Origin: Arcobacter lacus
GTDB taxonomy: Bacteria; Campylobacterota; Campylobacteria; Campylobacterales; Arcobacteraceae
Assembly (NCBI RefSeq): GCF_003063295.1
Contig: NZ_MUXF01000003.1
Coordinates: forward strand, 1-64,000
Direction: 5' to 3'
Length of the DNA stretch: 64,000 nucleotides
Below, in pieces: positions 1-64,000 of this stretch; the stretch's first letter is position 1, and the number at the start of each line of letters is the position of its first letter. The translations under genes were made by a program, and so were the position numbers. The notes below the pieces were generated by a model, which did no database searches, was not told where the DNA came from, and saw nothing but the letters and a program-made list of their open reading frames with translations.

Positions 1-144
1 ATGATTAGAATGGTTGATGCTATGTTATTTACTAATGAATATGGTGAAGTTTGTCCAGCTGGTTGGCAAAAAGGTGATGAAGGTATGAAAGCAAACAAAG
101 ATGGTGTTGCTGATTACTTAGCTAAAAACGAAGGTAAGTTATAA
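1..144 (+). CDS. 2-Cys peroxiredoxin (AhpC/TSA family), C-terminal fragment
   Basis: The last 47 codons of a gene that begins before the window; the ATG at base 1 is probably internal. The translation holds GEVCPAGWQKGD, the segment around the resolving cysteine of typical 2-Cys peroxiredoxins, and ends in a helix rich in Lys and Asp. The family reduces hydrogen peroxide and organic hydroperoxides in the cytoplasm, with thioredoxin or AhpF as reductant. The peroxidatic cysteine lies outside the window. A strong terminator follows the stop codon, so this is the end of its transcript. Confidence 0.85.
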   Translation: MIRMVDAMLFTNEYGEVCPAGWQKGDEGMKANKDGVADYLAKNEGKL

Positions 145-166
145 TATTTAATTTTATTATATACTA

Positions 167-195
167 GGGTATCAAATTCTGATACCCTTTTTTAT
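167..195 (+). terminator. Rho-independent terminator after the peroxiredoxin gene
   Basis: A perfect 8-bp stem (GGGTATCA at 167-174, TGATACCC at 180-187) with a 5-nt loop is followed directly by a run of Ts. It separates the peroxiredoxin gene from rho. Confidence 0.85.
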
Positions 196-305
196 TTTCT
201 TGACAATTTTTTAAATAAACACTAAAATTATATTCATACTTTAAAAAACTACAAAAACTACAATACTACATAATTTTTATGTAAAACTAAAAGGCAAACA
301 TACTC

Positions 306-1628
306 ATGGAAGAGTCTAAAGAAGAAACAAAAGTAAAAAATGTAAAAAAAACAAGAACACATATTCCTGTTGAAGGCTATAAAATAGAACAACTAAGAGA
401 ATTACCGTTAGAAGTTCTTATTGACATAGCAAATGAATTAGAAGTTGAGAATCCTCAAGAATTAAAACGACAAGATTTAATGTTTATGATATTAAAATCT
501 CAAATTGATGCTGGTGGATTTATTTTATTTACTGGTATTTTAGAAATTAAAGAAGGTGGATTTGGATTTTTAAGAGCAATAGATGGAAACTTCTCTGATA
601 CATCAAATGACTCTTATGTAAGTGCAACACAAATTAGAAAATTTGCATTAAGAACAGGAGATATTGTCTCAGGCCAAGTTAGACCACCCAATAAAGAGAG
701 TGAAAAATATAATGCTTTACTCAAAATTGAAGCAATAAATTATCTTCCCGTAAAAGAATCAAAAAACAGACCTCTATTTGACAACTTAACTCCTCTTTAT
801 TCTACAACAAGATTTAACTTTGAATATGACTCACAAAAAATGACAGGTAGAATGCTTGATCTTTTTGCACCAATGGGAAAAGGACAAAGAGGACTTATAG
901 TTGCACCTCCAAAAACTGGTAAAACAGAACTTTTAAAAGAATTAGCACATGCAATAAGTAAAAATCATCCAGAAGTTACTCTTATGGTACTTTTAATTGA
1001 TGAAAGACCTGAAGAAGTTACAGATATGCAAAGAAGCGTAAAAGGTGAAGTTTATAGTTCTACTTTTGATTTACCTGCACAAAATCACGTAAGAGTTGCT
1101 GAGATAGTTATTGAAAAAGCAAAAAGACTTGTTGAAATGAAAAAAGATGTTGTAATTTTACTTGACTCTATCACAAGATTAGCAAGAGCTTATAATACTG
1201 TAACACCATCTTCAGGAAAAGTTCTTTCAGGTGGAGTTGATGCCAATGCTTTACACAAACCAAAAAGATTTTTTGGAGCAGCTAGAAATATTGAAGAAGG
1301 TGGTAGTTTAACTATTATTTCAACTGCTTTAATTGAAACTGGTTCAAAAATGGATGAAGTTATTTTTGAAGAGTTCAAAGGAACAGGAAATAGTGAAGTA
1401 GTTTTAAGTAGGAATGCTGCAAATAAAAGAGTTTATCCTGCTCTTGATATTATTAAATCAGGTACTAGAAAAGAAGAATTATTACTTACTCCTGATATTT
1501 TACAAAAAACTTGGATTTTAAGAAATGCAATTTCACAAATGGATGAAGTTGAAGCACTTAAATTCTTATATTCAAAAATGCAAAAAACAAAAGATAATGA
1601 AGAGTTTTTTGCTTCAATGAACGAATAA
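306..1628 (+). CDS. rho: Transcription termination factor Rho
   Basis: Hexameric RNA helicase that ends transcription by moving along nascent RNA in an ATP-driven way. At 440 aa it has the normal length. An N-terminal helical domain (about residues 25-65) and a cold-shock-type RNA-binding domain (about 70-150, including GGFGFLR) precede the RecA-like ATPase core. Walker A is APPKTGKT at 200-207 and Walker B is [16 protein letters not shown] near 280-295. The C-terminal half carries the conserved [19 protein letters not shown] segment. The start ATG has weak Shine-Dalgarno pairing (aaaggcaaacatactc). It appears to be transcribed alone. Confidence 0.97.
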
Positions 1629-1727
1629 TATTCTTATAATATGCTTAAAGATGTAGAAAAAAAGTAAATTTTTTACAATATGTGTATATTTTATATAGAA
1701 ACTATATAAAATATATACAACTTTTGA

Positions 1728-3122
<1,395 letters not shown>

Positions 3123-3215
3123 TACAAACAAAATTTATACTTAAGGTTTAAAAACCTTAGGTAATCTACGTTATATCCTACATCTTAATATTTTCCTCAC
3201 CTATTTTTTACTATT

Positions 3216-3270
3216 TTGAAAGCTAAAACAAATTTTTATTTTCCTTCCAAAAATGATTTTTAGCTTTCAA
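3216..3270. repeat. Perfect 13-bp inverted repeat in the gdhA-murI gap
   Basis: TTGAAAGCTAAAA at 3216-3228 is repeated in reverse complement at 3258-3270 around a 29-nt loop, followed by atttttac. It may be a terminator for gdhA with a long loop. A second small hairpin (AAGGTTT-aa-AAACCTT, 3143-3158) lies just after the gdhA stop codon. No gene is visible in this 223-base gap. Confidence 0.5.
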
Positions 3271-3311
3271 ATTTTTACATAATTTTAACATTGTAGTTAT
3301 ATCTTTTTTGA

Positions 3312-3317
3312 TATAAT
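3312..3317 (+). promoter_or_regulatory. Predicted -10 box for murI-dnaX
   Basis: TATAAT preceded by tcttttttga, 28 bases before the TTG start of murI. Confidence 0.55.
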
Positions 3318-3345
3318 CCCTTCTAAATTTTCTATAAGGCTTAAG

Positions 3346-4131
3346 TTGAAAGTTGGAGTATTTGATTCTGGACTTGGTGGTTTAACTGTCCTAAAATCTA
3401 TTTTAAAAGTTTTAAAAAATGCTGAAATTTTTTATATCGCTGATACTGCTTATGCTCCTTATGGGGAAAAAAGTAATAATGAAATTTTAAAAAGATCTGA
3501 AGCTATTACAAAATATCTTTTAGATAAATATAAAATAGATGCTTTAATTGTTGCTTGTAATACTGCAACAAGTGCAGCAATAAAACACTTAAGAGATAAT
3601 TTCTCATCTTTGATTGTAATAGGAACAGAGCCAGGTATAAAACCAGCTATTTTAAATACAAAAAGTTCTAATATAGGTATTTTAGCAACACCTTCAACTT
3701 TAAAAAGTGATAAATATCAATTATTAGTAAATGACTTATCTTCTATCAAAAAAGTAAATCTTTTTGAACAGGCTTGTCCTGGTTTGGCAATGCAAATAGA
3801 AAAAGGTGAAATAAATACTTTAACTACTTACAAAATGTTAGAAAAGTGGTTAATTCCAATGAAAGAAGCAAATGTTGATACAATAGTTCTTGGTTGTACT
3901 CACTATCCTTTGATTAGTCAAACTATAAAAAAGATAATGGGAGAAAATATAACTTTAATCCAAACAGGTGATGCAATAGCTAAAAGACTTTTATCTTTAA
4001 GTGAAGAAAACGGTCACCAAAATATTGGAGATTTAAAAGTAACTGTTTTACATACAGGATTAATAAATTTAGATATGATAGAAAACATTTTAGAAAATAA
4101 AAATATTGAAATTAGGAAATGCGAAATATGA
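3346..4131 (+). CDS. murI: Glutamate racemase
   Basis: Makes D-glutamate for peptidoglycan from L-glutamate without a cofactor. The 261-aa protein shows FDSGLGGLT with the catalytic-site Asp7-Ser8, VACNTATS with catalytic Cys71, and VLGCTHYPL with the second catalytic Cys184. The start is a TTG preceded by AAGG (aaggcttaag); no ATG lies near. Its stop codon overlaps the dnaX start (ATGA), so the two genes are translationally coupled. Confidence 0.95.
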   Translation: MKVGVFDSGLGGLTVLKSILKVLKNAEIFYIADTAYAPYGEKSNNEILKRSEAITKYLLDKYKIDALIVACNTATSAAIKHLRDNFSSLIVIGTEPGIKPAILNTKSSNIGILATPSTLKSDKYQLLVNDLSSIKKVNLFEQACPGLAMQIEKGEINTLTTYKMLEKWLIPMKEANVDTIVLGCTHYPLISQTIKKIMGENITLIQTGDAIAKRLLSLSEENGHQNIGDLKVTVLHTGLINLDMIENILENKNIEIRKCEI

Positions 4132-6059
4132 ATAAAGAAAATTTAGAAGACAGAGTTCTAGCCCTAAAATATAGACCAAAAAGATTTGAAGATTTAATAG
4201 GACAAAGTACAATATCACAAACTCTATCTTTAGCTCTTGATTCAAATAGATTATCTCATGCTTACCTTTTTTCAGGTCTAAGAGGAAGTGGGAAAACTTC
4301 AACAGCAAGAATAATGGCAAAAGCTTTATTATGTTCACAAGGACCAACAAGTAAACCTTGTGATATTTGTGATAATTGTAAAAGTGCAAATGCATCTAAA
4401 CATCTTGATATTATAGAAATGGATGCCGCAAGTAACAGAGGAATCGATGATATTAAAGACTTGATTGAACATACAAAATATAAACCAAGTTCTGCACGAT
4501 TTAAAGTTTTTATAATCGATGAAGTTCATATGCTTACAACTCAAGCTTTTAATGCTTTATTAAAAACTTTAGAAGAACCTCCAGGATTTGTAAAATTTAT
4601 ACTTGCGACAACTGATCCATTAAAACTTCCAGCTACAATTTTAAGTAGAACTCAACATTTTAGATTTAATAAAATTGCTCAAAGTGATGTAGTTCATCAT
4701 CTTTCATACATTTTAAATAAAGAAAATATTGATTTTGAACAAAATGCTTTAGAAATTTTAGCAAGAAGTGGTCAAGGAAGTTTAAGAGATACATTAACTC
4801 TTTTAGACCAAGCTATAATCTTTTCAAAAGGGAAAGTAAACACAACAAGTGTTGTTGATATGTTAGGATTAATTGATCCTAAAATGATGGATAATATTTT
4901 CTCTATGATTTTAAATAAAGAAGATATCACAAAATTAGTTAAAGAGTTAGAAGTTTATGAAGTTTCGCAAATTTGTGATGAAATGACAATCTATTTAAAA
5001 GATAAAATGTTATCTCGTGATAATAAATTTGATTTACTTTTATTTGATAGATTCTTTAGAATTTTAAGTGATGCAAAACAATTACTTGCAATAAATAGTG
5101 ATGGTACTTTTGTTCTTATTTTAACTTTTATGAAAATGATTGAAGCTACAAATCTAAGAACAATTGATGATATTATAAATCAGGTTGAAAAAATAGAACC
5201 TAAAAAAGAGTTGATTAGTGAAAAAACTACTCCTACAATTGAAAATAGTTCTGTTAAAAATCCTGAAATACCACAAAAAGAAGTAGTTAAAGAAAAAGTA
5301 AATACTTTAATTGTTGAAGAAGAGACAAAAATAGAAGAGGTAACTGCTTTAGATGAAGTTCTAATTCAAACAAATAATATTGTAGATTTAGGAATTACAA
5401 ATTCAATAGAAACTATAAATTATTCAACACCATTTGATGAATTACCAATAGTAAAACCAATTGAAAATCAAAAAGAAGAAAAGATTGAAGAGATAAAAGA
5501 ACTAGAAATTGAACATATCTCTTTTGAAAATGAAGTATCTTTTAACCCAACACAAGAAGTTGAAATAATTCCATTAGAAGATGAATCTGATAAATTTTTA
5601 GATTTATACAATCAACTAACTGCAAAAGTTTACGATAGAGATTACTCTTTAGGTGAATGTTTTGAAAAAAACTTTATATTCAATGGCTTTAGTGATGATA
5701 AATTACATATAATTTCTTATGCACAAGATGAAGATAGAAAACTTTTATTTAAATACTTTGGACTTATAAAAGCTTTTGCACAAGATATTTTCGGTTCAAA
5801 TGTTGAATTAGATTTCAAAAAGGAAGAAGCCACCATACTAGATGAGAAACCTCTTGTTAGTGAGAATATTGAAGAGACTTCTTCAATGATTGAAGATATA
5901 GAATTAGGTTCTGGTTGTGTTGCTGATATAACAAAAAGTTCTGTTATAACACCTTCTCAAAAAGAGTTACAAATAAATGATATTTTAAACTCAAAAATGG
6001 TTGATAAAGCCAAAGAGTTATTTGATATCAAAAAAATTACAGTAAAAACAAGAAGTTAA
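4128..6059 (+). CDS. dnaX: DNA polymerase III subunit gamma/tau
   Basis: Clamp-loader ATPase of the replicative polymerase. At 643 aa it has an N-terminal AAA+ module with Walker A GLRGSGKT (50-57), a four-cysteine zinc site (Cys69, 78, 81, 84), Walker B VFIIDEVHML and the sensor LATTDPLKLPATILSR. The region after about residue 365 is acidic, Glu-rich and poorly conserved, followed by a tau-like C-terminal domain. The open frame has an ATG at 4119, but the ATG at 4128 has AGGAAA spaced correctly and overlaps the murI stop. I saw no slippery heptamer that would clearly make a short gamma form. Confidence 0.94.
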   Translation: MNKENLEDRVLALKYRPKRFEDLIGQSTISQTLSLALDSNRLSHAYLFSGLRGSGKTSTARIMAKALLCSQGPTSKPCDICDNCKSANASKHLDIIEMDAASNRGIDDIKDLIEHTKYKPSSARFKVFIIDEVHMLTTQAFNALLKTLEEPPGFVKFILATTDPLKLPATILSRTQHFRFNKIAQSDVVHHLSYILNKENIDFEQNALEILARSGQGSLRDTLTLLDQAIIFSKGKVNTTSVVDMLGLIDPKMMDNIFSMILNKEDITKLVKELEVYEVSQICDEMTIYLKDKMLSRDNKFDLLLFDRFFRILSDAKQLLAINSDGTFVLILTFMKMIEATNLRTIDDIINQVEKIEPKKELISEKTTPTIENSSVKNPEIPQKEVVKEKVNTLIVEEETKIEEVTALDEVLIQTNNIVDLGITNSIETINYSTPFDELPIVKPIENQKEEKIEEIKELEIEHISFENEVSFNPTQEVEIIPLEDESDKFLDLYNQLTAKVYDRDYSLGECFEKNFIFNGFSDDKLHIISYAQDEDRKLLFKYFGLIKAFAQDIFGSNVELDFKKEEATILDEKPLVSENIEETSSMIEDIELGSGCVADITKSSVITPSQKELQINDILNSKMVDKAKELFDIKKITVKTRS

Positions 6060-6120
6060 AATATTAACTTTCGATTAAATAAAAATAGATAAACTACTAA
6101 AAATTTTATAAGGAATTAAA

Positions 6121-6951
6121 ATGAATTTTACAAAAATATTGTCTTTAAGTGTTATTTTAAGTGCAACATTATTTGCAAATGATAATACAGTTATTGATTT
6201 TGAGAAAAAAAGAGTTGCCCAAAATCCAAATGTAAAAGTAAAAGATGTAAAAGTTAATGTAAAAAAAGATTTACCTCTTGCTGGTTGGAATGGTTATATT
6301 TTAGATGTTGAAGCAATTGTTCAAGAAAAATCTCTAAAAGTAAAAGATATTTTATTTAGCAATGGTGATTATATTGCTTTAGATTTAATTGACGCAAAAA
6401 CTGGTAAATCTTTAAAAGATTTAGTAACTCCAAATCTAACTTCAAACTATTATGATAAAACAAAATTAATTGCAGGAAATCATAATGCAAAAGACAAAAT
6501 AGTAGTTTTTTCTGATCCTCTTTGTCCATTTTGTATGGAATATATCCCTGAAGTTATAAATTATGTAAATAAAAATAGTGATAGCATTGCTTTATATTAT
6601 TATGCTTTTCCTTTAGTTCAAATTCATCCTGCATCTGAAGCTCTTTCAAAAATCATTGAAGTTGCAAAAAATAAAGGTATTAAAAATATTGAATTAAAAG
6701 CCTATGAGACTGATTGGGAAGCATATTTTTCTCCTAAAGAAAATGATGAGAAAAAAATACTTGAAGCTTTCAACAAAGAGTTAAAAACAAATATAAAACT
6801 TGAAGAAATCGCTTCAAAAGATATAAATGAAAAACTTTCAAAAGATATGTCTATGGGTGAAGATGTTATGGTAACAGGAACACCAACAATTTTTGTAAAT
6901 GGTGCAAAAGATACAACTAGAGAACTTTATAAAACATTAGGCAAAAAATAA
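6121..6951 (+). CDS. Periplasmic thiol-disulfide oxidoreductase, DsbA/DsbC-like thioredoxin fold
   Basis: A 276-aa exported protein. Residues 1-19 are a signal peptide (Lys-poor hydrophobic stretch ending ATLFA). A linker or dimerisation-type region fills roughly 20-115. The thioredoxin fold starts at KIVVFSDPLCPFC with active-site Cys135 and Cys138, and the cis-proline loop is TGTPTIFVNG near the C-terminus. Such proteins form or reshuffle disulfides in the periplasm. The N-terminal extension favours a DsbC/G-like isomerase over DsbA, but this is inference. It has its own ribosome site (aaggaatt) and lies 16 bases before hemC. Confidence 0.82.
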   Translation: MNFTKILSLSVILSATLFANDNTVIDFEKKRVAQNPNVKVKDVKVNVKKDLPLAGWNGYILDVEAIVQEKSLKVKDILFSNGDYIALDLIDAKTGKSLKDLVTPNLTSNYYDKTKLIAGNHNAKDKIVVFSDPLCPFCMEYIPEVINYVNKNSDSIALYYYAFPLVQIHPASEALSKIIEVAKNKGIKNIELKAYETDWEAYFSPKENDEKKILEAFNKELKTNIKLEEIASKDINEKLSKDMSMGEDVMVTGTPTIFVNGAKDTTRELYKTLGKK

Positions 6952-6966
6952 ATCTAAGAGGATAAT

Positions 6967-7905
6967 ATGGAAAAATTAGTAATAGCAACAAGAAGAAGCC
7001 AACTTGCACTTTGGCAAAGTGAATATGTAAAAGCAAGACTTTTAGAACATTATCCAAATATGCAAATAGAACTTCAAGAATTTGTAACAAAAGGGGATAA
7101 AATTTTAGATGTTCCTTTGGCAAAAATTGGAGGAAAAGGACTTTTTACAAAAGAACTTGAAGTTGCAATGCTTGAAGGAAGTGCACATCTTGCAGTTCAC
7201 TCTTTAAAAGATGTACCAACTCAATTTGAAGATGGTTTAATGCTTGCTGCTGTTACTAAAAGATTTGATCCAAGAGATGCTTTTTTAAGTAATAAATATA
7301 CTTCATTAGAAGAGTTACCAAAAGGTGCAATAGTTGGAACAACAAGTTTAAGACGAAGAATGGCATTAAAAATTTTAAGACCAGATATTGAACTTAAAGA
7401 CTTAAGAGGAAATATCAATACAAGAATTTCAAAACTAAATGCAGGTGAATATGATGCAATAATACTTGCAGCAACAGGTATTCAAAAACTTGAAATTGAA
7501 AATGAAGTAAAATATTTCTCTCCAATTTCAACTGATATTATGATTCCATCAATGGGACAAGCAACACTAGGAATTGAAACAACAAATGATCCAAAAATAT
7601 TAGAAATACTAAAAGTTCTAAACGATAACAATGCCCACATTGAATCAACAATTGAAAGAAGTTTTGTTGATACTTTACAAGGTGGTTGTCAAGTTCCAAT
7701 TGGCGTAAAAGCTACTATTTTAGATGAAAATTCAATAAGAGTTCAAGCAATAGTTGGAATGCCAGATGGTAGTGAATATATAAGTGAAGATATAACTGCT
7801 GATATTGAAGATTATAAAACTATTGGACAAAATTTAGCTCAAATTTTTATTGATCAAGGTGCAAAAGATTTATTAGAAAAAGCAGAAAAAGTAGCTTTTA
7901 AATAA
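6967..7905 (+). CDS. hemC: Hydroxymethylbilane synthase (porphobilinogen deaminase)
   Basis: Joins four porphobilinogen molecules into hydroxymethylbilane in haem synthesis. The 312-aa length is standard. Motifs are ATRRSQLALWQ at the N-terminus, KGGLFTKELE-type sequence (IGGKGLFTKELE, 54-65), HSLKDVPT (78-85), the arginine-rich GTTSLRRRM (124-132), and QGGCQVPIG with Cys241, which carries the dipyrromethane cofactor. It follows the thioredoxin-fold gene closely and precedes a membrane protein by 24 bases, so a shared transcript is likely. Confidence 0.96.
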   Translation: MEKLVIATRRSQLALWQSEYVKARLLEHYPNMQIELQEFVTKGDKILDVPLAKIGGKGLFTKELEVAMLEGSAHLAVHSLKDVPTQFEDGLMLAAVTKRFDPRDAFLSNKYTSLEELPKGAIVGTTSLRRRMALKILRPDIELKDLRGNINTRISKLNAGEYDAIILAATGIQKLEIENEVKYFSPISTDIMIPSMGQATLGIETTNDPKILEILKVLNDNNAHIESTIERSFVDTLQGGCQVPIGVKATILDENSIRVQAIVGMPDGSEYISEDITADIEDYKTIGQNLAQIFIDQGAKDLLEKAEKVAFK

Positions 7906-7929
7906 AACTTAACTAGTGCAAAATTTATC

Positions 7930-9675
7930 ATGAGCTTAAATACTATTATTTCAAATTTTTTAAAAAAACTTTTAGGCTCTGCACTAGAGTATAAATTTTC
8001 TTCATTTTTTATCTTTTTATTTTCTATTGCTTCTATCTTATTAGTAGATAAAAATTTTTACTATGGTTCTAAAGAATATATCTATCTTATAAATGTAATT
8101 TATGCTTCATCAGTTGGATTTTTACTAACATTAGTTGCATATTTTAGTAAGAAAAAAAAGATTTTATTAGCTATTTCTTTATTTTTAACAGGTTTATATT
8201 TTTATTATTTACCTTTTAATGAAGATTATTCAACTGTTATTTTCTTTGCAAAATATATTTGTGTAATAGCTATTTGTATATCATTACTTTTATATATTCC
8301 ATTTCATAATGAACAAAAAGATAATCAAAGGTTTTTGAATTGGGCTATAAATATTATAGAATCAATTGTAATAAGTTCTATTTTCGGAATTATTTTATTT
8401 GTATCTTTGTATATTGCAATTACTTCAATTGTTATACTATTTGATTTAAGAATAGAAAAATTTATATATGCTCAATATTTAGCGATTATTGTTTTTGGTG
8501 TTTTTTGTACACACTACTTTTTATTATCACTTAATAAAAATCCACAAACTTCAGAGTTAAACTTAACTTTTTACAATAAAATAGGAAACTTTTTTAGTAA
8601 ATACATTTTGACAACAATAGTTGTAATATACTCTTTGATTTTATTAGGTTATATCATCAAAATACTATTTCTTCAAGAGTGGCCAAATGGTGTAGTTGTT
8701 TGGTTATCACTTACATTTGCTATTTTTTCTCTACTTACTTACATATTTTGGACACCTTATGAAAATAAATATAAAAAACTTTTAATCTTTGTAGCTCTTA
8801 TTCAACTATCTTTACTTTTTGTAGCTATTTATATGAGAATAACTCAATATGGTTGGAGTACAAATAGATATATGATTGTATTAACTGCAATTTGGTTAGT
8901 TGCAGCATTTGTATATATATTAATTTACAAAAAATATAGATATGATCATATATTTCTAGCTTTTGCTTTAATGCTATTTATAAGTCAATATGGCTATAAA
9001 ATAAATAGCTATTATGTAAATGACATAGCTCAACTAAATAGATTAACTCAACTAATTTCACAAAATAGTGAGTTATCAAATAAAACAGATAAAACTATTA
9101 GATGTGATATTTCTAGCGCTATTGATTCATTATATACACATCGTAATATAGAATTTCTAAATCAAGCAATGCCAAATATTTATGATAAATATAAACATAT
9201 AAAAGATAAAGAATATTCAAATAGATATTATAGTTTTCCAAACTATGCTACAGAAAAATTAGGATTCAAATATTTATCAAATTGGGAATGCGGGAAAAAT
9301 CAAACTGCATATCAAAATGATAATATATACATTTACAGTAACAATACAACAGATATAATAGATGTATCTGGATATGATGTAATGAATAGAAATGCTTTGA
9401 CAATTTTTCATGAAAATAGTAAATATACAATCAAAATTCCTACAAAAGATAATTTAAGTTTTAGTGAATTTGATATGTCAGATTTTATAAATAAATTTAA
9501 AAAATCTGATACAAATGAATCAAAAAGTGTAAAATATAATGAAAATGATATGACATTTATAGCTCAAGATAAAAATATGAAAATAAAACTTTTCTTTTAT
9601 TCTATGAGTATTAGTGAATTATCAGGAGATGTTGTTTATCCAAGTACATATATTTTAATTAAGTATCTTAAATAA
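7930..9675 (+). CDS. DUF4153-type polytopic membrane protein
   Basis: A 581-aa integral membrane protein. Roughly a dozen hydrophobic segments fill the first 370 residues; the last 210 residues are soluble, polar and Tyr/Asn-rich, probably outside the cytoplasmic membrane. The general arrangement and the WSTNRYMIVLTAIWL segment fit the DUF4153 family, whose function is not established. It sits 24 bases after hemC without a visible promoter. The call rests on overall appearance; I cannot assign a substrate. Confidence 0.6.
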   Translation: MSLNTIISNFLKKLLGSALEYKFSSFFIFLFSIASILLVDKNFYYGSKEYIYLINVIYASSVGFLLTLVAYFSKKKKILLAISLFLTGLYFYYLPFNEDYSTVIFFAKYICVIAICISLLLYIPFHNEQKDNQRFLNWAINIIESIVISSIFGIILFVSLYIAITSIVILFDLRIEKFIYAQYLAIIVFGVFCTHYFLLSLNKNPQTSELNLTFYNKIGNFFSKYILTTIVVIYSLILLGYIIKILFLQEWPNGVVVWLSLTFAIFSLLTYIFWTPYENKYKKLLIFVALIQLSLLFVAIYMRITQYGWSTNRYMIVLTAIWLVAAFVYILIYKKYRYDHIFLAFALMLFISQYGYKINSYYVNDIAQLNRLTQLISQNSELSNKTDKTIRCDISSAIDSLYTHRNIEFLNQAMPNIYDKYKHIKDKEYSNRYYSFPNYATEKLGFKYLSNWECGKNQTAYQNDNIYIYSNNTTDIIDVSGYDVMNRNALTIFHENSKYTIKIPTKDNLSFSEFDMSDFINKFKKSDTNESKSVKYNENDMTFIAQDKNMKIKLFFYSMSISELSGDVVYPSTYILIKYLK

Positions 9676-9734
9676 GTTAAAACACAAAGATTTTATGTAA
9701 AATAATCTTTACATTTTAACTTAAGGAGAGAAAA

Positions 9735-10277
9735 ATGAGAATAAGAGTTGAAGATGCACTTTTTTGTTTAGTTGATGTACAAGAAAGACTTTTCCCACAT
9801 ATAGGAAATAAAGAAATTTTAGAAAAAAATCTTCTTACTTTAGTAAAAGGTTTGAAAGTTTTAAATGTTCCTTTTATTGTAAATGAACAGTATAAAAAAG
9901 GTATAGGTGAAACAATTCCTTCTTTAAAAGAGTTAGTTGAAACTTATTCATCTTATGAAAAAACTACATTTTCTTGTTGTCAAAATAATGAAACAATGAA
10001 AGCTATAAAAAATGCAAATAAAAAAGTAGTAATTGTTGCAGGTATTGAAACTCATGTTTGTGTACTTCAAACTTGTATTGATTTACTTGAAAATGGGTTT
10101 AAAGTAGTTTTAGTTACTGATTGTTGTAGCTCAAGAAAAGAAAATGATACAAAATTTGCTATAAAAAGATTGATTCAAGCTGGAGTTATTCCAACAACAT
10201 ATGAATCAATTTTATTTGAACTTACACTTGATGCAAAGAATCCTTGTTTTAAAGAAATTTCATCTTTAGTGAAATAA
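9735..10277 (+). CDS. Isochorismatase-family cysteine hydrolase
   Basis: A 180-aa soluble hydrolase. The catalytic triad of the family is visible as Asp14 (LVDVQERLF), Lys76 (YEKTTFS) and Cys109 (GIETHVCVLQT), the last within the conserved cis-peptide region. Relatives hydrolyse amides, nicotinamide or isochorismate; the sequence does not tell which. It is closest in look to the YcaC-like group. A good ribosome site (aaggagag) precedes the ATG. It ends at a symmetrical terminator shared with the convergent lipoprotein gene. Confidence 0.85.
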   Translation: MRIRVEDALFCLVDVQERLFPHIGNKEILEKNLLTLVKGLKVLNVPFIVNEQYKKGIGETIPSLKELVETYSSYEKTTFSCCQNNETMKAIKNANKKVVIVAGIETHVCVLQTCIDLLENGFKVVLVTDCCSSRKENDTKFAIKRLIQAGVIPTTYESILFELTLDAKNPCFKEISSLVK

Positions 10278-10305
10278 ATATTAAAGGCTTTAGCCTTTAA
10301 TATTT
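10276..10305. terminator. Bidirectional terminator between convergent genes
   Basis: A perfect 13-bp stem (10276-10288 with 10293-10305) closed by TTTA starts inside the hydrolase stop codon. A-rich and T-rich flanks let it work in both directions. Confidence 0.75.
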
Positions 10306-10311
10306 TATTTA

Positions 10312-10803
10312 TCACTCTATAACTTTCCACTCATTATTAATTCTTTTTAAACTTATAAATTCTTGTTTTATTTCACTATTTTTTAGTTTTTCTTCTACAC
10401 TTACAATTGCATCATTAGATTTTTCATTTACTTTAGAAAACAAGATTTTATATGAAGCTATATTATCTAAAGATTTACTCCAAGATTTAAAACACTCATT
10501 TATAATTTTATTTTTTTTGTCAGATGAAAGATTGTTATATTCATCAATATCGATTTTATTTTCTTCTAACTTTGGTATAACTTCATTTTTTATATCAGGA
10601 TTAATTATACAATTGACAAATATATTATTTGATAGGTTACTTTTCATCTCTTCACTTACAACTTTAGAAACTTCATTGAAATTTCCATTTTTTAAAGCTT
10701 CCATATATTTTTTTGTAACTGTTTCAGGATTATCTTCCATACAGGCTGTAAATGTTACTAATGCAATTAAGTTTAAAAAAGTTAACTTTATTATATTTCT
10801 CAA
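10312..10803 (-). CDS. Small lipoprotein, DUF4878-like
   Basis: A 163-aa exported protein with a lipoprotein signal: hydrophobic N-terminus ending in the lipobox VTFTAC, so Cys21 would be lipidated. The mature part begins EDNPETVTKKYMEALKNGN, which resembles the start of the DUF4878/NTF2-like lipoprotein fold (PxxVaxkYleAlkxGd). The rest is charged and helical. Function unknown. It is convergent with the hydrolase and stands alone. Confidence 0.6.
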   Translation of the reverse strand: MRNIIKLTFLNLIALVTFTACMEDNPETVTKKYMEALKNGNFNEVSKVVSEEMKSNLSNNIFVNCIINPDIKNEVIPKLEENKIDIDEYNNLSSDKKNKIINECFKSWSKSLDNIASYKILFSKVNEKSNDAIVSVEEKLKNSEIKQEFISLKRINNEWKVIE

Positions 10804-10824
10804 ATTCTTTCCTTACAAATCAAA

Positions 10825-10855
10825 TAAAAAAAGGAGATAGAAAACTCTATCTCCT
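10825..10855 (-). terminator. Rho-independent terminator of the prp operon
   Basis: Read on the minus strand, a 10-bp stem (AGGAGATAGA/TCTATCTCCT, loop of 4) is followed by seven Ts. It lies 22 bases after the prpF stop codon. Confidence 0.85.
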
Positions 10856-10876
10856 GTATTTTTAAACTATTGATAT

Positions 10877-12052
10877 TTATTTCATAATATCAGCAGGTGC
10901 ATAAACTTCACCTTTCATAATGATTCTTGCGCTTCTACTCATTGTAGCTTTATCAACTATATATTTTCCATTTTCTTTTTTGATAACTGCTCCAACTTTT
11001 AGTGTTCCAGATGGATGTCCAAACTCAACGGCAGTTTTTTCTCCACCACCAGCAGCTAAATTTACTAAAGTTCCTTCAATACAAGCTGCAACACCAATTG
11101 CAACAGAAGCTGTTCCCATCATAGCATGGTGAAGTTTTTGCATAGATAAAGCACGTACATGTAAATCTATTTCATCAGCTTTTACTTCTTTTCCACTTGA
11201 AGTTATAAAATCACTTTTTGGAGCAACAAATGCAATTTTTGGAGTATGTTGTCTAGTTTCTGCTTCTTTTAAATCACTTATAAGACCCATTTTTAAAGCA
11301 CCATAACTTCTTATTTTTTCAAATCTTGCCAGTGCTTCAGCGTCACTATTAATATCAGCTTGAAGTTCTGTTCCTTTATATCCTATATCAGCAGCATTTA
11401 AAAATATTGTAGGAATTCCTGCTGTTATCATAGTTGCTTTAAATGTTCCAATTCCAGGAACTTCTAGATCATCTACTAAATTTCCAGTAGGAAATAATTC
11501 TTCACTTGGATCAACTGGTTCTGCAAACTCTAATAAAATCTCTTCAGCAGGGAAAGCAACACCATCAATATAGTAATCACCCATCTCTTTTACTTGTCCA
11601 TCAACCATTGTTACATAACAAAGAATTGTTTTTTTGATATTTGCTTGCCAAATTCTTACACAACAAACACCATTTTGTGGTACATTATCAACTAAACCTT
11701 CATGAATAGCAAAAGGTCCAACTGCTGAACTTAAGTTTCCACAATTTCCACTCCAATCCATAAAATCTTTATCTATTGCTACTTGACCAAAATAGTAATC
11801 AACATCGTGATTTGGTACAGTTGACTTTCCTACAAGTATTGCTTTAGAAGTACTTGAAGTTGCTCCTCCCATACCATCCATTTGTTGTTTATAAATATCT
11901 GGACTTCCAACTATTCTTTGAAGAAGTTTATCTCTTTTTACTTTGTCTTCTTGCGCTTCTTTTGGAAGATCTGCTATATTAAAAAATGTTCCTTTTGAAG
12001 TTCCACCTCTCATATATGTTGCTTTAACTCTCATTTGTGGCTCATAACTCAT
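10877..12052 (-). CDS. prpF: 2-methylaconitate isomerase PrpF
   Basis: Partner of AcnD: it isomerises trans-2-methylaconitate to the cis form so that propionate can be broken down through the methylcitrate cycle. The 391-aa length and the start MRVKATYMRGGTSKGTFF are characteristic, as are GMGGATSSTSKA and WSGNCGNLSSAVGPFA, the diaminopimelate-epimerase-like active-site segments. It is the last gene of the prpB-prpC-acnD-prpF series, 89 bases after acnD, with a hairpin in the gap. Confidence 0.95.
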   Translation of the reverse strand: MSYEPQMRVKATYMRGGTSKGTFFNIADLPKEAQEDKVKRDKLLQRIVGSPDIYKQQMDGMGGATSSTSKAILVGKSTVPNHDVDYYFGQVAIDKDFMDWSGNCGNLSSAVGPFAIHEGLVDNVPQNGVCCVRIWQANIKKTILCYVTMVDGQVKEMGDYYIDGVAFPAEEILLEFAEPVDPSEELFPTGNLVDDLEVPGIGTFKATMITAGIPTIFLNAADIGYKGTELQADINSDAEALARFEKIRSYGALKMGLISDLKEAETRQHTPKIAFVAPKSDFITSSGKEVKADEIDLHVRALSMQKLHHAMMGTASVAIGVAACIEGTLVNLAAGGGEKTAVEFGHPSGTLKVGAVIKKENGKYIVDKATMSRSARIIMKGEVYAPADIMK

Positions 12053-12112
12053 ATTCTTTCTCCTAATATTTTAAAACTTTTTAAAAAGATTTTTCTATCT
12101 TTTTAAAAAATC

Positions 12113-12138
12113 TTAAGAGAGCTTTTACACTCTCTTAA
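12113..12138 (-). terminator. Hairpin between acnD and prpF
   Basis: TTAAGAGAG (12113-12121) pairs with CTCTCTTAA (12130-12138) around an 8-nt loop; on the minus strand it is followed by GATTTTTT. It resembles a partial terminator or a stabilising 3' end that would lower prpF relative to acnD. Confidence 0.5.
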
Positions 12139-12141
12139 AAA

Positions 12142-14736
12142 TTATTTTGATGCGATAACATCTTTAGCGAATTTTTGTAAAATTCCACCATTTTTGTAAA
12201 CTTCAACTTCAGCTGAAGTATCTAATCTACATAATACAGAGAATTTAACAACTTCTCCATTTGCTCTTGTCATAACAACTGTTAAATCACATCTTGGAGT
12301 GATTTCACCTTCGATGTCAAAAGTTTCAGTCCCATCAATAGCATAAGTATGTCTTGTTTCACCATCTTTAAATTGTAATGGTAAAACTCCCATTCCAACT
12401 AAGTTAGTTCTGTGAATTCTTTCAATACTTTCAGCAATTAAAACTTCAACACCTGCAAGTCTTACACCTTTAGCTGCCCAGTCTCTTGATGAACCTTGTC
12501 CATAGTTAGTTCCAGCAATAATAATTAATGGTTGTTTTCTACCAATGTAAGTCTCAATTGCTTCCCACATTCTAGATTCTTTACCTTCAGGCATAATTTT
12601 TGTTAATGAACCTTGTTTAACACTTCCATCTTCTTTTTTAACCATTTCGTTAAATAATTTTGGATTTGCTAAAGTTGCTCTTAACGCAGTATTATGATCT
12701 CCTCTATGCGTTGCATAAGAGTTTAAATCTTCTACTGGTAATCCCATTTTTAAACAGTATTCACCAGATGCACTTGTTGGTAAAATTGCATTTGATGGAG
12801 ATAAGTGATCAGTAGTGATATTATCAGGGAATACTCCTAATGGTCTCATTCCTTTTAATGCTGGCATTTGCATATATTCATCTTCCCAATAAGGTGGTTT
12901 ATTAATATATGTAGATTGTTTATTCCATTTATAGAATGGTTCAGCTTTAATTCCTGATAATCCATTTCTTGCGAACATTGGATCATAAATAGCTTTATAC
13001 ATTTCTGGTCTAACAGATGCTTTTTCAATTGCATCAATTTCAGCATCAGTTGGCCATAAATCAGCTAATTTAATATCTTTACCATTTTTATCTTTACCTA
13101 AAGAATCATTTTCAATATCAAATCTTACAGTTCCAGCTAATGCATATGCAACAACAAGTGCAGGAGATGCTAAGAATGCTTCTTTTACGTATGGGTGGAT
13201 TCTTCCATCAAAGTTTCTGTTTCCAGATAATACAGCTGTTGAATAGATATCTCTATCAATAACTTCTTGTTGGATTTTTGGATCTAAAGCTCCACTCATA
13301 CCATTACAAGTAGTACATGCAAAACCAACTACACCGAATCCTAATTTTTCTAATTCAGGTAACAATCCAGCTTCTTTTAAATAAACTTCAATTACTTTTG
13401 AACCTGGTGCTAATGAAGATTTAACCCATGGTTTTCTTGTTAATCCAAATTCGTTAGCTTTTTTAGCTACTAAACCAGCAGCAATAACGTTTCTAGGATT
13501 TGAAGTATTTGTACAAGAAGTAATAGCTGCAATTAAAATACCACCATCTGGAATTTTATCACCATCTTGTTTCCACTCTTTTACAATACCTTCAGCTTTT
13601 AAAGTTGAAGTTGGTACTAATTTATGAGGTTTAGAAGGACCTGCTAAACTTCTTGTAACAGTTGTTAAATCAAATTTCAATGTTCTTGCATATGTTGCAT
13701 TTGCAAATGCATCAGCCCATAACCCATTAGCTTTAGCATAAGCTTCAACTAATTGACATTGTTTTTCTTCTCTACCTGTTACTCTTAAATATGAAATAGT
13801 TTGCTCATCAATAGCGAACATACCAGCACTTGCACCATATTCTGGTGTCATATTAGCAATAGTTGCTCTATCACCTAAGTTAAGATATTTAATACCCGAA
13901 CCATAGAATTCTAAATATGCAGAAATTACATTGTTTTCTCTTAAGAAAGAAGTTAATGATAATGCAATATCAGTTGCAGTGATTCCGCTAGCTCTTGTTC
14001 CAACGATTTCAACACCAATGATTTCAGGAACCCTCATATAAGAAGGATTTCCAAGCATTACGTTTTCAGCTTCTAATCCACCCACACCAACAGCAATTAC
14101 ACCAAGTGCATCAACGTGAGGAGTGTGTGAGTCAGTCCCAACTAATGTATCTGGAGATGCAATACCATCATTTAAGTGAACAACTGGTGACATTTTCTCA
14201 AGGTTGATTTGGTGCATAATACCATTACCTGGAGGGATAACATCAACATTATTAAATGCTTCTTTAGTCCAATTAATAAAGTGGAATCTATCTGCATTTC
14301 TTCTATCTTCGATATCTCTATTTTTTTGGAACGCATCTGGATCAAATCCACCACATTCAACTGCTAAAGAGTGGTCAACGATAAGTTGAGTTGGAACAAC
14401 TGGATTAACTTTATCTGGGTTTCCACCTTTTGAAGCAACAGCTTCTCTAAGTCCAGCTAAATCAACAAATGCAGTTAATCCTAAGATATCATGACAGATA
14501 ACTCTACTTGGATACCAAGGGAAATCTTTATCTGTTCTTTTTTCAATTAATTGAACAAGTGAATCTTTTAAATCTTCACTCGGACATTTTCTTAATAAGT
14601 TTTCTGCTAATACTCTTGATGTATAGTTTAATTTTGCAAAAGAACCAGGAGTAATATCCTCTACAGCACTTTTTACATCATAATACTTAACATCTGCTAC
14701 ACCAGGAAGGTCTTTAAGATATTTTTCGTTTGTCAT
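12142..14736 (-). CDS. acnD: Fe/S-dependent 2-methylisocitrate dehydratase AcnD
   Basis: Aconitase-family enzyme that dehydrates 2-methylcitrate in the methylcitrate cycle and needs PrpF. The 864-aa length is that of AcnD rather than AcnA or AcnB. The start MTNEKYLKDLPG and the neighbouring prpF support this. The 4Fe-4S ligands are visible as SCTNTSNPRN and the CTTCNG pair; GTDSHTPHVDALG and NYGQGSSRDWAAKG are the aconitase signatures. Whether it also serves as the main aconitase cannot be told here. Confidence 0.94.
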   Translation of the reverse strand: MTNEKYLKDLPGVADVKYYDVKSAVEDITPGSFAKLNYTSRVLAENLLRKCPSEDLKDSLVQLIEKRTDKDFPWYPSRVICHDILGLTAFVDLAGLREAVASKGGNPDKVNPVVPTQLIVDHSLAVECGGFDPDAFQKNRDIEDRRNADRFHFINWTKEAFNNVDVIPPGNGIMHQINLEKMSPVVHLNDGIASPDTLVGTDSHTPHVDALGVIAVGVGGLEAENVMLGNPSYMRVPEIIGVEIVGTRASGITATDIALSLTSFLRENNVISAYLEFYGSGIKYLNLGDRATIANMTPEYGASAGMFAIDEQTISYLRVTGREEKQCQLVEAYAKANGLWADAFANATYARTLKFDLTTVTRSLAGPSKPHKLVPTSTLKAEGIVKEWKQDGDKIPDGGILIAAITSCTNTSNPRNVIAAGLVAKKANEFGLTRKPWVKSSLAPGSKVIEVYLKEAGLLPELEKLGFGVVGFACTTCNGMSGALDPKIQQEVIDRDIYSTAVLSGNRNFDGRIHPYVKEAFLASPALVVAYALAGTVRFDIENDSLGKDKNGKDIKLADLWPTDAEIDAIEKASVRPEMYKAIYDPMFARNGLSGIKAEPFYKWNKQSTYINKPPYWEDEYMQMPALKGMRPLGVFPDNITTDHLSPSNAILPTSASGEYCLKMGLPVEDLNSYATHRGDHNTALRATLANPKLFNEMVKKEDGSVKQGSLTKIMPEGKESRMWEAIETYIGRKQPLIIIAGTNYGQGSSRDWAAKGVRLAGVEVLIAESIERIHRTNLVGMGVLPLQFKDGETRHTYAIDGTETFDIEGEITPRCDLTVVMTRANGEVVKFSVLCRLDTSAEVEVYKNGGILQKFAKDVIASK

Positions 14737-14797
14737 TGTTTTATATCCATATTTTGAAGTTAATTATTGAGAATTTGGGGTATATATAACCCACCAG

Positions 14798-14826
14798 TTT
14801 TAAGTTAGCATTTTGCTAACTTAAAA
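14798..14826 (-). promoter_or_regulatory. Perfect hairpin between prpC and acnD
   Basis: A 13-bp perfect stem (14798-14810 with 14814-14826) with a 3-nt loop lies immediately after the prpC stop codon. No T-run follows on the minus strand, so it looks like an mRNA-stabilising or processing hairpin more than a terminator. A near-palindrome (GGGG-TATATATAA-CCC, from 14777) lies between it and acnD. Confidence 0.5.
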
Positions 14827-15936
14827 TTATTTTCTATCTTTTAAAGGAACAAACGCTCTTGGCTCAGGTCCTGTATACTCAGAACTTGGTCTAATGATTC
14901 TATTGTTTGCTCTTTGCTCAAATGCGTGAGCTGCCCATCCAGCTGCTCTTGACATAATGAATAGAGGAGTATAGTATAATCTTTCAATTTCCATATAGTG
15001 GTAAATTAATCCACCAAAGAAGTCGATATTATCAGGTAAACCTTTATCAGCTTTTACTTTATCTCTGATAGCTTTTGCAATATCAAATAATTTTGGATCA
15101 GAAGTTTCTAATTCTTTTAACTCAGAAGCTAATTCAAAACCTACTGGAGATCTTGGGTCTAAGTTTCTATATACTCTATGCCCGAATCCCATAATTTTTT
15201 CTTTTCTTGCAAATAATTCATCAACTGATTTTAATGCATGTTCAACATTGTCAAATTGTAAAACAAATTTGATAGCAACTTCGTTTGCTCCACCATGTAA
15301 GTGACCTTTTAAAGTTCCAATACCAGTTGTCATACAAGAATAAATATCAGATAATGTAGAAGCTGTAATTCTGTTAGCAAATGTAGAAGCATTAAACTCA
15401 TGCTCTGCATATAAAGTTAACATAGCATTCATAGCTTTAACTTCAACATCAAATGGTTTTTTCTCTTTTAATCTTTCTAAAATGAATCCTGCAATAGTTG
15501 TTTCTTCAGATTTTAAACAGATTTCTTTACCATTTTTATGCCAGTGATGCCAATAAACTAAGAATGATGGGAAAGCCCCTAATAATCTAATTATTTTAGC
15601 CATTTGATCAGAAAAATCTTCTGCTTCTGGTTCAACACATCCTAAAGCTGAAGTTGCAGTTTTCATAACATCCATTGGATGAGAAGAAGCTGGAATTGAT
15701 TTTAATACATTTTTAACTGAAATTGGTAATTCTCTTCCAGCAATAATTTTTCTTGTAAAATCTTTTAATTGTTTTTCAGTTGGTAATTCACCAACTAATA
15801 GTAAATAAGCTACTTCTTCAAAATTTGCTTTTAATGCTAAATCTGCAATATCATAACCTCTATAGTTAAGTCCATTTCCTAAACCACAAGTACAAATTGC
15901 TGATTGTCCAGCTGTAACACCTGCTAATCCACTCAT
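14827..15936 (-). CDS. prpC: 2-methylcitrate synthase
   Basis: Condenses propionyl-CoA with oxaloacetate, the entry step of the methylcitrate cycle. The 369-aa length and the start GLAGVTAGQSAICTCG match the short citrate-synthase family to which PrpC belongs. Active-site segments seen are HGGANE, MGFGHRVYRNLDPR and the His/Asp region FGGLIYHYM. The context between prpB and acnD decides methylcitrate over citrate. The ribosome site is aaggaga. Confidence 0.93.
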   Translation of the reverse strand: MSGLAGVTAGQSAICTCGLGNGLNYRGYDIADLALKANFEEVAYLLLVGELPTEKQLKDFTRKIIAGRELPISVKNVLKSIPASSHPMDVMKTATSALGCVEPEAEDFSDQMAKIIRLLGAFPSFLVYWHHWHKNGKEICLKSEETTIAGFILERLKEKKPFDVEVKAMNAMLTLYAEHEFNASTFANRITASTLSDIYSCMTTGIGTLKGHLHGGANEVAIKFVLQFDNVEHALKSVDELFARKEKIMGFGHRVYRNLDPRSPVGFELASELKELETSDPKLFDIAKAIRDKVKADKGLPDNIDFFGGLIYHYMEIERLYYTPLFIMSRAAGWAAHAFEQRANNRIIRPSSEYTGPEPRAFVPLKDRK

Positions 15937-15986
15937 ATTTTCTCCTTAGTTAAAATTAAAATTCTTTTTTATAAAAGAAAAGCTAA

Positions 15987-16874
15987 TTATTTAGCTTTAC
16001 CTTTTGAGAATAATTCATCCATTTTTTGTTCATAAGCATGATAATTTAACATATCATATAGTTCCATTCTTGTTTGCATTGTATCAATAACTGCTTCTTG
16101 AGTACCTTTATCTTTCAATTCTTGGTAAACATTTAATGCAGCTTTATTCATCGCTCTAAATGCTGATAATGGGTAAAGTACCATATCAATTCCAACTGAT
16201 GCTAATTCTTCAGTTGTAAACATTGGAGTTGCACCAAATTCTGTAATATTTGCTAATACAGGAATTTTTACTGCATCAGTAAATTCTTTATATTCTTTTA
16301 AAGTGTGAATTGCTTCAGCAAAAATAGCATCAGCACCCGCAGCAACATAAGCTTTTGCTCTATCAATAGCAGCTTGTTGACCTTCACTTGCATGTGCATC
16401 AGTTCTAGCAATAATATAGAAATCTGGGTCTAATTCTTTTTTAGCATCTACAGCTGCTCTGATTCTATCACACATCTCTTCTGTTGAAACCAACTCTTTA
16501 TTTGGTCTGTGTCCACATCTTTTTGCAGCAACTTGATCTTCAATATGAAGTCCAGCAGCACCATATCTAATGAACTCTTTTACAGTTCTAGCGATATTAA
16601 ATGCATGTCCCCAACCTGTATCAGCATCAACGATTAATGGAGTATCACAAATAGAAGTAATTCTTCTAATATCAATACATACATCTTCTAACATTGTCAT
16701 ACCTAAGTCTGGTAAACCGTAAGAAGCATTTGCAATTCCTCCACCTGATAAGTAGATAGCTTTATGCCCTACTTTTGTAGCTTGTAATGCTTGGTAAGCA
16801 TTGATTGTTCCTACAATTTGTAATGGAGATTCTTGTTTTAAAGCTTCTCTAAATCTTTTTCCTGCGCTTGTCAT
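15987..16874 (-). CDS. prpB: 2-methylisocitrate lyase
   Basis: Splits 2-methylisocitrate into pyruvate and succinate, the last step of the methylcitrate cycle. Motifs include [24 protein letters not shown] and [11 protein letters not shown] with catalytic Cys120. The open frame extends to a GTG at 16880, but AAGGA lies 7 bases before the ATG at 16874, which gives 295 aa, the normal size. First gene of the operon; 177 bases separate it from the divergent regulator. Confidence 0.95.
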
Positions 16875-16905
16875 ACACACATCCTTTAAAATTAAGTTGA
16901 ATATG

Positions 16906-16911
16906 ATTATA
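16906..16911 (-). promoter_or_regulatory. Predicted -10 box of the prp operon
   Basis: On the minus strand the sequence is TGTATAATC, an extended TATAAT about 32 bases before the prpB start. Confidence 0.5.
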
Positions 16912-16983
16912 CATGATTTGTATTTAGTAGTATTGCACTATTTTATTAGTAAATTTACAACTTATTTCTTATATCTTATAAAA

Positions 16984-17021
16984 TGTACAAAAATTATGTT
17001 TTATGAATAAAAATGGTACAA
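16984..17021 (+). promoter_or_regulatory. Candidate operator: TGTACAAAAAT and AAAAATGGTACAA in the prpB-regulator gap
   Basis: TGTACAAAAAT (16984-16994) and AAAAATGGTACAA (17009-17021) are inversely related around GTAC. The second overlaps TACAAT, the likely -10 box of the regulator gene, so occupancy would block its transcription. Both motifs recur fused inside the regulator gene at 17437-17454. The regulatory role is inference. Confidence 0.35.
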
Positions 17022-17051
17022 TAACTAAAATTTAATTTTAAGGTTTTATTA

Positions 17052-18029
17052 ATGAACTATAAAAATTCTATAGAAAAGTTTTTGGAAATATTTAAAAGGT
17101 CAAATTTAAGTATTTCTAAATTTGCTTCAATGATAAATAAAGACAGAAGAACTGTTACATCGTGGATTGATAGCGTAACAGACATAGAACCAAATAAAGA
17201 AGTAAAGGACAAAATTTGTCAGATTTTCAGATATCCTGATTATATCTGGGAAGATGGCTGTTATGGTGAAGAGTTCTTAAAATCTATCACTCAAATTCCA
17301 CAAAAAGAAGTAAGAATTATTGATGAAGACTATAAAGGAAGATTAAAATATATAATTGAACATGAAAAAAATAGAAGATTTGTAATCCAAGCACAATTTC
17401 CTGGACCAATGTATAGGGATAGTGCCGTACAAAAAGTGTACAAAAATGGTACAAGTGTTGATATAGAAGAGTTAAAACAAGAAAGAATAGATCAAATGTT
17501 AAGATATGACTATGATACAACTGAATGGTATTCAATAAAATCAATCTTGAGTTTCTGTTTTGCAAGTATTGGAAATTTCTTTACAAAAGATGAAAAAATC
17601 AAAATTTTAGAACTAATTTATGAACTCTTTAATAATAATTACAATAAAAAATTGTTTTTATTTGATTCATTTTCAAGAAAAATTTATGGAATGGAAACAA
17701 CATATATTTCAATAAACGTTAAACAAAAGATTTTATTTTTTAAATCTCCTATTGAATCTGTTTTTATAGAAATTAGAAACAAAAGTTTAGTTGAAAGAAT
17801 GCATAAATATTATAGTTCACCTATTGAGGCACCAAGTCATGTAAATTTTTTAGAATCAGTTAAAATTATAAAAATACTTCAAGATGCTCTAAAATATAAC
17901 AATACTATAAAACAAGCCTATGAAACTATAAATCGTGAGACAAATTATGGTGAACTATTTTATAATAACTTAAGTGTTGATTTACAAAAAGAGGTTAGTT
18001 TGCCAAAATCAGGACAAAAAAGAAATTAA
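17052..18029 (+). CDS. Helix-turn-helix regulator, probably of the prp operon
   Basis: A 325-aa protein. Residues about 5-65 look like an XRE/Cro-type helix-turn-helix (SISKFASMINKDRRTVTSWIDSV), followed by about 250 residues of mixed alpha/beta sequence without a recognised motif. The divergent position next to prpB suggests control of the methylcitrate genes, as is usual for prp regulators, but it is not a PrpR-type sigma-54 activator. A TACAAT -10 box and a GTAC-containing motif lie before it. The dehydrogenase follows 15 bases later. Confidence 0.65.
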   Translation: MNYKNSIEKFLEIFKRSNLSISKFASMINKDRRTVTSWIDSVTDIEPNKEVKDKICQIFRYPDYIWEDGCYGEEFLKSITQIPQKEVRIIDEDYKGRLKYIIEHEKNRRFVIQAQFPGPMYRDSAVQKVYKNGTSVDIEELKQERIDQMLRYDYDTTEWYSIKSILSFCFASIGNFFTKDEKIKILELIYELFNNNYNKKLFLFDSFSRKIYGMETTYISINVKQKILFFKSPIESVFIEIRNKSLVERMHKYYSSPIEAPSHVNFLESVKIIKILQDALKYNNTIKQAYETINRETNYGELFYNNLSVDLQKEVSLPKSGQKRN

Positions 18030-18044
18030 TATAAAGGATAAGAA

Positions 18045-18971
18045 ATGCAAATAGTTATTTTGGATAGAGCAACTTTAGGATTTGATATTGATGTTAATAT
18101 TTTTTCAAAATTTGGAAATGTTACATCTTACGACTCTACAAAAGAAAATGAAACAGCTCAAAGAGTAAAAAATGCTGATATTGTTCTTACAAATAAAGTA
18201 GTTATTGGAAAAAATGAAATAGATAATTCAAACATTAAACTTATTTGTATAACAGCAACTGGTATGAATAATGTAGATTTAGAATATACAAAAGAAAAAA
18301 ATATAGCAGTTAAAAATGTTGCTGGATATTCAACATCAAGCGTTGTACAAGTAGGATTTTCAATGATTTTATATTTTGTACAAAAACTAAATTATTATAA
18401 AAAATATGTAGATGAAGGAAATTGGCAAAAAAATGAACTATTTACTCATATTGATGAGCCATTTTTTGAACTTGATAAAAAAAGAGTTGGAATTATTGGA
18501 CTTGGAGAAATTGGGAAAAACTTTGCAAAAAAAGCTAAAGCTTTTGATTGTGAAGTTGTATATTATTCAACTAGTGGAAAAAATAGTAATAGTGAATACA
18601 AAAGTATAAGTTTAGAAGAATTACTTAAAACTAGTGATATTATCTCTATTCATGCACCTTTAAATGAAAATACAAAAAATCTTTTAACTTATGAAAATAT
18701 GAAAAATATGAAAGATGGAGCAATTTTACTAAATCTTGGTCGTGGTGGAATTATAAATGAAAATGGTTTAGCAAAACTTATTGATGAAAAAGAGATTTAT
18801 TGCGGAATAGATGTTGTTTCAAAAGAGCCAGTAGAAGAATCAAATCCTCTTTTAAAAGTAAAAAATAAAGATAGACTTTTATTAACTCCACATATTGGAT
18901 GGGCAAGTATAGAAGCTAGAACAAGACTTGTAAATATGGTTGCTAAAAATATAGAAGATTTTATCAAGTAA
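18045..18971 (+). CDS. NAD-dependent D-2-hydroxyacid dehydrogenase
   Basis: A 308-aa enzyme of the D-isomer-specific 2-hydroxyacid dehydrogenase family. The Rossmann loop GIIGLGEIGKNFAKKAKAF is at about 147-165; the catalytic residues appear in NLGRGGIINE (Arg), VVSKEPVEE (Glu) and LLTPHIGWAS (His). It resembles glycerate/hydroxypyruvate dehydrogenases (HprA-like), but the substrate is not proven. It is co-directional with the regulator, so it may be tied to short-chain acid metabolism. Confidence 0.85.
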   Translation: MQIVILDRATLGFDIDVNIFSKFGNVTSYDSTKENETAQRVKNADIVLTNKVVIGKNEIDNSNIKLICITATGMNNVDLEYTKEKNIAVKNVAGYSTSSVVQVGFSMILYFVQKLNYYKKYVDEGNWQKNELFTHIDEPFFELDKKRVGIIGLGEIGKNFAKKAKAFDCEVVYYSTSGKNSNSEYKSISLEELLKTSDIISIHAPLNENTKNLLTYENMKNMKDGAILLNLGRGGIINENGLAKLIDEKEIYCGIDVVSKEPVEESNPLLKVKNKDRLLLTPHIGWASIEARTRLVNMVAKNIEDFIK

Positions 18972-18990
18972 ATTAATTTTTACTTGATAA
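18961..18990 (+). terminator. Hairpin at the end of the dehydrogenase gene
   Basis: A perfect 12-bp stem (18961-18972 with 18979-18990, loop of 6) includes the stop codon. No strong T-run follows, so termination may depend on Rho. Confidence 0.5.
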
Positions 18991-19007
18991 GTTATATTCC
19001 TAGTAAC

Positions 19008-19511
19008 TTAACGAAAATTTTTTAATATATATTTTCGACCATATCCATTTAGTGTGAATTTTGTATTTTGCCTAGATCTATCAATACGATTTAAATAATT
19101 TAAAGTATGTGTTAAATTTAAGACAGCATCTTCAACACTTAATATATCACCAGTGTTTATTGATCGAGAAATTTCTATGATATCAATTTCTCTACAAAAA
19201 TTTATTTCTTGATCAAAAATTTTAAGTATCTTAATCTCTAATTCGGTTAATTCTTCATTAAGTAAATTTCTTTGTGATTTTACATATATCAATAAACATA
19301 TTATTAATAAAATAAAAACTATAATTAATTTCCATATTGAAACTTCATATAATAGAATAAAAAGTATTCCATCAATAGAATAATTAAAGACAGTTTTTAT
19401 ATATTGCCAAAATACATCAAATCCTGTTAAACTAATACTTCCACCACCTATCATTAAAACTATAATTCCAGATAAAATTGGGTGCTCAGTAAATTTTAGA
19501 AGTTTATTCAC
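19008..19511 (-). CDS. Two-TM membrane protein of unknown function
   Basis: A 167-aa protein with hydrophobic segments at about 13-30 and 46-80, then a charged cytoplasmic tail. The tail (LTELEIKILKIFDQE ... YLNRIDRSRQNTKFTLNGYGRKYILKN) has the look of a winged-helix domain, with a basic C-terminal wing. I do not recognise a family. It lies 109 bases after the 40-aa ORF below the MotA/OmpA-like pair, on the same strand, so it could be part of that locus. Confidence 0.55.
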   Translation of the reverse strand: MNKLLKFTEHPILSGIIVLMIGGGSISLTGFDVFWQYIKTVFNYSIDGILFILLYEVSIWKLIIVFILLIICLLIYVKSQRNLLNEELTELEIKILKIFDQEINFCREIDIIEISRSINTGDILSVEDAVLNLTHTLNYLNRIDRSRQNTKFTLNGYGRKYILKNFR

Positions 19512-19620
19512 AAATATCCTTTTAATATAAAGAGTTTAAATACTATATTAAAATTACTTAAATAATAAATTTACTAGAAATTAACTTGTAATTTCTTCCT
19601 TACTTTTTTTATAAATTATT

Positions 19621-19743
19621 TTATCTTCTAAAGAAAAATCTAAAAAGCTTTTGAAAAAAAGATAATTTCTTTTTTTCAAGCTTTGAACTTATATCTTTTG
19701 ATAACTCTTCAAGATTTGTTGGTTTATAAAGATACTCTTTCAC
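19621..19743 (-). CDS. 40-aa basic peptide coupled to the OmpA-like gene
   Basis: A short ORF that starts with GTG and overlaps the stop of the OmpA/MotB-like gene (GTGA). The product begins MKEYLYKPTNLEELSKDIS and ends in a Phe/Arg-rich amphipathic tail (LFRFFFRR), which could bind membranes. The overlap and the coherent amino-acid composition suggest a real gene; the lack of a recognised homologue keeps confidence low. Confidence 0.4.
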   Translation of the reverse strand: MKEYLYKPTNLEELSKDISSKLEKKKLSFFQKLFRFFFRR

Positions 19744-20729
19744 TCTTTTTTCTCACCTAAAAAATTTTGAATCTCTTTCATAGCTTCTTCATTTTTTATA
19801 GTAAATTTAATCTCTATTCTTCTTGAAGCATCTTTATCTTCAACCCCATCTTTTAAAATCAAATCAGCAGAACTTCTCCCACTAGAATTTACATAAGTTC
19901 CTAAAAGTTTTTTATCAATAATATTTGACTCATATAAAAACTGCATAACGGCAAGTGCTCTTTGTTGAGATAGTTGTAAATTACTCAAATAAGTTCCATC
20001 ACTATTTGTATGACCTTCAATAGTAATACTTTCTATATATTTTTTTATCTCTTTATCATCAAGTAAAGTATTTAAATACTGTCTTAAAACTGTACTTAAT
20101 TCTTTTTTTGATTCTTCTTTTAATATATAAGAGTTTTGGTCAAATAAAATATTTGAAGAAAATTTAATTGCACCACTTTTTTCATCTATGTTTATAGATT
20201 TTCCAAGTTTTTCTCTAAGTTTTGATATAACGTTTAATTTTATACCAGTTAAAGTTTTGATTTTTAGTTTTGCTATATCAAACTCTTCAACCATTTTTTG
20301 ATGAACTTGTGTAAGCACCAAAAGTTTATCAGCAAGAAGTTTTAACTCATCATCTTTTAAACTAATCAAATTTGTTTTGTCACTAAGCTCTAAAGCTAGT
20401 TTTTCATTTTTATCTTTTTCATCTTTAGAATTAAGCTCATATTCTAATAATAAAGCTTTTAATTTTTCTATTTCACTAAGTTTTAAATTTATCTCATTTT
20501 TTGCTTTATCTAGTTCATCTTTTGTTGTTTCATATAGATTTTTTGTTTTTGCCAATTCATAAAAAAGTTGAGATTTTGCTTCTTCACTACTTTCCAAACT
20601 ATTTTGAGCATAAACATATTTTATTACAATAGCTCCAATTACTAAAATAAAAACAAAAAGTAATCCTGCCATTAAATCAGCATAAGATATCCAAAAGTTT
20701 TCATCATTGTTTTGATTTTTTTTATACAT
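19740..20729 (-). CDS. MotB/OmpA-like membrane protein, ZorB-like
   Basis: A 329-aa bitopic protein. One TM helix (about 17-40) begins FWISYADLMAGLLFVFIL, where Asp18 is the proton-carrying residue position of MotB/ZorB-type stators. A long coiled coil (about 42-165) follows, then an OmpA peptidoglycan-binding domain with TIEGHTNSDGTYLSNLQLSQQRA. With the MotA-like gene 6 bases upstream it should form a proton-driven stator complex. It is not near flagellar genes. ZorB of Zorya defence has this architecture, but no ZorC, D, E, F or G gene is near. Confidence 0.75.
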   Translation of the reverse strand: MYKKNQNNDENFWISYADLMAGLLFVFILVIGAIVIKYVYAQNSLESSEEAKSQLFYELAKTKNLYETTKDELDKAKNEINLKLSEIEKLKALLLEYELNSKDEKDKNEKLALELSDKTNLISLKDDELKLLADKLLVLTQVHQKMVEEFDIAKLKIKTLTGIKLNVISKLREKLGKSINIDEKSGAIKFSSNILFDQNSYILKEESKKELSTVLRQYLNTLLDDKEIKKYIESITIEGHTNSDGTYLSNLQLSQQRALAVMQFLYESNIIDKKLLGTYVNSSGRSSADLILKDGVEDKDASRRIEIKFTIKNEEAMKEIQNFLGEKKE

Positions 20730-20735
20730 TTTTTA

Positions 20736-21935
20736 CTACTTTGATAACTCTTTAAATTCACTCAAATCTTTTACAATTTTTGATGTTTCAACATCAATCA
20801 GTTCTAATGAATTTTGTAATTTATGTGTTATTTTTTCATCATATTCATCAATCTCTTTTTTAAACTTCCACTCAATTTTTTCCATATCATTTTTCATAGT
20901 TTCAATACTTTTTACAATATTTGTATATATCGATTTTAGATTTTCACTACTTAAATTATCCATATGAGAGTTTAGTTTTATAATATTTGCATTTAATAAC
21001 TCTGCACTTAAAGTATATAGATTTTTTTGTTTTTCAAAACTATTTAGTGTAGAACTTATATCTTTTGACATGCTATTTAACATTTGTATATTTTCATCAA
21101 GTTTTGAAGATAAAATCAACTCTTTATTTAATAATTCATCTAAAGCTTTAAATCTTCTTTCTATTGAATTATTGATTGTTTCTAAAATATCACTTGATGT
21201 TAGTTGATTGAATACATTACTCATTTTTGTAAAGTTGTCTAAATTACTTTTTATATGAATTGATTCAATATCTATTCTTGTCCAAAAGAAACTTTTTGTA
21301 CTCTCTTTTATTACAAAACTATCATGGTCAAATCTACTCATTCCAAATTTCTCAAAAAATATCCACCAAATAGATAAAAAAATCCCATAAATAGAAACAT
21401 AAAAAGCCGTTCCTACACCACCAAGTAAAACTGTAATTTCAGACTCTAAAGCTTGTGTTGTTCCAGCTGTAAAATCTGGCATAGATAAAGCAATAGAAAT
21501 AAATGTTCCTAAAATCCCTAATGTTGGGAAAATTCCACTTGCAATAGTTGATAAATTTGTATTTCTAATATTGCTTGTATAATCTTGTAAAAAATCATCA
21601 ACACTTCCATTTGCTTTTGTTGTTTCACCAATAGTTAAAAGATTGTTATTTATATACTCTTTTAAATTATATGCTAAATCTTCATATTGAGTTTTAAACT
21701 TGCAAGAAACATAATAGGCATTATGTTTTACAAAAAATAGATAAATAAAAAGTATAATTCCAATTAAAATCACACTATGAATTTCTACATTTAAAGGAAA
21801 AATTCCTATGTAACAAAGTAAAACTGCTATAAAAAGTACGATTGGAACACTAAGTAAAGTTACAATTCTTGAAGTTGGTTTACAAGTCGTATAAAATTTT
21901 GAATTTAGTTCAATAAAATCATCTTCTATAAACAT
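20736..21935 (-). CDS. MotA/TolQ/ExbB-type proton channel, ZorA-like
   Basis: A 399-aa membrane protein. TM helices lie at about 27-47, 53-70, 133-152 and 168-195; the segment ASGIFPTLGILGTFISIALSM and the later GGVGTAFYVSIYG are the conserved pore-lining pair of the MotA/TolQ/ExbB family. Residues 200-399 form a long helical, coiled-coil-rich cytoplasmic tail, as in ZorA though much shorter. First gene of the pair with the OmpA-like protein. Confidence 0.75.
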   Translation of the reverse strand: MFIEDDFIELNSKFYTTCKPTSRIVTLLSVPIVLFIAVLLCYIGIFPLNVEIHSVILIGIILFIYLFFVKHNAYYVSCKFKTQYEDLAYNLKEYINNNLLTIGETTKANGSVDDFLQDYTSNIRNTNLSTIASGIFPTLGILGTFISIALSMPDFTAGTTQALESEITVLLGGVGTAFYVSIYGIFLSIWWIFFEKFGMSRFDHDSFVIKESTKSFFWTRIDIESIHIKSNLDNFTKMSNVFNQLTSSDILETINNSIERRFKALDELLNKELILSSKLDENIQMLNSMSKDISSTLNSFEKQKNLYTLSAELLNANIIKLNSHMDNLSSENLKSIYTNIVKSIETMKNDMEKIEWKFKKEIDEYDEKITHKLQNSLELIDVETSKIVKDLSEFKELSK

Positions 21936-22048
21936 AAATAATCCTTATAAATTTTAAAATTGGATTTATTCTAACATAATTTGCCTATATAAATAAATTT
22001 ATATCAATTTAAGAGTAAAATACGAAAAATTTTTAAAGAAAGAAAACT

Positions 22049-23254
22049 ATGTTTAAAAAAATTCTATTTATGTTACCTATTTTTTACGTTTTGTTGGGAT
22101 ATGCACAAGATGAAAAATATACGATATCTGTTTGTACAACTTCAAATTTGGAAAATGCTTTAGCTTGTAAAAAGAATATTTTTGAAAAAACAATTGGTGA
22201 TGTTTTTATTGTAAAAGAGAATAATAAATTTCATACATACTTAAATATTTATGAAGATAAAGAAATAGCAAAAGTTACGATAAAAAATGCTTCAGCTTAT
22301 GTAAAACAACAAAATCCTTTTATAAAACAAATTGATGAAAAAATTGTAAAACAGATAAATAAAAGAAAACTATATATTGATGTAAATGAACAACCAACTC
22401 AAAATATTAAATCAGAAATAAAAGAGATTGTAGTAAAACAAGAAGAGATGAAAAAAGAACCTAAAAAAGTTCAGAATCAAGAATCACTAATTCCTCTTGT
22501 ATCTGCAATACCTGATAATTTGGAACTAGTTGGATTTTATCCTTATAATGAAAATAAACCAGTAGAAAAAAAAGAGATAAAACAAACTCAAGAAGTATCA
22601 AATCAAAACAATATTGACGATTCTGGAGAAGATGATAATACCTTAGATGAAAATGATAAAGAAGAATTAAAACAAATAAGTATGGATGAATTTGATAAAG
22701 CAAATAAAATAGAACATCCTACAAAAAGTCATGAAAAAAAAGTTATAAAACCTATAAATAATGATTTAACAAATGTTCAAAATTTTCAACAAATGATTAT
22801 AGAAGTTGATTCAGCTACAAATATTATGAAAGTAAAAGCAAAAATTAATAATCATTTAAAAGATATACAAACTTATATTGTTTCAACAGGAAAAGATAGT
22901 GTAAAAAAACCATTTGGTGTTGGTAAAATTTCTCAAGTTTCATTGGATCCTGTTTGGTATCCAACAGAAGATACTTTAAAAAGTTTTGAAAAAAAAGGGA
23001 TAATTTTGCCAAAAGTTGTTCCTTCTGGTCATAAATATAACTATATGGGGGCAGCAAAAATAAACCTTACTCATATAGTTGATGGTAAAAGTACATATAG
23101 AATCCATGGGACTTTAAATGAAAAAACAATTGGGACAAAAGAGTCTGCTGGCTGTATTAGAATGAGAAATAGTGATGTTTTACAACTTGCAAATTTGATT
23201 GATGAATTTGCAAATTACAAAGGCTTAGATAGTATAAAAGTTGTACTTTATTAA
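22049..23254 (+). CDS. L,D-transpeptidase (YkuD domain)
   Basis: A 401-aa exported enzyme that cross-links or trims peptidoglycan. Residues 1-20 are a signal peptide. A SPOR-like N-terminal part (about 25-115) and a long low-complexity Lys/Glu linker (about 120-250) precede the catalytic domain, which starts IIEVDSATNIMKVKAK. Active-site residues are His353 (RIHGT) and Cys369 in ESAGCIRMRNSD. Members in Campylobacterota influence helical cell shape, but the role here is inference. Confidence 0.88.
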   Translation: MFKKILFMLPIFYVLLGYAQDEKYTISVCTTSNLENALACKKNIFEKTIGDVFIVKENNKFHTYLNIYEDKEIAKVTIKNASAYVKQQNPFIKQIDEKIVKQINKRKLYIDVNEQPTQNIKSEIKEIVVKQEEMKKEPKKVQNQESLIPLVSAIPDNLELVGFYPYNENKPVEKKEIKQTQEVSNQNNIDDSGEDDNTLDENDKEELKQISMDEFDKANKIEHPTKSHEKKVIKPINNDLTNVQNFQQMIIEVDSATNIMKVKAKINNHLKDIQTYIVSTGKDSVKKPFGVGKISQVSLDPVWYPTEDTLKSFEKKGIILPKVVPSGHKYNYMGAAKINLTHIVDGKSTYRIHGTLNEKTIGTKESAGCIRMRNSDVLQLANLIDEFANYKGLDSIKVVLY

Positions 23255-23256
23255 GA

Positions 23257-23823
23257 CTACTTTTTCCTACTAAAATGCTTATCTAGAAATATTTTAAGTG
23301 ATTCTGGATAAGCTCTGTTATTTGGTATATTATTTACTATCATCGCAATAATTAATAAAATAAAAGCTCCTGAAGTAACAGGAATCAAAACATAAAAAAA
23401 TCCTAATTCATGTATTTGTTCACTTCCAATTACTGCGATTAATGCTGTTGCTCCACCTGGTGGATGCAAAGTAAGAGTTAATTGCATAACTAAAATTGAA
23501 GTTGAAACAGCAAAAGCAGTTGCAAAAAACATATTTTGAGAAAATAATTTAAAAGATATAACTCCAATAATAGCTGAAATAATATGTCCACCAATTAAAT
23601 TTTTAGGCTGAGCAAGAGGCGAATTAACTGCTCCATAAATTAAAACAGCACTTGCACCAAATGAACCTAAAACTAAAGTCAAATCTGTATCATCTAAAAA
23701 ATTTTTATGAAAATATGAAATTGCAAAAATTCCTAAAAATGAGCCAATCCATGACCAAAGCATATTTGACTTATCTAAATTTTCAGAGTTTATTTTTTTA
23801 AATTGTTTAAAAAATCTTTTCAT
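23257..23823 (-). CDS. HPP-family integral membrane protein
   Basis: A 188-aa protein with four TM helices and the name-giving motif in LTLHPPGGATALIAVIG. Family members have been linked to nitrite transport in cyanobacteria and chloroplasts; the substrate here is unknown. It is convergent with the L,D-transpeptidase gene with only two bases between them. Confidence 0.85.
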   Translation of the reverse strand: MKRFFKQFKKINSENLDKSNMLWSWIGSFLGIFAISYFHKNFLDDTDLTLVLGSFGASAVLIYGAVNSPLAQPKNLIGGHIISAIIGVISFKLFSQNMFFATAFAVSTSILVMQLTLTLHPPGGATALIAVIGSEQIHELGFFYVLIPVTSGAFILLIIAMIVNNIPNNRAYPESLKIFLDKHFSRKK

Positions 23824-23895
23824 TTTATAACTTTTTTTTAAATTGAAAAGTTATATTAATGAAAAAACTACTCTATTTTAATGATTTAAATCAAT

Positions 23896-24645
23896 TTATG
23901 AGAAGAATAGTTTAATAGAAATTGCAAAACTAATAATAACAATAATTGGTCGAATAATCTTTTGTCCATTTTTAAGAACTAATCTTGCACCTATTAAAGC
24001 TCCACATATTTGTCCAACTCCCATACATAATCCAATACTCCAATAAATTTTGCCAAAAAACATAAAAAAGCACAAAGAAGATATATTACTAACAAAATTT
24101 AATACCTTTGCATGTGCTGTTGCTTTTGTTAAATTAAATCCTAATAAAGCTATAAATCCTATTGCAAAAAATGAACCAGTTGCTGGACCAAAAAAACCAT
24201 CATAAAAACCTACACCAAAAGCTAATGTAAAACTAAAAACTATAATTGAAATTCGTTTTTCTTTATCAATTGCTCCAACACTAGGAGAAAATAAAAAATA
24301 AAATCCAATTATTATAAGTAAAATTGGAATAACTTGTTTTAAAATAAAAGCATCAATTTGTAAAAGAGTAAATACACCTAAAATAGCTCCTAAAAAAGTA
24401 AGTATAAGCATCAATTTTATCTCTTTGATATTAACCATTTTTTTTCTTATAAAATACATTGCTGCTGTAAATGAACCAAAAGTTGCTTGAAGTTTATTTG
24501 TTGCAAGTGCAGTAGCAGGTGGTATTCCAACATATAAAAGTGTAGGTATAGTTAATAATCCACCGCCACCAGCAATAGTATCAATTAATCCTGCTATAAA
24601 AGCTACAAAAAAAAGAAGCAAAAATATCTCAACTGTAAATTCCAT
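23896..24645 (-). CDS. TSUP-family permease (TauE/SafE)
   Basis: A 249-aa membrane protein with about seven or eight TM helices. The first, with GLIDTIAGGGGLLTIPTLLYVGIPPATALATNKLQ, is the conserved TauE/SafE signature; GFYDGFFGPATGSF is the second-repeat equivalent. The family exports sulfite, sulfoacetate or other small organosulfur anions; the substrate is not shown. Its start lies 20 bases from the end of the peptidase gene on the same strand. Confidence 0.88.
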   Translation of the reverse strand: MEFTVEIFLLLFFVAFIAGLIDTIAGGGGLLTIPTLLYVGIPPATALATNKLQATFGSFTAAMYFIRKKMVNIKEIKLMLILTFLGAILGVFTLLQIDAFILKQVIPILLIIIGFYFLFSPSVGAIDKEKRISIIVFSFTLAFGVGFYDGFFGPATGSFFAIGFIALLGFNLTKATAHAKVLNFVSNISSLCFFMFFGKIYWSIGLCMGVGQICGALIGARLVLKNGQKIIRPIIVIISFAISIKLFFS

Positions 24646-24665
24646 TATTATTTATACCTTTTAGT

Positions 24666-25157
24666 TTAATAAATCTTTCCAAACTTATCAATGTGTGTTA
24701 AATAAACTCTCAGATCAAACTCCATTTGATGATAATTTGGCATCATATAACAGCACATATCATAAAAACTTTTATTGTGCTCTTTTTCTTTAAAATGAGA
24801 TAATTCGTGAACAACAATCATTTTTAAAAACTCTTCAGGCATATTTTTAAAAATAGTTGCAACTCTTATTTCATTTTTTGATTTTAATTTTCCACCTTGA
24901 ACTCTTGAAACAAATGTGTGCATTCCAAGTGCATTGTTTATGACATTTATTTTCCCATCATATAATACTTTTGAGATTTGATATTTTTTAAAATACTCAT
25001 TTTTAAAATCCATTACATAATCATATAAAGCTTTATCACTTGTATAAGAATGAGAATTTGGATATTTCGATTTTATATAAGAAGTTAGTTGATTTTTTTC
25101 ACACAAACTTTGAACTTGCTCTTGCAGATGCTTTGGATAATGGCTTAAATATTTCAT
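24666..25157 (-). CDS. YgjP-like zinc metallopeptidase (DUF45)
   Basis: A 163-aa soluble protein. The zinc motif HELSH (in MIVVHELSHFKEKEHNKSFYDM) plus the downstream histidine fit the YgjP/M48-like group. The function of the family is poorly known. No signal peptide. Likely co-transcribed with the TSUP permease. Confidence 0.75.
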   Translation of the reverse strand: MKYLSHYPKHLQEQVQSLCEKNQLTSYIKSKYPNSHSYTSDKALYDYVMDFKNEYFKKYQISKVLYDGKINVINNALGMHTFVSRVQGGKLKSKNEIRVATIFKNMPEEFLKMIVVHELSHFKEKEHNKSFYDMCCYMMPNYHQMEFDLRVYLTHIDKFGKIY

Positions 25158-25179
25158 AAGGGATTATAACTAATTGTGA

Positions 25180-25185
25180 TATAAT
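25180..25185 (+). promoter_or_regulatory. Predicted -10 box for the PhnA-like gene
   Basis: TATAAT in ttgtgaTATAATcgagg, 29 bases before the start codon. Confidence 0.55.
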
Positions 25186-25214
25186 CGAGGCTTATTTTTT
25201 AAAAAGAGGTGATT

Positions 25215-25769
25215 ATGAGCATAGAACAAGAACTAATAAATAGAAGTGAGTCTTCATGTGAACTTTGTAAATCTCCTAATGATTTAAGTGTATATGAAAT
25301 CTCACCAAGCGATGGAAGTGCTGAACAATGTGTACTTTTGTGCGCTAAATGCAAAGAACAATTTGAAGATGATTCTAAAATAGATGCTAATCATTGGTTT
25401 TGTTTAAATGATTCAATGTGGAGCGAAATTCCAGCAGTAAAAGTAGCAACATATAGAATGCTAAAAAAACTTGGAAATCAAGATTCACTTGATATGATGT
25501 ATTTAGAAGATGAGGAAAAAGCTTGGGCAGATGCTGGTATTTCAGCTATTGATGATTCAATAGTTCATAAAGACTCAAACGGTGTTATTTTACAAGCTGG
25601 TGATACAGTTACAATCATCAAAGATTTAGAAGTAAAAGGTGCTGGATTTACTGCAAAAAGAGGAACTGCAGTTAGAAATATCTCGCTAACTTCAAATCCT
25701 GAACAAATAGAAGGAAGAGTAAACGGAGTAAAAATTGTACTTCTTACTTGCTTTTTAAAGAAGAGTTAA
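25215..25769 (+). CDS. PhnA-domain zinc-ribbon protein
   Basis: A 184-aa protein. The N-terminal zinc ribbon has CELCKSPNDL and CAKCKEQ; the C-terminal PhnA domain shows VHKDSNGVILQAGDTVTIIKDLEVKGAGFTAKRGT-type sequence, split here as DSNGVILQAGDTV and KGAGFTAKRGT. The name comes from the phn region of E. coli, but a role in phosphonate use is not supported for this family. AAAGAGG precedes the ATG at 25215; an in-frame GTG at 25209 lies within it. Confidence 0.8.
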   Translation: MSIEQELINRSESSCELCKSPNDLSVYEISPSDGSAEQCVLLCAKCKEQFEDDSKIDANHWFCLNDSMWSEIPAVKVATYRMLKKLGNQDSLDMMYLEDEEKAWADAGISAIDDSIVHKDSNGVILQAGDTVTIIKDLEVKGAGFTAKRGTAVRNISLTSNPEQIEGRVNGVKIVLLTCFLKKS

Positions 25770-26335
25770 ATCTCTTCTTTAATTTTAAAATCTTTTATTT
25801 CATCAAAACCTATCATTGCATTCATTAAAGCAACTTTTGAAGCATTTTTTAACATATCCAAAGTTATATCTTTTTCAATTAATTTTTTTTCTTCAAGCAA
25901 TCTTGCTCTTGTAGTCCCACCCAATAAACAATTTTTTGAAGTAATCCAAGAATTTTCGTAAAATATAGCAATATTTGCAATTGTTGTATCTGTAACTATC
26001 TCATTTTTTATAATAATTACCTCATCACAATCATCTCTTTTTTCATATAACTCATCTAGTTTTGCTCTATTTAAATATTTTTTTGAATATTCTATTTCAT
26101 TATCAGAAATGATTTTAAAGCTTTTTATCTCTCTTTTTTTATAAGAAAAATATAAAACATCAACAACTCCATTTTCATCATAAATAAGTTTACATCTTAA
26201 TAATTCTTCTGAAATTGGATTAATATACTCTTGTAGATTTATATTTAAACCTATTGTATTTGCAACTCTTTTTTGATGGTAATCTAAATTAAAAACTTCA
26301 AAATCTTCACATTTGATTGTTTCAAAATACTGCAT
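25766..26335 (-). CDS. pabC: Aminodeoxychorismate lyase (class IV aminotransferase fold)
   Basis: Releases p-aminobenzoate and pyruvate from aminodeoxychorismate for folate. The 189-aa product is short for the family but has the class IV signature (IVTDTTIANIAIFYENSWITS ending in the glycine segment LLGGTTRARLLE). The listed frame starts further upstream inside pabB; I chose the ATG at 26335 because AAGGA lies 5 bases before it. It follows pabB by 10 bases. Confidence 0.82.
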   Translation of the reverse strand: MQYFETIKCEDFEVFNLDYHQKRVANTIGLNINLQEYINPISEELLRCKLIYDENGVVDVLYFSYKKREIKSFKIISDNEIEYSKKYLNRAKLDELYEKRDDCDEVIIIKNEIVTDTTIANIAIFYENSWITSKNCLLGGTTRARLLEEKKLIEKDITLDMLKNASKVALMNAMIGFDEIKDFKIKEEI

Positions 26336-26345
26336 ATTGTTCCTT

Positions 26346-27305
26346 TTAAAATGGTAAATAAATCTTATCAAGAAGTTCTTCATATTCTAAAAAAACATCA
26401 CTATCACAAGTTATTCCACCACCACTTTTATAAAATAATTCACCATTTTTTTCTTCAATATATCTTATTAAAACATAACTATCAAAATCATTTCCATCAA
26501 ATATTCCAAAAATTCCAGTATAAAACTCTCTTTCATACTTCTCTACATTTTCCAAAATTTCAACTGTTTTTTTCTTTGGTGTTCCTGTTATACTTCCTGC
26601 TGGAAGAAGTGAAATCATAGTTGTGCCCAAAGTTTCAAGCCAATTTGATTGTAAAGTTGCAGAGATTTTTGAACTTACTTGTAAAAGTTCTTTATTTCCT
26701 GCATTTATAATATCCACATATCTAAAATCTTCAACTTTTACATTTGAACCAATTATTCCTAAATCATTTCTGAGTAAATCAACAACCATTGTATGTTCTG
26801 CTAACTCTTTTTGATTTTCTAAGATCTTTATTTTTGCATCTTTTATATTTGCATCAATAGTTCCTTTCATAGGATAAGTAAAAATTTTACTATTTTTTAT
26901 CTCTACAAATTTTTCAGGACTAAAACATACAAAATTCTCATCTTTAATATGAACTTTTAATTTAAACATACTTTTTGTATTTTTGTAAATCTCTTCTAAA
27001 TTAAGTGCTGTTCTAATTTTCGTTTTTGCTGTAAGATTTAAAAGATAACTATTACCTTCTTTTATCTCTTCTTGTAAAACATCAAACTTTTTTTTATACT
27101 CTTCAAAAGTTATAGGAAATTTTTCCAAATCTACTCTTTTATTACTTTTTGTCTCTTTTTGATTTATTTCATATTTGATTTGATTCGAAAGGTTTGAGAG
27201 TTTTTCTATATAGAATTTTTTAAAATCATAAGAGATTAAAAATAAAAATGGCTCTTTTTCAAAGCCAAATTTATTTATCTGCTCTTCTATTATCTTTTTA
27301 TTCAA
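26346..27305 (-). CDS. pabB: Aminodeoxychorismate synthase component I
   Basis: Converts chorismate and ammonia to aminodeoxychorismate. The 319-aa length is typical for the short PabB of this phylum, which lacks most of the N-terminal domain. Chorismate-binding motifs are SPEKFVEIKNSKIFTYPMKGT, VVDLLRNDLG, LLPAGSITGTPKKK and YRSGGGIT-like FYKSGGGITCDSD. The TTG start overlaps the pyrB stop (TTGA). Confidence 0.9.
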   Translation of the reverse strand: MNKKIIEEQINKFGFEKEPFLFLISYDFKKFYIEKLSNLSNQIKYEINQKETKSNKRVDLEKFPITFEEYKKKFDVLQEEIKEGNSYLLNLTAKTKIRTALNLEEIYKNTKSMFKLKVHIKDENFVCFSPEKFVEIKNSKIFTYPMKGTIDANIKDAKIKILENQKELAEHTMVVDLLRNDLGIIGSNVKVEDFRYVDIINAGNKELLQVSSKISATLQSNWLETLGTTMISLLPAGSITGTPKKKTVEILENVEKYEREFYTGIFGIFDGNDFDSYVLIRYIEEKNGELFYKSGGGITCDSDVFLEYEELLDKIYLPF

Positions 27306-28189
27306 TTTTTATTATTTAAAATTAACTTTTTAAGTATTGCTGCTCTTACTGCAACTCCATTTCTAACTTGCTCTAAAACTTTACATCTTGGATCTTTTAA
27401 AACTTCATCACTAATATCAATATTTCTATTAACTGGTCCTGGATGTAAAAGTAAGAAATTTCTTCCTTCCATTAATTCAGGTGTTATACAAAAATCTTTT
27501 GCATACTCTTGTAAAGATTCAAAATAAGTTATGTTATGTCTTTCTAATTGACTTCTTAAACTCATAACAACATCCATATCATCAATTACTTCTGCTATTG
27601 TGTTAAATTGTTTAAATTCATCTCCTTCATATTTAAAACAATCAGGAGCAACTAAATTTACATCTATTCCAAATCTAGGTAAAAGTCTTCTATTACTTCC
27701 TGCAACTCTTGAGTTTCTAACATCTCCAACAATTGCTATTTTTTTACCTTCAGTTTGTCCATTAAAATGTTCATAAATTGTAAATAAATCTAAAAAAGCT
27801 TGTGTTGGATGAGAATGTCTTCCATCACCTGCATTTATAATAGGACAATCAACATAACCAATTAAACTTTCAGGTAATCCACATTCACTATGTCGAATAA
27901 CAATAGCATCTGGTCCCATCGCGTTTATATTTGCAACTGTATCATACATTGTTTCACCTTTTTTAGTTGATGAAGTTCCAACATCAAGGTTTACAATTTC
28001 AGCTCCCAATCTTTTTGCTGCAATTTCAAATGAACTTCTTGTTCTTGTTGAGTTTTCAAAAAACAAAGTTACTATAATTTTACCTTTTAAGATTTCGCAA
28101 GGTTTAAAATCTAAAAAACCTCTTGCATCTTTAAAAATATCTAAAATTTCCTCTTTTGTAAAATCTGAAGTTCTGATAAGATGTTGCAT
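27302..28189 (-). CDS. pyrB: Aspartate carbamoyltransferase, catalytic chain
   Basis: Makes carbamoyl-aspartate in pyrimidine synthesis. 295 aa. Motifs: FFENSTRTRSSFE (carbamoyl-phosphate site), HPTQAFLDLFTI, and GDVRNSRVAGSN. No pyrI regulatory gene is next to it, as expected in Campylobacterota. First gene of pyrB-pabB-pabC. Confidence 0.95.
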   Translation of the reverse strand: MQHLIRTSDFTKEEILDIFKDARGFLDFKPCEILKGKIIVTLFFENSTRTRSSFEIAAKRLGAEIVNLDVGTSSTKKGETMYDTVANINAMGPDAIVIRHSECGLPESLIGYVDCPIINAGDGRHSHPTQAFLDLFTIYEHFNGQTEGKKIAIVGDVRNSRVAGSNRRLLPRFGIDVNLVAPDCFKYEGDEFKQFNTIAEVIDDMDVVMSLRSQLERHNITYFESLQEYAKDFCITPELMEGRNFLLLHPGPVNRNIDISDEVLKDPRCKVLEQVRNGVAVRAAILKKLILNNKN

Positions 28190-28249
28190 ATTTTTCCTTT
28201 AATTTTAGTTTGGATATTATCAAAAAGCACTTTAAAAAAAAATTTTTTG

Positions 28250-28255
28250 TATAAT
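28250..28255 (+). promoter_or_regulatory. Predicted -10 box for the cis/trans isomerase gene
   Basis: TATAAT preceded by aattttttg, 29 bases before the start codon. Confidence 0.5.
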
Positions 28256-28284
28256 GAATATTACTAATACTTCTAGGATTTTTT

Positions 28285-30606
28285 ATGAAATTTCAAATTG
28301 TACTTATTTTTATTTTTTCACTATTTTTTGTAGCTTGTTCTGTAAAGCCTTTAGAACCAGTAAAGTATGATAAGGTAGATAAAAAAATATCTTTTTCAAA
28401 AGATATAAAACCTATTTTAGATAGTAGATGTGTATCTTGTCACTCATGTTATAACTCACCTTGTCAGTTAAAACTTGATTCTTTTGATGGACTTGATAGA
28501 GGAAGTTCAAAAGTTGATGTTTATGCAAATAGAATAAATGCTGCAAACCCAACTAGACTTTTTGTTGATGCACTAAATACTTCTAGTTGGAGAAAAAAAG
28601 GTTTTAATTCAATGGTTGATAAATTAGAAGAATCAAATGCTTCTATTATGATGCAATATCTTTTTCAAAAAGAAGTTAATCCTTTAAATTTGGGAGCATA
28701 TTCACCTGAAACTGACGAACTAACTTGTGTAAAAAATAAAGATGAATTAGAAGAATTTTTTGATGATAATCCTCATAAAGGTATGCCGTATGGTTTTCCA
28801 GCCTTACAAAAAGATGAATATAATCTTTTGATGACTTGGCTTGATAGTGGTGCTATTGATGATACAAAAAAAGGAGTTTTTACAGCTTTTGAAAATGCTC
28901 AAATTAAAAAATTTGAAGATTTTTTAAATACTTCTGATATAAAACATAAAGTAACTGCAAGATATATATATGAACACCTATTTTTAGCGCATATTTATTT
29001 TGATGAAAAAAGTGGAAATTTCTTTGAACTTATTCGTTCAAGTACACCAACAGGACAAAAACCTAAAATAATTCCTACAAGATTTCCTTATGATGAAGTA
29101 AAAGAACCATTTTATTATAGATTACAAAAAATTGAATCAACAATAGTCCATAAAACCCATATGATTTATAAAATAAATGATGAAAAATTGAAATTCTATA
29201 ATGATATTTTTATAAAACCTCTTTGGGAAGAAGAGCCATATATTCCATCTTATGATGTAAGTTTAGCTCCAAATGCTCTTGAAGTATTCAAACAAATTCC
29301 ACCAAGTAGTAGATATAAGTTTTTACTTGAAGATATATATTTTATAATCAATACTTTTATTAAAGGACCTGTTTGCAAAGGACAAATTGCACTCAATGTT
29401 ATACAAGATCACTTTTGGGTAATGTTTTTAGACCCAAATTATGATCTAAGTGTAAAAGATAAAAATTTTTTAAAAGATAATTTAAAAGCACTTAGTATTC
29501 CAAATCAATTAGGAGAAGATCCTAGCCTTTATGAAACTTTTAAAAATCTAGGAAGAGAAGTTGATACGAAAAAGTATGAAGAGTATAGAGCAAAAATCTA
29601 TAAAAAATATTATCCTGATGGAATGAAACTTGAATATATAAGAAAAAGTGAAAAAAATGACTCTATTTTAACTGTATATAGACATTTTGATTCAGCATCA
29701 CTTCATTATGGAGCATTAGGAAGTATTCCAAAAACTCTTTGGGTAATTGACTTCCCACTTTTAGAGCGAATTTATTATTCTCTTGTTGCTGGATTTGATG
29801 TATTTGGAAATACTGCTCATCAGTTATTAGTACGAACGCATATGGATAGATTAAGAGTTGAAGGTGAAAGTAATTTTTTAGAATTTTTACCTCAAAAAAG
29901 TAGATTAAACTATTTTAACTCTTGGTATGAAGGTTGGTTGGCACAATATCTTACAGTTTACACACCTTCAAACAATGAAACAAATATAAAATATTATTCA
30001 ACTGATTATAAATATGAATTTGCAAATATGGTATTAGATTATACAAATACAAAAAGAGATTCTATAAACTTTTTAGAAAATTGGTATAAACCAACACCAA
30101 TTAAAAAAGTTTATAACACAAAAAAAGAGATTGAAGAAACACTAAAATCTCTGGCTACTCCAAATAGTGTTGATGTTATAAAACACTTTACACAAAAAGA
30201 TGCAAATGTAATTTTAATAAAAATAATGATGAATAATGGAGAAAATCTAATATATTCAATGGTAATTAACAGGTGGCATAAAAATGTTGCTTTGATGTTT
30301 GATGAAGATTCAAGATTAGATCCTTCAAAAGATGATATAGATTTTGTTGAGGGATTTATTAGTTCTTATCCAAATATGTTTGCTGTTGTAAAACAAGATG
30401 ATTTAGGTGATTTTTTTGATTTAATGAAAAATTATTCAAAACATATAGAAGGTAAAGAAAAAATCAAAGATTATGTAATAAATAGGGCTAATCCAGAGTT
30501 TTGGACAGTTTTTGATTGGTTTAGCAATGAATTTAAAAAATCAGATCCTTTAGAATATGGATTATTTGATTTAAACAGATATTACAGAGAGGCTGTAATT
30601 GAGTAA
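28285..30606 (+). CDS. cti: Fatty acid cis/trans isomerase
   Basis: A periplasmic haem protein that converts cis-unsaturated membrane fatty acids to trans forms under solvent or heat stress. At 773 aa it matches the family. A lipoprotein-type signal ends FFVAC with Cys18. A c-type haem site CVSCH (Cys49, Cys52, His53) follows in the usual N-terminal position. The PTGQKPKIIPTRFPYDEV and YYSLVAGFDVFGNTAHQL segments are typical of the CTI family. It is a single-gene unit between divergent pyrB and downstream argD. Confidence 0.88.
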   Translation: MKFQIVLIFIFSLFFVACSVKPLEPVKYDKVDKKISFSKDIKPILDSRCVSCHSCYNSPCQLKLDSFDGLDRGSSKVDVYANRINAANPTRLFVDALNTSSWRKKGFNSMVDKLEESNASIMMQYLFQKEVNPLNLGAYSPETDELTCVKNKDELEEFFDDNPHKGMPYGFPALQKDEYNLLMTWLDSGAIDDTKKGVFTAFENAQIKKFEDFLNTSDIKHKVTARYIYEHLFLAHIYFDEKSGNFFELIRSSTPTGQKPKIIPTRFPYDEVKEPFYYRLQKIESTIVHKTHMIYKINDEKLKFYNDIFIKPLWEEEPYIPSYDVSLAPNALEVFKQIPPSSRYKFLLEDIYFIINTFIKGPVCKGQIALNVIQDHFWVMFLDPNYDLSVKDKNFLKDNLKALSIPNQLGEDPSLYETFKNLGREVDTKKYEEYRAKIYKKYYPDGMKLEYIRKSEKNDSILTVYRHFDSASLHYGALGSIPKTLWVIDFPLLERIYYSLVAGFDVFGNTAHQLLVRTHMDRLRVEGESNFLEFLPQKSRLNYFNSWYEGWLAQYLTVYTPSNNETNIKYYSTDYKYEFANMVLDYTNTKRDSINFLENWYKPTPIKKVYNTKKEIEETLKSLATPNSVDVIKHFTQKDANVILIKIMMNNGENLIYSMVINRWHKNVALMFDEDSRLDPSKDDIDFVEGFISSYPNMFAVVKQDDLGDFFDLMKNYSKHIEGKEKIKDYVINRANPEFWTVFDWFSNEFKKSDPLEYGLFDLNRYYREAVIE

Positions 30607-30626
30607 TTTTTTAACTCTTTTATAGA

Positions 30627-30632
30627 TATAAT
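30627..30632 (+). promoter_or_regulatory. Predicted -10 box for argD
   Basis: TATAAT in tagaTATAATttcac, 34 bases before the start codon. Confidence 0.5.
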
Positions 30633-30666
30633 TTCACAAAAATAATAATAAATTAGGAAAGATAAT

Positions 30667-31857
30667 ATGGAAAATTTAGAACAAATGGACAAAGAGTATG
30701 TACTTCATACTTATGCAAGAAATTATGTAAATTTTAAAAAAGGTATAAATGCAACTTTATTTGATGATAATAATAAAGATTATATAGATTTTACTTCAGG
30801 AATTGGAGTAGTTAGTGTTGGTCATGGGAACAAAAAAGTTGCTCAAAAAATCTTTGAACAAGTATCAAATCTAACTCACACTTCAAATTTATATGCAATA
30901 GAACCACAAGCAAAATTAGCAAAAAAGATAAAAGAATTAAGTGGTTATGATGTAAGAACATTTTTTTCAAATAGTGGTGCAGAAGCAAATGAAGGTGCAA
31001 TTAAAATAGCTAGAACTTATGGTGAAACAAAATTTGAAAATAAAAAATATAAAATCATAACTTTAGAAAATTCTTTCCATGGAAGAACAATAACAACAGT
31101 TAAAGCAACGGGACAAAGTTCATTTCATCAAAGTAAATTTGCTCCTTATCCAGAAGGTTTTTCATTTAATGCTATTGATGATGTTTACAATGCAATTGAT
31201 GATGAAACAGTTGCAGTTATGATAGAACTTGTACAAGGAGAAGGTGGAGTTTTTCCATTTCCAAAAGATAAAATTCAAGAGTTAGCAAAATTTCTAAAAG
31301 ATAATAATATTTTACTGATAGTTGATGAAGTTCAAACAGGGATTTTTAGAACAGGAGAGTTCTTAGCTTCTAACCTTTATGAAATTGAGCCAGATATTAT
31401 AACTTTAGCAAAAGGTTTAGGTGGTGGTGTTCCAATAGGTGCAGTTTTAACAACTCACAAAGATATTTGGAGTGCTGGTGACCATGGAAGTACTTTTGGA
31501 GGAAACTATCTTGTTACATCAACAGGACTTGAAGTTTTAGATATTTTAGAAGAGTTAAAAGATAGTGGAAAATTAGATGAAACTATTATTCACTTCACAA
31601 AAAAATTAGATGAACTTTATGAAAATAATAAAGATATTTTTGTAACTCATGTTGGTTTAGGACTTATGAGAGGATTAAGAGTAAAAGATGGTGATACTTT
31701 AGCTCTTTTAATCAAAACTGCATTTGATTGTGGAGTTATGGTGCTTAAGTCTGGAAATAATACTTTAAGATTTCTACCAGCTTTAACTATCTCAAAAGCA
31801 GAAATTGATGAAGGATTTAAAAGACTTCAAACTGCACTTGATAAAATCAAAAAATAA
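30667..31857 (+). CDS. argD: Acetylornithine aminotransferase
   Basis: PLP enzyme of arginine synthesis, and probably of succinyl-diaminopimelate formation as well. 396 aa. Motifs: FTSGIGVVSVGHG, NSGAEANEGAIKIAR, SFHGRT, LIVDEVQTG and the PLP-lysine segment TLAKGLGGGVPIGA. Single gene ending at a shared terminator with pyk. Confidence 0.93.
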   Translation: MENLEQMDKEYVLHTYARNYVNFKKGINATLFDDNNKDYIDFTSGIGVVSVGHGNKKVAQKIFEQVSNLTHTSNLYAIEPQAKLAKKIKELSGYDVRTFFSNSGAEANEGAIKIARTYGETKFENKKYKIITLENSFHGRTITTVKATGQSSFHQSKFAPYPEGFSFNAIDDVYNAIDDETVAVMIELVQGEGGVFPFPKDKIQELAKFLKDNNILLIVDEVQTGIFRTGEFLASNLYEIEPDIITLAKGLGGGVPIGAVLTTHKDIWSAGDHGSTFGGNYLVTSTGLEVLDILEELKDSGKLDETIIHFTKKLDELYENNKDIFVTHVGLGLMRGLRVKDGDTLALLIKTAFDCGVMVLKSGNNTLRFLPALTISKAEIDEGFKRLQTALDKIKK

Positions 31858-31881
31858 AAAGAGAAATCTCTCTTTTTATTT
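31852..31881. terminator. Bidirectional terminator between argD and pyk
   Basis: A 13-bp perfect stem (31852-31864 with 31869-31881) with loop AATC includes both stop codons. A- and T-runs on each side suit both directions. Confidence 0.85.
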
Positions 31882-33351
31882 AGATTTTTTCTCTTCTTTC
31901 TCTTTTTTTCTATTCTCTTCAAAGTTAAAATAATATTCTATTTCACTTGGAGTTAAAATTTTAATAGTATTTGTACTTCCTGGCATTCCAACTGGATAAC
32001 CAACAGTAGCTACATAAATACCTTTTCTATTTAAAATGCCTTTTTCATCAAGTGTTCTTAACATTTTTTGAAACATTTTAGATGCTTGTGCTTCTTTTAT
32101 CACAGCAACTGGTTCTATTCCCCAAACAGCAGTTAAAGAGTTAAGCACTTTTTTCTTATGTGTAAATGTAAAAATTGGAGATTTTGGTCTATATCTTGAC
32201 ATTTTAATAGCTGATTTTCCTGAACTTGTAAGTGCCAAGATTCCATCTGCTCCTAAATCATCTGCAAGTTTTGTAACTGTTGCTTGAATAACATCAAATT
32301 CATCTAAATATGACATTTTATATTGTTTGTCATAATCATAGATTCCTTCTGTTTTTGCAATAATATTATGCATTGTATCAACAACATTTATTGGATCTTC
32401 TCCAACTGCACTCTCTTCACTTAACATTACTACATCAGTTCCATCTAAAACAGCATTAGCAACATCAGAAATTTCTGCTCTTGTAGCTCTTTCATTTTGA
32501 GTCATTGATAAAAGCATTTGAGTTGCTGTAATAACTGGTATTCCTTTTAAATTTGCTTTTTTAATAAGCATTTTTTGAATAGTTGGAACATCATAATATG
32601 GAACTTCAATTCCTAAATCTCCCCTTGCAACCATCAATCCATCACTTGATTCTATAATTTCATCGATATTTGCAACTGCATCAAATTTTTCAATTTTTGC
32701 AATTAATTTTCCTTTATAACCATTTAAAAGACTTCTAGCTTTTCTCATATCTCTTGCATTTTGAACAAATGAAATAGCAAAATAATCTACTTCATTTTCA
32801 ATTCCCCAAGCAATATCTTTTTCATCTTTTTTTGTAATTACATCAATATCAATTACAGTGTTTGGAAAATTTACACCTTTTTTAGAAGATAATGTACCAT
32901 TATTTTCAATTCTTGCTTGTACCTCATCTCCCGCTTTTATAACTTTTGCTCTAATTATTCCATCATATAAATATATATATTCATCAACTTTTATTTTGCC
33001 TAGAATATCTGGATAATTTATAGATACAACATATTCTTTATCAGCTTTTTTATATCCAATAATTTCATCTTTTACGAAAGTTAAGATATCTCCTCTTGTT
33101 AAAGAAAATGGCTCTTTTAAATCTCCAATTCTTACTTTCGGTCCTGAAATATCTTGTAAAATACCAACTGTTTTTCCAGTATTTTTCATAGCAGTTTTAA
33201 TATTATTTAAAGTCTCTAAATGATATTCATGGCTTCCATGAGAAAAATTTAATCTAAACATATTTGCACCAGCTTTTATCAATCCTTCAATCATCTCTAC
33301 AGTATGGCTTGCTGGGCCTAGTGTTGCTAAAATTTTTGTTCTTTTTTTCAT
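31876..33351 (-). CDS. pyk: Pyruvate kinase
   Basis: Converts phosphoenolpyruvate and ADP to pyruvate and ATP. Motifs: KILATLGPASHT, RLNFSHGSHEYH, IAKIEKFDAVANIDEII (catalytic lysine), VARGDLGIEVP and ATQMLLSM. The open frame runs 9 codons upstream, but GGAG sits 7 bases before the ATG at 33351, giving 491 aa. The extreme C-terminus is Lys/Glu-rich. Pyruvate kinase is not universal in Campylobacterota, so its presence is of some metabolic interest. Confidence 0.95.
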   Translation of the reverse strand: MKKRTKILATLGPASHTVEMIEGLIKAGANMFRLNFSHGSHEYHLETLNNIKTAMKNTGKTVGILQDISGPKVRIGDLKEPFSLTRGDILTFVKDEIIGYKKADKEYVVSINYPDILGKIKVDEYIYLYDGIIRAKVIKAGDEVQARIENNGTLSSKKGVNFPNTVIDIDVITKKDEKDIAWGIENEVDYFAISFVQNARDMRKARSLLNGYKGKLIAKIEKFDAVANIDEIIESSDGLMVARGDLGIEVPYYDVPTIQKMLIKKANLKGIPVITATQMLLSMTQNERATRAEISDVANAVLDGTDVVMLSEESAVGEDPINVVDTMHNIIAKTEGIYDYDKQYKMSYLDEFDVIQATVTKLADDLGADGILALTSSGKSAIKMSRYRPKSPIFTFTHKKKVLNSLTAVWGIEPVAVIKEAQASKMFQKMLRTLDEKGILNRKGIYVATVGYPVGMPGSTNTIKILTPSEIEYYFNFEENRKKEKEEKKSK

Positions 33352-33477
33352 AAATTCTCCTTTGAAAAAATATGGCAAATTATACCTAAACTATATTACT
33401 TTAAGATTACAAAACATATTTATAATTTTTACACAATTAGTATGCTAAAATTTTGAAAATTTAAAAAAAGGTTTAAT

Positions 33478-34203
33478 ATGAAATATATAAATTTTAAGTT
33501 CTTATTATCATCTGCATTAATTGCTAGTTTATTAGCTGGTTGTGCTCAAAAAACTGGTTATGAAACTTATGATAATAACCAAAATGCGATTATTGGTACA
33601 ACACTTGGAGCAATAGCAGGTATTGTTTTAGGAAATAATGTTGGTGGTGGAAATAAAGGAAGAAATAAAGTTATTGGAGCAGTTGCAGGTGCAGCAATTG
33701 GTGGAGCAATTGGTTATAGTATGGATAAACAAGCACAAGAGGTTGCACAAAGCTTAAATACAAATGTAAATAATAACCCTCAAGCTGTTTTAGATCCAAA
33801 TCAAGATTTAATAGTTTCAAATACAGATAACTATGTAAAAATAATGTTTAGAGATGATATGATGTTTGAAACAAATTCTGCAAATCCAACTTATAGTGCT
33901 CAAACAAAAATATCTAAAATAAACTCTGTTTTACAAAAATATCCAAATACTTTAGTTCAAGTTGTAGGTCATACAGATAGTAGAGGAACTCATGCTTATA
34001 ATCAAACTCTATCAGAACAAAGAGCTACTAATGTAGGTAATATTATTTATAATTCAGGTGCTTCAAATCAAATATTTTCAAGAGGTTGCTCTTTTGATAA
34101 ACCAGTTGCTTTAAATAATAGTGATGCTAACATGGCTTTAAATAGACGAGTAGAAGTATATTTATATCCAAATCAAGAATCAGTTATTGATGTTTGTAGA
34201 TAG
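33478..34203 (+). CDS. OmpA-family lipoprotein with glycine zipper
   Basis: A 241-aa outer-membrane lipoprotein. The signal ends in the lipobox LLAGC (Cys22). Residues about 38-80 are a glycine-zipper pair (TTLGAIAGIVLGNNVGGG and VIGAVAGAAIGGAIGYSMD). The OmpA domain follows with VVGHTDSRGTHAYNQTLSEQRA, which binds peptidoglycan. It likely anchors the outer membrane to the wall. A -10-like TAAAAT lies about 27 bases before the start. Confidence 0.85.
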   Translation: MKYINFKFLLSSALIASLLAGCAQKTGYETYDNNQNAIIGTTLGAIAGIVLGNNVGGGNKGRNKVIGAVAGAAIGGAIGYSMDKQAQEVAQSLNTNVNNNPQAVLDPNQDLIVSNTDNYVKIMFRDDMMFETNSANPTYSAQTKISKINSVLQKYPNTLVQVVGHTDSRGTHAYNQTLSEQRATNVGNIIYNSGASNQIFSRGCSFDKPVALNNSDANMALNRRVEVYLYPNQESVIDVCR

Positions 34204-34223
34204 GAAAATAAGGCAACTCTTTG

Positions 34224-34229
34224 TATAAT
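34224..34229 (+). promoter_or_regulatory. Predicted -10 box for thiS-yraN
   Basis: TATAAT preceded by ctctttg, 33 bases before the thiS start. Confidence 0.5.
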
Positions 34230-34262
34230 CAATATATTTTAAATATTAAAAGGTGAATATTT

Positions 34263-34463
34263 ATGAAACTTATAATAAATGGTGAAAATAAAGAGTTTGA
34301 AAGTAGTCTTACTCTAAATGATATAATAAAAAATTTGAAAGTTGAAAATAAAGTAATGGCAGCAGCAGTAAATATGAATATCATAAAAAAACAAGATTGG
34401 AATAGTTTTATTCCAGAAGAAAATGACTCAATAGAACTTCTTAACTTTGTTGGTGGTGGTTGA
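34263..34463 (+). CDS. thiS: Sulfur carrier protein ThiS
   Basis: A 66-aa ubiquitin-fold protein that carries sulfur as a C-terminal thiocarboxylate for the thiazole part of thiamine. It shows MKLIINGENKEF at the start and ends LLNFVGGG; the Gly-Gly end is required. It is 3 bases before yraN. Other thi genes are not in the window. Confidence 0.88.
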   Translation: MKLIINGENKEFESSLTLNDIIKNLKVENKVMAAAVNMNIIKKQDWNSFIPEENDSIELLNFVGGG

Positions 34464-34466
34464 TTT

Positions 34467-34799
34467 ATGAGTAAAGAGAAAGGAAATATTGCTGAAAAAA
34501 AAGCAATTTCCTTTTTGCAAAATTTAAATTTTGAAATAATAGAAAAAAATTTTTATGCTAAAAAGCTTGGTGAAATAGATATCATTGCAAAAAAAAATAA
34601 AATTTACCATTTCTTCGAAGTAAAATCTGCAAACGATTATGAAACTGCAATAAATAATATAACTCCTCAGAAATTATCTAAAATAAAAAGAAGTGTTGAT
34701 TTTTATATTCAAAAAAAAGATTTAAATATCTCTTATTCAATAGATGTAATTATAGTTGTAGATGAAAAAATTGAAATTTTAGAAAATATTACAATGTAG
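34467..34799 (+). CDS. YraN-family endonuclease-like protein (UPF0102)
   Basis: A 110-aa protein with the restriction-endonuclease-like fold of UPF0102. The order GNIAEKKAISFLQNLNFEIIEKNF, KKLGEIDIIAKK, and FFEVKSAN gives the E-...-D-...-ExK pattern (Glu, Asp and Glu-Val-Lys). Cellular role not firmly established. Coupled to thiS. Confidence 0.88.
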   Translation: MSKEKGNIAEKKAISFLQNLNFEIIEKNFYAKKLGEIDIIAKKNKIYHFFEVKSANDYETAINNITPQKLSKIKRSVDFYIQKKDLNISYSIDVIIVVDEKIEILENITM

Positions 34800-34804
34800 C
34801 ATGA

Positions 34805-34835
34805 CTAAAGGTGAAGGTCGCAAAAACACCTTTAG
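34805..34835 (+). terminator. Weak hairpin after yraN
   Basis: CTAAAGGTG and CACCTTTAG form a 9-bp stem with a 13-nt loop, without a proper T-run. A possible Rho-dependent 3' end. No gene is seen in the remaining gap to the bioF-like gene. Confidence 0.35.
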
Positions 34836-34976
34836 CCAAATTTCTTATACTTAATTAGTATGCTTGAATTATAATAAAAATTAATAGCATTAATATAGCA
34901 ATAAATTAGAAAGATTTCATTTACTTATTTTTTAGTAAATTTTTGTTACTATTTGTAATTACTTATGGAGAATTTT

Positions 34977-36083
34977 TTGTATTCAAAAGAATTAGAATCT
35001 ATTAAAAAGTCAAATCGTTTTAGAACAAGAGAGATTTTTGATGAAAATATAGTCGATCTTGCTTCCAATGATTATTTAGCTTTATCTTCCAATAAAACTC
35101 TTTTACAAAAAGCCTATGAAAATATTTCAAATCTTCACTCTTTTTCTCCCAAAGCATCAATTTTAGTAAATGGTTATAGCAAAATTCATAAAAAGTTTGA
35201 AAATAATCTTTGTATGGCAAATGGCTTTGAATCAGCAATTACAGTTGGTTCTGGCTTTTTAGCAAATATTTCTATGATTGAAGCGCTTGTTAGAAAAAAT
35301 GATACTTTATTTATTGATGAAGAGTATCATGCAAGTGGTATTTTAGCTACAAAACTTCTAAAACCAGATCAAGTGGTAATTTTTAAACATAATGATTTTT
35401 TGGATTTAGAAAAAAAGATTTTAGACAATAAAAGAATTGGAAGAAAAATTATTGCAATTGAAGGTATTTATTCAATGGGTGGCGATTTAGCTCCTTTTGA
35501 AATATTTGAAATAGCAAATAAATACAAAGCTCTTTTAATAGTAGATGAAGCACATAGTTCTGGCGTAATAGGAGAAAATCTTTTAGGTATATTTGATTAT
35601 TATAAAATTAAACCAAATAATTATCATATAAAAATGGGAACTTTAGGCAAAGCCTATGGTTCTTATGGTGCTTATATTTTGGCTTCTAAAGAAATTATTG
35701 AATTTTTAGTAAATAGAGCAAAACCTATTATCTATTCAACTGCTCCATCTTTATTTGATACAGCTTTAGCAATAGAATCTTTAGAATATATTATTGAAAA
35801 TAAAAGAATTTTAAAAAGTAAAATTGAGGAAAATCTGAATATAATTTACGAAATTTTGGGTATAAAATCACAAAGTTTAATTATTCCAATAGTTATTGGA
35901 GATAATAAAAAAGTTATTGAAATCCAAAAAGTTTTAAAAGACAAAGGTTTTTTGGTGGGTGCAATTAGGCAACCAACAGTAAAAAATGCAATTATTAGAT
36001 TAATTGCAAAAATTGATATAGAAAAAAATGATTTGATAGAAGTTTGTAACTTAATTAAAGGATTTAAAAGTGTTAATAAATGA
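34977..36083 (+). CDS. bioF: 8-amino-7-oxononanoate synthase family enzyme
   Basis: PLP enzyme of the alpha-oxoamine synthase family; BioF joins pimeloyl-thioester and alanine in biotin synthesis. Motifs: DLASNDYLALSSN, GSGFLANISMIEAL, DEEYHASGI, LIVDEAHSSGVIG and the PLP-lysine region MGTLGKAYGSYGAYI. An ATG opens the frame at 34965 but has no ribosome site. GGAG lies 6 bases before the TTG at 34977, and the resulting start matches where family members usually begin, so I used 34977 (368 aa). A 2-amino-3-ketobutyrate ligase is a less likely alternative. Confidence 0.82.
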   Translation: MYSKELESIKKSNRFRTREIFDENIVDLASNDYLALSSNKTLLQKAYENISNLHSFSPKASILVNGYSKIHKKFENNLCMANGFESAITVGSGFLANISMIEALVRKNDTLFIDEEYHASGILATKLLKPDQVVIFKHNDFLDLEKKILDNKRIGRKIIAIEGIYSMGGDLAPFEIFEIANKYKALLIVDEAHSSGVIGENLLGIFDYYKIKPNNYHIKMGTLGKAYGSYGAYILASKEIIEFLVNRAKPIIYSTAPSLFDTALAIESLEYIIENKRILKSKIEENLNIIYEILGIKSQSLIIPIVIGDNKKVIEIQKVLKDKGFLVGAIRQPTVKNAIIRLIAKIDIEKNDLIEVCNLIKGFKSVNK

Positions 36084-36708
36084 TTTAATAAAAGGTAATA
36101 AAAAATTTAGAGAAGCAAGCTTTTCTAAATATGAAACAGATTTAAAACAATTAGTGAAAACAGGTCAAAAACCTGAAGTTTTATTCATAGGATGTAGCGA
36201 TAGTAGAGTAACACCTGATTTAATGCTTGATACAAAACCAGGTGATATGTTTATTCTAAGAAATGTTGGAAATTTTGTTCCACCATATAATCCAGACAAT
36301 GATTATCATGGTAGTTCAGCTGCAATTGAGTATGCAGTAAATGTATTAAATGTAAAACATATTATTGTTTGTGGACATTCACACTGTGGAGCTTGTAAAA
36401 GTTTATATCAAAACTTAGAAGATTCTCCAAATATGGTAAATGTAAAAAAATGGTTAGAATTAGGAAAAAAAGCAAAAGAATACACTCTTTTAGCACTTCA
36501 AGATAAAAGTGATGAAGAAAATTTATATAGAACAACTGAAAAAATCTCTATTGTTTATCAAATGGAAAACCTTCTAACATTTCCATATATTGAAGATAGA
36601 GTAAAAAATGGTGAGTTACAAATTCATGGTTGGTATTATAAAATTGAAGATGGTTCTATTGAGTATTATGATGGTGAAGAGTGTACATTTAAACCATTAA
36701 GTGAGTAA
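36070..36708 (+). CDS. Beta-class carbonic anhydrase
   Basis: Hydrates carbon dioxide. 212 aa. Zinc ligands and catalytic residues are visible: IGCSDSRVTPDL (Cys and Asp-Arg dyad), and HIIVCGHSHCGACKSL (His and Cys). It starts with GTG and overlaps the end of bioF by 14 bases; AAAGGA lies in front. Campylobacterota need it for bicarbonate supply in air-poor, CO2-varied settings. Confidence 0.93.
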   Translation: MLINDLIKGNKKFREASFSKYETDLKQLVKTGQKPEVLFIGCSDSRVTPDLMLDTKPGDMFILRNVGNFVPPYNPDNDYHGSSAAIEYAVNVLNVKHIIVCGHSHCGACKSLYQNLEDSPNMVNVKKWLELGKKAKEYTLLALQDKSDEENLYRTTEKISIVYQMENLLTFPYIEDRVKNGELQIHGWYYKIEDGSIEYYDGEECTFKPLSE

Positions 36709-36712
36709 AGTA

Positions 36713-37030
36713 ATGAGTTATGAAGTAAGAAAACTACCTAGAAAAACAGTTATTATAATTTGTGTTATGGTTATTATAGCAGTTGCTATATTTCTTGTAC
36801 AAACTATTTTAAAAGAAGAAAGATTCACTGAAATTTTGGCAGATTTGGGACATACAAATATTAAAGAGCTAAAAATTATAAATAAACTAAGTGTAGAAGA
36901 TATTCAAACTAAACTTAAAAGTAATGTTTTTAAAGTTAAGTTTTTTGATAATGATTTGAATCAAACTTGTATTGGTTTTCTTCATAAAGAAAAAGATGAC
37001 TTATATAGTAAAGATTTTGATTGTAAGTAG
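36713..37030 (+). CDS. Small single-TM membrane protein
   Basis: A 105-aa protein with a short basic N-terminus and a TM helix at about 14-34 (IIICVMVIIAVAIFLVQTIL), followed by a soluble domain of about 70 residues with two cysteines near the end (TCIGF and FDCK). Unknown family. The ATG at 36713 comes 5 bases after the carbonic anhydrase stop; a GTG at 36701 in the same frame is less likely. It lies between the carbonic anhydrase gene and mqnE in one transcript. Confidence 0.65.
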   Translation: MSYEVRKLPRKTVIIICVMVIIAVAIFLVQTILKEERFTEILADLGHTNIKELKIINKLSVEDIQTKLKSNVFKVKFFDNDLNQTCIGFLHKEKDDLYSKDFDCK

Positions 37031-37035
37031 GAAAA

Positions 37036-38097
37036 ATGAGTATTATAGAAAAACTAGAAAATAATGAAAGATTAGAATATGAAGATGCTATAAAATTATA
37101 TGATTTAGATCTTTTTACATTAGCATCATATGCAAATAGACTTAGAACTGAGAAGCATGGTAAAAAAACTTACTTTAATATAAATAGACACATAAACCCA
37201 ACAAATATTTGTAAAGATGTTTGTCAATTTTGTGCTTATAGTGCAAGTAGAAAAAATCCACATCAATATACAATGAGCCATGAAGAGATACTTGAAATCG
37301 TAAAAAATTCTTCAAAAAACAACATAAAAGAAGTACATATAGTTTCAGCACATAATCCACATACAGGTTTAAAATGGTATATGGATGTTTTTAAATTGAT
37401 AAAAGAAAACTATCCAAATATTCATGTAAAAGCTTTAACAGCTGCTGAAATTCATTTTTTAAGTACTGAATATAAACTGTCATATCAAGAGATAATTGAT
37501 ATGATGATTGAAAATGGTATTGATTCTATGCCTGGCGGTGGTGCTGAGATTTTTGATGAAAAAGTGAGAAAAAGAATTTGTGGTGGAAAAGTAACTTCAG
37601 CACAATGGTTGGAAATTCATAAACTTTGGCATCAAAAAGGAAGAAAAAGTAATGCAACTATGCTTTTTGGACATATTGAAAGTAGAGAGCATAGAATTGA
37701 CCATATTTTAAGATTAAGAAGTTTACAAGATGAAACTGGTGGATTTAATGCTTTCATTCCTCTTGTTTATCAAACAGAAAACAATTATTTAAAAGTTAAA
37801 GAAGCTTTAACAGGACAAGAAATTTTAAAAACTTATGCAATTTCTAGAATTTTACTTGATAATATTCCAAATATAAAAGCTTATTGGGCGACTTCAACTG
37901 TTAAACTTGCTTTAATTGCTCAAGAATTTGGAGCAAATGATGTTGATGGAACTATTGAAAAAGAAGCAATTCAAAGTGCAGCAGGTGCAAAAAGTGCAAA
38001 TGGAATTGCTCAAAATGAATTTGTGGAACTTATAAAAAACTCTGGATTTATTCCAGTTGAAAGAGATAGTATTTATAATGAATTAAAAGTTTGGTAA
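37036..38097 (+). CDS. mqnE: Aminofutalosine synthase MqnE
   Basis: Radical-SAM enzyme that makes aminofutalosine in the futalosine route to menaquinone, the route used by Campylobacterota. 353 aa. The 4Fe-4S ligands are CKDVCQFCAY (CxxxCxxC). MPGGGAEIFDEKVRKRICGGK and HIESREHRIDHIL are family segments. MqnC is a related alternative, but the IxPTNxCxxxCxFCAYS start and the length favour MqnE. It follows the small TM gene by 5 bases. Confidence 0.88.
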   Translation: MSIIEKLENNERLEYEDAIKLYDLDLFTLASYANRLRTEKHGKKTYFNINRHINPTNICKDVCQFCAYSASRKNPHQYTMSHEEILEIVKNSSKNNIKEVHIVSAHNPHTGLKWYMDVFKLIKENYPNIHVKALTAAEIHFLSTEYKLSYQEIIDMMIENGIDSMPGGGAEIFDEKVRKRICGGKVTSAQWLEIHKLWHQKGRKSNATMLFGHIESREHRIDHILRLRSLQDETGGFNAFIPLVYQTENNYLKVKEALTGQEILKTYAISRILLDNIPNIKAYWATSTVKLALIAQEFGANDVDGTIEKEAIQSAAGAKSANGIAQNEFVELIKNSGFIPVERDSIYNELKVW

Positions 38098-38111
38098 TAC
38101 ACCAAACTTTT
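38085..38111. terminator. Terminator between mqnE and the convergent gene
   Basis: An 11-bp stem around loop AATAC (38085-38095 with 38101-38111) includes the mqnE stop and is followed by TTTTATTTT-like sequence; it can serve both sides. Confidence 0.75.
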
Positions 38112-39678
38112 ATTTTAACTGATTAAACTCCAAATTAAACTCTACTTCTATACCATTATCTATTCTTTTAAAGCTAATTGGATATTTTAAATTTATTGAA
38201 TATAACTCTTCATTTAACTTATTGATTAATTCAAAAAACTCATTAGGTTCAGTTATTAAAATAGCAACTTTATAACTAAAAATTTCAACTTTTTTTGCAT
38301 CAATAGTCTCAATATATTTAACTATTGCAGTTTCTGGCATTAATATCTTTAGTTGTTCAGTTACACTTTCAATATTAAATTGCTCATCTGTTAAATATTC
38401 TTTTGTAAAACTATCATAATCTGTATTGATTTCTATCTCATTTTTCGATACAACAACTGCATCGAAATTTGTTTTAGACTCAGGAGTTAAAATTTTAGAT
38501 TCATTATTTACATATAAAGAGTTTAAAGCTAGATTTAATAAATTTAAATTTTCTTCTTGAATAGAAAAAACTTTTAATTCTAAATTATTTTCATCAATAT
38601 GCATCTCTTTTATAGCTACATTATTTGGTACTGAATTAAAAATAGTTTTCACCCTTTTTTCAATTTTATCATTTATATTTATATGATTTGGTAAACTTTC
38701 TAATGCTATTTGATTATTAGTTTTGATATTTAACTTTTTCAAAATTGGATTAAAATCAATAGTTGAATATATTTTATAGAATCCTAAAGATAGAAGCGTT
38801 AATAATATAATTAGAAATATATATCTTGGATCTTTTCTTTTTTTCTTTTTTCGATGTTTTGTAAAACTATTTTTTGAATCTTTTTGTTTTGCTAATTTAA
38901 AAATTTCTTCATCAACATTTACTGAATAATCATCTACTTTCAGTAATAATTCTTGGCTTAACTGTGATAATTGTTCTTTTGTTAAAATCTTTAAAACATG
39001 TAAAATAGATACTTTTTGTATAAAAACTTCATCTTTTTGTTTACTATAAAAATCATCCAATATTTTTTGTATTGTTTGAGTTAATTCTAAAAAATAAAGT
39101 TCATCAAAAAGCTTTTGCCCTTCTAAATCATCTTCATAAAAATGTGTTCTTTTAACAGAATCAAAAGTCAATAAATCAAATGTTTCATTATAAACAATGT
39201 TCCCAAGTTTATCAACAATTAAAATAAAAGCTTTATTATTATAAATAAAAAATAGTAACTCATTTTTTGATTTATTTTTTTCAATATGCATATTCATAAT
39301 ATGAAAGGCAGAATATATATAATCTATTCCTGTTTTTCCAAAATAATTTTGTGTTTCAAATAAAGTTGTTTTAAGTACTACAATATCATAATCTTTATTG
39401 AACTCCACAATTTCACAATCTTTTATTTTAGAAGATAAATTTTTAGGAACAAGTTTTGTTGTATCACTTAGTAAAAGAGTGGAAATATATGTAAAATCTT
39501 CCTCTTTTTGCAGTGTATTTATTTTTTGAACAATATTTTGTGGCAAAATATCATTATCAACTAAAAAAGTTGAATTATCAGATTTTATAACATCATCATT
39601 TCTTAATTTTTTGTATTCAAGTTTTAGCTGATTATTATATTTAACGACATTAATATATAAAGACTCTTTTGTAAACAT
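38110..39678 (-). CDS. Bitopic protein of unknown function, PilM/GspL-like layout
   Basis: A 522-aa protein. The first 230 residues have alternating strands and helices as in actin-like ATPase-fold proteins (for example KTGIDYIYSAFHIM and NNKAFILIVDKLGNIVYNETFD). A very basic stretch (KHRKKKKRKDPR) precedes one TM helix near 285-305. The remaining 210 residues would be periplasmic. This arrangement resembles GspL or a PilM-PilN fusion, but no pilus gene is near; I cannot name a family. 10 bases after the acyltransferase gene. Confidence 0.5.
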   Translation of the reverse strand: MFTKESLYINVVKYNNQLKLEYKKLRNDDVIKSDNSTFLVDNDILPQNIVQKINTLQKEEDFTYISTLLLSDTTKLVPKNLSSKIKDCEIVEFNKDYDIVVLKTTLFETQNYFGKTGIDYIYSAFHIMNMHIEKNKSKNELLFFIYNNKAFILIVDKLGNIVYNETFDLLTFDSVKRTHFYEDDLEGQKLFDELYFLELTQTIQKILDDFYSKQKDEVFIQKVSILHVLKILTKEQLSQLSQELLLKVDDYSVNVDEEIFKLAKQKDSKNSFTKHRKKKKRKDPRYIFLIILLTLLSLGFYKIYSTIDFNPILKKLNIKTNNQIALESLPNHININDKIEKRVKTIFNSVPNNVAIKEMHIDENNLELKVFSIQEENLNLLNLALNSLYVNNESKILTPESKTNFDAVVVSKNEIEINTDYDSFTKEYLTDEQFNIESVTEQLKILMPETAIVKYIETIDAKKVEIFSYKVAILITEPNEFFELINKLNEELYSINLKYPISFKRIDNGIEVEFNLEFNQLK

Positions 39679-39688
39679 TTTATCTCAC

Positions 39689-40303
39689 TTATGCTATTGA
39701 GTGTATTAACATTTTTTCTTTTATAAACACTTTTGCTTTTTCAAATTCCATATCTTTTATATCATATGGTTCACTAATATAAAAATCTATTTTTCCAAAT
39801 GGCTTTGGTAAAATAAACTTATCCCAAGAGTTGAACTGCCAATATTTTGTAGGAATTGTATTAAAACAAACTATATTTTTTCCACTTTTTTGTGCAATAG
39901 CAACTATTCCATCTGCTATACTATATCTAGGACCTCTTGGACCATCTGGAGTTATAGCTATATCATTTCCATCTTTTAGCTCTTTTATTGCACTTATCAT
40001 TACTTTCGCAGCACCTTTAGAAGTTGAACCACGAACTGCTCCAATTTTAAAATTAGATACCAATTTTGTAATAATCTCACCATCTTTATTATGGCTAATC
40101 ATCGCTTTTACAATTCCATTTTTTCTAAAAGCAAAATAATTATATGGTTGCGACATCAAATCTCCATGCCACATACAAATAATCATTGCCTCTTTATTAT
40201 CATTTTTTGGATGATGATAAACTTTTTTATTTGTCGCATAAATTAATTTTACTAAGTAGTAAAGTAAATGTGGCAAAATATTTAATTTAAAATATCTAAA
40301 CAT
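39689..40303 (-). CDS. Lysophospholipid acyltransferase-like protein (DUF374)
   Basis: A 204-aa membrane-associated protein. IICMWHGDLMSQPYNYF replaces the NHxxxxD box of acyltransferases with WHxD-type residues, and IAITPDGPRGPRY is the DUF374 signature. The family is linked to lipid A or lipoprotein acyl transfer; the acceptor is not known here. It lies 2 bases after miaB and before the bitopic gene. Confidence 0.8.
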   Translation of the reverse strand: MFRYFKLNILPHLLYYLVKLIYATNKKVYHHPKNDNKEAMIICMWHGDLMSQPYNYFAFRKNGIVKAMISHNKDGEIITKLVSNFKIGAVRGSTSKGAAKVMISAIKELKDGNDIAITPDGPRGPRYSIADGIVAIAQKSGKNIVCFNTIPTKYWQFNSWDKFILPKPFGKIDFYISEPYDIKDMEFEKAKVFIKEKMLIHSIA

Positions 40304-40305
40304 TT

Positions 40306-41616
40306 CTAATTTACCACTTCACCTTTTAACGAAGTTCTTGTTACATCAGTAATTTTTACATTCACAAATTTTCCAAGCAATTCATCACTTCCTTTGGCAA
40401 AAACTTGTAGATAATTATCTGTATATCCACTTACTTCACCATTTGGTTTAAGACTTTCAACTAAAATATTTAAAGTTTCTCCAATTAATTTAGGCATAGA
40501 CTCTTCTAAATATCTTTTATGTAATTCTATTAAATCAATCAATCTTTGACTACCAATCTCATCAGGAAGCTCTTTATCTTTTAAATTTAAAGCTTCAGTT
40601 CCAGGTCTTGGTGAATATTTAAAATTAAAGATTTGATCAAATTTCACTTGTTCTACAACATCTAAAGTATCAAGAAAATCTTCTTGTGTTTCACCAGGAA
40701 ATGCTACGATAATATCAGTTGTAATTCTAAGGTTTGGAACAAGTTCTCTCATCTTATTAGCTCTATTTAAAAACCATTCTTTTGAATATCCTCTTTTCAT
40801 AGCTTTTAAAACAGAAGTTGAACCACTTTGTAAAGGCATATGAATACATTTTGAAATTTTAGGATTTTTAGCAAACTCTTCAATAAACTCATCATCCATA
40901 TGTAAAGGGTGAGGAGAAGTAAATCTGATTCTTTCTAAACCATCAATTTTTGAAACATCTTGTAAAAGTTTAGTAAAAGTATATTTTTCTCTTTTATCAC
41001 TAAATCTTCTACCATAAGAGTTTACATTTTGCCCTAAAAGCATAACTTCAACTGCACCTTGTTCAACTGATTTACGAACTTGTTCAACTATCATTTCAGG
41101 TGGGATAGAAATCTCTTCTCCCCTTGTGCTTGGAACAATACAATAAGTACACTTTTTGTCACAACCAACAGAGATATTTACACTTGCTCTATATTTATTT
41201 GTTTTTGCAGTTGAAAATTCATAAGTTGATTCATCATTGTCAATAGATACTTCAACTGCACCTTTTACATCAACAACATCTTTTATTTTTGAAATATTTC
41301 TAGCTCCAACTACAAAATCAACATAAGGAGCTCTTTTTATAATATCTTGCCCTAAGTGTGAAGCTGTACAGCCACAAACACCAATTTTTGCGCCTTCTTT
41401 TTTCTTTTTATTAAACTGTCCAATTTCAGAAAAAAGTTTTTGAACTGGTTTTTCTCTAACTGAACACGTATTTATGATAATCAAATCAGCATCTTCAATA
41501 TTTTGTGTAGCAACATAACCTTTATGTTTTTCTAACTCTGCTTGAATATGCTGACTATCTGTGTCATTCATTTGACACCCTAAAGTTTGTATAAATAGTT
41601 TTTTGTTTGAACTCAT
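40306..41616 (-). CDS. miaB: tRNA methylthiotransferase MiaB
   Basis: Adds the methylthio group to i6A37 in tRNA. 436 aa. N-terminal UPF0004 domain (FIQTLGCQMNDTDSQH, NTCSVREK with cluster cysteines), radical-SAM core CDKKCTYCIVPSTRG, and a C-terminal TRAM domain (about 370-436). The start MSSNKKLFIQTLGCQMN is standard. Confidence 0.96.
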   Translation of the reverse strand: MSSNKKLFIQTLGCQMNDTDSQHIQAELEKHKGYVATQNIEDADLIIINTCSVREKPVQKLFSEIGQFNKKKKEGAKIGVCGCTASHLGQDIIKRAPYVDFVVGARNISKIKDVVDVKGAVEVSIDNDESTYEFSTAKTNKYRASVNISVGCDKKCTYCIVPSTRGEEISIPPEMIVEQVRKSVEQGAVEVMLLGQNVNSYGRRFSDKREKYTFTKLLQDVSKIDGLERIRFTSPHPLHMDDEFIEEFAKNPKISKCIHMPLQSGSTSVLKAMKRGYSKEWFLNRANKMRELVPNLRITTDIIVAFPGETQEDFLDTLDVVEQVKFDQIFNFKYSPRPGTEALNLKDKELPDEIGSQRLIDLIELHKRYLEESMPKLIGETLNILVESLKPNGEVSGYTDNYLQVFAKGSDELLGKFVNVKITDVTRTSLKGEVVN

Positions 41617-41636
41617 AATTTTATAACACTAAAATA

Positions 41637-41879
41637 TTAAAGTGCATGAACCTCATACATATATTCATCATCAGCCAAACCATATCTTACTTCTCTAAAA
41701 TATACGTTTAATCCATTCTTTTCTAAAGCACTTACTAAAGCCATCATATCTTTATGAGAGTTATCTTTGTCAAAATAAAAAATTTTTTGACCATCTTTTT
41801 CTAAATCCTCTTTAATTTTATCTAATTGCACTTTTTTTGGTTTTTCATTTAACTCATTTCTTGCAAGTAATAATTCCAT
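41637..41879 (-). CDS. HP0268-family small nuclease
   Basis: An 80-aa protein whose sequence (MELLLARNELNEKPKKVQLDK at the start in shortened form, and NVYFREVRYGLADDEYMYEVHAL-type C-terminus) matches the Helicobacter pylori HP0268 family, reported to have a metal-dependent nickase/ribonuclease activity. The family is limited to Campylobacterota and supports the taxonomic call. Just upstream of miaB on the same strand. Confidence 0.8.
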   Translation of the reverse strand: MELLLARNELNEKPKKVQLDKIKEDLEKDGQKIFYFDKDNSHKDMMALVSALEKNGLNVYFREVRYGLADDEYMYEVHAL

Positions 41880-41960
41880 TTATGAACCTTTATTCTTTAT
41901 ATTATTAATCCTCCATTTTACCCCAAAATTACTTTAATTTCTATAAAAGGCTATTTTAGA

Positions 41961-41966
41961 TATACT
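41961..41966 (+). promoter_or_regulatory. Predicted -10 box for nusA-cysS
   Basis: TATACT after ctattttaga, about 68 bases before nusA. It implies a 5' leader of roughly 60 bases, rich in short A/T runs, without a clear structure. Confidence 0.35.
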
Positions 41967-42033
41967 ATTATCCTATTACTACATTGAAAATCAAACTAAT
42001 CATTTCAATGTCACAAAAAAGAGGTTATTAATA

Positions 42034-43209
42034 ATGGATAAAATAATAGATATTTTAGATTCGATTGCTTATGAAAAAGGTCTAAAAATTGATGATGTTG
42101 AAAACTCACTAAAAGAAGCTTTAATAAAAACTGCTCAAAGAATGGTGGATACAACTTTAATTTTTGATGCAAATATTGATAGAGCAAATAAGAAACTTGA
42201 ACTATTCCAAAAAATTGAAGTTGTTTCAAAAGATGATGATAGATTAAAAGAAGGGTCACTTACAAAAGAAGGAACGCCTATAAATCCAGAAAACTATATC
42301 TCTTTAGAAGAAGCAAAAGAGATTAACTCTGATTTAGATATTGGTGATTTTATGAGTTATGAATTAGAATTCGAAAATATGGGAAGAAATGCGGCAACAA
42401 TTCTTTTAAGTAATTTTGAATTTAGACTTCAAAGATTTGTAGAAGAAAATATTGTTGGTAAATATAAGGAAAAAATAGGAAAAACTATTTCAGGAACAGT
42501 TACAAGAATTGATAAATCTGATAATACTTATATTGAAATTGGTGAAATAAAAGGTATTTTACAAAGAAAAAGTAGAATAAAAGGTGAGTTCTTTAAAGTT
42601 GGAGATGTTGTAAAAGCAGTTGTAAAAAGTGTAAACATCGATAAAACAAATGGTTTATTAGTTGAAATTTCAAGAACTAGCCCTAAATTTTTAGAAAATC
42701 TTTTAGTATTAGAAGTTCCTGAACTTAAAGATAAAAAAATTGCTATTGAAGCGAGTGCAAGAATTCCTGGAACTAGATCTAAAATTGCACTTTCAACAAT
42801 TGACGCACAAATAGATCCAATTGGTGCAGTTGTTGGAGTAAAAGGAGTTAGAATTGGTTCGGTTTCAAAACAATTAAATGGAGAAAATATTGATTGTGTT
42901 GAATACTCTGAAATTCCAGAAATGTTTATTTCAAGAGCATTATCTCCTGCTATTGTGCATAGTGTAAAAATTGAAAAAAATCCAGAAAATGGAGAAAAAG
43001 GGAAAGCAGTAGTTACAATTCCAAGTGATCAAAAATCAAAAGCTATTGGAAAAGCTGGTTTAAATATCAGATTGGCTTCAATGTTAACAAAATATGATAT
43101 TGAATTAATTGAAATTGGTTCAAAAACTCCTACGTTAAACAATGAAACTAATATTCAAGTAGATGAAAAAACAACTGATACTGCATCACTAGAAGCCTTA
43201 TTTAAGTAA
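42034..43209 (+). CDS. nusA: Transcription factor NusA
   Basis: RNA-polymerase-binding factor in pausing, termination and antitermination. 391 aa: an N-terminal polymerase-binding domain (1-125), an S1 domain (about 135-200), and two KH domains; KH1 includes PIGAVVGVKGVRIGSVSKQLNGE and KH2 includes SKAIGKAGLNIRLASMLT (shortened here). The acidic repeats of enteric NusA are absent, as is normal in this phylum. Coupled with cysS 4 bases downstream. Confidence 0.95.
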   Translation: MDKIIDILDSIAYEKGLKIDDVENSLKEALIKTAQRMVDTTLIFDANIDRANKKLELFQKIEVVSKDDDRLKEGSLTKEGTPINPENYISLEEAKEINSDLDIGDFMSYELEFENMGRNAATILLSNFEFRLQRFVEENIVGKYKEKIGKTISGTVTRIDKSDNTYIEIGEIKGILQRKSRIKGEFFKVGDVVKAVVKSVNIDKTNGLLVEISRTSPKFLENLLVLEVPELKDKKIAIEASARIPGTRSKIALSTIDAQIDPIGAVVGVKGVRIGSVSKQLNGENIDCVEYSEIPEMFISRALSPAIVHSVKIEKNPENGEKGKAVVTIPSDQKSKAIGKAGLNIRLASMLTKYDIELIEIGSKTPTLNNETNIQVDEKTTDTASLEALFK

Positions 43210-43213
43210 AAAA

Positions 43214-44617
43214 ATGAATACTTTACATATCTTTGATTCAGTAAAAAAAGAGAAAGTAGAATTTAAACCTATTCAAGAAGGAAAGGTTAAAATCTACGTT
43301 TGTGGACCAACTGTTTATGATGATTCTCATTTAGGTCATGCAAGAAGTGCAATTGCCTTTGATTTACTTCATAGAGTTTTAAAAACAAATGATTATGAAG
43401 TAATTATGACAAAAAATTTTACGGATATTGACGATAAAATCATCAAAAAAATGTATGAAACAAAGAAAACATTAGAAGATATAACAAATCAATATATAAA
43501 TGCTTATAAAGCTGATATGAAAGCTTTAAATATATTAGATAATACAATCGAACCAAAAGCTACTGAAAATCTTGAAATTATGAAAGAGATGATTTCAAAC
43601 TTGATTTCAAAAGATGTAGCGTATAAAACAAGTGATAGTGTATATTTTGATACTTCAAAAGATAATTTATATGGAACTTTATCACATAAATCAAATGACG
43701 AAAATTCTCAAGCAAGAGTTGAAGAAAATCAAGAAAAAAGAAATTCTGCTGATTTTGCTTTATGGAAGTTTGAAAAAGTAAATGATGTAAGTTTTGATGC
43801 TCCATTTGGAAAAGGTCGTCCAGGTTGGCATATAGAGTGTAGTGCAATGATAGAAAAACATTTAGCATATAAAGATTCACCTTATCAAATTGATATTCAT
43901 GCTGGAGGAGCTGATTTACTTTTTCCACACCATGAGAATGAAGCTGCACAAACAAGATGTTCAAGTGGACAAAACCTTGCAAAATATTGGATGCATAATG
44001 GTTTTGTAAATATAAATGGTGAAAAAATGAGTAAATCTTTAGGTAACTCTTTTTTCTTAAAAGATGTTTTAAAATCATATAGTGGTGAAGTAATTAGATT
44101 TTATCTAATGAGTACTCATTATAGAGCAGATTTGAGTTTTAATGAAGAAGATTTAATCGCTTCTAAAAAAAGACTTGATAAGATTTATAGGCTTAAAAAA
44201 AGAGTTTATGGAGTTGAAGATTCAAGTGTAAATAAAAAATTTAAAGAAGGTATTTTAAATGCTTTAAATGATGACATAAACACTTCAATTGCCCTTTCAG
44301 TAATTGATGAAATGATAAATAGTGCAAATGATAAACTAGATTCAAATCCCAAAGATAAAAATCTAAAAAAAGAGTTAATTTCAAATATTAATTTTATTGA
44401 AGAAGCTTTAGGAATTGGTGGAAACGATGCTTATGCTTATTTTCAATTTGGAATTGATGAATCAACAAAAGAAAAAATAGAAAGTTTAATTTTAAAAAGA
44501 AATGAAGCCAAAAAAGCTAAAGATTTTCAAACAGCTGACAAATTAAGAGATGAGCTTTCAGCTATGGATATTTCACTTATGGATACAGTAAATGGAACTG
44601 TTTGGGAAAAACTATAG
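43214..44617 (+). CDS. cysS: Cysteinyl-tRNA synthetase
   Basis: Charges tRNA-Cys. 467 aa. The HIGH-type motif is HLGHARS in CGPTVYDDSHLGHARS, KMSKS is present in GEKMSKSLGNSF, and zinc ligands are visible as the CGP cysteine, ECS, and HHEN. Standard length. Ends overlapping by 6 bases with a convergent small gene. Confidence 0.96.
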   Translation: MNTLHIFDSVKKEKVEFKPIQEGKVKIYVCGPTVYDDSHLGHARSAIAFDLLHRVLKTNDYEVIMTKNFTDIDDKIIKKMYETKKTLEDITNQYINAYKADMKALNILDNTIEPKATENLEIMKEMISNLISKDVAYKTSDSVYFDTSKDNLYGTLSHKSNDENSQARVEENQEKRNSADFALWKFEKVNDVSFDAPFGKGRPGWHIECSAMIEKHLAYKDSPYQIDIHAGGADLLFPHHENEAAQTRCSSGQNLAKYWMHNGFVNINGEKMSKSLGNSFFLKDVLKSYSGEVIRFYLMSTHYRADLSFNEEDLIASKKRLDKIYRLKKRVYGVEDSSVNKKFKEGILNALNDDINTSIALSVIDEMINSANDKLDSNPKDKNLKKELISNINFIEEALGIGGNDAYAYFQFGIDESTKEKIESLILKRNEAKKAKDFQTADKLRDELSAMDISLMDTVNGTVWEKL

Positions 44618-44812
44618 GTTTTTTTCAAACTCTTTCAAAAGTTTTGGTAACATTTCACCTATCTCTTTAAAATCATATTTAAAACTTTTTACCACTACTT
44701 CATATAAATCATGATTTTTATATTTCTCATGCCATTTTTCTTCTTTGCCTTCATATAAATTATAATACTCAAAACGCATTTTTAAAGCAGTTTTTAAATT
44801 ATTATTTGACAT
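44612..44812 (-). CDS. 66-aa acidic/basic helical protein, unknown
   Basis: A short ORF with coherent composition: MSNNNLKTALKMRFEYYN at the start, then alternating Lys/Glu helices ending KLLKEFEKNL. No known family is recognised. It lies between the rpsR terminator and cysS, convergent with cysS. The absence of stops and the normal codon pattern suggest a real gene, but no distinct ribosome site was found beyond aaaggtttata. Confidence 0.45.
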   Translation of the reverse strand: MSNNNLKTALKMRFEYYNLYEGKEEKWHEKYKNHDLYEVVVKSFKYDFKEIGEMLPKLLKEFEKNL

Positions 44813-44829
44813 TTATAAACCTTTGTACA

Positions 44830-44865
44830 ATAAAAAAAGGGAAGAAGTTAAACTTCTTCCCTTTA
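44830..44865 (-). terminator. Terminator of the rpsF-ssb-rpsR operon
   Basis: Minus-strand hairpin AAAGGGAAGAA / TTCTTCCCTTT (44836-44846 with 44854-44864) followed by TTTTTTT; 19 bases after the rpsR stop. Confidence 0.9.
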
Positions 44866-44883
44866 CTTTACTAGAAATAAATC

Positions 44884-45150
44884 TTAGTAAAATGATCTTG
44901 CGTATGCAGAATCTGTGATATTTTTTGTATCAACAATATATGGAACTAAAGCCATGTGTCTAGCTCTTTTGATTGCTTTTTCTACCATTTCTTGAGCATT
45001 TTTAGAGTTACCAGTAAGTCTTCTAGGCATAATTTTACCTCTTTCACTCATAGATAATTTTAATAACTCAGTGTTTTTATAATCAATGAAATCAACTTTC
45101 ATTTCAGTATATTTACAATATTTTTTTCCGTATTTTCTTCTTTCAGCCAT
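44884..45150 (-). CDS. rpsR: 30S ribosomal protein S18
   Basis: 88 aa, with [20 protein letters not shown]-type central sequence (here [11 protein letters not shown]) and the conserved [22 protein letters not shown] segment, which contacts 16S rRNA beside S6. Last gene of the rpsF-ssb-rpsR operon. Confidence 0.96.
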
Positions 45151-45164
45151 TTGATTTTCCTTTC

Positions 45165-45677
45165 CTAAAACGGTATTTCGTCTTCGTCTATATCAATTTC
45201 AGGTATTCTTTGCTCAACTTTTTGTTTTTGTTGATTCATACCACCATAACTGTTGTCAAAAGAAGTTGGCTCGTCATATTGATTTGCTGGTTGATTATAA
45301 CTTCCTTGTTGAGGACTATAACCTTGGGCATCTCCAGCAAATTCAGAACTACCTTTTGAATCTAACATCTTCATAGCATCAACTCTTAAAGAGTGTCTAC
45401 TTCTTGTAGATCCATCTTGTGCAGTCCATTGTTCAAAAACAAGTCTTCCTTCTAATAATACTTTAGAACCTTTTTTTAAGTATTGATTAGCAACTTCAGC
45501 AGATCTTCCAAAAATATTGAAATCTAAAAAACATACCTCATCTTTTTGTTCACCAGTTGCTGACTTATATTTATAAGACGTAGCAATTGCAGATTTTGCA
45601 ATAGCTGAACCTGAAGGTAAATATCTTAACTCAATATCTCTTGTTAAATTTCCAACCATAATTACTTTATTATACAT
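45165..45677 (-). CDS. ssb: Single-stranded DNA-binding protein
   Basis: 170 aa. The OB-fold (about 1-110) begins [21 protein letters not shown] flexible Gln/Ser/Gly-rich linker (about 115-160) precedes the acidic tip DIDEDEIPF, which recruits replication and repair proteins. Between rpsF and rpsR, as in most bacteria. Confidence 0.97.
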
Positions 45678-45697
45678 TTAAGGCTCCTATATATTAT

Positions 45698-46054
45698 TTA
45701 CTTAGTAGCTTTTTTAGCAGCCTCATCGCTCATTTTTGTCCAAGAAGCGATCTCTTTTTTTGTATCATATTTAATAAAAATAAATCTAATAAGATTTTCA
45801 TTATTTCTATAATTTCTTTCGATTTCAGCAATTCCTGATGGGTTACCTTTAAAATAGATTACATAGTAGTAACCTCTTTTACATTTTTCGATTTCATAAG
45901 CTAATTCTCTAATTCCAACATTGTCAGTTGATGAGATTTCTCCACCATTTTTTTCGATAAGAGCTTTTATTCCATCGATTTGCGCTACAGTTTCTTCTTC
46001 AGTTAATGTAGGTTTTAAGATAAACATTGTTTCGTAATGTTTGATTTTTGACAT
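45698..46054 (-). CDS. rpsF: 30S ribosomal protein S6
   Basis: 118 aa, start MSKIKHYETMFILKPTLTEEE. Central strands RELAYEIEKCKRGYYYVIYF are characteristic. The 87-base leader carries a -10-like sequence but I could not find the S6:S18-binding leader structure. Confidence 0.96.
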   Translation of the reverse strand: MSKIKHYETMFILKPTLTEEETVAQIDGIKALIEKNGGEISSTDNVGIRELAYEIEKCKRGYYYVIYFKGNPSGIAEIERNYRNNENLIRFIFIKYDTKKEIASWTKMSDEAAKKATK

Positions 46055-46141
46055 TAATTCTCCTTATAGATTGTGCCGATTTTCTTTACATTTCCTATTT
46101 TAATTATCAGCAAGGATTCTTTTTTTGTAAAGTTTTGGATT

Positions 46142-47122
46142 TTATCTAAATAAAGCTGTAAACTTTCTTAGAGTTGCTTGTAAATATAAATTCTGATTTT
46201 CGATTTTTGAAGTTTTAAAATCTAGTTCAATATCCAATAAATACTCTAACATATTTTGAAAAACTTCTGGTTTTATATTAATTGCAAGTTTTGATTTTTT
46301 TTCCCAAATATTTTTTGGTGGAATATATCCTAAAATTTCTTTTGGATTTGGTTGCCCTAAAGTTCTAGCATAAGAGCTAATCATAAACAATTGTTGAATA
46401 AAAGAAGTTACTTGAGTTAATAAAAACACTTCATTCATTCCTTCTTCTAAAATCGATGATAAATCACTGCTTATATCTTTTCCAGCTAGTAAATCATATA
46501 AAAAATCTTCAAAATTTACACTTCCTATTCCAAAACAATGAGTATCAACAATATTTATAGTAATAAGTTCATCTAAAATTGCTAATTTTTTTAAATCATT
46601 CACACATAATGCTAAATCATTTTTATGCATAAAATATAAATGGTTTAAAGCACTAACTTCATATTGAATTTGAAGCATTTTTGCTTCATATTCCAAAAAT
46701 TTTGTTGCTTCTAAATCAGTTGGTTGAAAAAATCGAACGCATGCACTATTAGTTTTTAATGAAAAGCTAGTTTCCATAGTTTTAAAATCACTATCACCCA
46801 TACAAGCAATAACCAAAGTGCTATCAGGATTTGCATTACAAGCTTCTATTAAAACATCTAACTCTTTTTTAGGAATTTTTTTATCTATTTTAATAAATAA
46901 AATGTTGTTTGAAGAAAAAAGTGATGATTGCAACAATTTATCTTTTGCATATTTAAAATCATATTCTTCAAAATATAATTTTTCTATTTCATCATCTTGT
47001 CCAAACATTCGTGCAATAGATAAAGAATATTGTTCAACCAAAAAAGTAGATTGCCCATAAAACATATACACTTTAAATTTTTTATTTTGTTTTAAATAGT
47101 TATCAAATTCATTTTTATACAT
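46142..47122 (-). CDS. holA: DNA polymerase III subunit delta
   Basis: Clamp-loader wrench subunit. 326 aa, with MYKNEFDNYLKQNKKFKVYMFYGQ at the start (shortened here to YMFYGQSTFLVEQ) and the three-domain helical pattern of HolA; the last third is the helical collar. Sequence identity across the family is low, so the call leans on length, start and the clamp-loader-like residues DLLAGKDIS. Same strand as rpsF, 87 bases upstream. Confidence 0.85.
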   Translation of the reverse strand: MYKNEFDNYLKQNKKFKVYMFYGQSTFLVEQYSLSIARMFGQDDEIEKLYFEEYDFKYAKDKLLQSSLFSSNNILFIKIDKKIPKKELDVLIEACNANPDSTLVIACMGDSDFKTMETSFSLKTNSACVRFFQPTDLEATKFLEYEAKMLQIQYEVSALNHLYFMHKNDLALCVNDLKKLAILDELITINIVDTHCFGIGSVNFEDFLYDLLAGKDISSDLSSILEEGMNEVFLLTQVTSFIQQLFMISSYARTLGQPNPKEILGYIPPKNIWEKKSKLAINIKPEVFQNMLEYLLDIELDFKTSKIENQNLYLQATLRKFTALFR

Positions 47123-47152
47123 AATAAAATAATATCCTAAGTTTACTTTTAA

Positions 47153-47158
47153 TATAAT
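47153..47158 (+). promoter_or_regulatory. Predicted -10 box for fliW
   Basis: TATAAT in cttttaaTATAATttt, 29 bases before the start; the spacing leaves a short leader with AAGGGG before the ATG. Confidence 0.45.
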
Positions 47159-47187
47159 TTTTTAATATTACTACTAAGGGGTTTTAT

Positions 47188-47562
47188 ATGTATAAAGTTG
47201 TACTTCCAATCTTAGGTTTTGAAGATATCAAAACTTTAAAAATTGAGAAATTAGATGATTTAATATCTTTTTTAGTTTTAGATGATAAAACTAGAATTTC
47301 TGTTGTGAATATTGATGGTTTAAGTAAAGTATCATTTGATTTTCAAATTGATAAAGACGTTTTAGAAAAGTTGAAAATTAACTCAAGAGAAGATTTCAAT
47401 ATTTATTTTTCAGTTGTTGCTCAAAATCCAGTTGAACACTCGATTATAAACCTTGTATCTCCAATTCTTATAAATGAAAAAGAGAAATTAATAGGGCAAT
47501 ATGTAACAAATGAAAAAGTTGAACCTTATTTAGCTTCTATTAATAAGTGTTCTACTTTATAA
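47188..47562 (+). CDS. fliW: Flagellar assembly factor FliW
   Basis: 124 aa. FliW binds flagellin and CsrA, linking flagellin supply to its translation. PILGFEDIKTLKIEKLDD at the start and AQNPVEHSIINLVSPILIN near the end match the family. It stands alone and converges on rnr, sharing the six bases TTATAA with its stop. Confidence 0.82.
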   Translation: MYKVVLPILGFEDIKTLKIEKLDDLISFLVLDDKTRISVVNIDGLSKVSFDFQIDKDVLEKLKINSREDFNIYFSVVAQNPVEHSIINLVSPILINEKEKLIGQYVTNEKVEPYLASINKCSTL

Positions 47563-49410
47563 TATATTAGCCACGATAACTTTTGTTACTATATCGGCAG
47601 ATTTTATTTTCACTCTCATTTTAGAAAATAGTTTCTGTCCTTTATAGTTTTCTAATATAACTTTCATTCCTATTATTTTTTCATAACAAACAGCTTTTGC
47701 TTTTTCGATATCAACTACTTTTACTTTTAACTCTTCACCTATATGTTTATAAGCCCATCTTGCGTATTTTCTATCTTCGAAATCCCAAACAAGTTGATCT
47801 ACTTTTCTTTCATTTAAAGATATGTGTTCACAAATTTCATCTATATTTTTTGGTGTCTGTTTTGTTTTCAAAATCCTATGTAAAACTAAATCTGAATATC
47901 TTCTAATTGGAGATGTAAAATGTGAATAAGAAGAAAATCCTAGACCAAAATGCCCTAAATTTTTTGAACTATATTTTGCTTGAGTTTGAGATTGAATAAT
48001 AAGTTCATCAACTTCTGCACTTAACATAGAAGTTTTTGCACTTTTTTGAATATGAGTTATAGTTTCATGAACATCTTTTTGAAGTTTTACATTTACTCCT
48101 AAAATATTTACATCATCAACAAGTTTTGAAATTGCTTTAAATGAGGGCTCTTCATGAACTCTAAAAATTGCAATATTTGATACTTTTTTACTAGCTTCAA
48201 TATTTGCTAAAAGCATACACTCTTCAATTAGTTGATGAGAAGCTGTTGAAGTTTCTACTTCTATTGATTCAAGTTCACTATTTCTTAATTTTAACCTATT
48301 TTCAGTAGTTCTAAAATCATAACCTTTTTCAAGTCTTTTTTTTCTAAACTTTTTTGTAATTTCATATAAAGGAATTAAATAATCAAAAATTTCTTTATCA
48401 AGTTTTGAATATAAATCCAAATGTCCTTCAATTACTCTATCAATTCTTCCATAAGAAAAATTTTTATGCGAATTTATAACTGCTTCAAAAAGTTCAGCTT
48501 TTTTTACACTTAATTTTTCTAAATCTAAATGAAGTTTAAAAACAAATGAGTATCTATCTAATCCCTCTTTTAAAGAGCACATCTCTTCACTTAAAATTGG
48601 AGGAAGCATTGGTAAAACTCTACTTGGAAGATAAATTGATGTTGATTTTTTAAAAGCAAGTTTGTCTAAATCACTTCCTTCTTTTACAAAATATGAAACA
48701 TCTGCAATAGCAACATATAAAATATTTTCATCTTTATCAAAATATATTGCATCATCATGATCTTTTGCACTATTTGGGTCAATTGTACAAAATGGAAGTT
48801 CTCTTAAATCAACCCTTTGATTTTTATCATCCATTTTTGCATCTATTTCAAAATCAAGTTTTTCTAATCTATAAAGCTCTTTGTAAAGGTACAATGATAT
48901 AAATTCATCTACTTTAGAATCACTTATATTACCGACATTTTTAATAACTTCAAAAGATTTGTTGTCAACAACTAAAACATCATTTTCATTAAATGTTAAA
49001 GCTTTTTTATTTTCAATTCTTATATTTTCTTTTACTGTGTAAAAAGCTCTATCTTTTACATATACTAAAATTTCTGCTTTTTTACTACTAATAATTTTTA
49101 TAATCTTTGCTTTTATTTTACTTTTTGGATTAAATACTCTTTTTGCAATTACTAAGTCTCCATCAAAAGCACCATTTAATTCATCTAATTCTATTTTTAT
49201 ATTTTTTAAAGGAGTTACTAAATCTTCTAAAATAGCAAAGTTTTTTTCTATTTTTAAAGTTGCTATTTTGTACTTTGAATTTAACTCAAATTCATTATTT
49301 GCATTTCTTAAAACAATCTCTTCTTTAATAAATTTTTCTATTTCAATTAACTCTTCTTTTGTATAATCTTTAAAGTTTGTTTGTATTTTTATAAATAGTT
49401 CTTTTAACAA
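47557..49410 (-). CDS. rnr: Ribonuclease R-type exoribonuclease (RNB domain)
   Basis: A 617-aa 3'-5' exoribonuclease. The RNB domain has FCTIDPNSAKDHDDAIYFD (metal-binding aspartates) and the later HYTSPIRRYSD-like segment FTSPIRRYSDLVLHRIL. A cold-shock domain precedes it and a short S1 domain ends it (VKVVDIEKAKAVCYEKIIG). It is shorter than enteric RNase R (about 813 aa), as in other Campylobacterota. Confidence 0.92.
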   Translation of the reverse strand: MLKELFIKIQTNFKDYTKEELIEIEKFIKEEIVLRNANNEFELNSKYKIATLKIEKNFAILEDLVTPLKNIKIELDELNGAFDGDLVIAKRVFNPKSKIKAKIIKIISSKKAEILVYVKDRAFYTVKENIRIENKKALTFNENDVLVVDNKSFEVIKNVGNISDSKVDEFISLYLYKELYRLEKLDFEIDAKMDDKNQRVDLRELPFCTIDPNSAKDHDDAIYFDKDENILYVAIADVSYFVKEGSDLDKLAFKKSTSIYLPSRVLPMLPPILSEEMCSLKEGLDRYSFVFKLHLDLEKLSVKKAELFEAVINSHKNFSYGRIDRVIEGHLDLYSKLDKEIFDYLIPLYEITKKFRKKRLEKGYDFRTTENRLKLRNSELESIEVETSTASHQLIEECMLLANIEASKKVSNIAIFRVHEEPSFKAISKLVDDVNILGVNVKLQKDVHETITHIQKSAKTSMLSAEVDELIIQSQTQAKYSSKNLGHFGLGFSSYSHFTSPIRRYSDLVLHRILKTKQTPKNIDEICEHISLNERKVDQLVWDFEDRKYARWAYKHIGEELKVKVVDIEKAKAVCYEKIIGMKVILENYKGQKLFSKMRVKIKSADIVTKVIVANIL

Positions 49411-49468
49411 AATTTATCCTTTTTTATAATCAGCTAATATTACAATATTCTTCCCTTTAATCTAGTAA

Positions 49469-50557
<1,089 letters not shown>

Positions 50558-50560
50558 AAA

Positions 50561-50589
50561 TTTATTTAAGGAATTTTTCCTTAAATAAA
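50561..50589 (+). terminator. Hairpin after ilvC
   Basis: A perfect 13-bp stem (50561-50573 with 50577-50589) with loop TTT directly follows the ilvC stop. A-rich sequence follows instead of a T-run. Confidence 0.6.
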
Positions 50590-50598
50590 ACTACTTAA

Positions 50599-51681
50599 AT
50601 GAATCTAAAAAAAATTCGACTAAGAAAAAAACTATTACAAAGATATCTAAAGAGAAAAAAACTAGTACAAATTTTTCTTTTAATAACTCTTTTATTATTA
50701 CTAATTCCTACTATTAGTTATTTTTATATAAATCAAAAAGAAATCTCTTCTAAAGAAGAAATAAAACTACAAGAACAAAAAGTAACAAATGAAGAAGTTA
50801 TGCAAGAAGTTTTAACTCAGCTTGAAATTTCAAAAAAAGATATATTAAAAGAAAATGATATTTTTTTAAAAGATATAGATATAAACCATAAAATACTTGA
50901 AAAAGTAAAAGAGATTAAAGATAATAAAAAAGAGTATGAGCAAACAACTGAAATAGGTGAAGAAAATATTCCTTTAGTTGAAGAAAAAGCAGCACCAATA
51001 AAAAAAGATACATATGTTTATAATAAGAAAGATAAACCAAAAATTGCAATAATAATAGATGATGTAGTTAGTGATTCACAAAAAAATAAAATTTTAAATA
51101 TTGGTTATCCAATAACTATGGCTTTTTTACCACCAACTCCAACACATAAGGATTCGGCAAAAGTCGCTCAAAATCTATCTTTTTATATGATACACTTTCC
51201 TCTTCAAGCATCTAGTGCTTTTAAAGGTGAAGAAATTAATACTCTAAAAATAACTGATTCATATGAAACTATTGAAAATAGAGTAAAACAACTAAGAAAC
51301 TGGTATACAAATGCAAAATATACAAATAATCATACAGGTTCAGTTTTCACTGAAAATGATGAAGCGATGGATAAATTATTTAAAGCTTTAGTTAAATACA
51401 ACTTTATATTTGTTGATAGTAAAACAAGCGCAAAATCAGTTGCACAAAAGTATGCAAACAAACACAATCTTCCTTATATATCAAGAAATATATTTCTTGA
51501 CAATGAAAAAAGCTACGAATATATAAAATCTCAACTCATCAAAACTATTGAACTGGCAAAAAAGCAAGGATATGCAGTTGCTATTGGTCATCCATATGAT
51601 ATAACACTAAAAGTACTAAAAGAGTCTAAACACCTTTTAAATGATGTTGATCCTATTCTTGTAAATAAATTACCACATTAA
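50599..51681 (+). CDS. Divergent polysaccharide deacetylase (YibQ/DUF610)
   Basis: A 360-aa bitopic protein: a Lys/Arg-rich N-terminus, a TM helix at about 22-45, a Glu/Lys linker (45-150), then a deacetylase-like fold beginning PKIAIIIDDVVSDS. HFPLQASSAFKGEE, NNHTGSVFTEN and AIGHPYDITLK are family motifs, with the Asp/His positions retained. Its role, perhaps in the cell envelope, is not established. Confidence 0.82.
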   Translation: MNLKKIRLRKKLLQRYLKRKKLVQIFLLITLLLLLIPTISYFYINQKEISSKEEIKLQEQKVTNEEVMQEVLTQLEISKKDILKENDIFLKDIDINHKILEKVKEIKDNKKEYEQTTEIGEENIPLVEEKAAPIKKDTYVYNKKDKPKIAIIIDDVVSDSQKNKILNIGYPITMAFLPPTPTHKDSAKVAQNLSFYMIHFPLQASSAFKGEEINTLKITDSYETIENRVKQLRNWYTNAKYTNNHTGSVFTENDEAMDKLFKALVKYNFIFVDSKTSAKSVAQKYANKHNLPYISRNIFLDNEKSYEYIKSQLIKTIELAKKQGYAVAIGHPYDITLKVLKESKHLLNDVDPILVNKLPH

Positions 51682-51693
51682 TAAAAAATAAGT

Positions 51694-51699
51694 TATAAT
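51694..51699 (+). promoter_or_regulatory. Predicted -10 box for dprA
   Basis: TATAAT in agtTATAATaattt, 28 bases before the dprA start. A second TATAAT lies at 51712-51717, nearer the gene. Confidence 0.4.
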
Positions 51700-51726
51700 A
51701 ATTTTATTTCCTATAATTGGATTATT

Positions 51727-51921
51727 ATGATTAGAACTATTGATTTTAGAATTCCTGAATTATTATCTATGAAAAAGTATCCTAATGAGATTTTTTATAT
51801 TGGGAATTGTGAACTTCTAAAAAAAAGAAAAATATCTATAATAGGAACAAGAAGACCCTCTTCTTATACAAAAGAGTTTACGCATAAACTAGCTTCTAAT
51901 GTCATTTATAATAATAAATAG
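51727..51921 (+). pseudogene. dprA: dprA interrupted after about 58 codons
   Basis: The 64-aa frame starts MIRTIDFRIPELLSMKKYP and runs to SIIGTRRPSSYTKEFTHKLASN, the start of the DprA/Smf Rossmann domain. It then leaves the family and stops at 51921. DprA is normally 250-380 aa and loads RecA onto incoming DNA in natural transformation. The break falls at or just after 51899, where sequence with the hallmarks of a transposon end begins (TGTC plus repeats). The remaining 3' part of dprA is expected beyond the window. Confidence 0.85.
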
Positions 51922-51945
51922 AACTCAACAATAATAATTAGAACT
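51908..51945. repeat. Tandem TnsB-type binding repeats at the transposon end
   Basis: ATAATAATAAATAGAACT (51908-51925) and ACAATAATAATTAGAACT (51928-51945) match at 16 of 18 positions with a 20-base period. Tn7-, Tn5053- and Mu-like elements carry such repeats as transposase sites in their ends. Confidence 0.55.
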
Positions 51946-52060
51946 ATTAGGCTTCAAACTTCTTTTCAGTTTATTGCAACCAAATTAATTGTTTATTTTT
52001 TTCCATGTACCTTTCTAAATAATCTTTCCTAATATAAATAAATGTTTAGTGTTCTAAAAA

Positions 52061-52213
52061 CTAGAGATTGTGGGATGGTTGATTTGAAAAACAAGATGAT
52101 ATCTTCATTTGTCTATTCAAATCTTTATCCCAAGTAACTTTATGAGGTAAAAACTTAAATAGCTGTAGTGCAACCTTGTTTTTTTCTTTCCAATGATTTG
52201 TTAGAACCTCCAT
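52061..52213 (-). CDS. 50-aa ORF directly after the DUF4365 gene
   Basis: Its ATG follows the DUF4365 stop with no gap (TAAATG). The product reads MEVLTNHWKEKNKVALQLF at the start, with Trp- and Lys-rich helices, then DKDLNRQMKISSCFSNQPSHNL. No family is recognised. It could be a coupled small partner or the remnant of a longer gene cut by DNA loss near the transposon end. From here to the repeats (51946-52060) nothing else coding is seen. Confidence 0.35.
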   Translation of the reverse strand: MEVLTNHWKEKNKVALQLFKFLPHKVTWDKDLNRQMKISSCFSNQPSHNL

Positions 52214-53110
52214 TTAAATAAATGAAGGAACACTTCCATCATCATCAATATTTATTACAAGATTGTATAGCTGTAAATCCATAATATGCCAATACTCAGA
52301 TTCAATATTGGTTATATGATCTTTAATTTTTAGTGAAACTGGAGAAAGTAGCTCCCCTAATTTTGTCACTATTTCATCGATATAATATTCATGAATATAA
52401 TAAGCATCGCCAAAAGATTTCTGGCTTTCTGAAAAATAATCACTAATTGACTTTAATTTCCACTCAATTTGAAAATGCAGACATAAAAAGCGTATATTTT
52501 CATAGAACACTTTAAGATATAGAACTCTATCAATATCTACTCCCATAAAACAGTCTCTACCGGTATTCTCTTTAATGAAATCTGTATAACGTGCGTAATT
52601 TGATAAAAATGTATTTATATTTATATCTAAGTTTTTCCAATGTTTATCAGAAAAATAAGAAAATATAAAATTTTCTAAAGTTGAAACTTCAAGCTTATCT
52701 TTCTTGTAAATCTTATAAGAAAATGTATCCTGTTTAATATAGGAATAGAAGTTTTTTCTAACTGACTCTTTAACTGACGAATAAAAAACCTCTTCAGTTT
52801 CTAGGTCAACAAGACATATAAAGACTGGAGTGGGAAACTTCATCCAGTAATTCGTTGTTGATATGTTTATTCCTGAAAAAGTAAAATAGTCATCTTTCGT
52901 CCACTTTATTTTTTGTTTACCTTTTAGTTGAACTGAAATAAGTTCACCTGTAACTTGATTTTGATTGTTTACTAACTCGATATAACAATCAATTCCATAG
53001 TCTCGTTCACTAACTTCTCTAATAATCCAATGGTTGGGTATATTTCTAGAGAATATTTTATAAGAACTAGTCTCAGTTACATGTTTTGCATCTCTAGTTG
53101 GTAACTCCAT
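52214..53110 (-). CDS. DUF4365-domain protein, possible PD-(D/E)xK nuclease
   Basis: A 298-aa protein. The N-terminal half fits DUF4365: PTRDAKHVTETSSYKIF, then ERDYGIDCYIELV and GELISVQLKGKQK. The order Asp41 ... Gln61-Leu-Lys63 is the (D)...(E/Q)xK pattern of PD-(D/E)xK-like nucleases. The family is often found in defence islands; its biochemical activity is not firmly known. The last 150 residues have no recognised domain. The frame extends to an ATG at 53128, but AAAGGAA precedes the ATG at 53110. It shares its promoter sequence with the 673-aa gene. Confidence 0.7.
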   Translation of the reverse strand: MELPTRDAKHVTETSSYKIFSRNIPNHWIIREVSERDYGIDCYIELVNNQNQVTGELISVQLKGKQKIKWTKDDYFTFSGINISTTNYWMKFPTPVFICLVDLETEEVFYSSVKESVRKNFYSYIKQDTFSYKIYKKDKLEVSTLENFIFSYFSDKHWKNLDININTFLSNYARYTDFIKENTGRDCFMGVDIDRVLYLKVFYENIRFLCLHFQIEWKLKSISDYFSESQKSFGDAYYIHEYYIDEIVTKLGELLSPVSLKIKDHITNIESEYWHIMDLQLYNLVINIDDDGSVPSFI

Positions 53111-53133
53111 TTTATTATTCCTTTCCATGTTCT

Positions 53134-53176
53134 AACTATTTATTAGATAGGTATTATATATAAAACAGCCTAAAAA
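53134..53176 (-). promoter_or_regulatory. Promoter cassette copy A (before the DUF4365 gene)
   Basis: Minus strand: TTTTTAGGCT, three variable bases, TTATATATAAT (a -10 box), then TAATAAATAGTT. It matches copy B at 55588-55630 in 36 of 43 positions, without gaps. Confidence 0.6.
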
Positions 53177-53514
53177 TCGGGATACGATACACAAAATCTT
53201 TATTAATAGGATTTTTAGCTAAACTCATAAACATATCTATTAATTTTTGTTTTTTACCTTCTCTTGCATTTTGTAAAGCATTTTGGTAATCAAATATTTT
53301 CTATATTTCCAAAGTTGATTTTTCTGCCAAAGGTACACACTTGCCATAACCAGTACAGGATACTTTTTAGCCCATTTATTTGATTATATTTCTTGATAAC
53401 CGATATTCAATGTACCTTTAAATTCATTTTAATAATTGACCTCTCCTCCATTTAATCGTTCTTGTTCACATATTTATCAATTATTCCATTTATAGTATTT
53501 TTATTGCGTGCCAT
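53154..53514 (-). pseudogene. Decayed coding remnant
   Basis: The 414-base gap has no intact gene, but the minus strand shows pieces of protein-like sequence in different frames: MARNKNTINGIIDKYVN from the ATG at 53514, then ERLNGGEVNY, then KWAKKYPVLVMASVYLWQ, and finally a 48-codon open piece (53300-53154) containing DYQNALQNAREGKKQKLIDM. Stops and frame changes separate them. A transposase origin is possible from the WAKKYP-type sequence but unproven. The last piece runs into promoter copy A. Confidence 0.3.
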
Positions 53515-53542
53515 AATATTATCTTTTTAATATAACGTTTGT

Positions 53543-55564
53543 TTACCTATTTAGTGCTATATTTTGTTGTATATTTTGTACATCTATTTCTAATTGAGAT
53601 AATTTGTTAACATTTAATTCCAATATTTTATATTCTCTTTGAATGTATTTTTCCCTTTTGTTAGATAAATGATTAAGAATATCAAATTTTCTTTCATAAA
53701 GTATAGTGTATAGAAGAGACGCAACAATTGGAAATGCACCAAATATCCATGCCCATTGCTCCATAATATTCCACTCAAAGTTATAAATAAAGATAAAAAA
53801 GCATACATAATATCCGATAATTAAACTACCCCAAATAGTTTTATACCTATCAATTTGTTTACTAGAGTTTTCATCTGCAATTTTTTTTAATTTTTTTAAT
53901 GCTTCTAGTTCACTATTTTTACTTTCTAGTAACTCTTTTTTTTGTTCTTCTGTTAATTCTCTTATTGACTTAATATCATTTTTTAGTTTTGCATTTTCTT
54001 CTTCACTTTTAACAGCTTTATTCTTAAATTTGTCTTTTTCATATTTATATTTCTCAATATCTTTAATACTTAATGTATCTAAAATATCTGACAAACTCTC
54101 TTGTGATATTTCTTCAGGTTGTTTAACTTCAGATTTTAAATTAATAATTGTATCAATAATTTCGTCTTTATCTATTTTGCCATTTTGTACTAGTTGTTGT
54201 AATTCAGAATATTTTTTATGTACATTATTATTAATATTGTTTGATAATACTATTTGTGCTTTTGTAATTACGTCAAATATTTTTGGAAAATTAGTATTAC
54301 CAAATCCTTTATTTAGCTTTAACCAAAATTTGTTTATTAAAAAATCCAAATGCGTAACTAAAGGTACTTCTCCTTGTGTTTTGAGATATTGATTCCATGC
54401 AATTTTAAAAATTTTTGAATTTCCACTAAGTAAAATATACCCAATATTGTAAAAACTATTGTTACATCTTTCTGCTCTTAATATATTAATAGAATTTAAT
54501 TTATTTAAAGAATTACTTATTTCATATTCTTCATAGGGTGTATTTTTTTCTAAATCTTGTAATAAATCTTGACTTATTAGGTTGTATTTATAAGTATTAT
54601 CTGTTATGTAGTTTTCTGTCGTATCAATATCAATATTATAAGTTTCTAATAATTTAAAAAAGTTAGTTTTTTTTGAAATAATATCACTACCTTTAGAACA
54701 TCCTTCAATAATGCTATTCATTGCTGTTTTTGAAGGATCGATTTTGGTTGGTTTATCTAAAAGGTATGCAGCTTTTTTAAAATATCCATTAATCTCATCT
54801 TCAGTTGTTTTAAAATATTTAAAAAATATTTTTCTATTGCTTGAATTTATTTCTTTTACAAGTTTATAAAAATCTTCAAATAAACTTTTATACAGTTCTC
54901 CATTATAACCTGCAAAATGAAATAATATTTCAGTGTCTAAATAAATTACTAAATAATCAACTAGTTCTTTTCTTTTTTGTGTGATTTCGCCATACCTCAC
55001 TCCTGAATATAAAATCACACCCTCTCTGATAATATTTAATTGTTTTTTAAATTCTAAATTATTTTGATTTGATATTATAAAACTACTAATATCTTCATAA
55101 AATTTATTTTCAAAGCCATTCTCATTTAATAAAAATGAGCTAAAGCTTTGTGAAATCTCATCCTTATCATTTTGTATTAGTGTTTTATGATTCTTCCCTT
55201 CTATATATGAGTATAAATTTGCAATTATGTGTTCATTGTTTTCAATAATTTTTTCTTGTTTATTATCCACAATTAGATTTTCACTACTAGCATCATAGCT
55301 TATACTATAGTAACCTTCTGACTTTTCTGCTCTTAATCTTTTTAAAGCTGTTCTAATTATTGATTCTGGAATTTCAAAATCAAAATCCTCTTTCAAATTT
55401 AAATATATATCTTGTGCTGTAAATCTCAATAACTTTTTTGTTTTAATTGAACTTTTTATAAATTCAATAATAATATCATAATTATCTTTTTTAGAATCAT
55501 ATAATTCTTTATATACTGCATAAGAAGCAAGATTTTTTGATATTGATAGTTCTGTTTTATTCAT
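53543..55564 (-). CDS. 673-aa membrane-anchored PIN-like protein with N-terminal winged helix
   Basis: Not assigned to a named family. Visible order: winged-helix-like segment (about 30-90, LRFTAQDIYLNLK ... SIIRTALKRLR); a PIN-like nuclease fold (about 203-425) with YLDTEILFHFAGYNG (Asp210), TTEDEING (Glu255/Glu257), CSKGSDII (Asp294) and LLSGNSKIF (Asn382); a coiled coil rich in Lys/Glu (about 500-570); two TM helices (about 577-597 and 602-622); and a short helical tail. The acidic residues fit a metal-dependent nuclease. Membrane anchoring suggests an abortive-infection or sensing role, which is inference. Single gene with promoter copy B. Confidence 0.6.
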   Translation of the reverse strand: MNKTELSISKNLASYAVYKELYDSKKDNYDIIIEFIKSSIKTKKLLRFTAQDIYLNLKEDFDFEIPESIIRTALKRLRAEKSEGYYSISYDASSENLIVDNKQEKIIENNEHIIANLYSYIEGKNHKTLIQNDKDEISQSFSSFLLNENGFENKFYEDISSFIISNQNNLEFKKQLNIIREGVILYSGVRYGEITQKRKELVDYLVIYLDTEILFHFAGYNGELYKSLFEDFYKLVKEINSSNRKIFFKYFKTTEDEINGYFKKAAYLLDKPTKIDPSKTAMNSIIEGCSKGSDIISKKTNFFKLLETYNIDIDTTENYITDNTYKYNLISQDLLQDLEKNTPYEEYEISNSLNKLNSINILRAERCNNSFYNIGYILLSGNSKIFKIAWNQYLKTQGEVPLVTHLDFLINKFWLKLNKGFGNTNFPKIFDVITKAQIVLSNNINNNVHKKYSELQQLVQNGKIDKDEIIDTIINLKSEVKQPEEISQESLSDILDTLSIKDIEKYKYEKDKFKNKAVKSEEENAKLKNDIKSIRELTEEQKKELLESKNSELEALKKLKKIADENSSKQIDRYKTIWGSLIIGYYVCFFIFIYNFEWNIMEQWAWIFGAFPIVASLLYTILYERKFDILNHLSNKREKYIQREYKILELNVNKLSQLEIDVQNIQQNIALNR

Positions 55565-55587
55565 TTATTACCTTATTTTTTATATAC

Positions 55588-55630
55588 AACTATTTATTAA
55601 ATATACATTATATATAAGTTAGCCTAAAAA
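55588..55630 (-). promoter_or_regulatory. Promoter cassette copy B (before the 673-aa gene)
   Basis: Same layout as copy A, with -10 TATATAAT and the downstream TAATAAATAGTT. The gene start lies 24 bases past the conserved block and has AAGG in front (aataaggtaataaATG). Confidence 0.6.
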
Positions 55631-56002
55631 AATAAATAAATAATATATAAAATGTCTATATTGAAATATTAGCAAAACACTCTAACATAATGTAAATATA
55701 AAACTTTTAAAAATATTTTTTCAACCAATTTTGATTTTTTACTATAATTTTTATGTATATATTAAGTGATTACTGTATATTATCTATGTATGTATATTAA
55801 AGCAATATCGGGATAAACCTGTTGTTACATATATTAAAATACTATGTATATAAAAATTGATACAAAGATGAGTTATAAACACAAGTTTTATAAAATCTAA
55901 TTTTTGGAGCATATCCGAAAAGTAAGGTTTTTAAATTACATAATTCAACGTGCTGTGGTTTAAACAATATAATTTAATATATTATGTTTACTAAAATACC
56001 TA

Positions 56003-56142
56003 ATGACATGACTCTTTTGTTTTCTTTTAAAATTGAAACTAAATTTATAATCTTTTGGAATTCATCAAAAGTTTTTGTAATAAATTAAATTAATTAAAAT
56101 GTACAACAACATGCAAAATCAGTTTTATCAGAGTCATGTCAT
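56003..56142. repeat. Perfect 13-bp inverted repeat with 114-base spacer
   Basis: ATGACATGACTCT (56003-56015) returns in reverse complement as AGAGTCATGTCAT (56130-56142). The inner sequence holds a smaller hairpin (CTTTTG ... CAAAAG). It could bound a small mobile unit or a structured RNA; nothing identifies it further. Confidence 0.5.
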
Positions 56143-56259
56143 CTCCAATAAAAAATACTACTTTTTAATTGGTTATTATACGAATTTTAGCTTTGTTTTT
56201 CAAAAATTAAAGAAAAGTCATTTTACAAACATAATATTAGAAATAAACAATCAAAATGC

Positions 56260-56265
56260 TATAAT
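56260..56265 (+). promoter_or_regulatory. Predicted extended -10 box for the Excalibur gene
   Basis: TGCTATAAT, 20 bases before the start codon, with AAAAGGA as ribosome site between. The short leader would be only about 10-15 bases. Confidence 0.5.
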
Positions 56266-56285
56266 CAATTGAAAAGGATTATTCT

Positions 56286-56507
56286 ATGCATAAAATTCTA
56301 ATAGTAATTGCGCTTACATTATCTCTTTTCTCAGCAGAAACAAAAAAGCAAAAAACAGAAGTAAAGCAAGAATTCAAGTGTGAAGGTAAAAAAACGTGTA
56401 AAGAGATGAAAAGTTGTAAAGAAGCAATGTTTTATCTAAGAGAGTGTGGAGTATCAAGACTAGATAGAGATAAAGACGGTATTCCTTGTGAGACTATCTG
56501 TAGATAA
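56286..56507 (+). CDS. Small secreted Excalibur-domain protein
   Basis: A 73-aa exported protein. Residues 1-16 are a signal peptide (ending LSLFSAE). The mature part has the Excalibur calcium-binding pattern: CKEMKSCKEAMFYLRECG then DRDKDGIPCETIC, where the Asp residues would hold Ca2+ and the cysteines pair. The domain is often fused to secreted thermonucleases; here it is separate but next to a periplasmic nuclease gene, in convergent orientation. Confidence 0.82.
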   Translation: MHKILIVIALTLSLFSAETKKQKTEVKQEFKCEGKKTCKEMKSCKEAMFYLRECGVSRLDRDKDGIPCETICR

Positions 56508-56510
56508 GAG

Positions 56511-56624
56511 TTATTTCTTATCTACTTTATTTTTTTCTTTTATTTTTGATTCATAAAAAGCTAACATTATCACAACAATAGCAACAACAATAAAGCCTAT
56601 TATTTCATTTTGAAAATCTTCCAC
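56511..56624 (-). CDS. 37-aa single-TM peptide after the nuclease gene
   Basis: A GTG-started ORF 12 bases after the endA-like stop, with AGGA in front. The peptide has a TM helix (IIGFIVVAIVVIMLAFY) and a Lys-rich tail (ESKIKEKNKVDKK). Layout suggests a small inner-membrane protein in an operon with the nuclease. Unknown family; too short to be certain. Confidence 0.45.
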   Translation of the reverse strand: MEDFQNEIIGFIVVAIVVIMLAFYESKIKEKNKVDKK

Positions 56625-56636
56625 TATTCCTAACCC

Positions 56637-57293
56637 TTATTTAATATTCTCAATTCTTTTATTCTTCTCAATTTCCCATTCATCTATTGGGTCTTGCTTA
56701 TCCCAAGATTCCATTAGTTTTCTTTCTTGGTCAGATAAATTAATATTATATGTTTTACTCATATAAAGATATGCTCTTGCTATATCACCTTTTATTTCAT
56801 CTCTTACATAAGCTCTATTAACATCAAAATCAACTTCAAATTTACACTCACCATACATTCCAACTTTTGGTTTATCTGCTCCATATCTAAAATTACTTCT
56901 ATCAGCATTTAATTCACCAATAGCAGGAACAAGGTTATGCATATCAGCTTCCATTTTATTAAATATAGGGTCTTTAGAACAAGCTTTTCTTCCACCATCT
57001 TTCCAACAAGCTAAATGTCTTCCAAAGTTTTCAGCAGGCATTATATGTTCCCACTCTATTCTATTGGCTCTCTCATTCTCTTTACCTTTTTTTGTTAGTT
57101 CATTTCTTGGAACATAACCACAACTATTTCTATCAATCATATTATCTTTATCTAGAGGATTATATTTACAACCACAATAAAAAGTTGTTTGATGGTCTTT
57201 ATATATTTCTTTTAACAGTTTTTTTGATTCACTAAATGATTCTGCGAATATTGTTGTTAATAAAAGAGTTATTAGTAATAGTATTTTTTTCAA
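56637..57293 (-). CDS. Periplasmic endonuclease I (EndA/NucM family)
   Basis: A 218-aa exported nuclease. A signal peptide (about 1-18) precedes the EndA fold: CGCKYNPLD, SCGYVPR, RIEWEHIMPAENFGR (the His of the beta-beta-alpha-metal motif), RKACSKDPIFNKMEADMHNLVPAIGE and NADRSNFRYG. Cysteines match the disulfides of the family. It cuts DNA non-specifically outside the cytoplasm. In some Campylobacter, prophage-borne relatives block natural transformation; whether this one does is inference, supported by its place in an element that breaks dprA. Confidence 0.9.
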   Translation of the reverse strand: MKKILLLITLLLTTIFAESFSESKKLLKEIYKDHQTTFYCGCKYNPLDKDNMIDRNSCGYVPRNELTKKGKENERANRIEWEHIMPAENFGRHLACWKDGGRKACSKDPIFNKMEADMHNLVPAIGELNADRSNFRYGADKPKVGMYGECKFEVDFDVNRAYVRDEIKGDIARAYLYMSKTYNINLSDQERKLMESWDKQDPIDEWEIEKNKRIENIK

Positions 57294-57549
57294 ATGTTTT
57301 TCCTTATATATTTAAAGTTTTGAATTATAGTTGATTTTATTTCAAATTGTTATATTTTTTAATTTTTTCTAAAACTACTATATAATTATAAAGTTAGGTA
57401 TTTTAGAATAATTTTTAATATTCAAAATATAAAATCTTTTTAGAAAAAACTGCTCTCTAGGATTTACTAAATTATCATTTCCAACCACACAATCCCAAAA
57501 AGAGAATAGTAAAATATTTTTTTGATAGAAATAAAAAAGGAAATTTATA

Positions 57550-58245
57550 ATGAAACAAATATATATAATAAGTGATGTTCATGGTTGTTATAAAACCTTA
57601 TTAGCTCTAATAGACCAATTTCCAAATAAACAAAACTCTAAAATAGTTTTTGTTGGTGATTTAGTTGATAAAGGTAAAAATACTCATGATGTTATTGAAT
57701 TTGTTAAAAACAATAATTATGATTGTGTATTAGGTAATCATGATGAAATGATGATACTTTATCATTCTCACCTTGAAAATGATATATACCATGAAGATTT
57801 GAGATATTGGCTTTTTAAATGTGGTGGAGAAGATACTTTAAATTCATATTCTTCAAAAGAAAAGTTTTATGAACATATTGAATATTTAAAAAGTTTACCT
57901 CATTATATAGAATATGAAGATTATAAAACAGAAGACAATAGATATTTAGTTGTTTCCCATTCAACTGTTGGAAAAGTATGGAATTTAAGAAATAGTATAA
58001 ATGTAGATGACATTAAAGAGTTTAATCATTTTGTTAAATGGAGTAGATGGAAAAATTATGATAATGAAGAAATATTTAATGTGTATGGTCATACAATTTT
58101 TCAAGAGCCATTATTAAATAATTATTCTTGTGGGATTGATTTAGGTTGCTTCTATAAAAATAAAGAGAAATTACCAAATCCTAGACTTTGTGCTTTAGAA
58201 TTTCCCTCTATGAAGATTTATACTCAAGAAAGTTTGGAAGATTAG
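57550..58245 (+). CDS. PP1-like metallophosphoesterase
   Basis: A 231-aa phosphoesterase of the PrpA/lambda phosphatase type. Metal ligands: ISDVHGCYKT, VFVGDLVDKGKNTHDVI and VLGNHDEMM, then HST and VYGHTIFQEPLLNN. It may remove phosphate from proteins or hydrolyse dinucleotide polyphosphates. It is 3 bases before the next gene, so both form a unit. The 256 bases before it hold no gene. Confidence 0.85.
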   Translation: MKQIYIISDVHGCYKTLLALIDQFPNKQNSKIVFVGDLVDKGKNTHDVIEFVKNNNYDCVLGNHDEMMILYHSHLENDIYHEDLRYWLFKCGGEDTLNSYSSKEKFYEHIEYLKSLPHYIEYEDYKTEDNRYLVVSHSTVGKVWNLRNSINVDDIKEFNHFVKWSRWKNYDNEEIFNVYGHTIFQEPLLNNYSCGIDLGCFYKNKEKLPNPRLCALEFPSMKIYTQESLED

Positions 58246-58248
58246 AAA

Positions 58249-59958
58249 ATGAAGAATGATAAACCTATACTTGAATTTTTTAATGATAATCCTAATACTT
58301 CATATGAAATCATTTTTATATTAGACATTGATTACTCTGGCTATCCTTACTATTACAAAGTTTTAGTTAAAGATATTAAAACAAATTTTTATACGACAAT
58401 TTTAATTCCACCTGAATTATTAAGATATAGATATAAGATAGGTAATGTTTATAAAGGCAATAAAACTATTGGTAAAAATACTTTAATTAAATCAGCAACT
58501 TTTACTATTGATACTTCAAATGAATTACAAATAAAAACTTTAAAAGAAGTAATTAGTGAGTCTGATTTAAATTTAGTTACTTATGATTATCTAAAACATT
58601 TTTATCTAAAACAATATTGTTATTCATTTGATTTTGATAAGTTCGAATTAATAATACCAACCTATACTATCGCTAATAGATTTTATTTTCTTTCTTCTTC
58701 AATGAAAAAAGCAATATTTGTCAATTCTCTTTCATCTCTATGTGAAGATAAAAAATTTTATAAAGATGGTAATACAGTATTTATTTCAGTACGTCCTACA
58801 GCTGCAAAAAGAGATTATCCATTTATATGTAGATTTTTAGAGAATAAAGATGCTAAAGATAATTTAAACTATTTTATAAACCAAAAAAGTATTCAAGATA
58901 AAGTTAAACATTTTGGTCAGATAAAAGCTAATTTCCCAACAAAAGAAAAGTTTGAAATTGATACTTCATATATAATCTTAAATAAGCATCCTAAACCAAA
59001 AATTTTGGTACTTGATATCTTTAATGATTCTTCATCCTTTAATTTTAATAAAATTCATGTAGAGAAATTTACTTCAAAATCTAGTAAATCTTCTATTTCA
59101 ATCGATATTCCTGTTAATAAAAAAAGATTTAAAAAGAAAATATCTAATAAAATTGAAAAAACTATAAAAACTGGAGTGCCCTCTTCTAGTTACACTATAA
59201 ACTTAGATGGTGACATAGCTCAAAAAGATAGAAATACTCAGAATATTGAAATTAAGATTGAAGATATTTATAAAATTTCAGAAGCTGAAATGGCAACTGA
59301 ATTTACAGATGACATCGTTAATCCAACTTTTGAAAATTCAGAATCTAGTGGCTCTAATGAATTAGTTCAATCAGTTTATTCATTTTATGGAGAAAGTGAA
59401 AATAATGGAATTAATATATTTAACGTAAATGATTTTTATATACTTTTTAATCTTCTTTCACAAGAAACTGGAGTTGAAGCTATTAGTATATCCGATTTAA
59501 TTACTATAACTCCAAAAGAAAATAGTAAGAATAATATTTCTACAAAATATTATCTTTCATCAAAAAAGAATAGAAATTACTTGTATGGAGATTTTTTATA
59601 CAATAATAAATATATCTTTATTATTGAAATTGAACTAGATAAGTCATGGCAAGGAATATCAACATGGTTTTTTATTTATCAAAATGAGGAAGATTTTCAA
59701 CTAACTGAAACTATTGTGCAAGATATAATAAGTTATTATATAGGTGAATGTAAATCCTATGATGACTTAAGAGAATATGTTTGTATGGAATATGATTTAG
59801 TTATGTATAAAAAAGCTCATGTAAAAAAAATTGAAGAAGAATATCTATTATATCATTGGGTTGATGATGTTCTTTATAATTTAGAAAAAATAGATTACAA
59901 AAGTGTGATAGAAAAAATCAGAGAAGAATATAATAAGAAAAATAACAATAAGAAATAG
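58249..59958 (+). CDS. 569-aa transposon-borne protein, possibly TnsE-like
   Basis: Not confidently recognised. No signal peptide or TM helix. The first 220 residues are beta-rich; 270-330 are basic (NKKRFKKKISNKIEKTIKTG); the C-terminal third has RNYLYGDFLYNNKYIFIIEIELDKSWQGIS, which reminds me of the C-terminal fold of TnsE, the Tn7 protein (about 538 aa) that guides insertion to replicating DNA. Size, basic patch and the place beside tniQ fit that idea; orientation (convergent with tniQ) does not prove it. It could also be independent cargo. Confidence 0.35.
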   Translation: MKNDKPILEFFNDNPNTSYEIIFILDIDYSGYPYYYKVLVKDIKTNFYTTILIPPELLRYRYKIGNVYKGNKTIGKNTLIKSATFTIDTSNELQIKTLKEVISESDLNLVTYDYLKHFYLKQYCYSFDFDKFELIIPTYTIANRFYFLSSSMKKAIFVNSLSSLCEDKKFYKDGNTVFISVRPTAAKRDYPFICRFLENKDAKDNLNYFINQKSIQDKVKHFGQIKANFPTKEKFEIDTSYIILNKHPKPKILVLDIFNDSSSFNFNKIHVEKFTSKSSKSSISIDIPVNKKRFKKKISNKIEKTIKTGVPSSSYTINLDGDIAQKDRNTQNIEIKIEDIYKISEAEMATEFTDDIVNPTFENSESSGSNELVQSVYSFYGESENNGINIFNVNDFYILFNLLSQETGVEAISISDLITITPKENSKNNISTKYYLSSKKNRNYLYGDFLYNNKYIFIIEIELDKSWQGISTWFFIYQNEEDFQLTETIVQDIISYYIGECKSYDDLREYVCMEYDLVMYKKAHVKKIEEEYLLYHWVDDVLYNLEKIDYKSVIEKIREEYNKKNNNKK

Positions 59959-59963
59959 TATAT

Positions 59964-61112
59964 TTACTCCATAGTAAATTGTTTCAATAAATTTCTTAAT
60001 TGATTATAGGAACTAAAAAAATTATAACCTAAAAGTTTTGTCAAATTTGCTTGATTGACTAATATATCGTTTTTCTTTAAATATTTTATTGCATTTAATA
60101 TTTCTTTTTCACTTACCATTCTTGCAAGATAAACTATTTTAGGAGATATTTCATTAACTGATTTCTCATACCAATATGGAACTACCTTAATATCTCTAAT
60201 CATTTCAAAATTTGATAATTTATTTTGAGTTATAAATAATTCAAATTTTTTCGGAAATTTTTCAAATATTGATAGAATTATGGTAAATAATATATATTGT
60301 TCTTTTATTGATATTTGAGAAAAAGAACTTTTGCTAGTTAAAAAATTCTTTCTAGAAATTTTTTTTAATATTTTATTTTCAATACCATTAATTATGGTTT
60401 TTTTTGATGATAATACTAACTTACTTATATGTGAGATAATATCAAAAAATACAAATGAATATATATAATAATCTTCTAATTGAATGTAACCTTTTTTCAA
60501 AATATTTATTAAATTACAATTCAATTCATACTTAGATTTATTTTTTATATACTTAACATCACTATTTGCCAATTTAAAACCACAATTACAACAATACTCA
60601 TAGGATAATTCATTATTAAACATTTTAAGTACTGAAATTTGACTTTGACATTTAGGACATTTATCTTGTAAATAACATTTATGTTTTTTACAAAATGTTG
60701 AAAATACAACTCTATGTTCTTTTTTAAAATAAGGTATTTTATCTTCCTTCAAACATTTAGGACAAAACCTATAATTTGTTAGAAATTTATTATTACCATT
60801 ACTAATTATCTCTTCTTGTAAAAATCCATCATACGATTTCATTGTCATATTTCTTAATTTAGAAAAACTAAATGATGTTTTTATCGATAATATTTGAAGA
60901 ATTTCATCAGATACAGTAGCATCAATATTTTGGCTTAGAGTATAAATAAATTTGTCTTTTGGAAAATGTAAATGCCAAAATGTTCTTGGATGGGTTTTAT
61001 GAGCATATGCACATCTAGCAAACCATGAAGAAAAAATCTCACCTTTAAATGGTTCAGGAATAATTAAAAATCTTGATTTTTCAATCAATGGATTTTTAAT
61101 TTTCTTTATCAT
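59964..61112 (-). CDS. tniQ: TniQ/TnsD-family target-selection protein
   Basis: A 382-aa protein. It begins LIIPEPFKGEIFSSWFARCAYAHK, the TniQ start motif. Zinc-ribbon cysteines are RFCPKCLKED, FCKKHKC, DKCPKCQSQI and YCCNCGFKL. The C-terminal 130 residues are helical with a helix-turn-helix look. In Tn5053/Tn7 systems this protein recognises the target and recruits the TniB/TnsC ATPase. Its ATG overlaps the tniB stop (ATGA). The target may be dprA itself. Confidence 0.88.
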   Translation of the reverse strand: MIKKIKNPLIEKSRFLIIPEPFKGEIFSSWFARCAYAHKTHPRTFWHLHFPKDKFIYTLSQNIDATVSDEILQILSIKTSFSFSKLRNMTMKSYDGFLQEEIISNGNNKFLTNYRFCPKCLKEDKIPYFKKEHRVVFSTFCKKHKCYLQDKCPKCQSQISVLKMFNNELSYEYCCNCGFKLANSDVKYIKNKSKYELNCNLINILKKGYIQLEDYYIYSFVFFDIISHISKLVLSSKKTIINGIENKILKKISRKNFLTSKSSFSQISIKEQYILFTIILSIFEKFPKKFELFITQNKLSNFEMIRDIKVVPYWYEKSVNEISPKIVYLARMVSEKEILNAIKYLKKNDILVNQANLTKLLGYNFFSSYNQLRNLLKQFTME

Positions 61113-62047
61113 ATATCTTTTAAACTCTCATTTTTATGAACATTTTTTAAACTATTGAAATCACAATTTCTAAGTTCATCTATTGTTATTTGTTCACTTC
61201 CTGTTCTTATTGCATATATAGCAGATTCTTTTAATAAATTTATTATTTCACCTATATACCCTTCTGACATTTCAAGTATAAATTGTGCTGTATTTTTATT
61301 TAAAATATTCGTCTTTTTTTTCAAAGGAAGCATACTTAAAATTGTTGCTAACAAAGTAATAAAATCTTTATTCATTTTCCATTTTGTTAAATACATTGGT
61401 CTAAATCTACTGCTTATTTGACTATTAGTACTAATAGCTCTTAAAGCATCTTTTGTACCCGATAAAACAATTGGTATCTTTAATTGATTACTTAAATTTT
61501 TAATTGTATCCATCATTGCATTTCGTTTAAGTGGAGAAGCACCTAAAATATTGTGTATCTCATCTATAATCAACATTTCAACATTCAAACTATGAAAATA
61601 ATGTTCAACCAATTTCTTTTTAGCTGCCGTTGTATCTCTTTCTTTATATTCAGCATTAAGTGTACTTAAAATTTCAGAATATAATCTTCCTTCTGTTACC
61701 TCTGTTGGTGCAATTATATAGATTACTGGCATTCCTGTTGCATGATATTCACTAAAATATTTTTCTCTTTGTTCTTCTATAGTACAAAGATTCAAATCAT
61801 AATTTTTATGTAATGTTTTAAACCTTTCAAGTAATGATGTTTTGCCATTATTACTTGAACCAACTAATAAAATACTTGTAACCCGTAGTTTACCTTTCTC
61901 ATATCTAATTAAATCTTCCATTTTTTGTAAAATATCAGAAGCTGTAGGATAATCTATCCAATATGTTTTTGAAATATATTCTAATCTTTCTTCATCAGTT
62001 TTTAAAAGGATTTCTTTTGTTTCAGCTGTTAATTGAATGTCATCCAA
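61109..62047 (-). CDS. tniB: TniB/TnsC-type AAA+ ATPase
   Basis: A 312-aa ATPase that passes the target signal to the transposase. Walker A is GSSNNGKT (63-70), Walker B is VEMLIIDEIHNIL, and the sensor/arginine region has VLSGTKDALRA and SSRFRPMYL. Length and start (MDDIQLTAETKEILLKTDEER) are typical of TniB. Between tniA (12 bases) and tniQ (overlap) in one operon. Confidence 0.93.
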   Translation of the reverse strand: MDDIQLTAETKEILLKTDEERLEYISKTYWIDYPTASDILQKMEDLIRYEKGKLRVTSILLVGSSNNGKTSLLERFKTLHKNYDLNLCTIEEQREKYFSEYHATGMPVIYIIAPTEVTEGRLYSEILSTLNAEYKERDTTAAKKKLVEHYFHSLNVEMLIIDEIHNILGASPLKRNAMMDTIKNLSNQLKIPIVLSGTKDALRAISTNSQISSRFRPMYLTKWKMNKDFITLLATILSMLPLKKKTNILNKNTAQFILEMSEGYIGEIINLLKESAIYAIRTGSEQITIDELRNCDFNSLKNVHKNESLKDI

Positions 62048-62059
62048 ATTTAATCCTTT

Positions 62060-63901
62060 TTATTTCTTATGAATATCAAATAATTTAATATCTGAAAATA
62101 AATCATCTAAACTGTTATCTTTTTGAATAGCTTTATCTTCAACTTTTTTAGATTCTTTTACATCTTTCATTTTAAGAGATTTTGTTTTACGCAATTTTGC
62201 TTTTCTTGTATTTGATACAGCTTCATCTTCAATTTTTTCTAAAATATCATGTGCTTCGAAAATATCATTTTCATTATAATTTTCTATATTTTTTTCTTTT
62301 AAATATCTCTTTGCACTAATCAAGTCCCATAGTGTCATTTCAGGGGCTTCTATTTTTTTATAATAAATTTCAAAGTATTCTTCAAGTTCAGGGTCAAAGA
62401 AATATATCTTTCTAATATTTAATGGGTCTCTTTTTATTTTAAATTTTAGCTTATTTCCTTTTTCATCTTTTCTATTAATCCAATGACGCAACACGTCTCC
62501 ATAATAATTAAGTCCATCAAGTGTGATGCCATCTCTTTGAATAGTTCTATAAATTGCAGGTAATAACGTAATTCTTATATTTTCTTTATCTTCAAGAATA
62601 TCAGGTAGCTGTCCAACACCAATATTTTCATCATCTCCAAAAATTCCTATTTCATATTGTTTTGCAGGAGTATTATTAATACCTAAATGAAAATTATTAT
62701 GATATTGTATAAAATATTGTGTTAACCATCGAATTAGTTCTTTTAAACTAAATGATGCTTTTTTTACAGAATCATATCCATCTCTATCTTCTATATTTGA
62801 ACCAGTTGTTCCTGGTAAATTATGCACTTCATTCTTTAGTGTTGAGAAAAAACGTTCAACATGAGAACCAAATTGAGGCTCACCAACAGGTCTTTTAACC
62901 AATGTTATATTTAATTCGGAGCAAACTCTTTCCATATCTAATCCAACTAGCTCAGCACCATTATCTACATGAATTATTCTAGGTATTCCATAAATACTCC
63001 ATTCTCCTTTAACATTTTGTTCTTTTAAAAATTCATTCTTAGGCAAAAAAGTATGGTATAGACATTGATTTACACTAAAATAGCCTGTAGAATGCAATGA
63101 TAAGTAAAATCCAGCAATCATTCTTGAATAAACATCAATTGCTAAAGTAAGAGTTGGTCTTCCTATAGGTCTTCTATATTTTTCGTCAACTAATATTATG
63201 TCTAATGGAGTATGGTCAATTTGAATTACATCCATAGGACATAAACCATCAGGAAATTGTCCTTCAAAATTACCAAATTCTCTATTTGCTCTACGAGAAC
63301 TATGCCTTCTTTTTAGAGCCAATTTTGGGTCAATTTTTTTAATTCTATTTCTTATTGTATTTTCATGAGGAAATTCTACATTTTCAGCTTGACATTGTTG
63401 TTTTATTTTTCTAAATATTTTATTTAAACTATATCTTTGTTTATTTAAATATAACTCTTCAATTATATTTACAATAATTAACTCAACATTAGGGTCTAAT
63501 CTACTTCCTTTTTTACCCCTATTTTTTGTATTTGGTACCAATGAACTTTTTTGTTCATTTTCTTCATATTGTTTAATCCATCTATAAACTGTGGTATATG
63601 CAATATTATGTTCTTTTGCTAAATCTATAACTTCTTGCTTTGTTCTACTTACAAAAAGTAAATCTTTTATAATTTCATATCGTTTTTCTGCTATTGCCCA
63701 TTCTTCATCGGTAATATTATCAAGTAAAATACTATTTGTATTTTCTTCTAATGATAGTTCTGAAATAAGTACTTCAAGTTTAGTATCTGGATTTTTTATA
63801 GATTGAATTCGCACAGAATAAAAATCAATTATTTTTATAATACTATATTGTTCATTTTGGTAAAAAACTTTTTCATTTCTTTTAATTCTTAATTTACTCA
63901 T
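62060..63901 (-). CDS. tniA: TniA/TnsB-type DDE transposase
   Basis: A 613-aa Mu/TnsB-family integrase-fold transposase. A helix-turn-helix region (about 85-115, TKQEVIDLAKEHNIAYTTVYRWIKQYE) precedes the catalytic core, with Asp229 (IQIDHT), Asp313 (HVDNGAE) and Glu349 (FGSHVERFF); Asp313 and Glu349 are 35 residues apart, the DD(35)E spacing. A C-terminal tail rich in Lys/Glu likely contacts TniB. No tnsA-like endonuclease gene is next to it, which suggests replicative cut like Tn5053 unless tnsA lies upstream of the window edge. First gene of tniA-tniB-tniQ. Confidence 0.94.
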   Translation of the reverse strand: MSKLRIKRNEKVFYQNEQYSIIKIIDFYSVRIQSIKNPDTKLEVLISELSLEENTNSILLDNITDEEWAIAEKRYEIIKDLLFVSRTKQEVIDLAKEHNIAYTTVYRWIKQYEENEQKSSLVPNTKNRGKKGSRLDPNVELIIVNIIEELYLNKQRYSLNKIFRKIKQQCQAENVEFPHENTIRNRIKKIDPKLALKRRHSSRRANREFGNFEGQFPDGLCPMDVIQIDHTPLDIILVDEKYRRPIGRPTLTLAIDVYSRMIAGFYLSLHSTGYFSVNQCLYHTFLPKNEFLKEQNVKGEWSIYGIPRIIHVDNGAELVGLDMERVCSELNITLVKRPVGEPQFGSHVERFFSTLKNEVHNLPGTTGSNIEDRDGYDSVKKASFSLKELIRWLTQYFIQYHNNFHLGINNTPAKQYEIGIFGDDENIGVGQLPDILEDKENIRITLLPAIYRTIQRDGITLDGLNYYGDVLRHWINRKDEKGNKLKFKIKRDPLNIRKIYFFDPELEEYFEIYYKKIEAPEMTLWDLISAKRYLKEKNIENYNENDIFEAHDILEKIEDEAVSNTRKAKLRKTKSLKMKDVKESKKVEDKAIQKDNSLDDLFSDIKLFDIHKK

Positions 63902-64000
63902 TTTAATCCTTTGGGATTAATTATTGAAGCCATTGTAATCTTTTTTGTAAAATCAATACACTCAGTATTATTAAAAACTAAATTCCAAATATATGGTATA
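63902..64000. other. Region upstream of tniA up to the window edge
   Basis: Ninety-nine bases with AT-rich sequence and the small hairpin AATCC-tttg-GGATT (63905-63918). No inverted match to the left-end repeats was found, so the second transposon end lies beyond the window, or further genes follow first. Confidence 0.4.

Follow-up and report, generated by a model that had tools for sequence, protein, structure and literature searches.

The window analysed here is a stretch of 64,000 nucleotides from Arcobacter lacus (G000:C3:1–64000), which forms the first part of a 118-kb contig termed C3. On its forward strand, dprA starts at position 51727 and loses the match to its family after position 51899 (…KLAS), from where the sequence continues with TGTC at 51900. 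This 5′ part (51727–51899, + strand; PF02481 match at 51748–51909) holds 57 of the 258 codons, and the 3′ part lies at C3:68106–68534. Between the two parts there is an element of 16,218 bp (C3:51900–68117), whose right end lies 4.1 kb past the window, with both junctions on the same contig. The split of dprA by a 16.2-kb Tn7-like element is thus confirmed. The original prediction had placed the break at about 51899 and the TGTC start at 51900, and had expected the rest of dprA beyond 64,000, together with a second TCTAA and a TGT end in reverse orientation, all of which were found.

The left end (51900–51945, + strand) starts with TGTCATTTATAATAATAAATAGAACT and contains two direct repeats, AATAATAAATAGAACT at 51910 and AATAATAATTAGAACT at 51930, at a spacing of 20 bp, which agree with the two 18-nt repeats originally noted near this end. 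They are probable TnsB sites, and the left ends of related elements display the same layout. At the right end, one copy of the repeat is clear and others are degenerate; this end reads …GATAACA up to C3:68117, followed from C3:68118 by TCTAA and the dprA 3′ part. The reverse-oriented TGT end at this side is TGTTATCTCCAATGATAAATCGAACTC, and the opposite strand of the element starts with TGTTATCTCCAATGATAAATCGAACT. The target-site duplication TCTAA occupies 51895–51899 and C3:68118–68122. TGT…ACA ends, repeated TnsB sites and a 5-bp duplication are shared by the window element and the relatives that could be read at both junctions.

Comparison with a relative revealed the empty site. In G003, dprA is intact between the same neighbour genes, and the joined dprA flanks of the window element align with this region over 831 nt with 0 gaps and 95.3% identity. 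The original prediction further held that the 3′ part should lie within tens of kilobases and that no uninterrupted dprA with identical flanks should exist elsewhere in the genome. Indeed, searching the whole genome with PF02481 returned only the two pieces at C3:51748–51909 and C3:68106–68534, with no second or intact dprA; here and below, genome-wide statements on gene presence derive from such family searches. The host genome also contains comEC.

Gene content of the element

From the left end inward, the element first encodes a restriction-nuclease-like DUF4365 cargo protein (52214–53128, − strand; PF14280, E = 2.9e-18; partial PADLOC match, 8e-14), then a 673-aa cargo protein of unknown family (53543–55564, −; without a convincing Pfam, PADLOC or NCBIfam match) and a small exported Excalibur-domain protein (56286–56507, +; PF05901, E = 3.3e-12). 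The next cargo gene encodes an endonuclease I of the EndA type whose N-terminus resembles a signal peptide (56637–57293, −; PF04231, E = 1.2e-32; NCBIfam deoxyribonuclease I, 2.7e-65, under that model's cut-off); homologues of this nuclease occur in other Tn7-like elements. A calcineurin-like phosphoesterase gene (57550–58245, +; PF00149, E = 4.3e-13) adjoins a divergent tnsE (58249–59958, +), which was recognized by its homologues and predicted fold. The TnsE_C match is weak in this protein (E = 0.01), and 6 of 14 tnsE homologues match the domain (best 1.8e-6). In a fold search, the predicted fold resembles the TnsE C-terminal domain structures 5d17 and 9d5l with a probability of 1.00; the TnsE profile gave no match to the sequences of solved structures.

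The remaining genes are all encoded on the minus strand. The 382-aa product of tniQ (59964–61112; PF06527, E = 7.2e-21), the probable target selector, matches TniQ and TnsD structures both by profile and by fold. It is followed by tnsC for a TniB-type AAA+ regulator (61109–62047; PF05621, E = 7.4e-55), tnsB for a DDE transposase (62060–63901; PF09299 and rve, placed in the TnsB tree) and tnsA (PF08722/PF08721), whose 3′ portion (63898–64000) ends the window and whose gene extends to C3:64542. Next to the right end are the genes of IetS (C3:64558–66729; PADLOC, 5e-39) and IetA (C3:66752–67858; PADLOC, 4e-87). As originally noted, the homologues of tniA, tniB and tniQ are oriented toward the left end. 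In most relatives tnsE sits at the left end proper, whereas the window element has other cargo outside tnsE. A full-length dprA is absent from its cargo.

The original description as a "Tn5053/Tn7-like element" stands for the superfamily and for Tn7, but not for Tn5053. Given the presence of TnsA (PF08722, PF08721) and a TnsE homologue, and no resolvase seen, we classify the element by its sequence as Tn7-like rather than Tn5053-like. It combines TnsA, a DDE transposase TnsB and an AAA+ TnsC with a TniQ/TnsD-family protein and TnsE, and its clade inserts in a site- and orientation-specific manner (13 insertions, two positions, one orientation). Other assignments were also considered. Tn5053/Tn402 membership was rejected on the presence of tnsA and the lack of a tniR resolvase among the element genes, and a CRISPR-associated transposon on the lack of a Cas gene among them. 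Membership in the Tn6022 group was rejected since no TnsF is encoded next to tniQ and the insertion is in dprA, not comM.

Recurrence at two codons of dprA

A first TnsB search covered 104 genomes of the same family, 31 of which have relatives of the element. In five of the 104 (G000, G007, G085, G013 and G035), dprA is split by such an element, and these are exactly the five with the closest TnsBs. Wider searches added eight further cases, giving 13 dprA insertions in the window genome and 12 others. Eight of them are at codon 57 (G000, G007, G085, G581, G453, G684, G678 and G639) and five at codon 90 (G035, G013, G340, G331 and G360). In an even sample of the class, 9 of 397 genomes carry such an insertion. 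The tnsA end points toward the dprA 3′ part in all 13, and the 5-bp duplications match wherever both junctions were read. At codon 57 the duplication always comprises the three bases of codon 57 and two of codon 58 (TCTAA, TCCAA, TATGG, CGGGC, AAAAA in both G453 and G678, AAGAA and TTTGC), and at codon 90 it reads GTTGT, ATACT, GTTTC or GTGGC, with TGATT shifted by 2 bp in G013. If insertion were random, 0.004 dprA hits would be expected per 13 events.

In the TnsB tree, all dprA-inserted members and a branch inserted at argJ form one clade (support 100/99). The split host dprA genes group with those of host relatives (split G000 with G003, split G007a with G008 and G009), which indicates that the insertions are separate events. 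By these sequence comparisons, one TnsB clade repeatedly targets dprA in this bacterial class, and the window insertion is not an isolated event. Two further split dprA genes are of other kinds: the fragments in G023 overlap at contig ends and reflect an assembly break, and the gene in G063 is split by a different, unrelated recombinase-type element.

Among the 13 inserted genomes, eight (G000, G007, G013, G035, G085, G331, G360 and G639) have no intact DprA-family match, and comEC was found in every one of these eight. The other five have a full-length divergent dprA, which is located on the element in four: directly after tnsE in G340 and G581, and somewhat further inward in G453 and G684. 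In G678 it lies on a separate contig and is 91% identical to that of G453, from which a position on the element is inferred. Three cargo proteins were placed in the DprA tree; they diverge from the broken host gene, form no single group and are not recent copies of it. Other cargo of the clade is mostly for defence, including Gabija (G007), restriction-modification (G453), SspFGH and DzbA (G581), and DndC-like and RdrA-like proteins (G684).

Proposed mechanism and its alternatives

DprA shields incoming single-stranded DNA and loads RecA. The present data enable us to propose a putative model, to which as a whole we assign a probability of about 0.8: a dprA-targeting clade of Tn7-like elements, guided by TniQ, in which the loss of DprA protects the element. 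TniQ would read a stretch of dprA coding sequence, and TnsC would bring in the cut-and-paste transposase TnsA+TnsB, resulting in insertion at a set distance, in a set orientation and with duplication of 5 bp. As in Tn7, TnsE probably provides a second route, toward replication forks or conjugative plasmids; its gene lies on the opposite strand. With DprA removed by the insertion, the host should lose natural transformation. This loss would shield the element from deletion through recombination with imported empty-site DNA, so that the element probably disables the very transformation that could delete it. Mobile elements are known to break comYC, comEC, comM and comFA, and the DNases of the Campylobacter elements CJIE1, 2 and 4 lower transformation 100- to 1000-fold (PMC4774983). 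The putative EndA-type nuclease may likewise act against transformation, and the window element would then combine gene disruption with a nuclease, while IetAS could be a payment to the host in the form of phage defence. In some relatives, the divergent full-length cargo dprA probably restores DprA. Elements with an intact cargo dprA would cancel the knock-out, and a lasting loss of transformation can therefore not be the whole advantage.

The main alternative, which we regard as a real contender while favouring the model above, is that the elements land in dprA merely because it is conserved, dispensable and convenient, with the loss of transformation as a side effect of no use to them. A conservation profile of 29 intact dprA genes is in line with this reading. 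On the tnsA side of the codon-57 site, the 33-nt window lying 25–58 nt beyond the insertion, which encodes the SGAAMGVD motif, ranks at the 95th conservation percentile; on the same side of the codon-90 site, the windows at 0–43 nt (NGLDIRYP motif) rank at the 96th–99th. The opposite flanks of both sites are of ordinary conservation. Both positions therefore border the most conserved dprA DNA, as would suit an attachment site of broad host range. Moreover, dprA is non-essential, given the eight inserted genomes without an intact copy, and the five genomes with a spare dprA look as if its loss were harmful or unwanted. However, most Tn7-like targets leave the gene unbroken, and so does the argJ branch of this very clade (G403b, G700, G711 and G797), in which insertion occurs at the argJ stop codon with the stop kept. 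Furthermore, within this family dprA has been entered by two unrelated types of element, one being the Tn7-like clade and the other the recombinase element of G063. Competence genes also recur as targets elsewhere: comM is hit by both Tn6022 and Tsy elements (PMC10293859).

A bolder extension, which we put forward only tentatively, is that the lineage takes over the DprA of its host. It would destroy the host gene at a fixed codon, by way of a TniQ that reads conserved dprA DNA, and a subset of elements would supply a DprA of their own, so that transformation either stops or requires the element.

Target selection

In the TnsB tree the codon-90 members do not fall together, and the codon-57 member G007a joins G035 and G013 (100/99). 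All five codon-90 members form one clade in the TniQ tree (100/99), with G007a outside. G007a thus represents a natural swap, with a TnsB of the codon-90 branch, a TniQ from outside the codon-90 clade and an insertion at codon 57. Its TniQ C-terminus (…CNFHSSYNQL) resembles the NFFSSYNxL of G000, G085 and G639, unlike the codon-90 TniQs; G453 and G684 insert at codon 57 without a motif of this type, so codon-57 insertion does not depend on this motif alone. As the insertion position tracks TniQ more closely than TnsB, also in the natural swap, TniQ probably selects the site and is the best candidate selector. TnsD of Tn7 binds on the tnsA side, and the conservation of dprA on the tnsA side is what would be expected if TniQ bound there. 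At argJ and mnmG, it is the opposite end of the element that faces the conserved gene; in the argJ branch, the left end faces argJ, so TniQ may bind on either side. The names argJ, mnmG and flhF are those we presume from inspection of the sequences by eye.

It is improbable that TnsE, or a partner protein not yet recognised, selects the target instead of TniQ. Such a selector would be in keeping with the conservation of TnsE in all members with left-end sequence, and with Tn6022, whose TniQ of similar size (369 aa) requires TnsF to find comM (PMC10293859), which makes an unseen partner conceivable here. TnsF itself was rejected as the selector: no gene of this kind was found in the window element, and the members have none in common. 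Indeed, the members share no gene beyond tnsABC, tniQ and tnsE, and the target position goes with the TniQ tree rather than the TnsB tree. TnsE of Tn7 directs insertion to replication forks or conjugative plasmids with no fixed sequence. The single off-site copy found fits a route of this kind: G403 has a second copy in flhF, identical over the 15.5 kb compared and flanked by the duplication CATAC, indicating recent, off-site movement of the family. We thus retain TniQ as the probable selector.

Finally, although several draft or metagenome assemblies are among the related genomes, a split dprA arising from a chimeric contig can be practically dismissed: both window-element junctions are on one 118-kb contig with an exact 5-bp duplication, and genomes from other genera and families have the junction at the same codon, in some cases on complete or near-complete chromosomes (G007 C1, G013 and G035).

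Implications

With 13 cases at two fixed positions, dprA joins the short list of competence genes sought by site-specific transposons. In agreement with the original view that elements of this type and at this site are not known to be described in Arcobacter-like bacteria, no report of an element in dprA, nor of a Tn7-like element with Arcobacter, was found among the open-access papers searched, and the word dprA has 0 occurrences in the main text of the two main Tn7 surveys, the supplements of which may differ. Hence dprA is probably, but not certainly, new as a target of such elements. The step of DprA is more central than that of ComM, and its loss should therefore block transformation more fully. 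The natural TniQ swap makes target choice directly testable, and compact TniQs with different fixed sites could serve targeted insertion. The simple idea that elements profit from shutting down transformation does not foresee members with a cargo dprA, which make it possible to examine the reasons for keeping or losing transformation. If the takeover of DprA were true, the element would be hard to cure and the target would be withdrawn from rival dprA-seeking elements.

Comparison with known systems

Like Tsy elements (tyrosine recombinase, HTH protein and TnsF, in comM), the window element is a selfish element disrupting a competence gene, but it uses a different recombination chemistry; the dprA element of G063 resembles the Tsy kind. 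It shares TniA/TniB/TniQ homologues, TGT ends and a 5-bp duplication with Tn5053/Tn402 (tniABQR), from which it differs in having TnsA and TnsE, in the lack of a visible TniR and in targeting a chromosomal coding gene. With Tn7 (tnsABCDE, attTn7 at glmS), it has in common cut-and-paste by TnsA+TnsB, the 5-bp duplication, a fixed site and orientation, and TnsE; in contrast to Tn7, it has a short TniQ instead of TnsD and a highly divergent tnsE away from the operon, and its insertion disrupts a gene. The closest known system in build is Tn6022 in comM. The dprA clade is distinguished from this AbaR-type element of Acinetobacter by its target, by TnsF not being found, by hosts in another bacterial class, by members that bring a replacement for the broken gene and, in the window element, by a tnsE inward of other cargo. 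Both have TnsABC plus a TniQ of about 370 aa at their core, a divergent tnsE that lies close to the left end and is encoded on the other strand, and an insertion site within conserved coding sequence of a gene for transformation (PMC10293859).

Within the window element, the gene of the 673-aa protein of unknown family (53543..55564, minus strand) is flanked by a 43-nt direct repeat (53134-53176 and 55588-55630), whose two copies are 84% identical and may have been left by an insertion nested in the element. EndA-type nuclease genes, such as the one carried by this element (56637..57293, minus strand), were found again in or near Tn7-like elements of these bacteria outside dprA. These genes, located at L045:10279-10956, L047:7771-8424 and L055:12071-12736, share 53-83% identity with the window copy.

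A second Tn7-like element of the window genome adjoins the 3' end of mnmG (G000:C4:25000-44000; L006:4846-18193). Here too, a tnsE-like gene lies at the end distant from tnsA. The mnmG 3' end was seen again in genomes G079, G012 and G032. In one branch of the TnsB clade that holds the dprA-inserted elements, the insertion site is the argJ stop codon, which is retained (genomes G403, contig C1; G700; G711; G797). The G403 loci of this branch on C1 are L136-L139, L168 and L169; another left end directly follows the argJ copy in tandem, and flhF holds an identical copy of the argJ-sited element. The left end of the G331 element (L133) terminates in TCTC in place of TGTC, and this element is perhaps no longer mobile.

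In genome G063, dprA is interrupted at about codon 133 by a 22.8-kb element of another type than the window element (C8:84855-107588; L088/L089). It encodes a 432-aa tyrosine recombinase together with two further proteins, one of 193 aa and the other, GmtZ/TnsF-like, of 950 aa. It also carries a NucA-type nuclease along with a CBASS-like set. It looks like a gamma-mobile-trio/Tsy-type element with dprA as its site.
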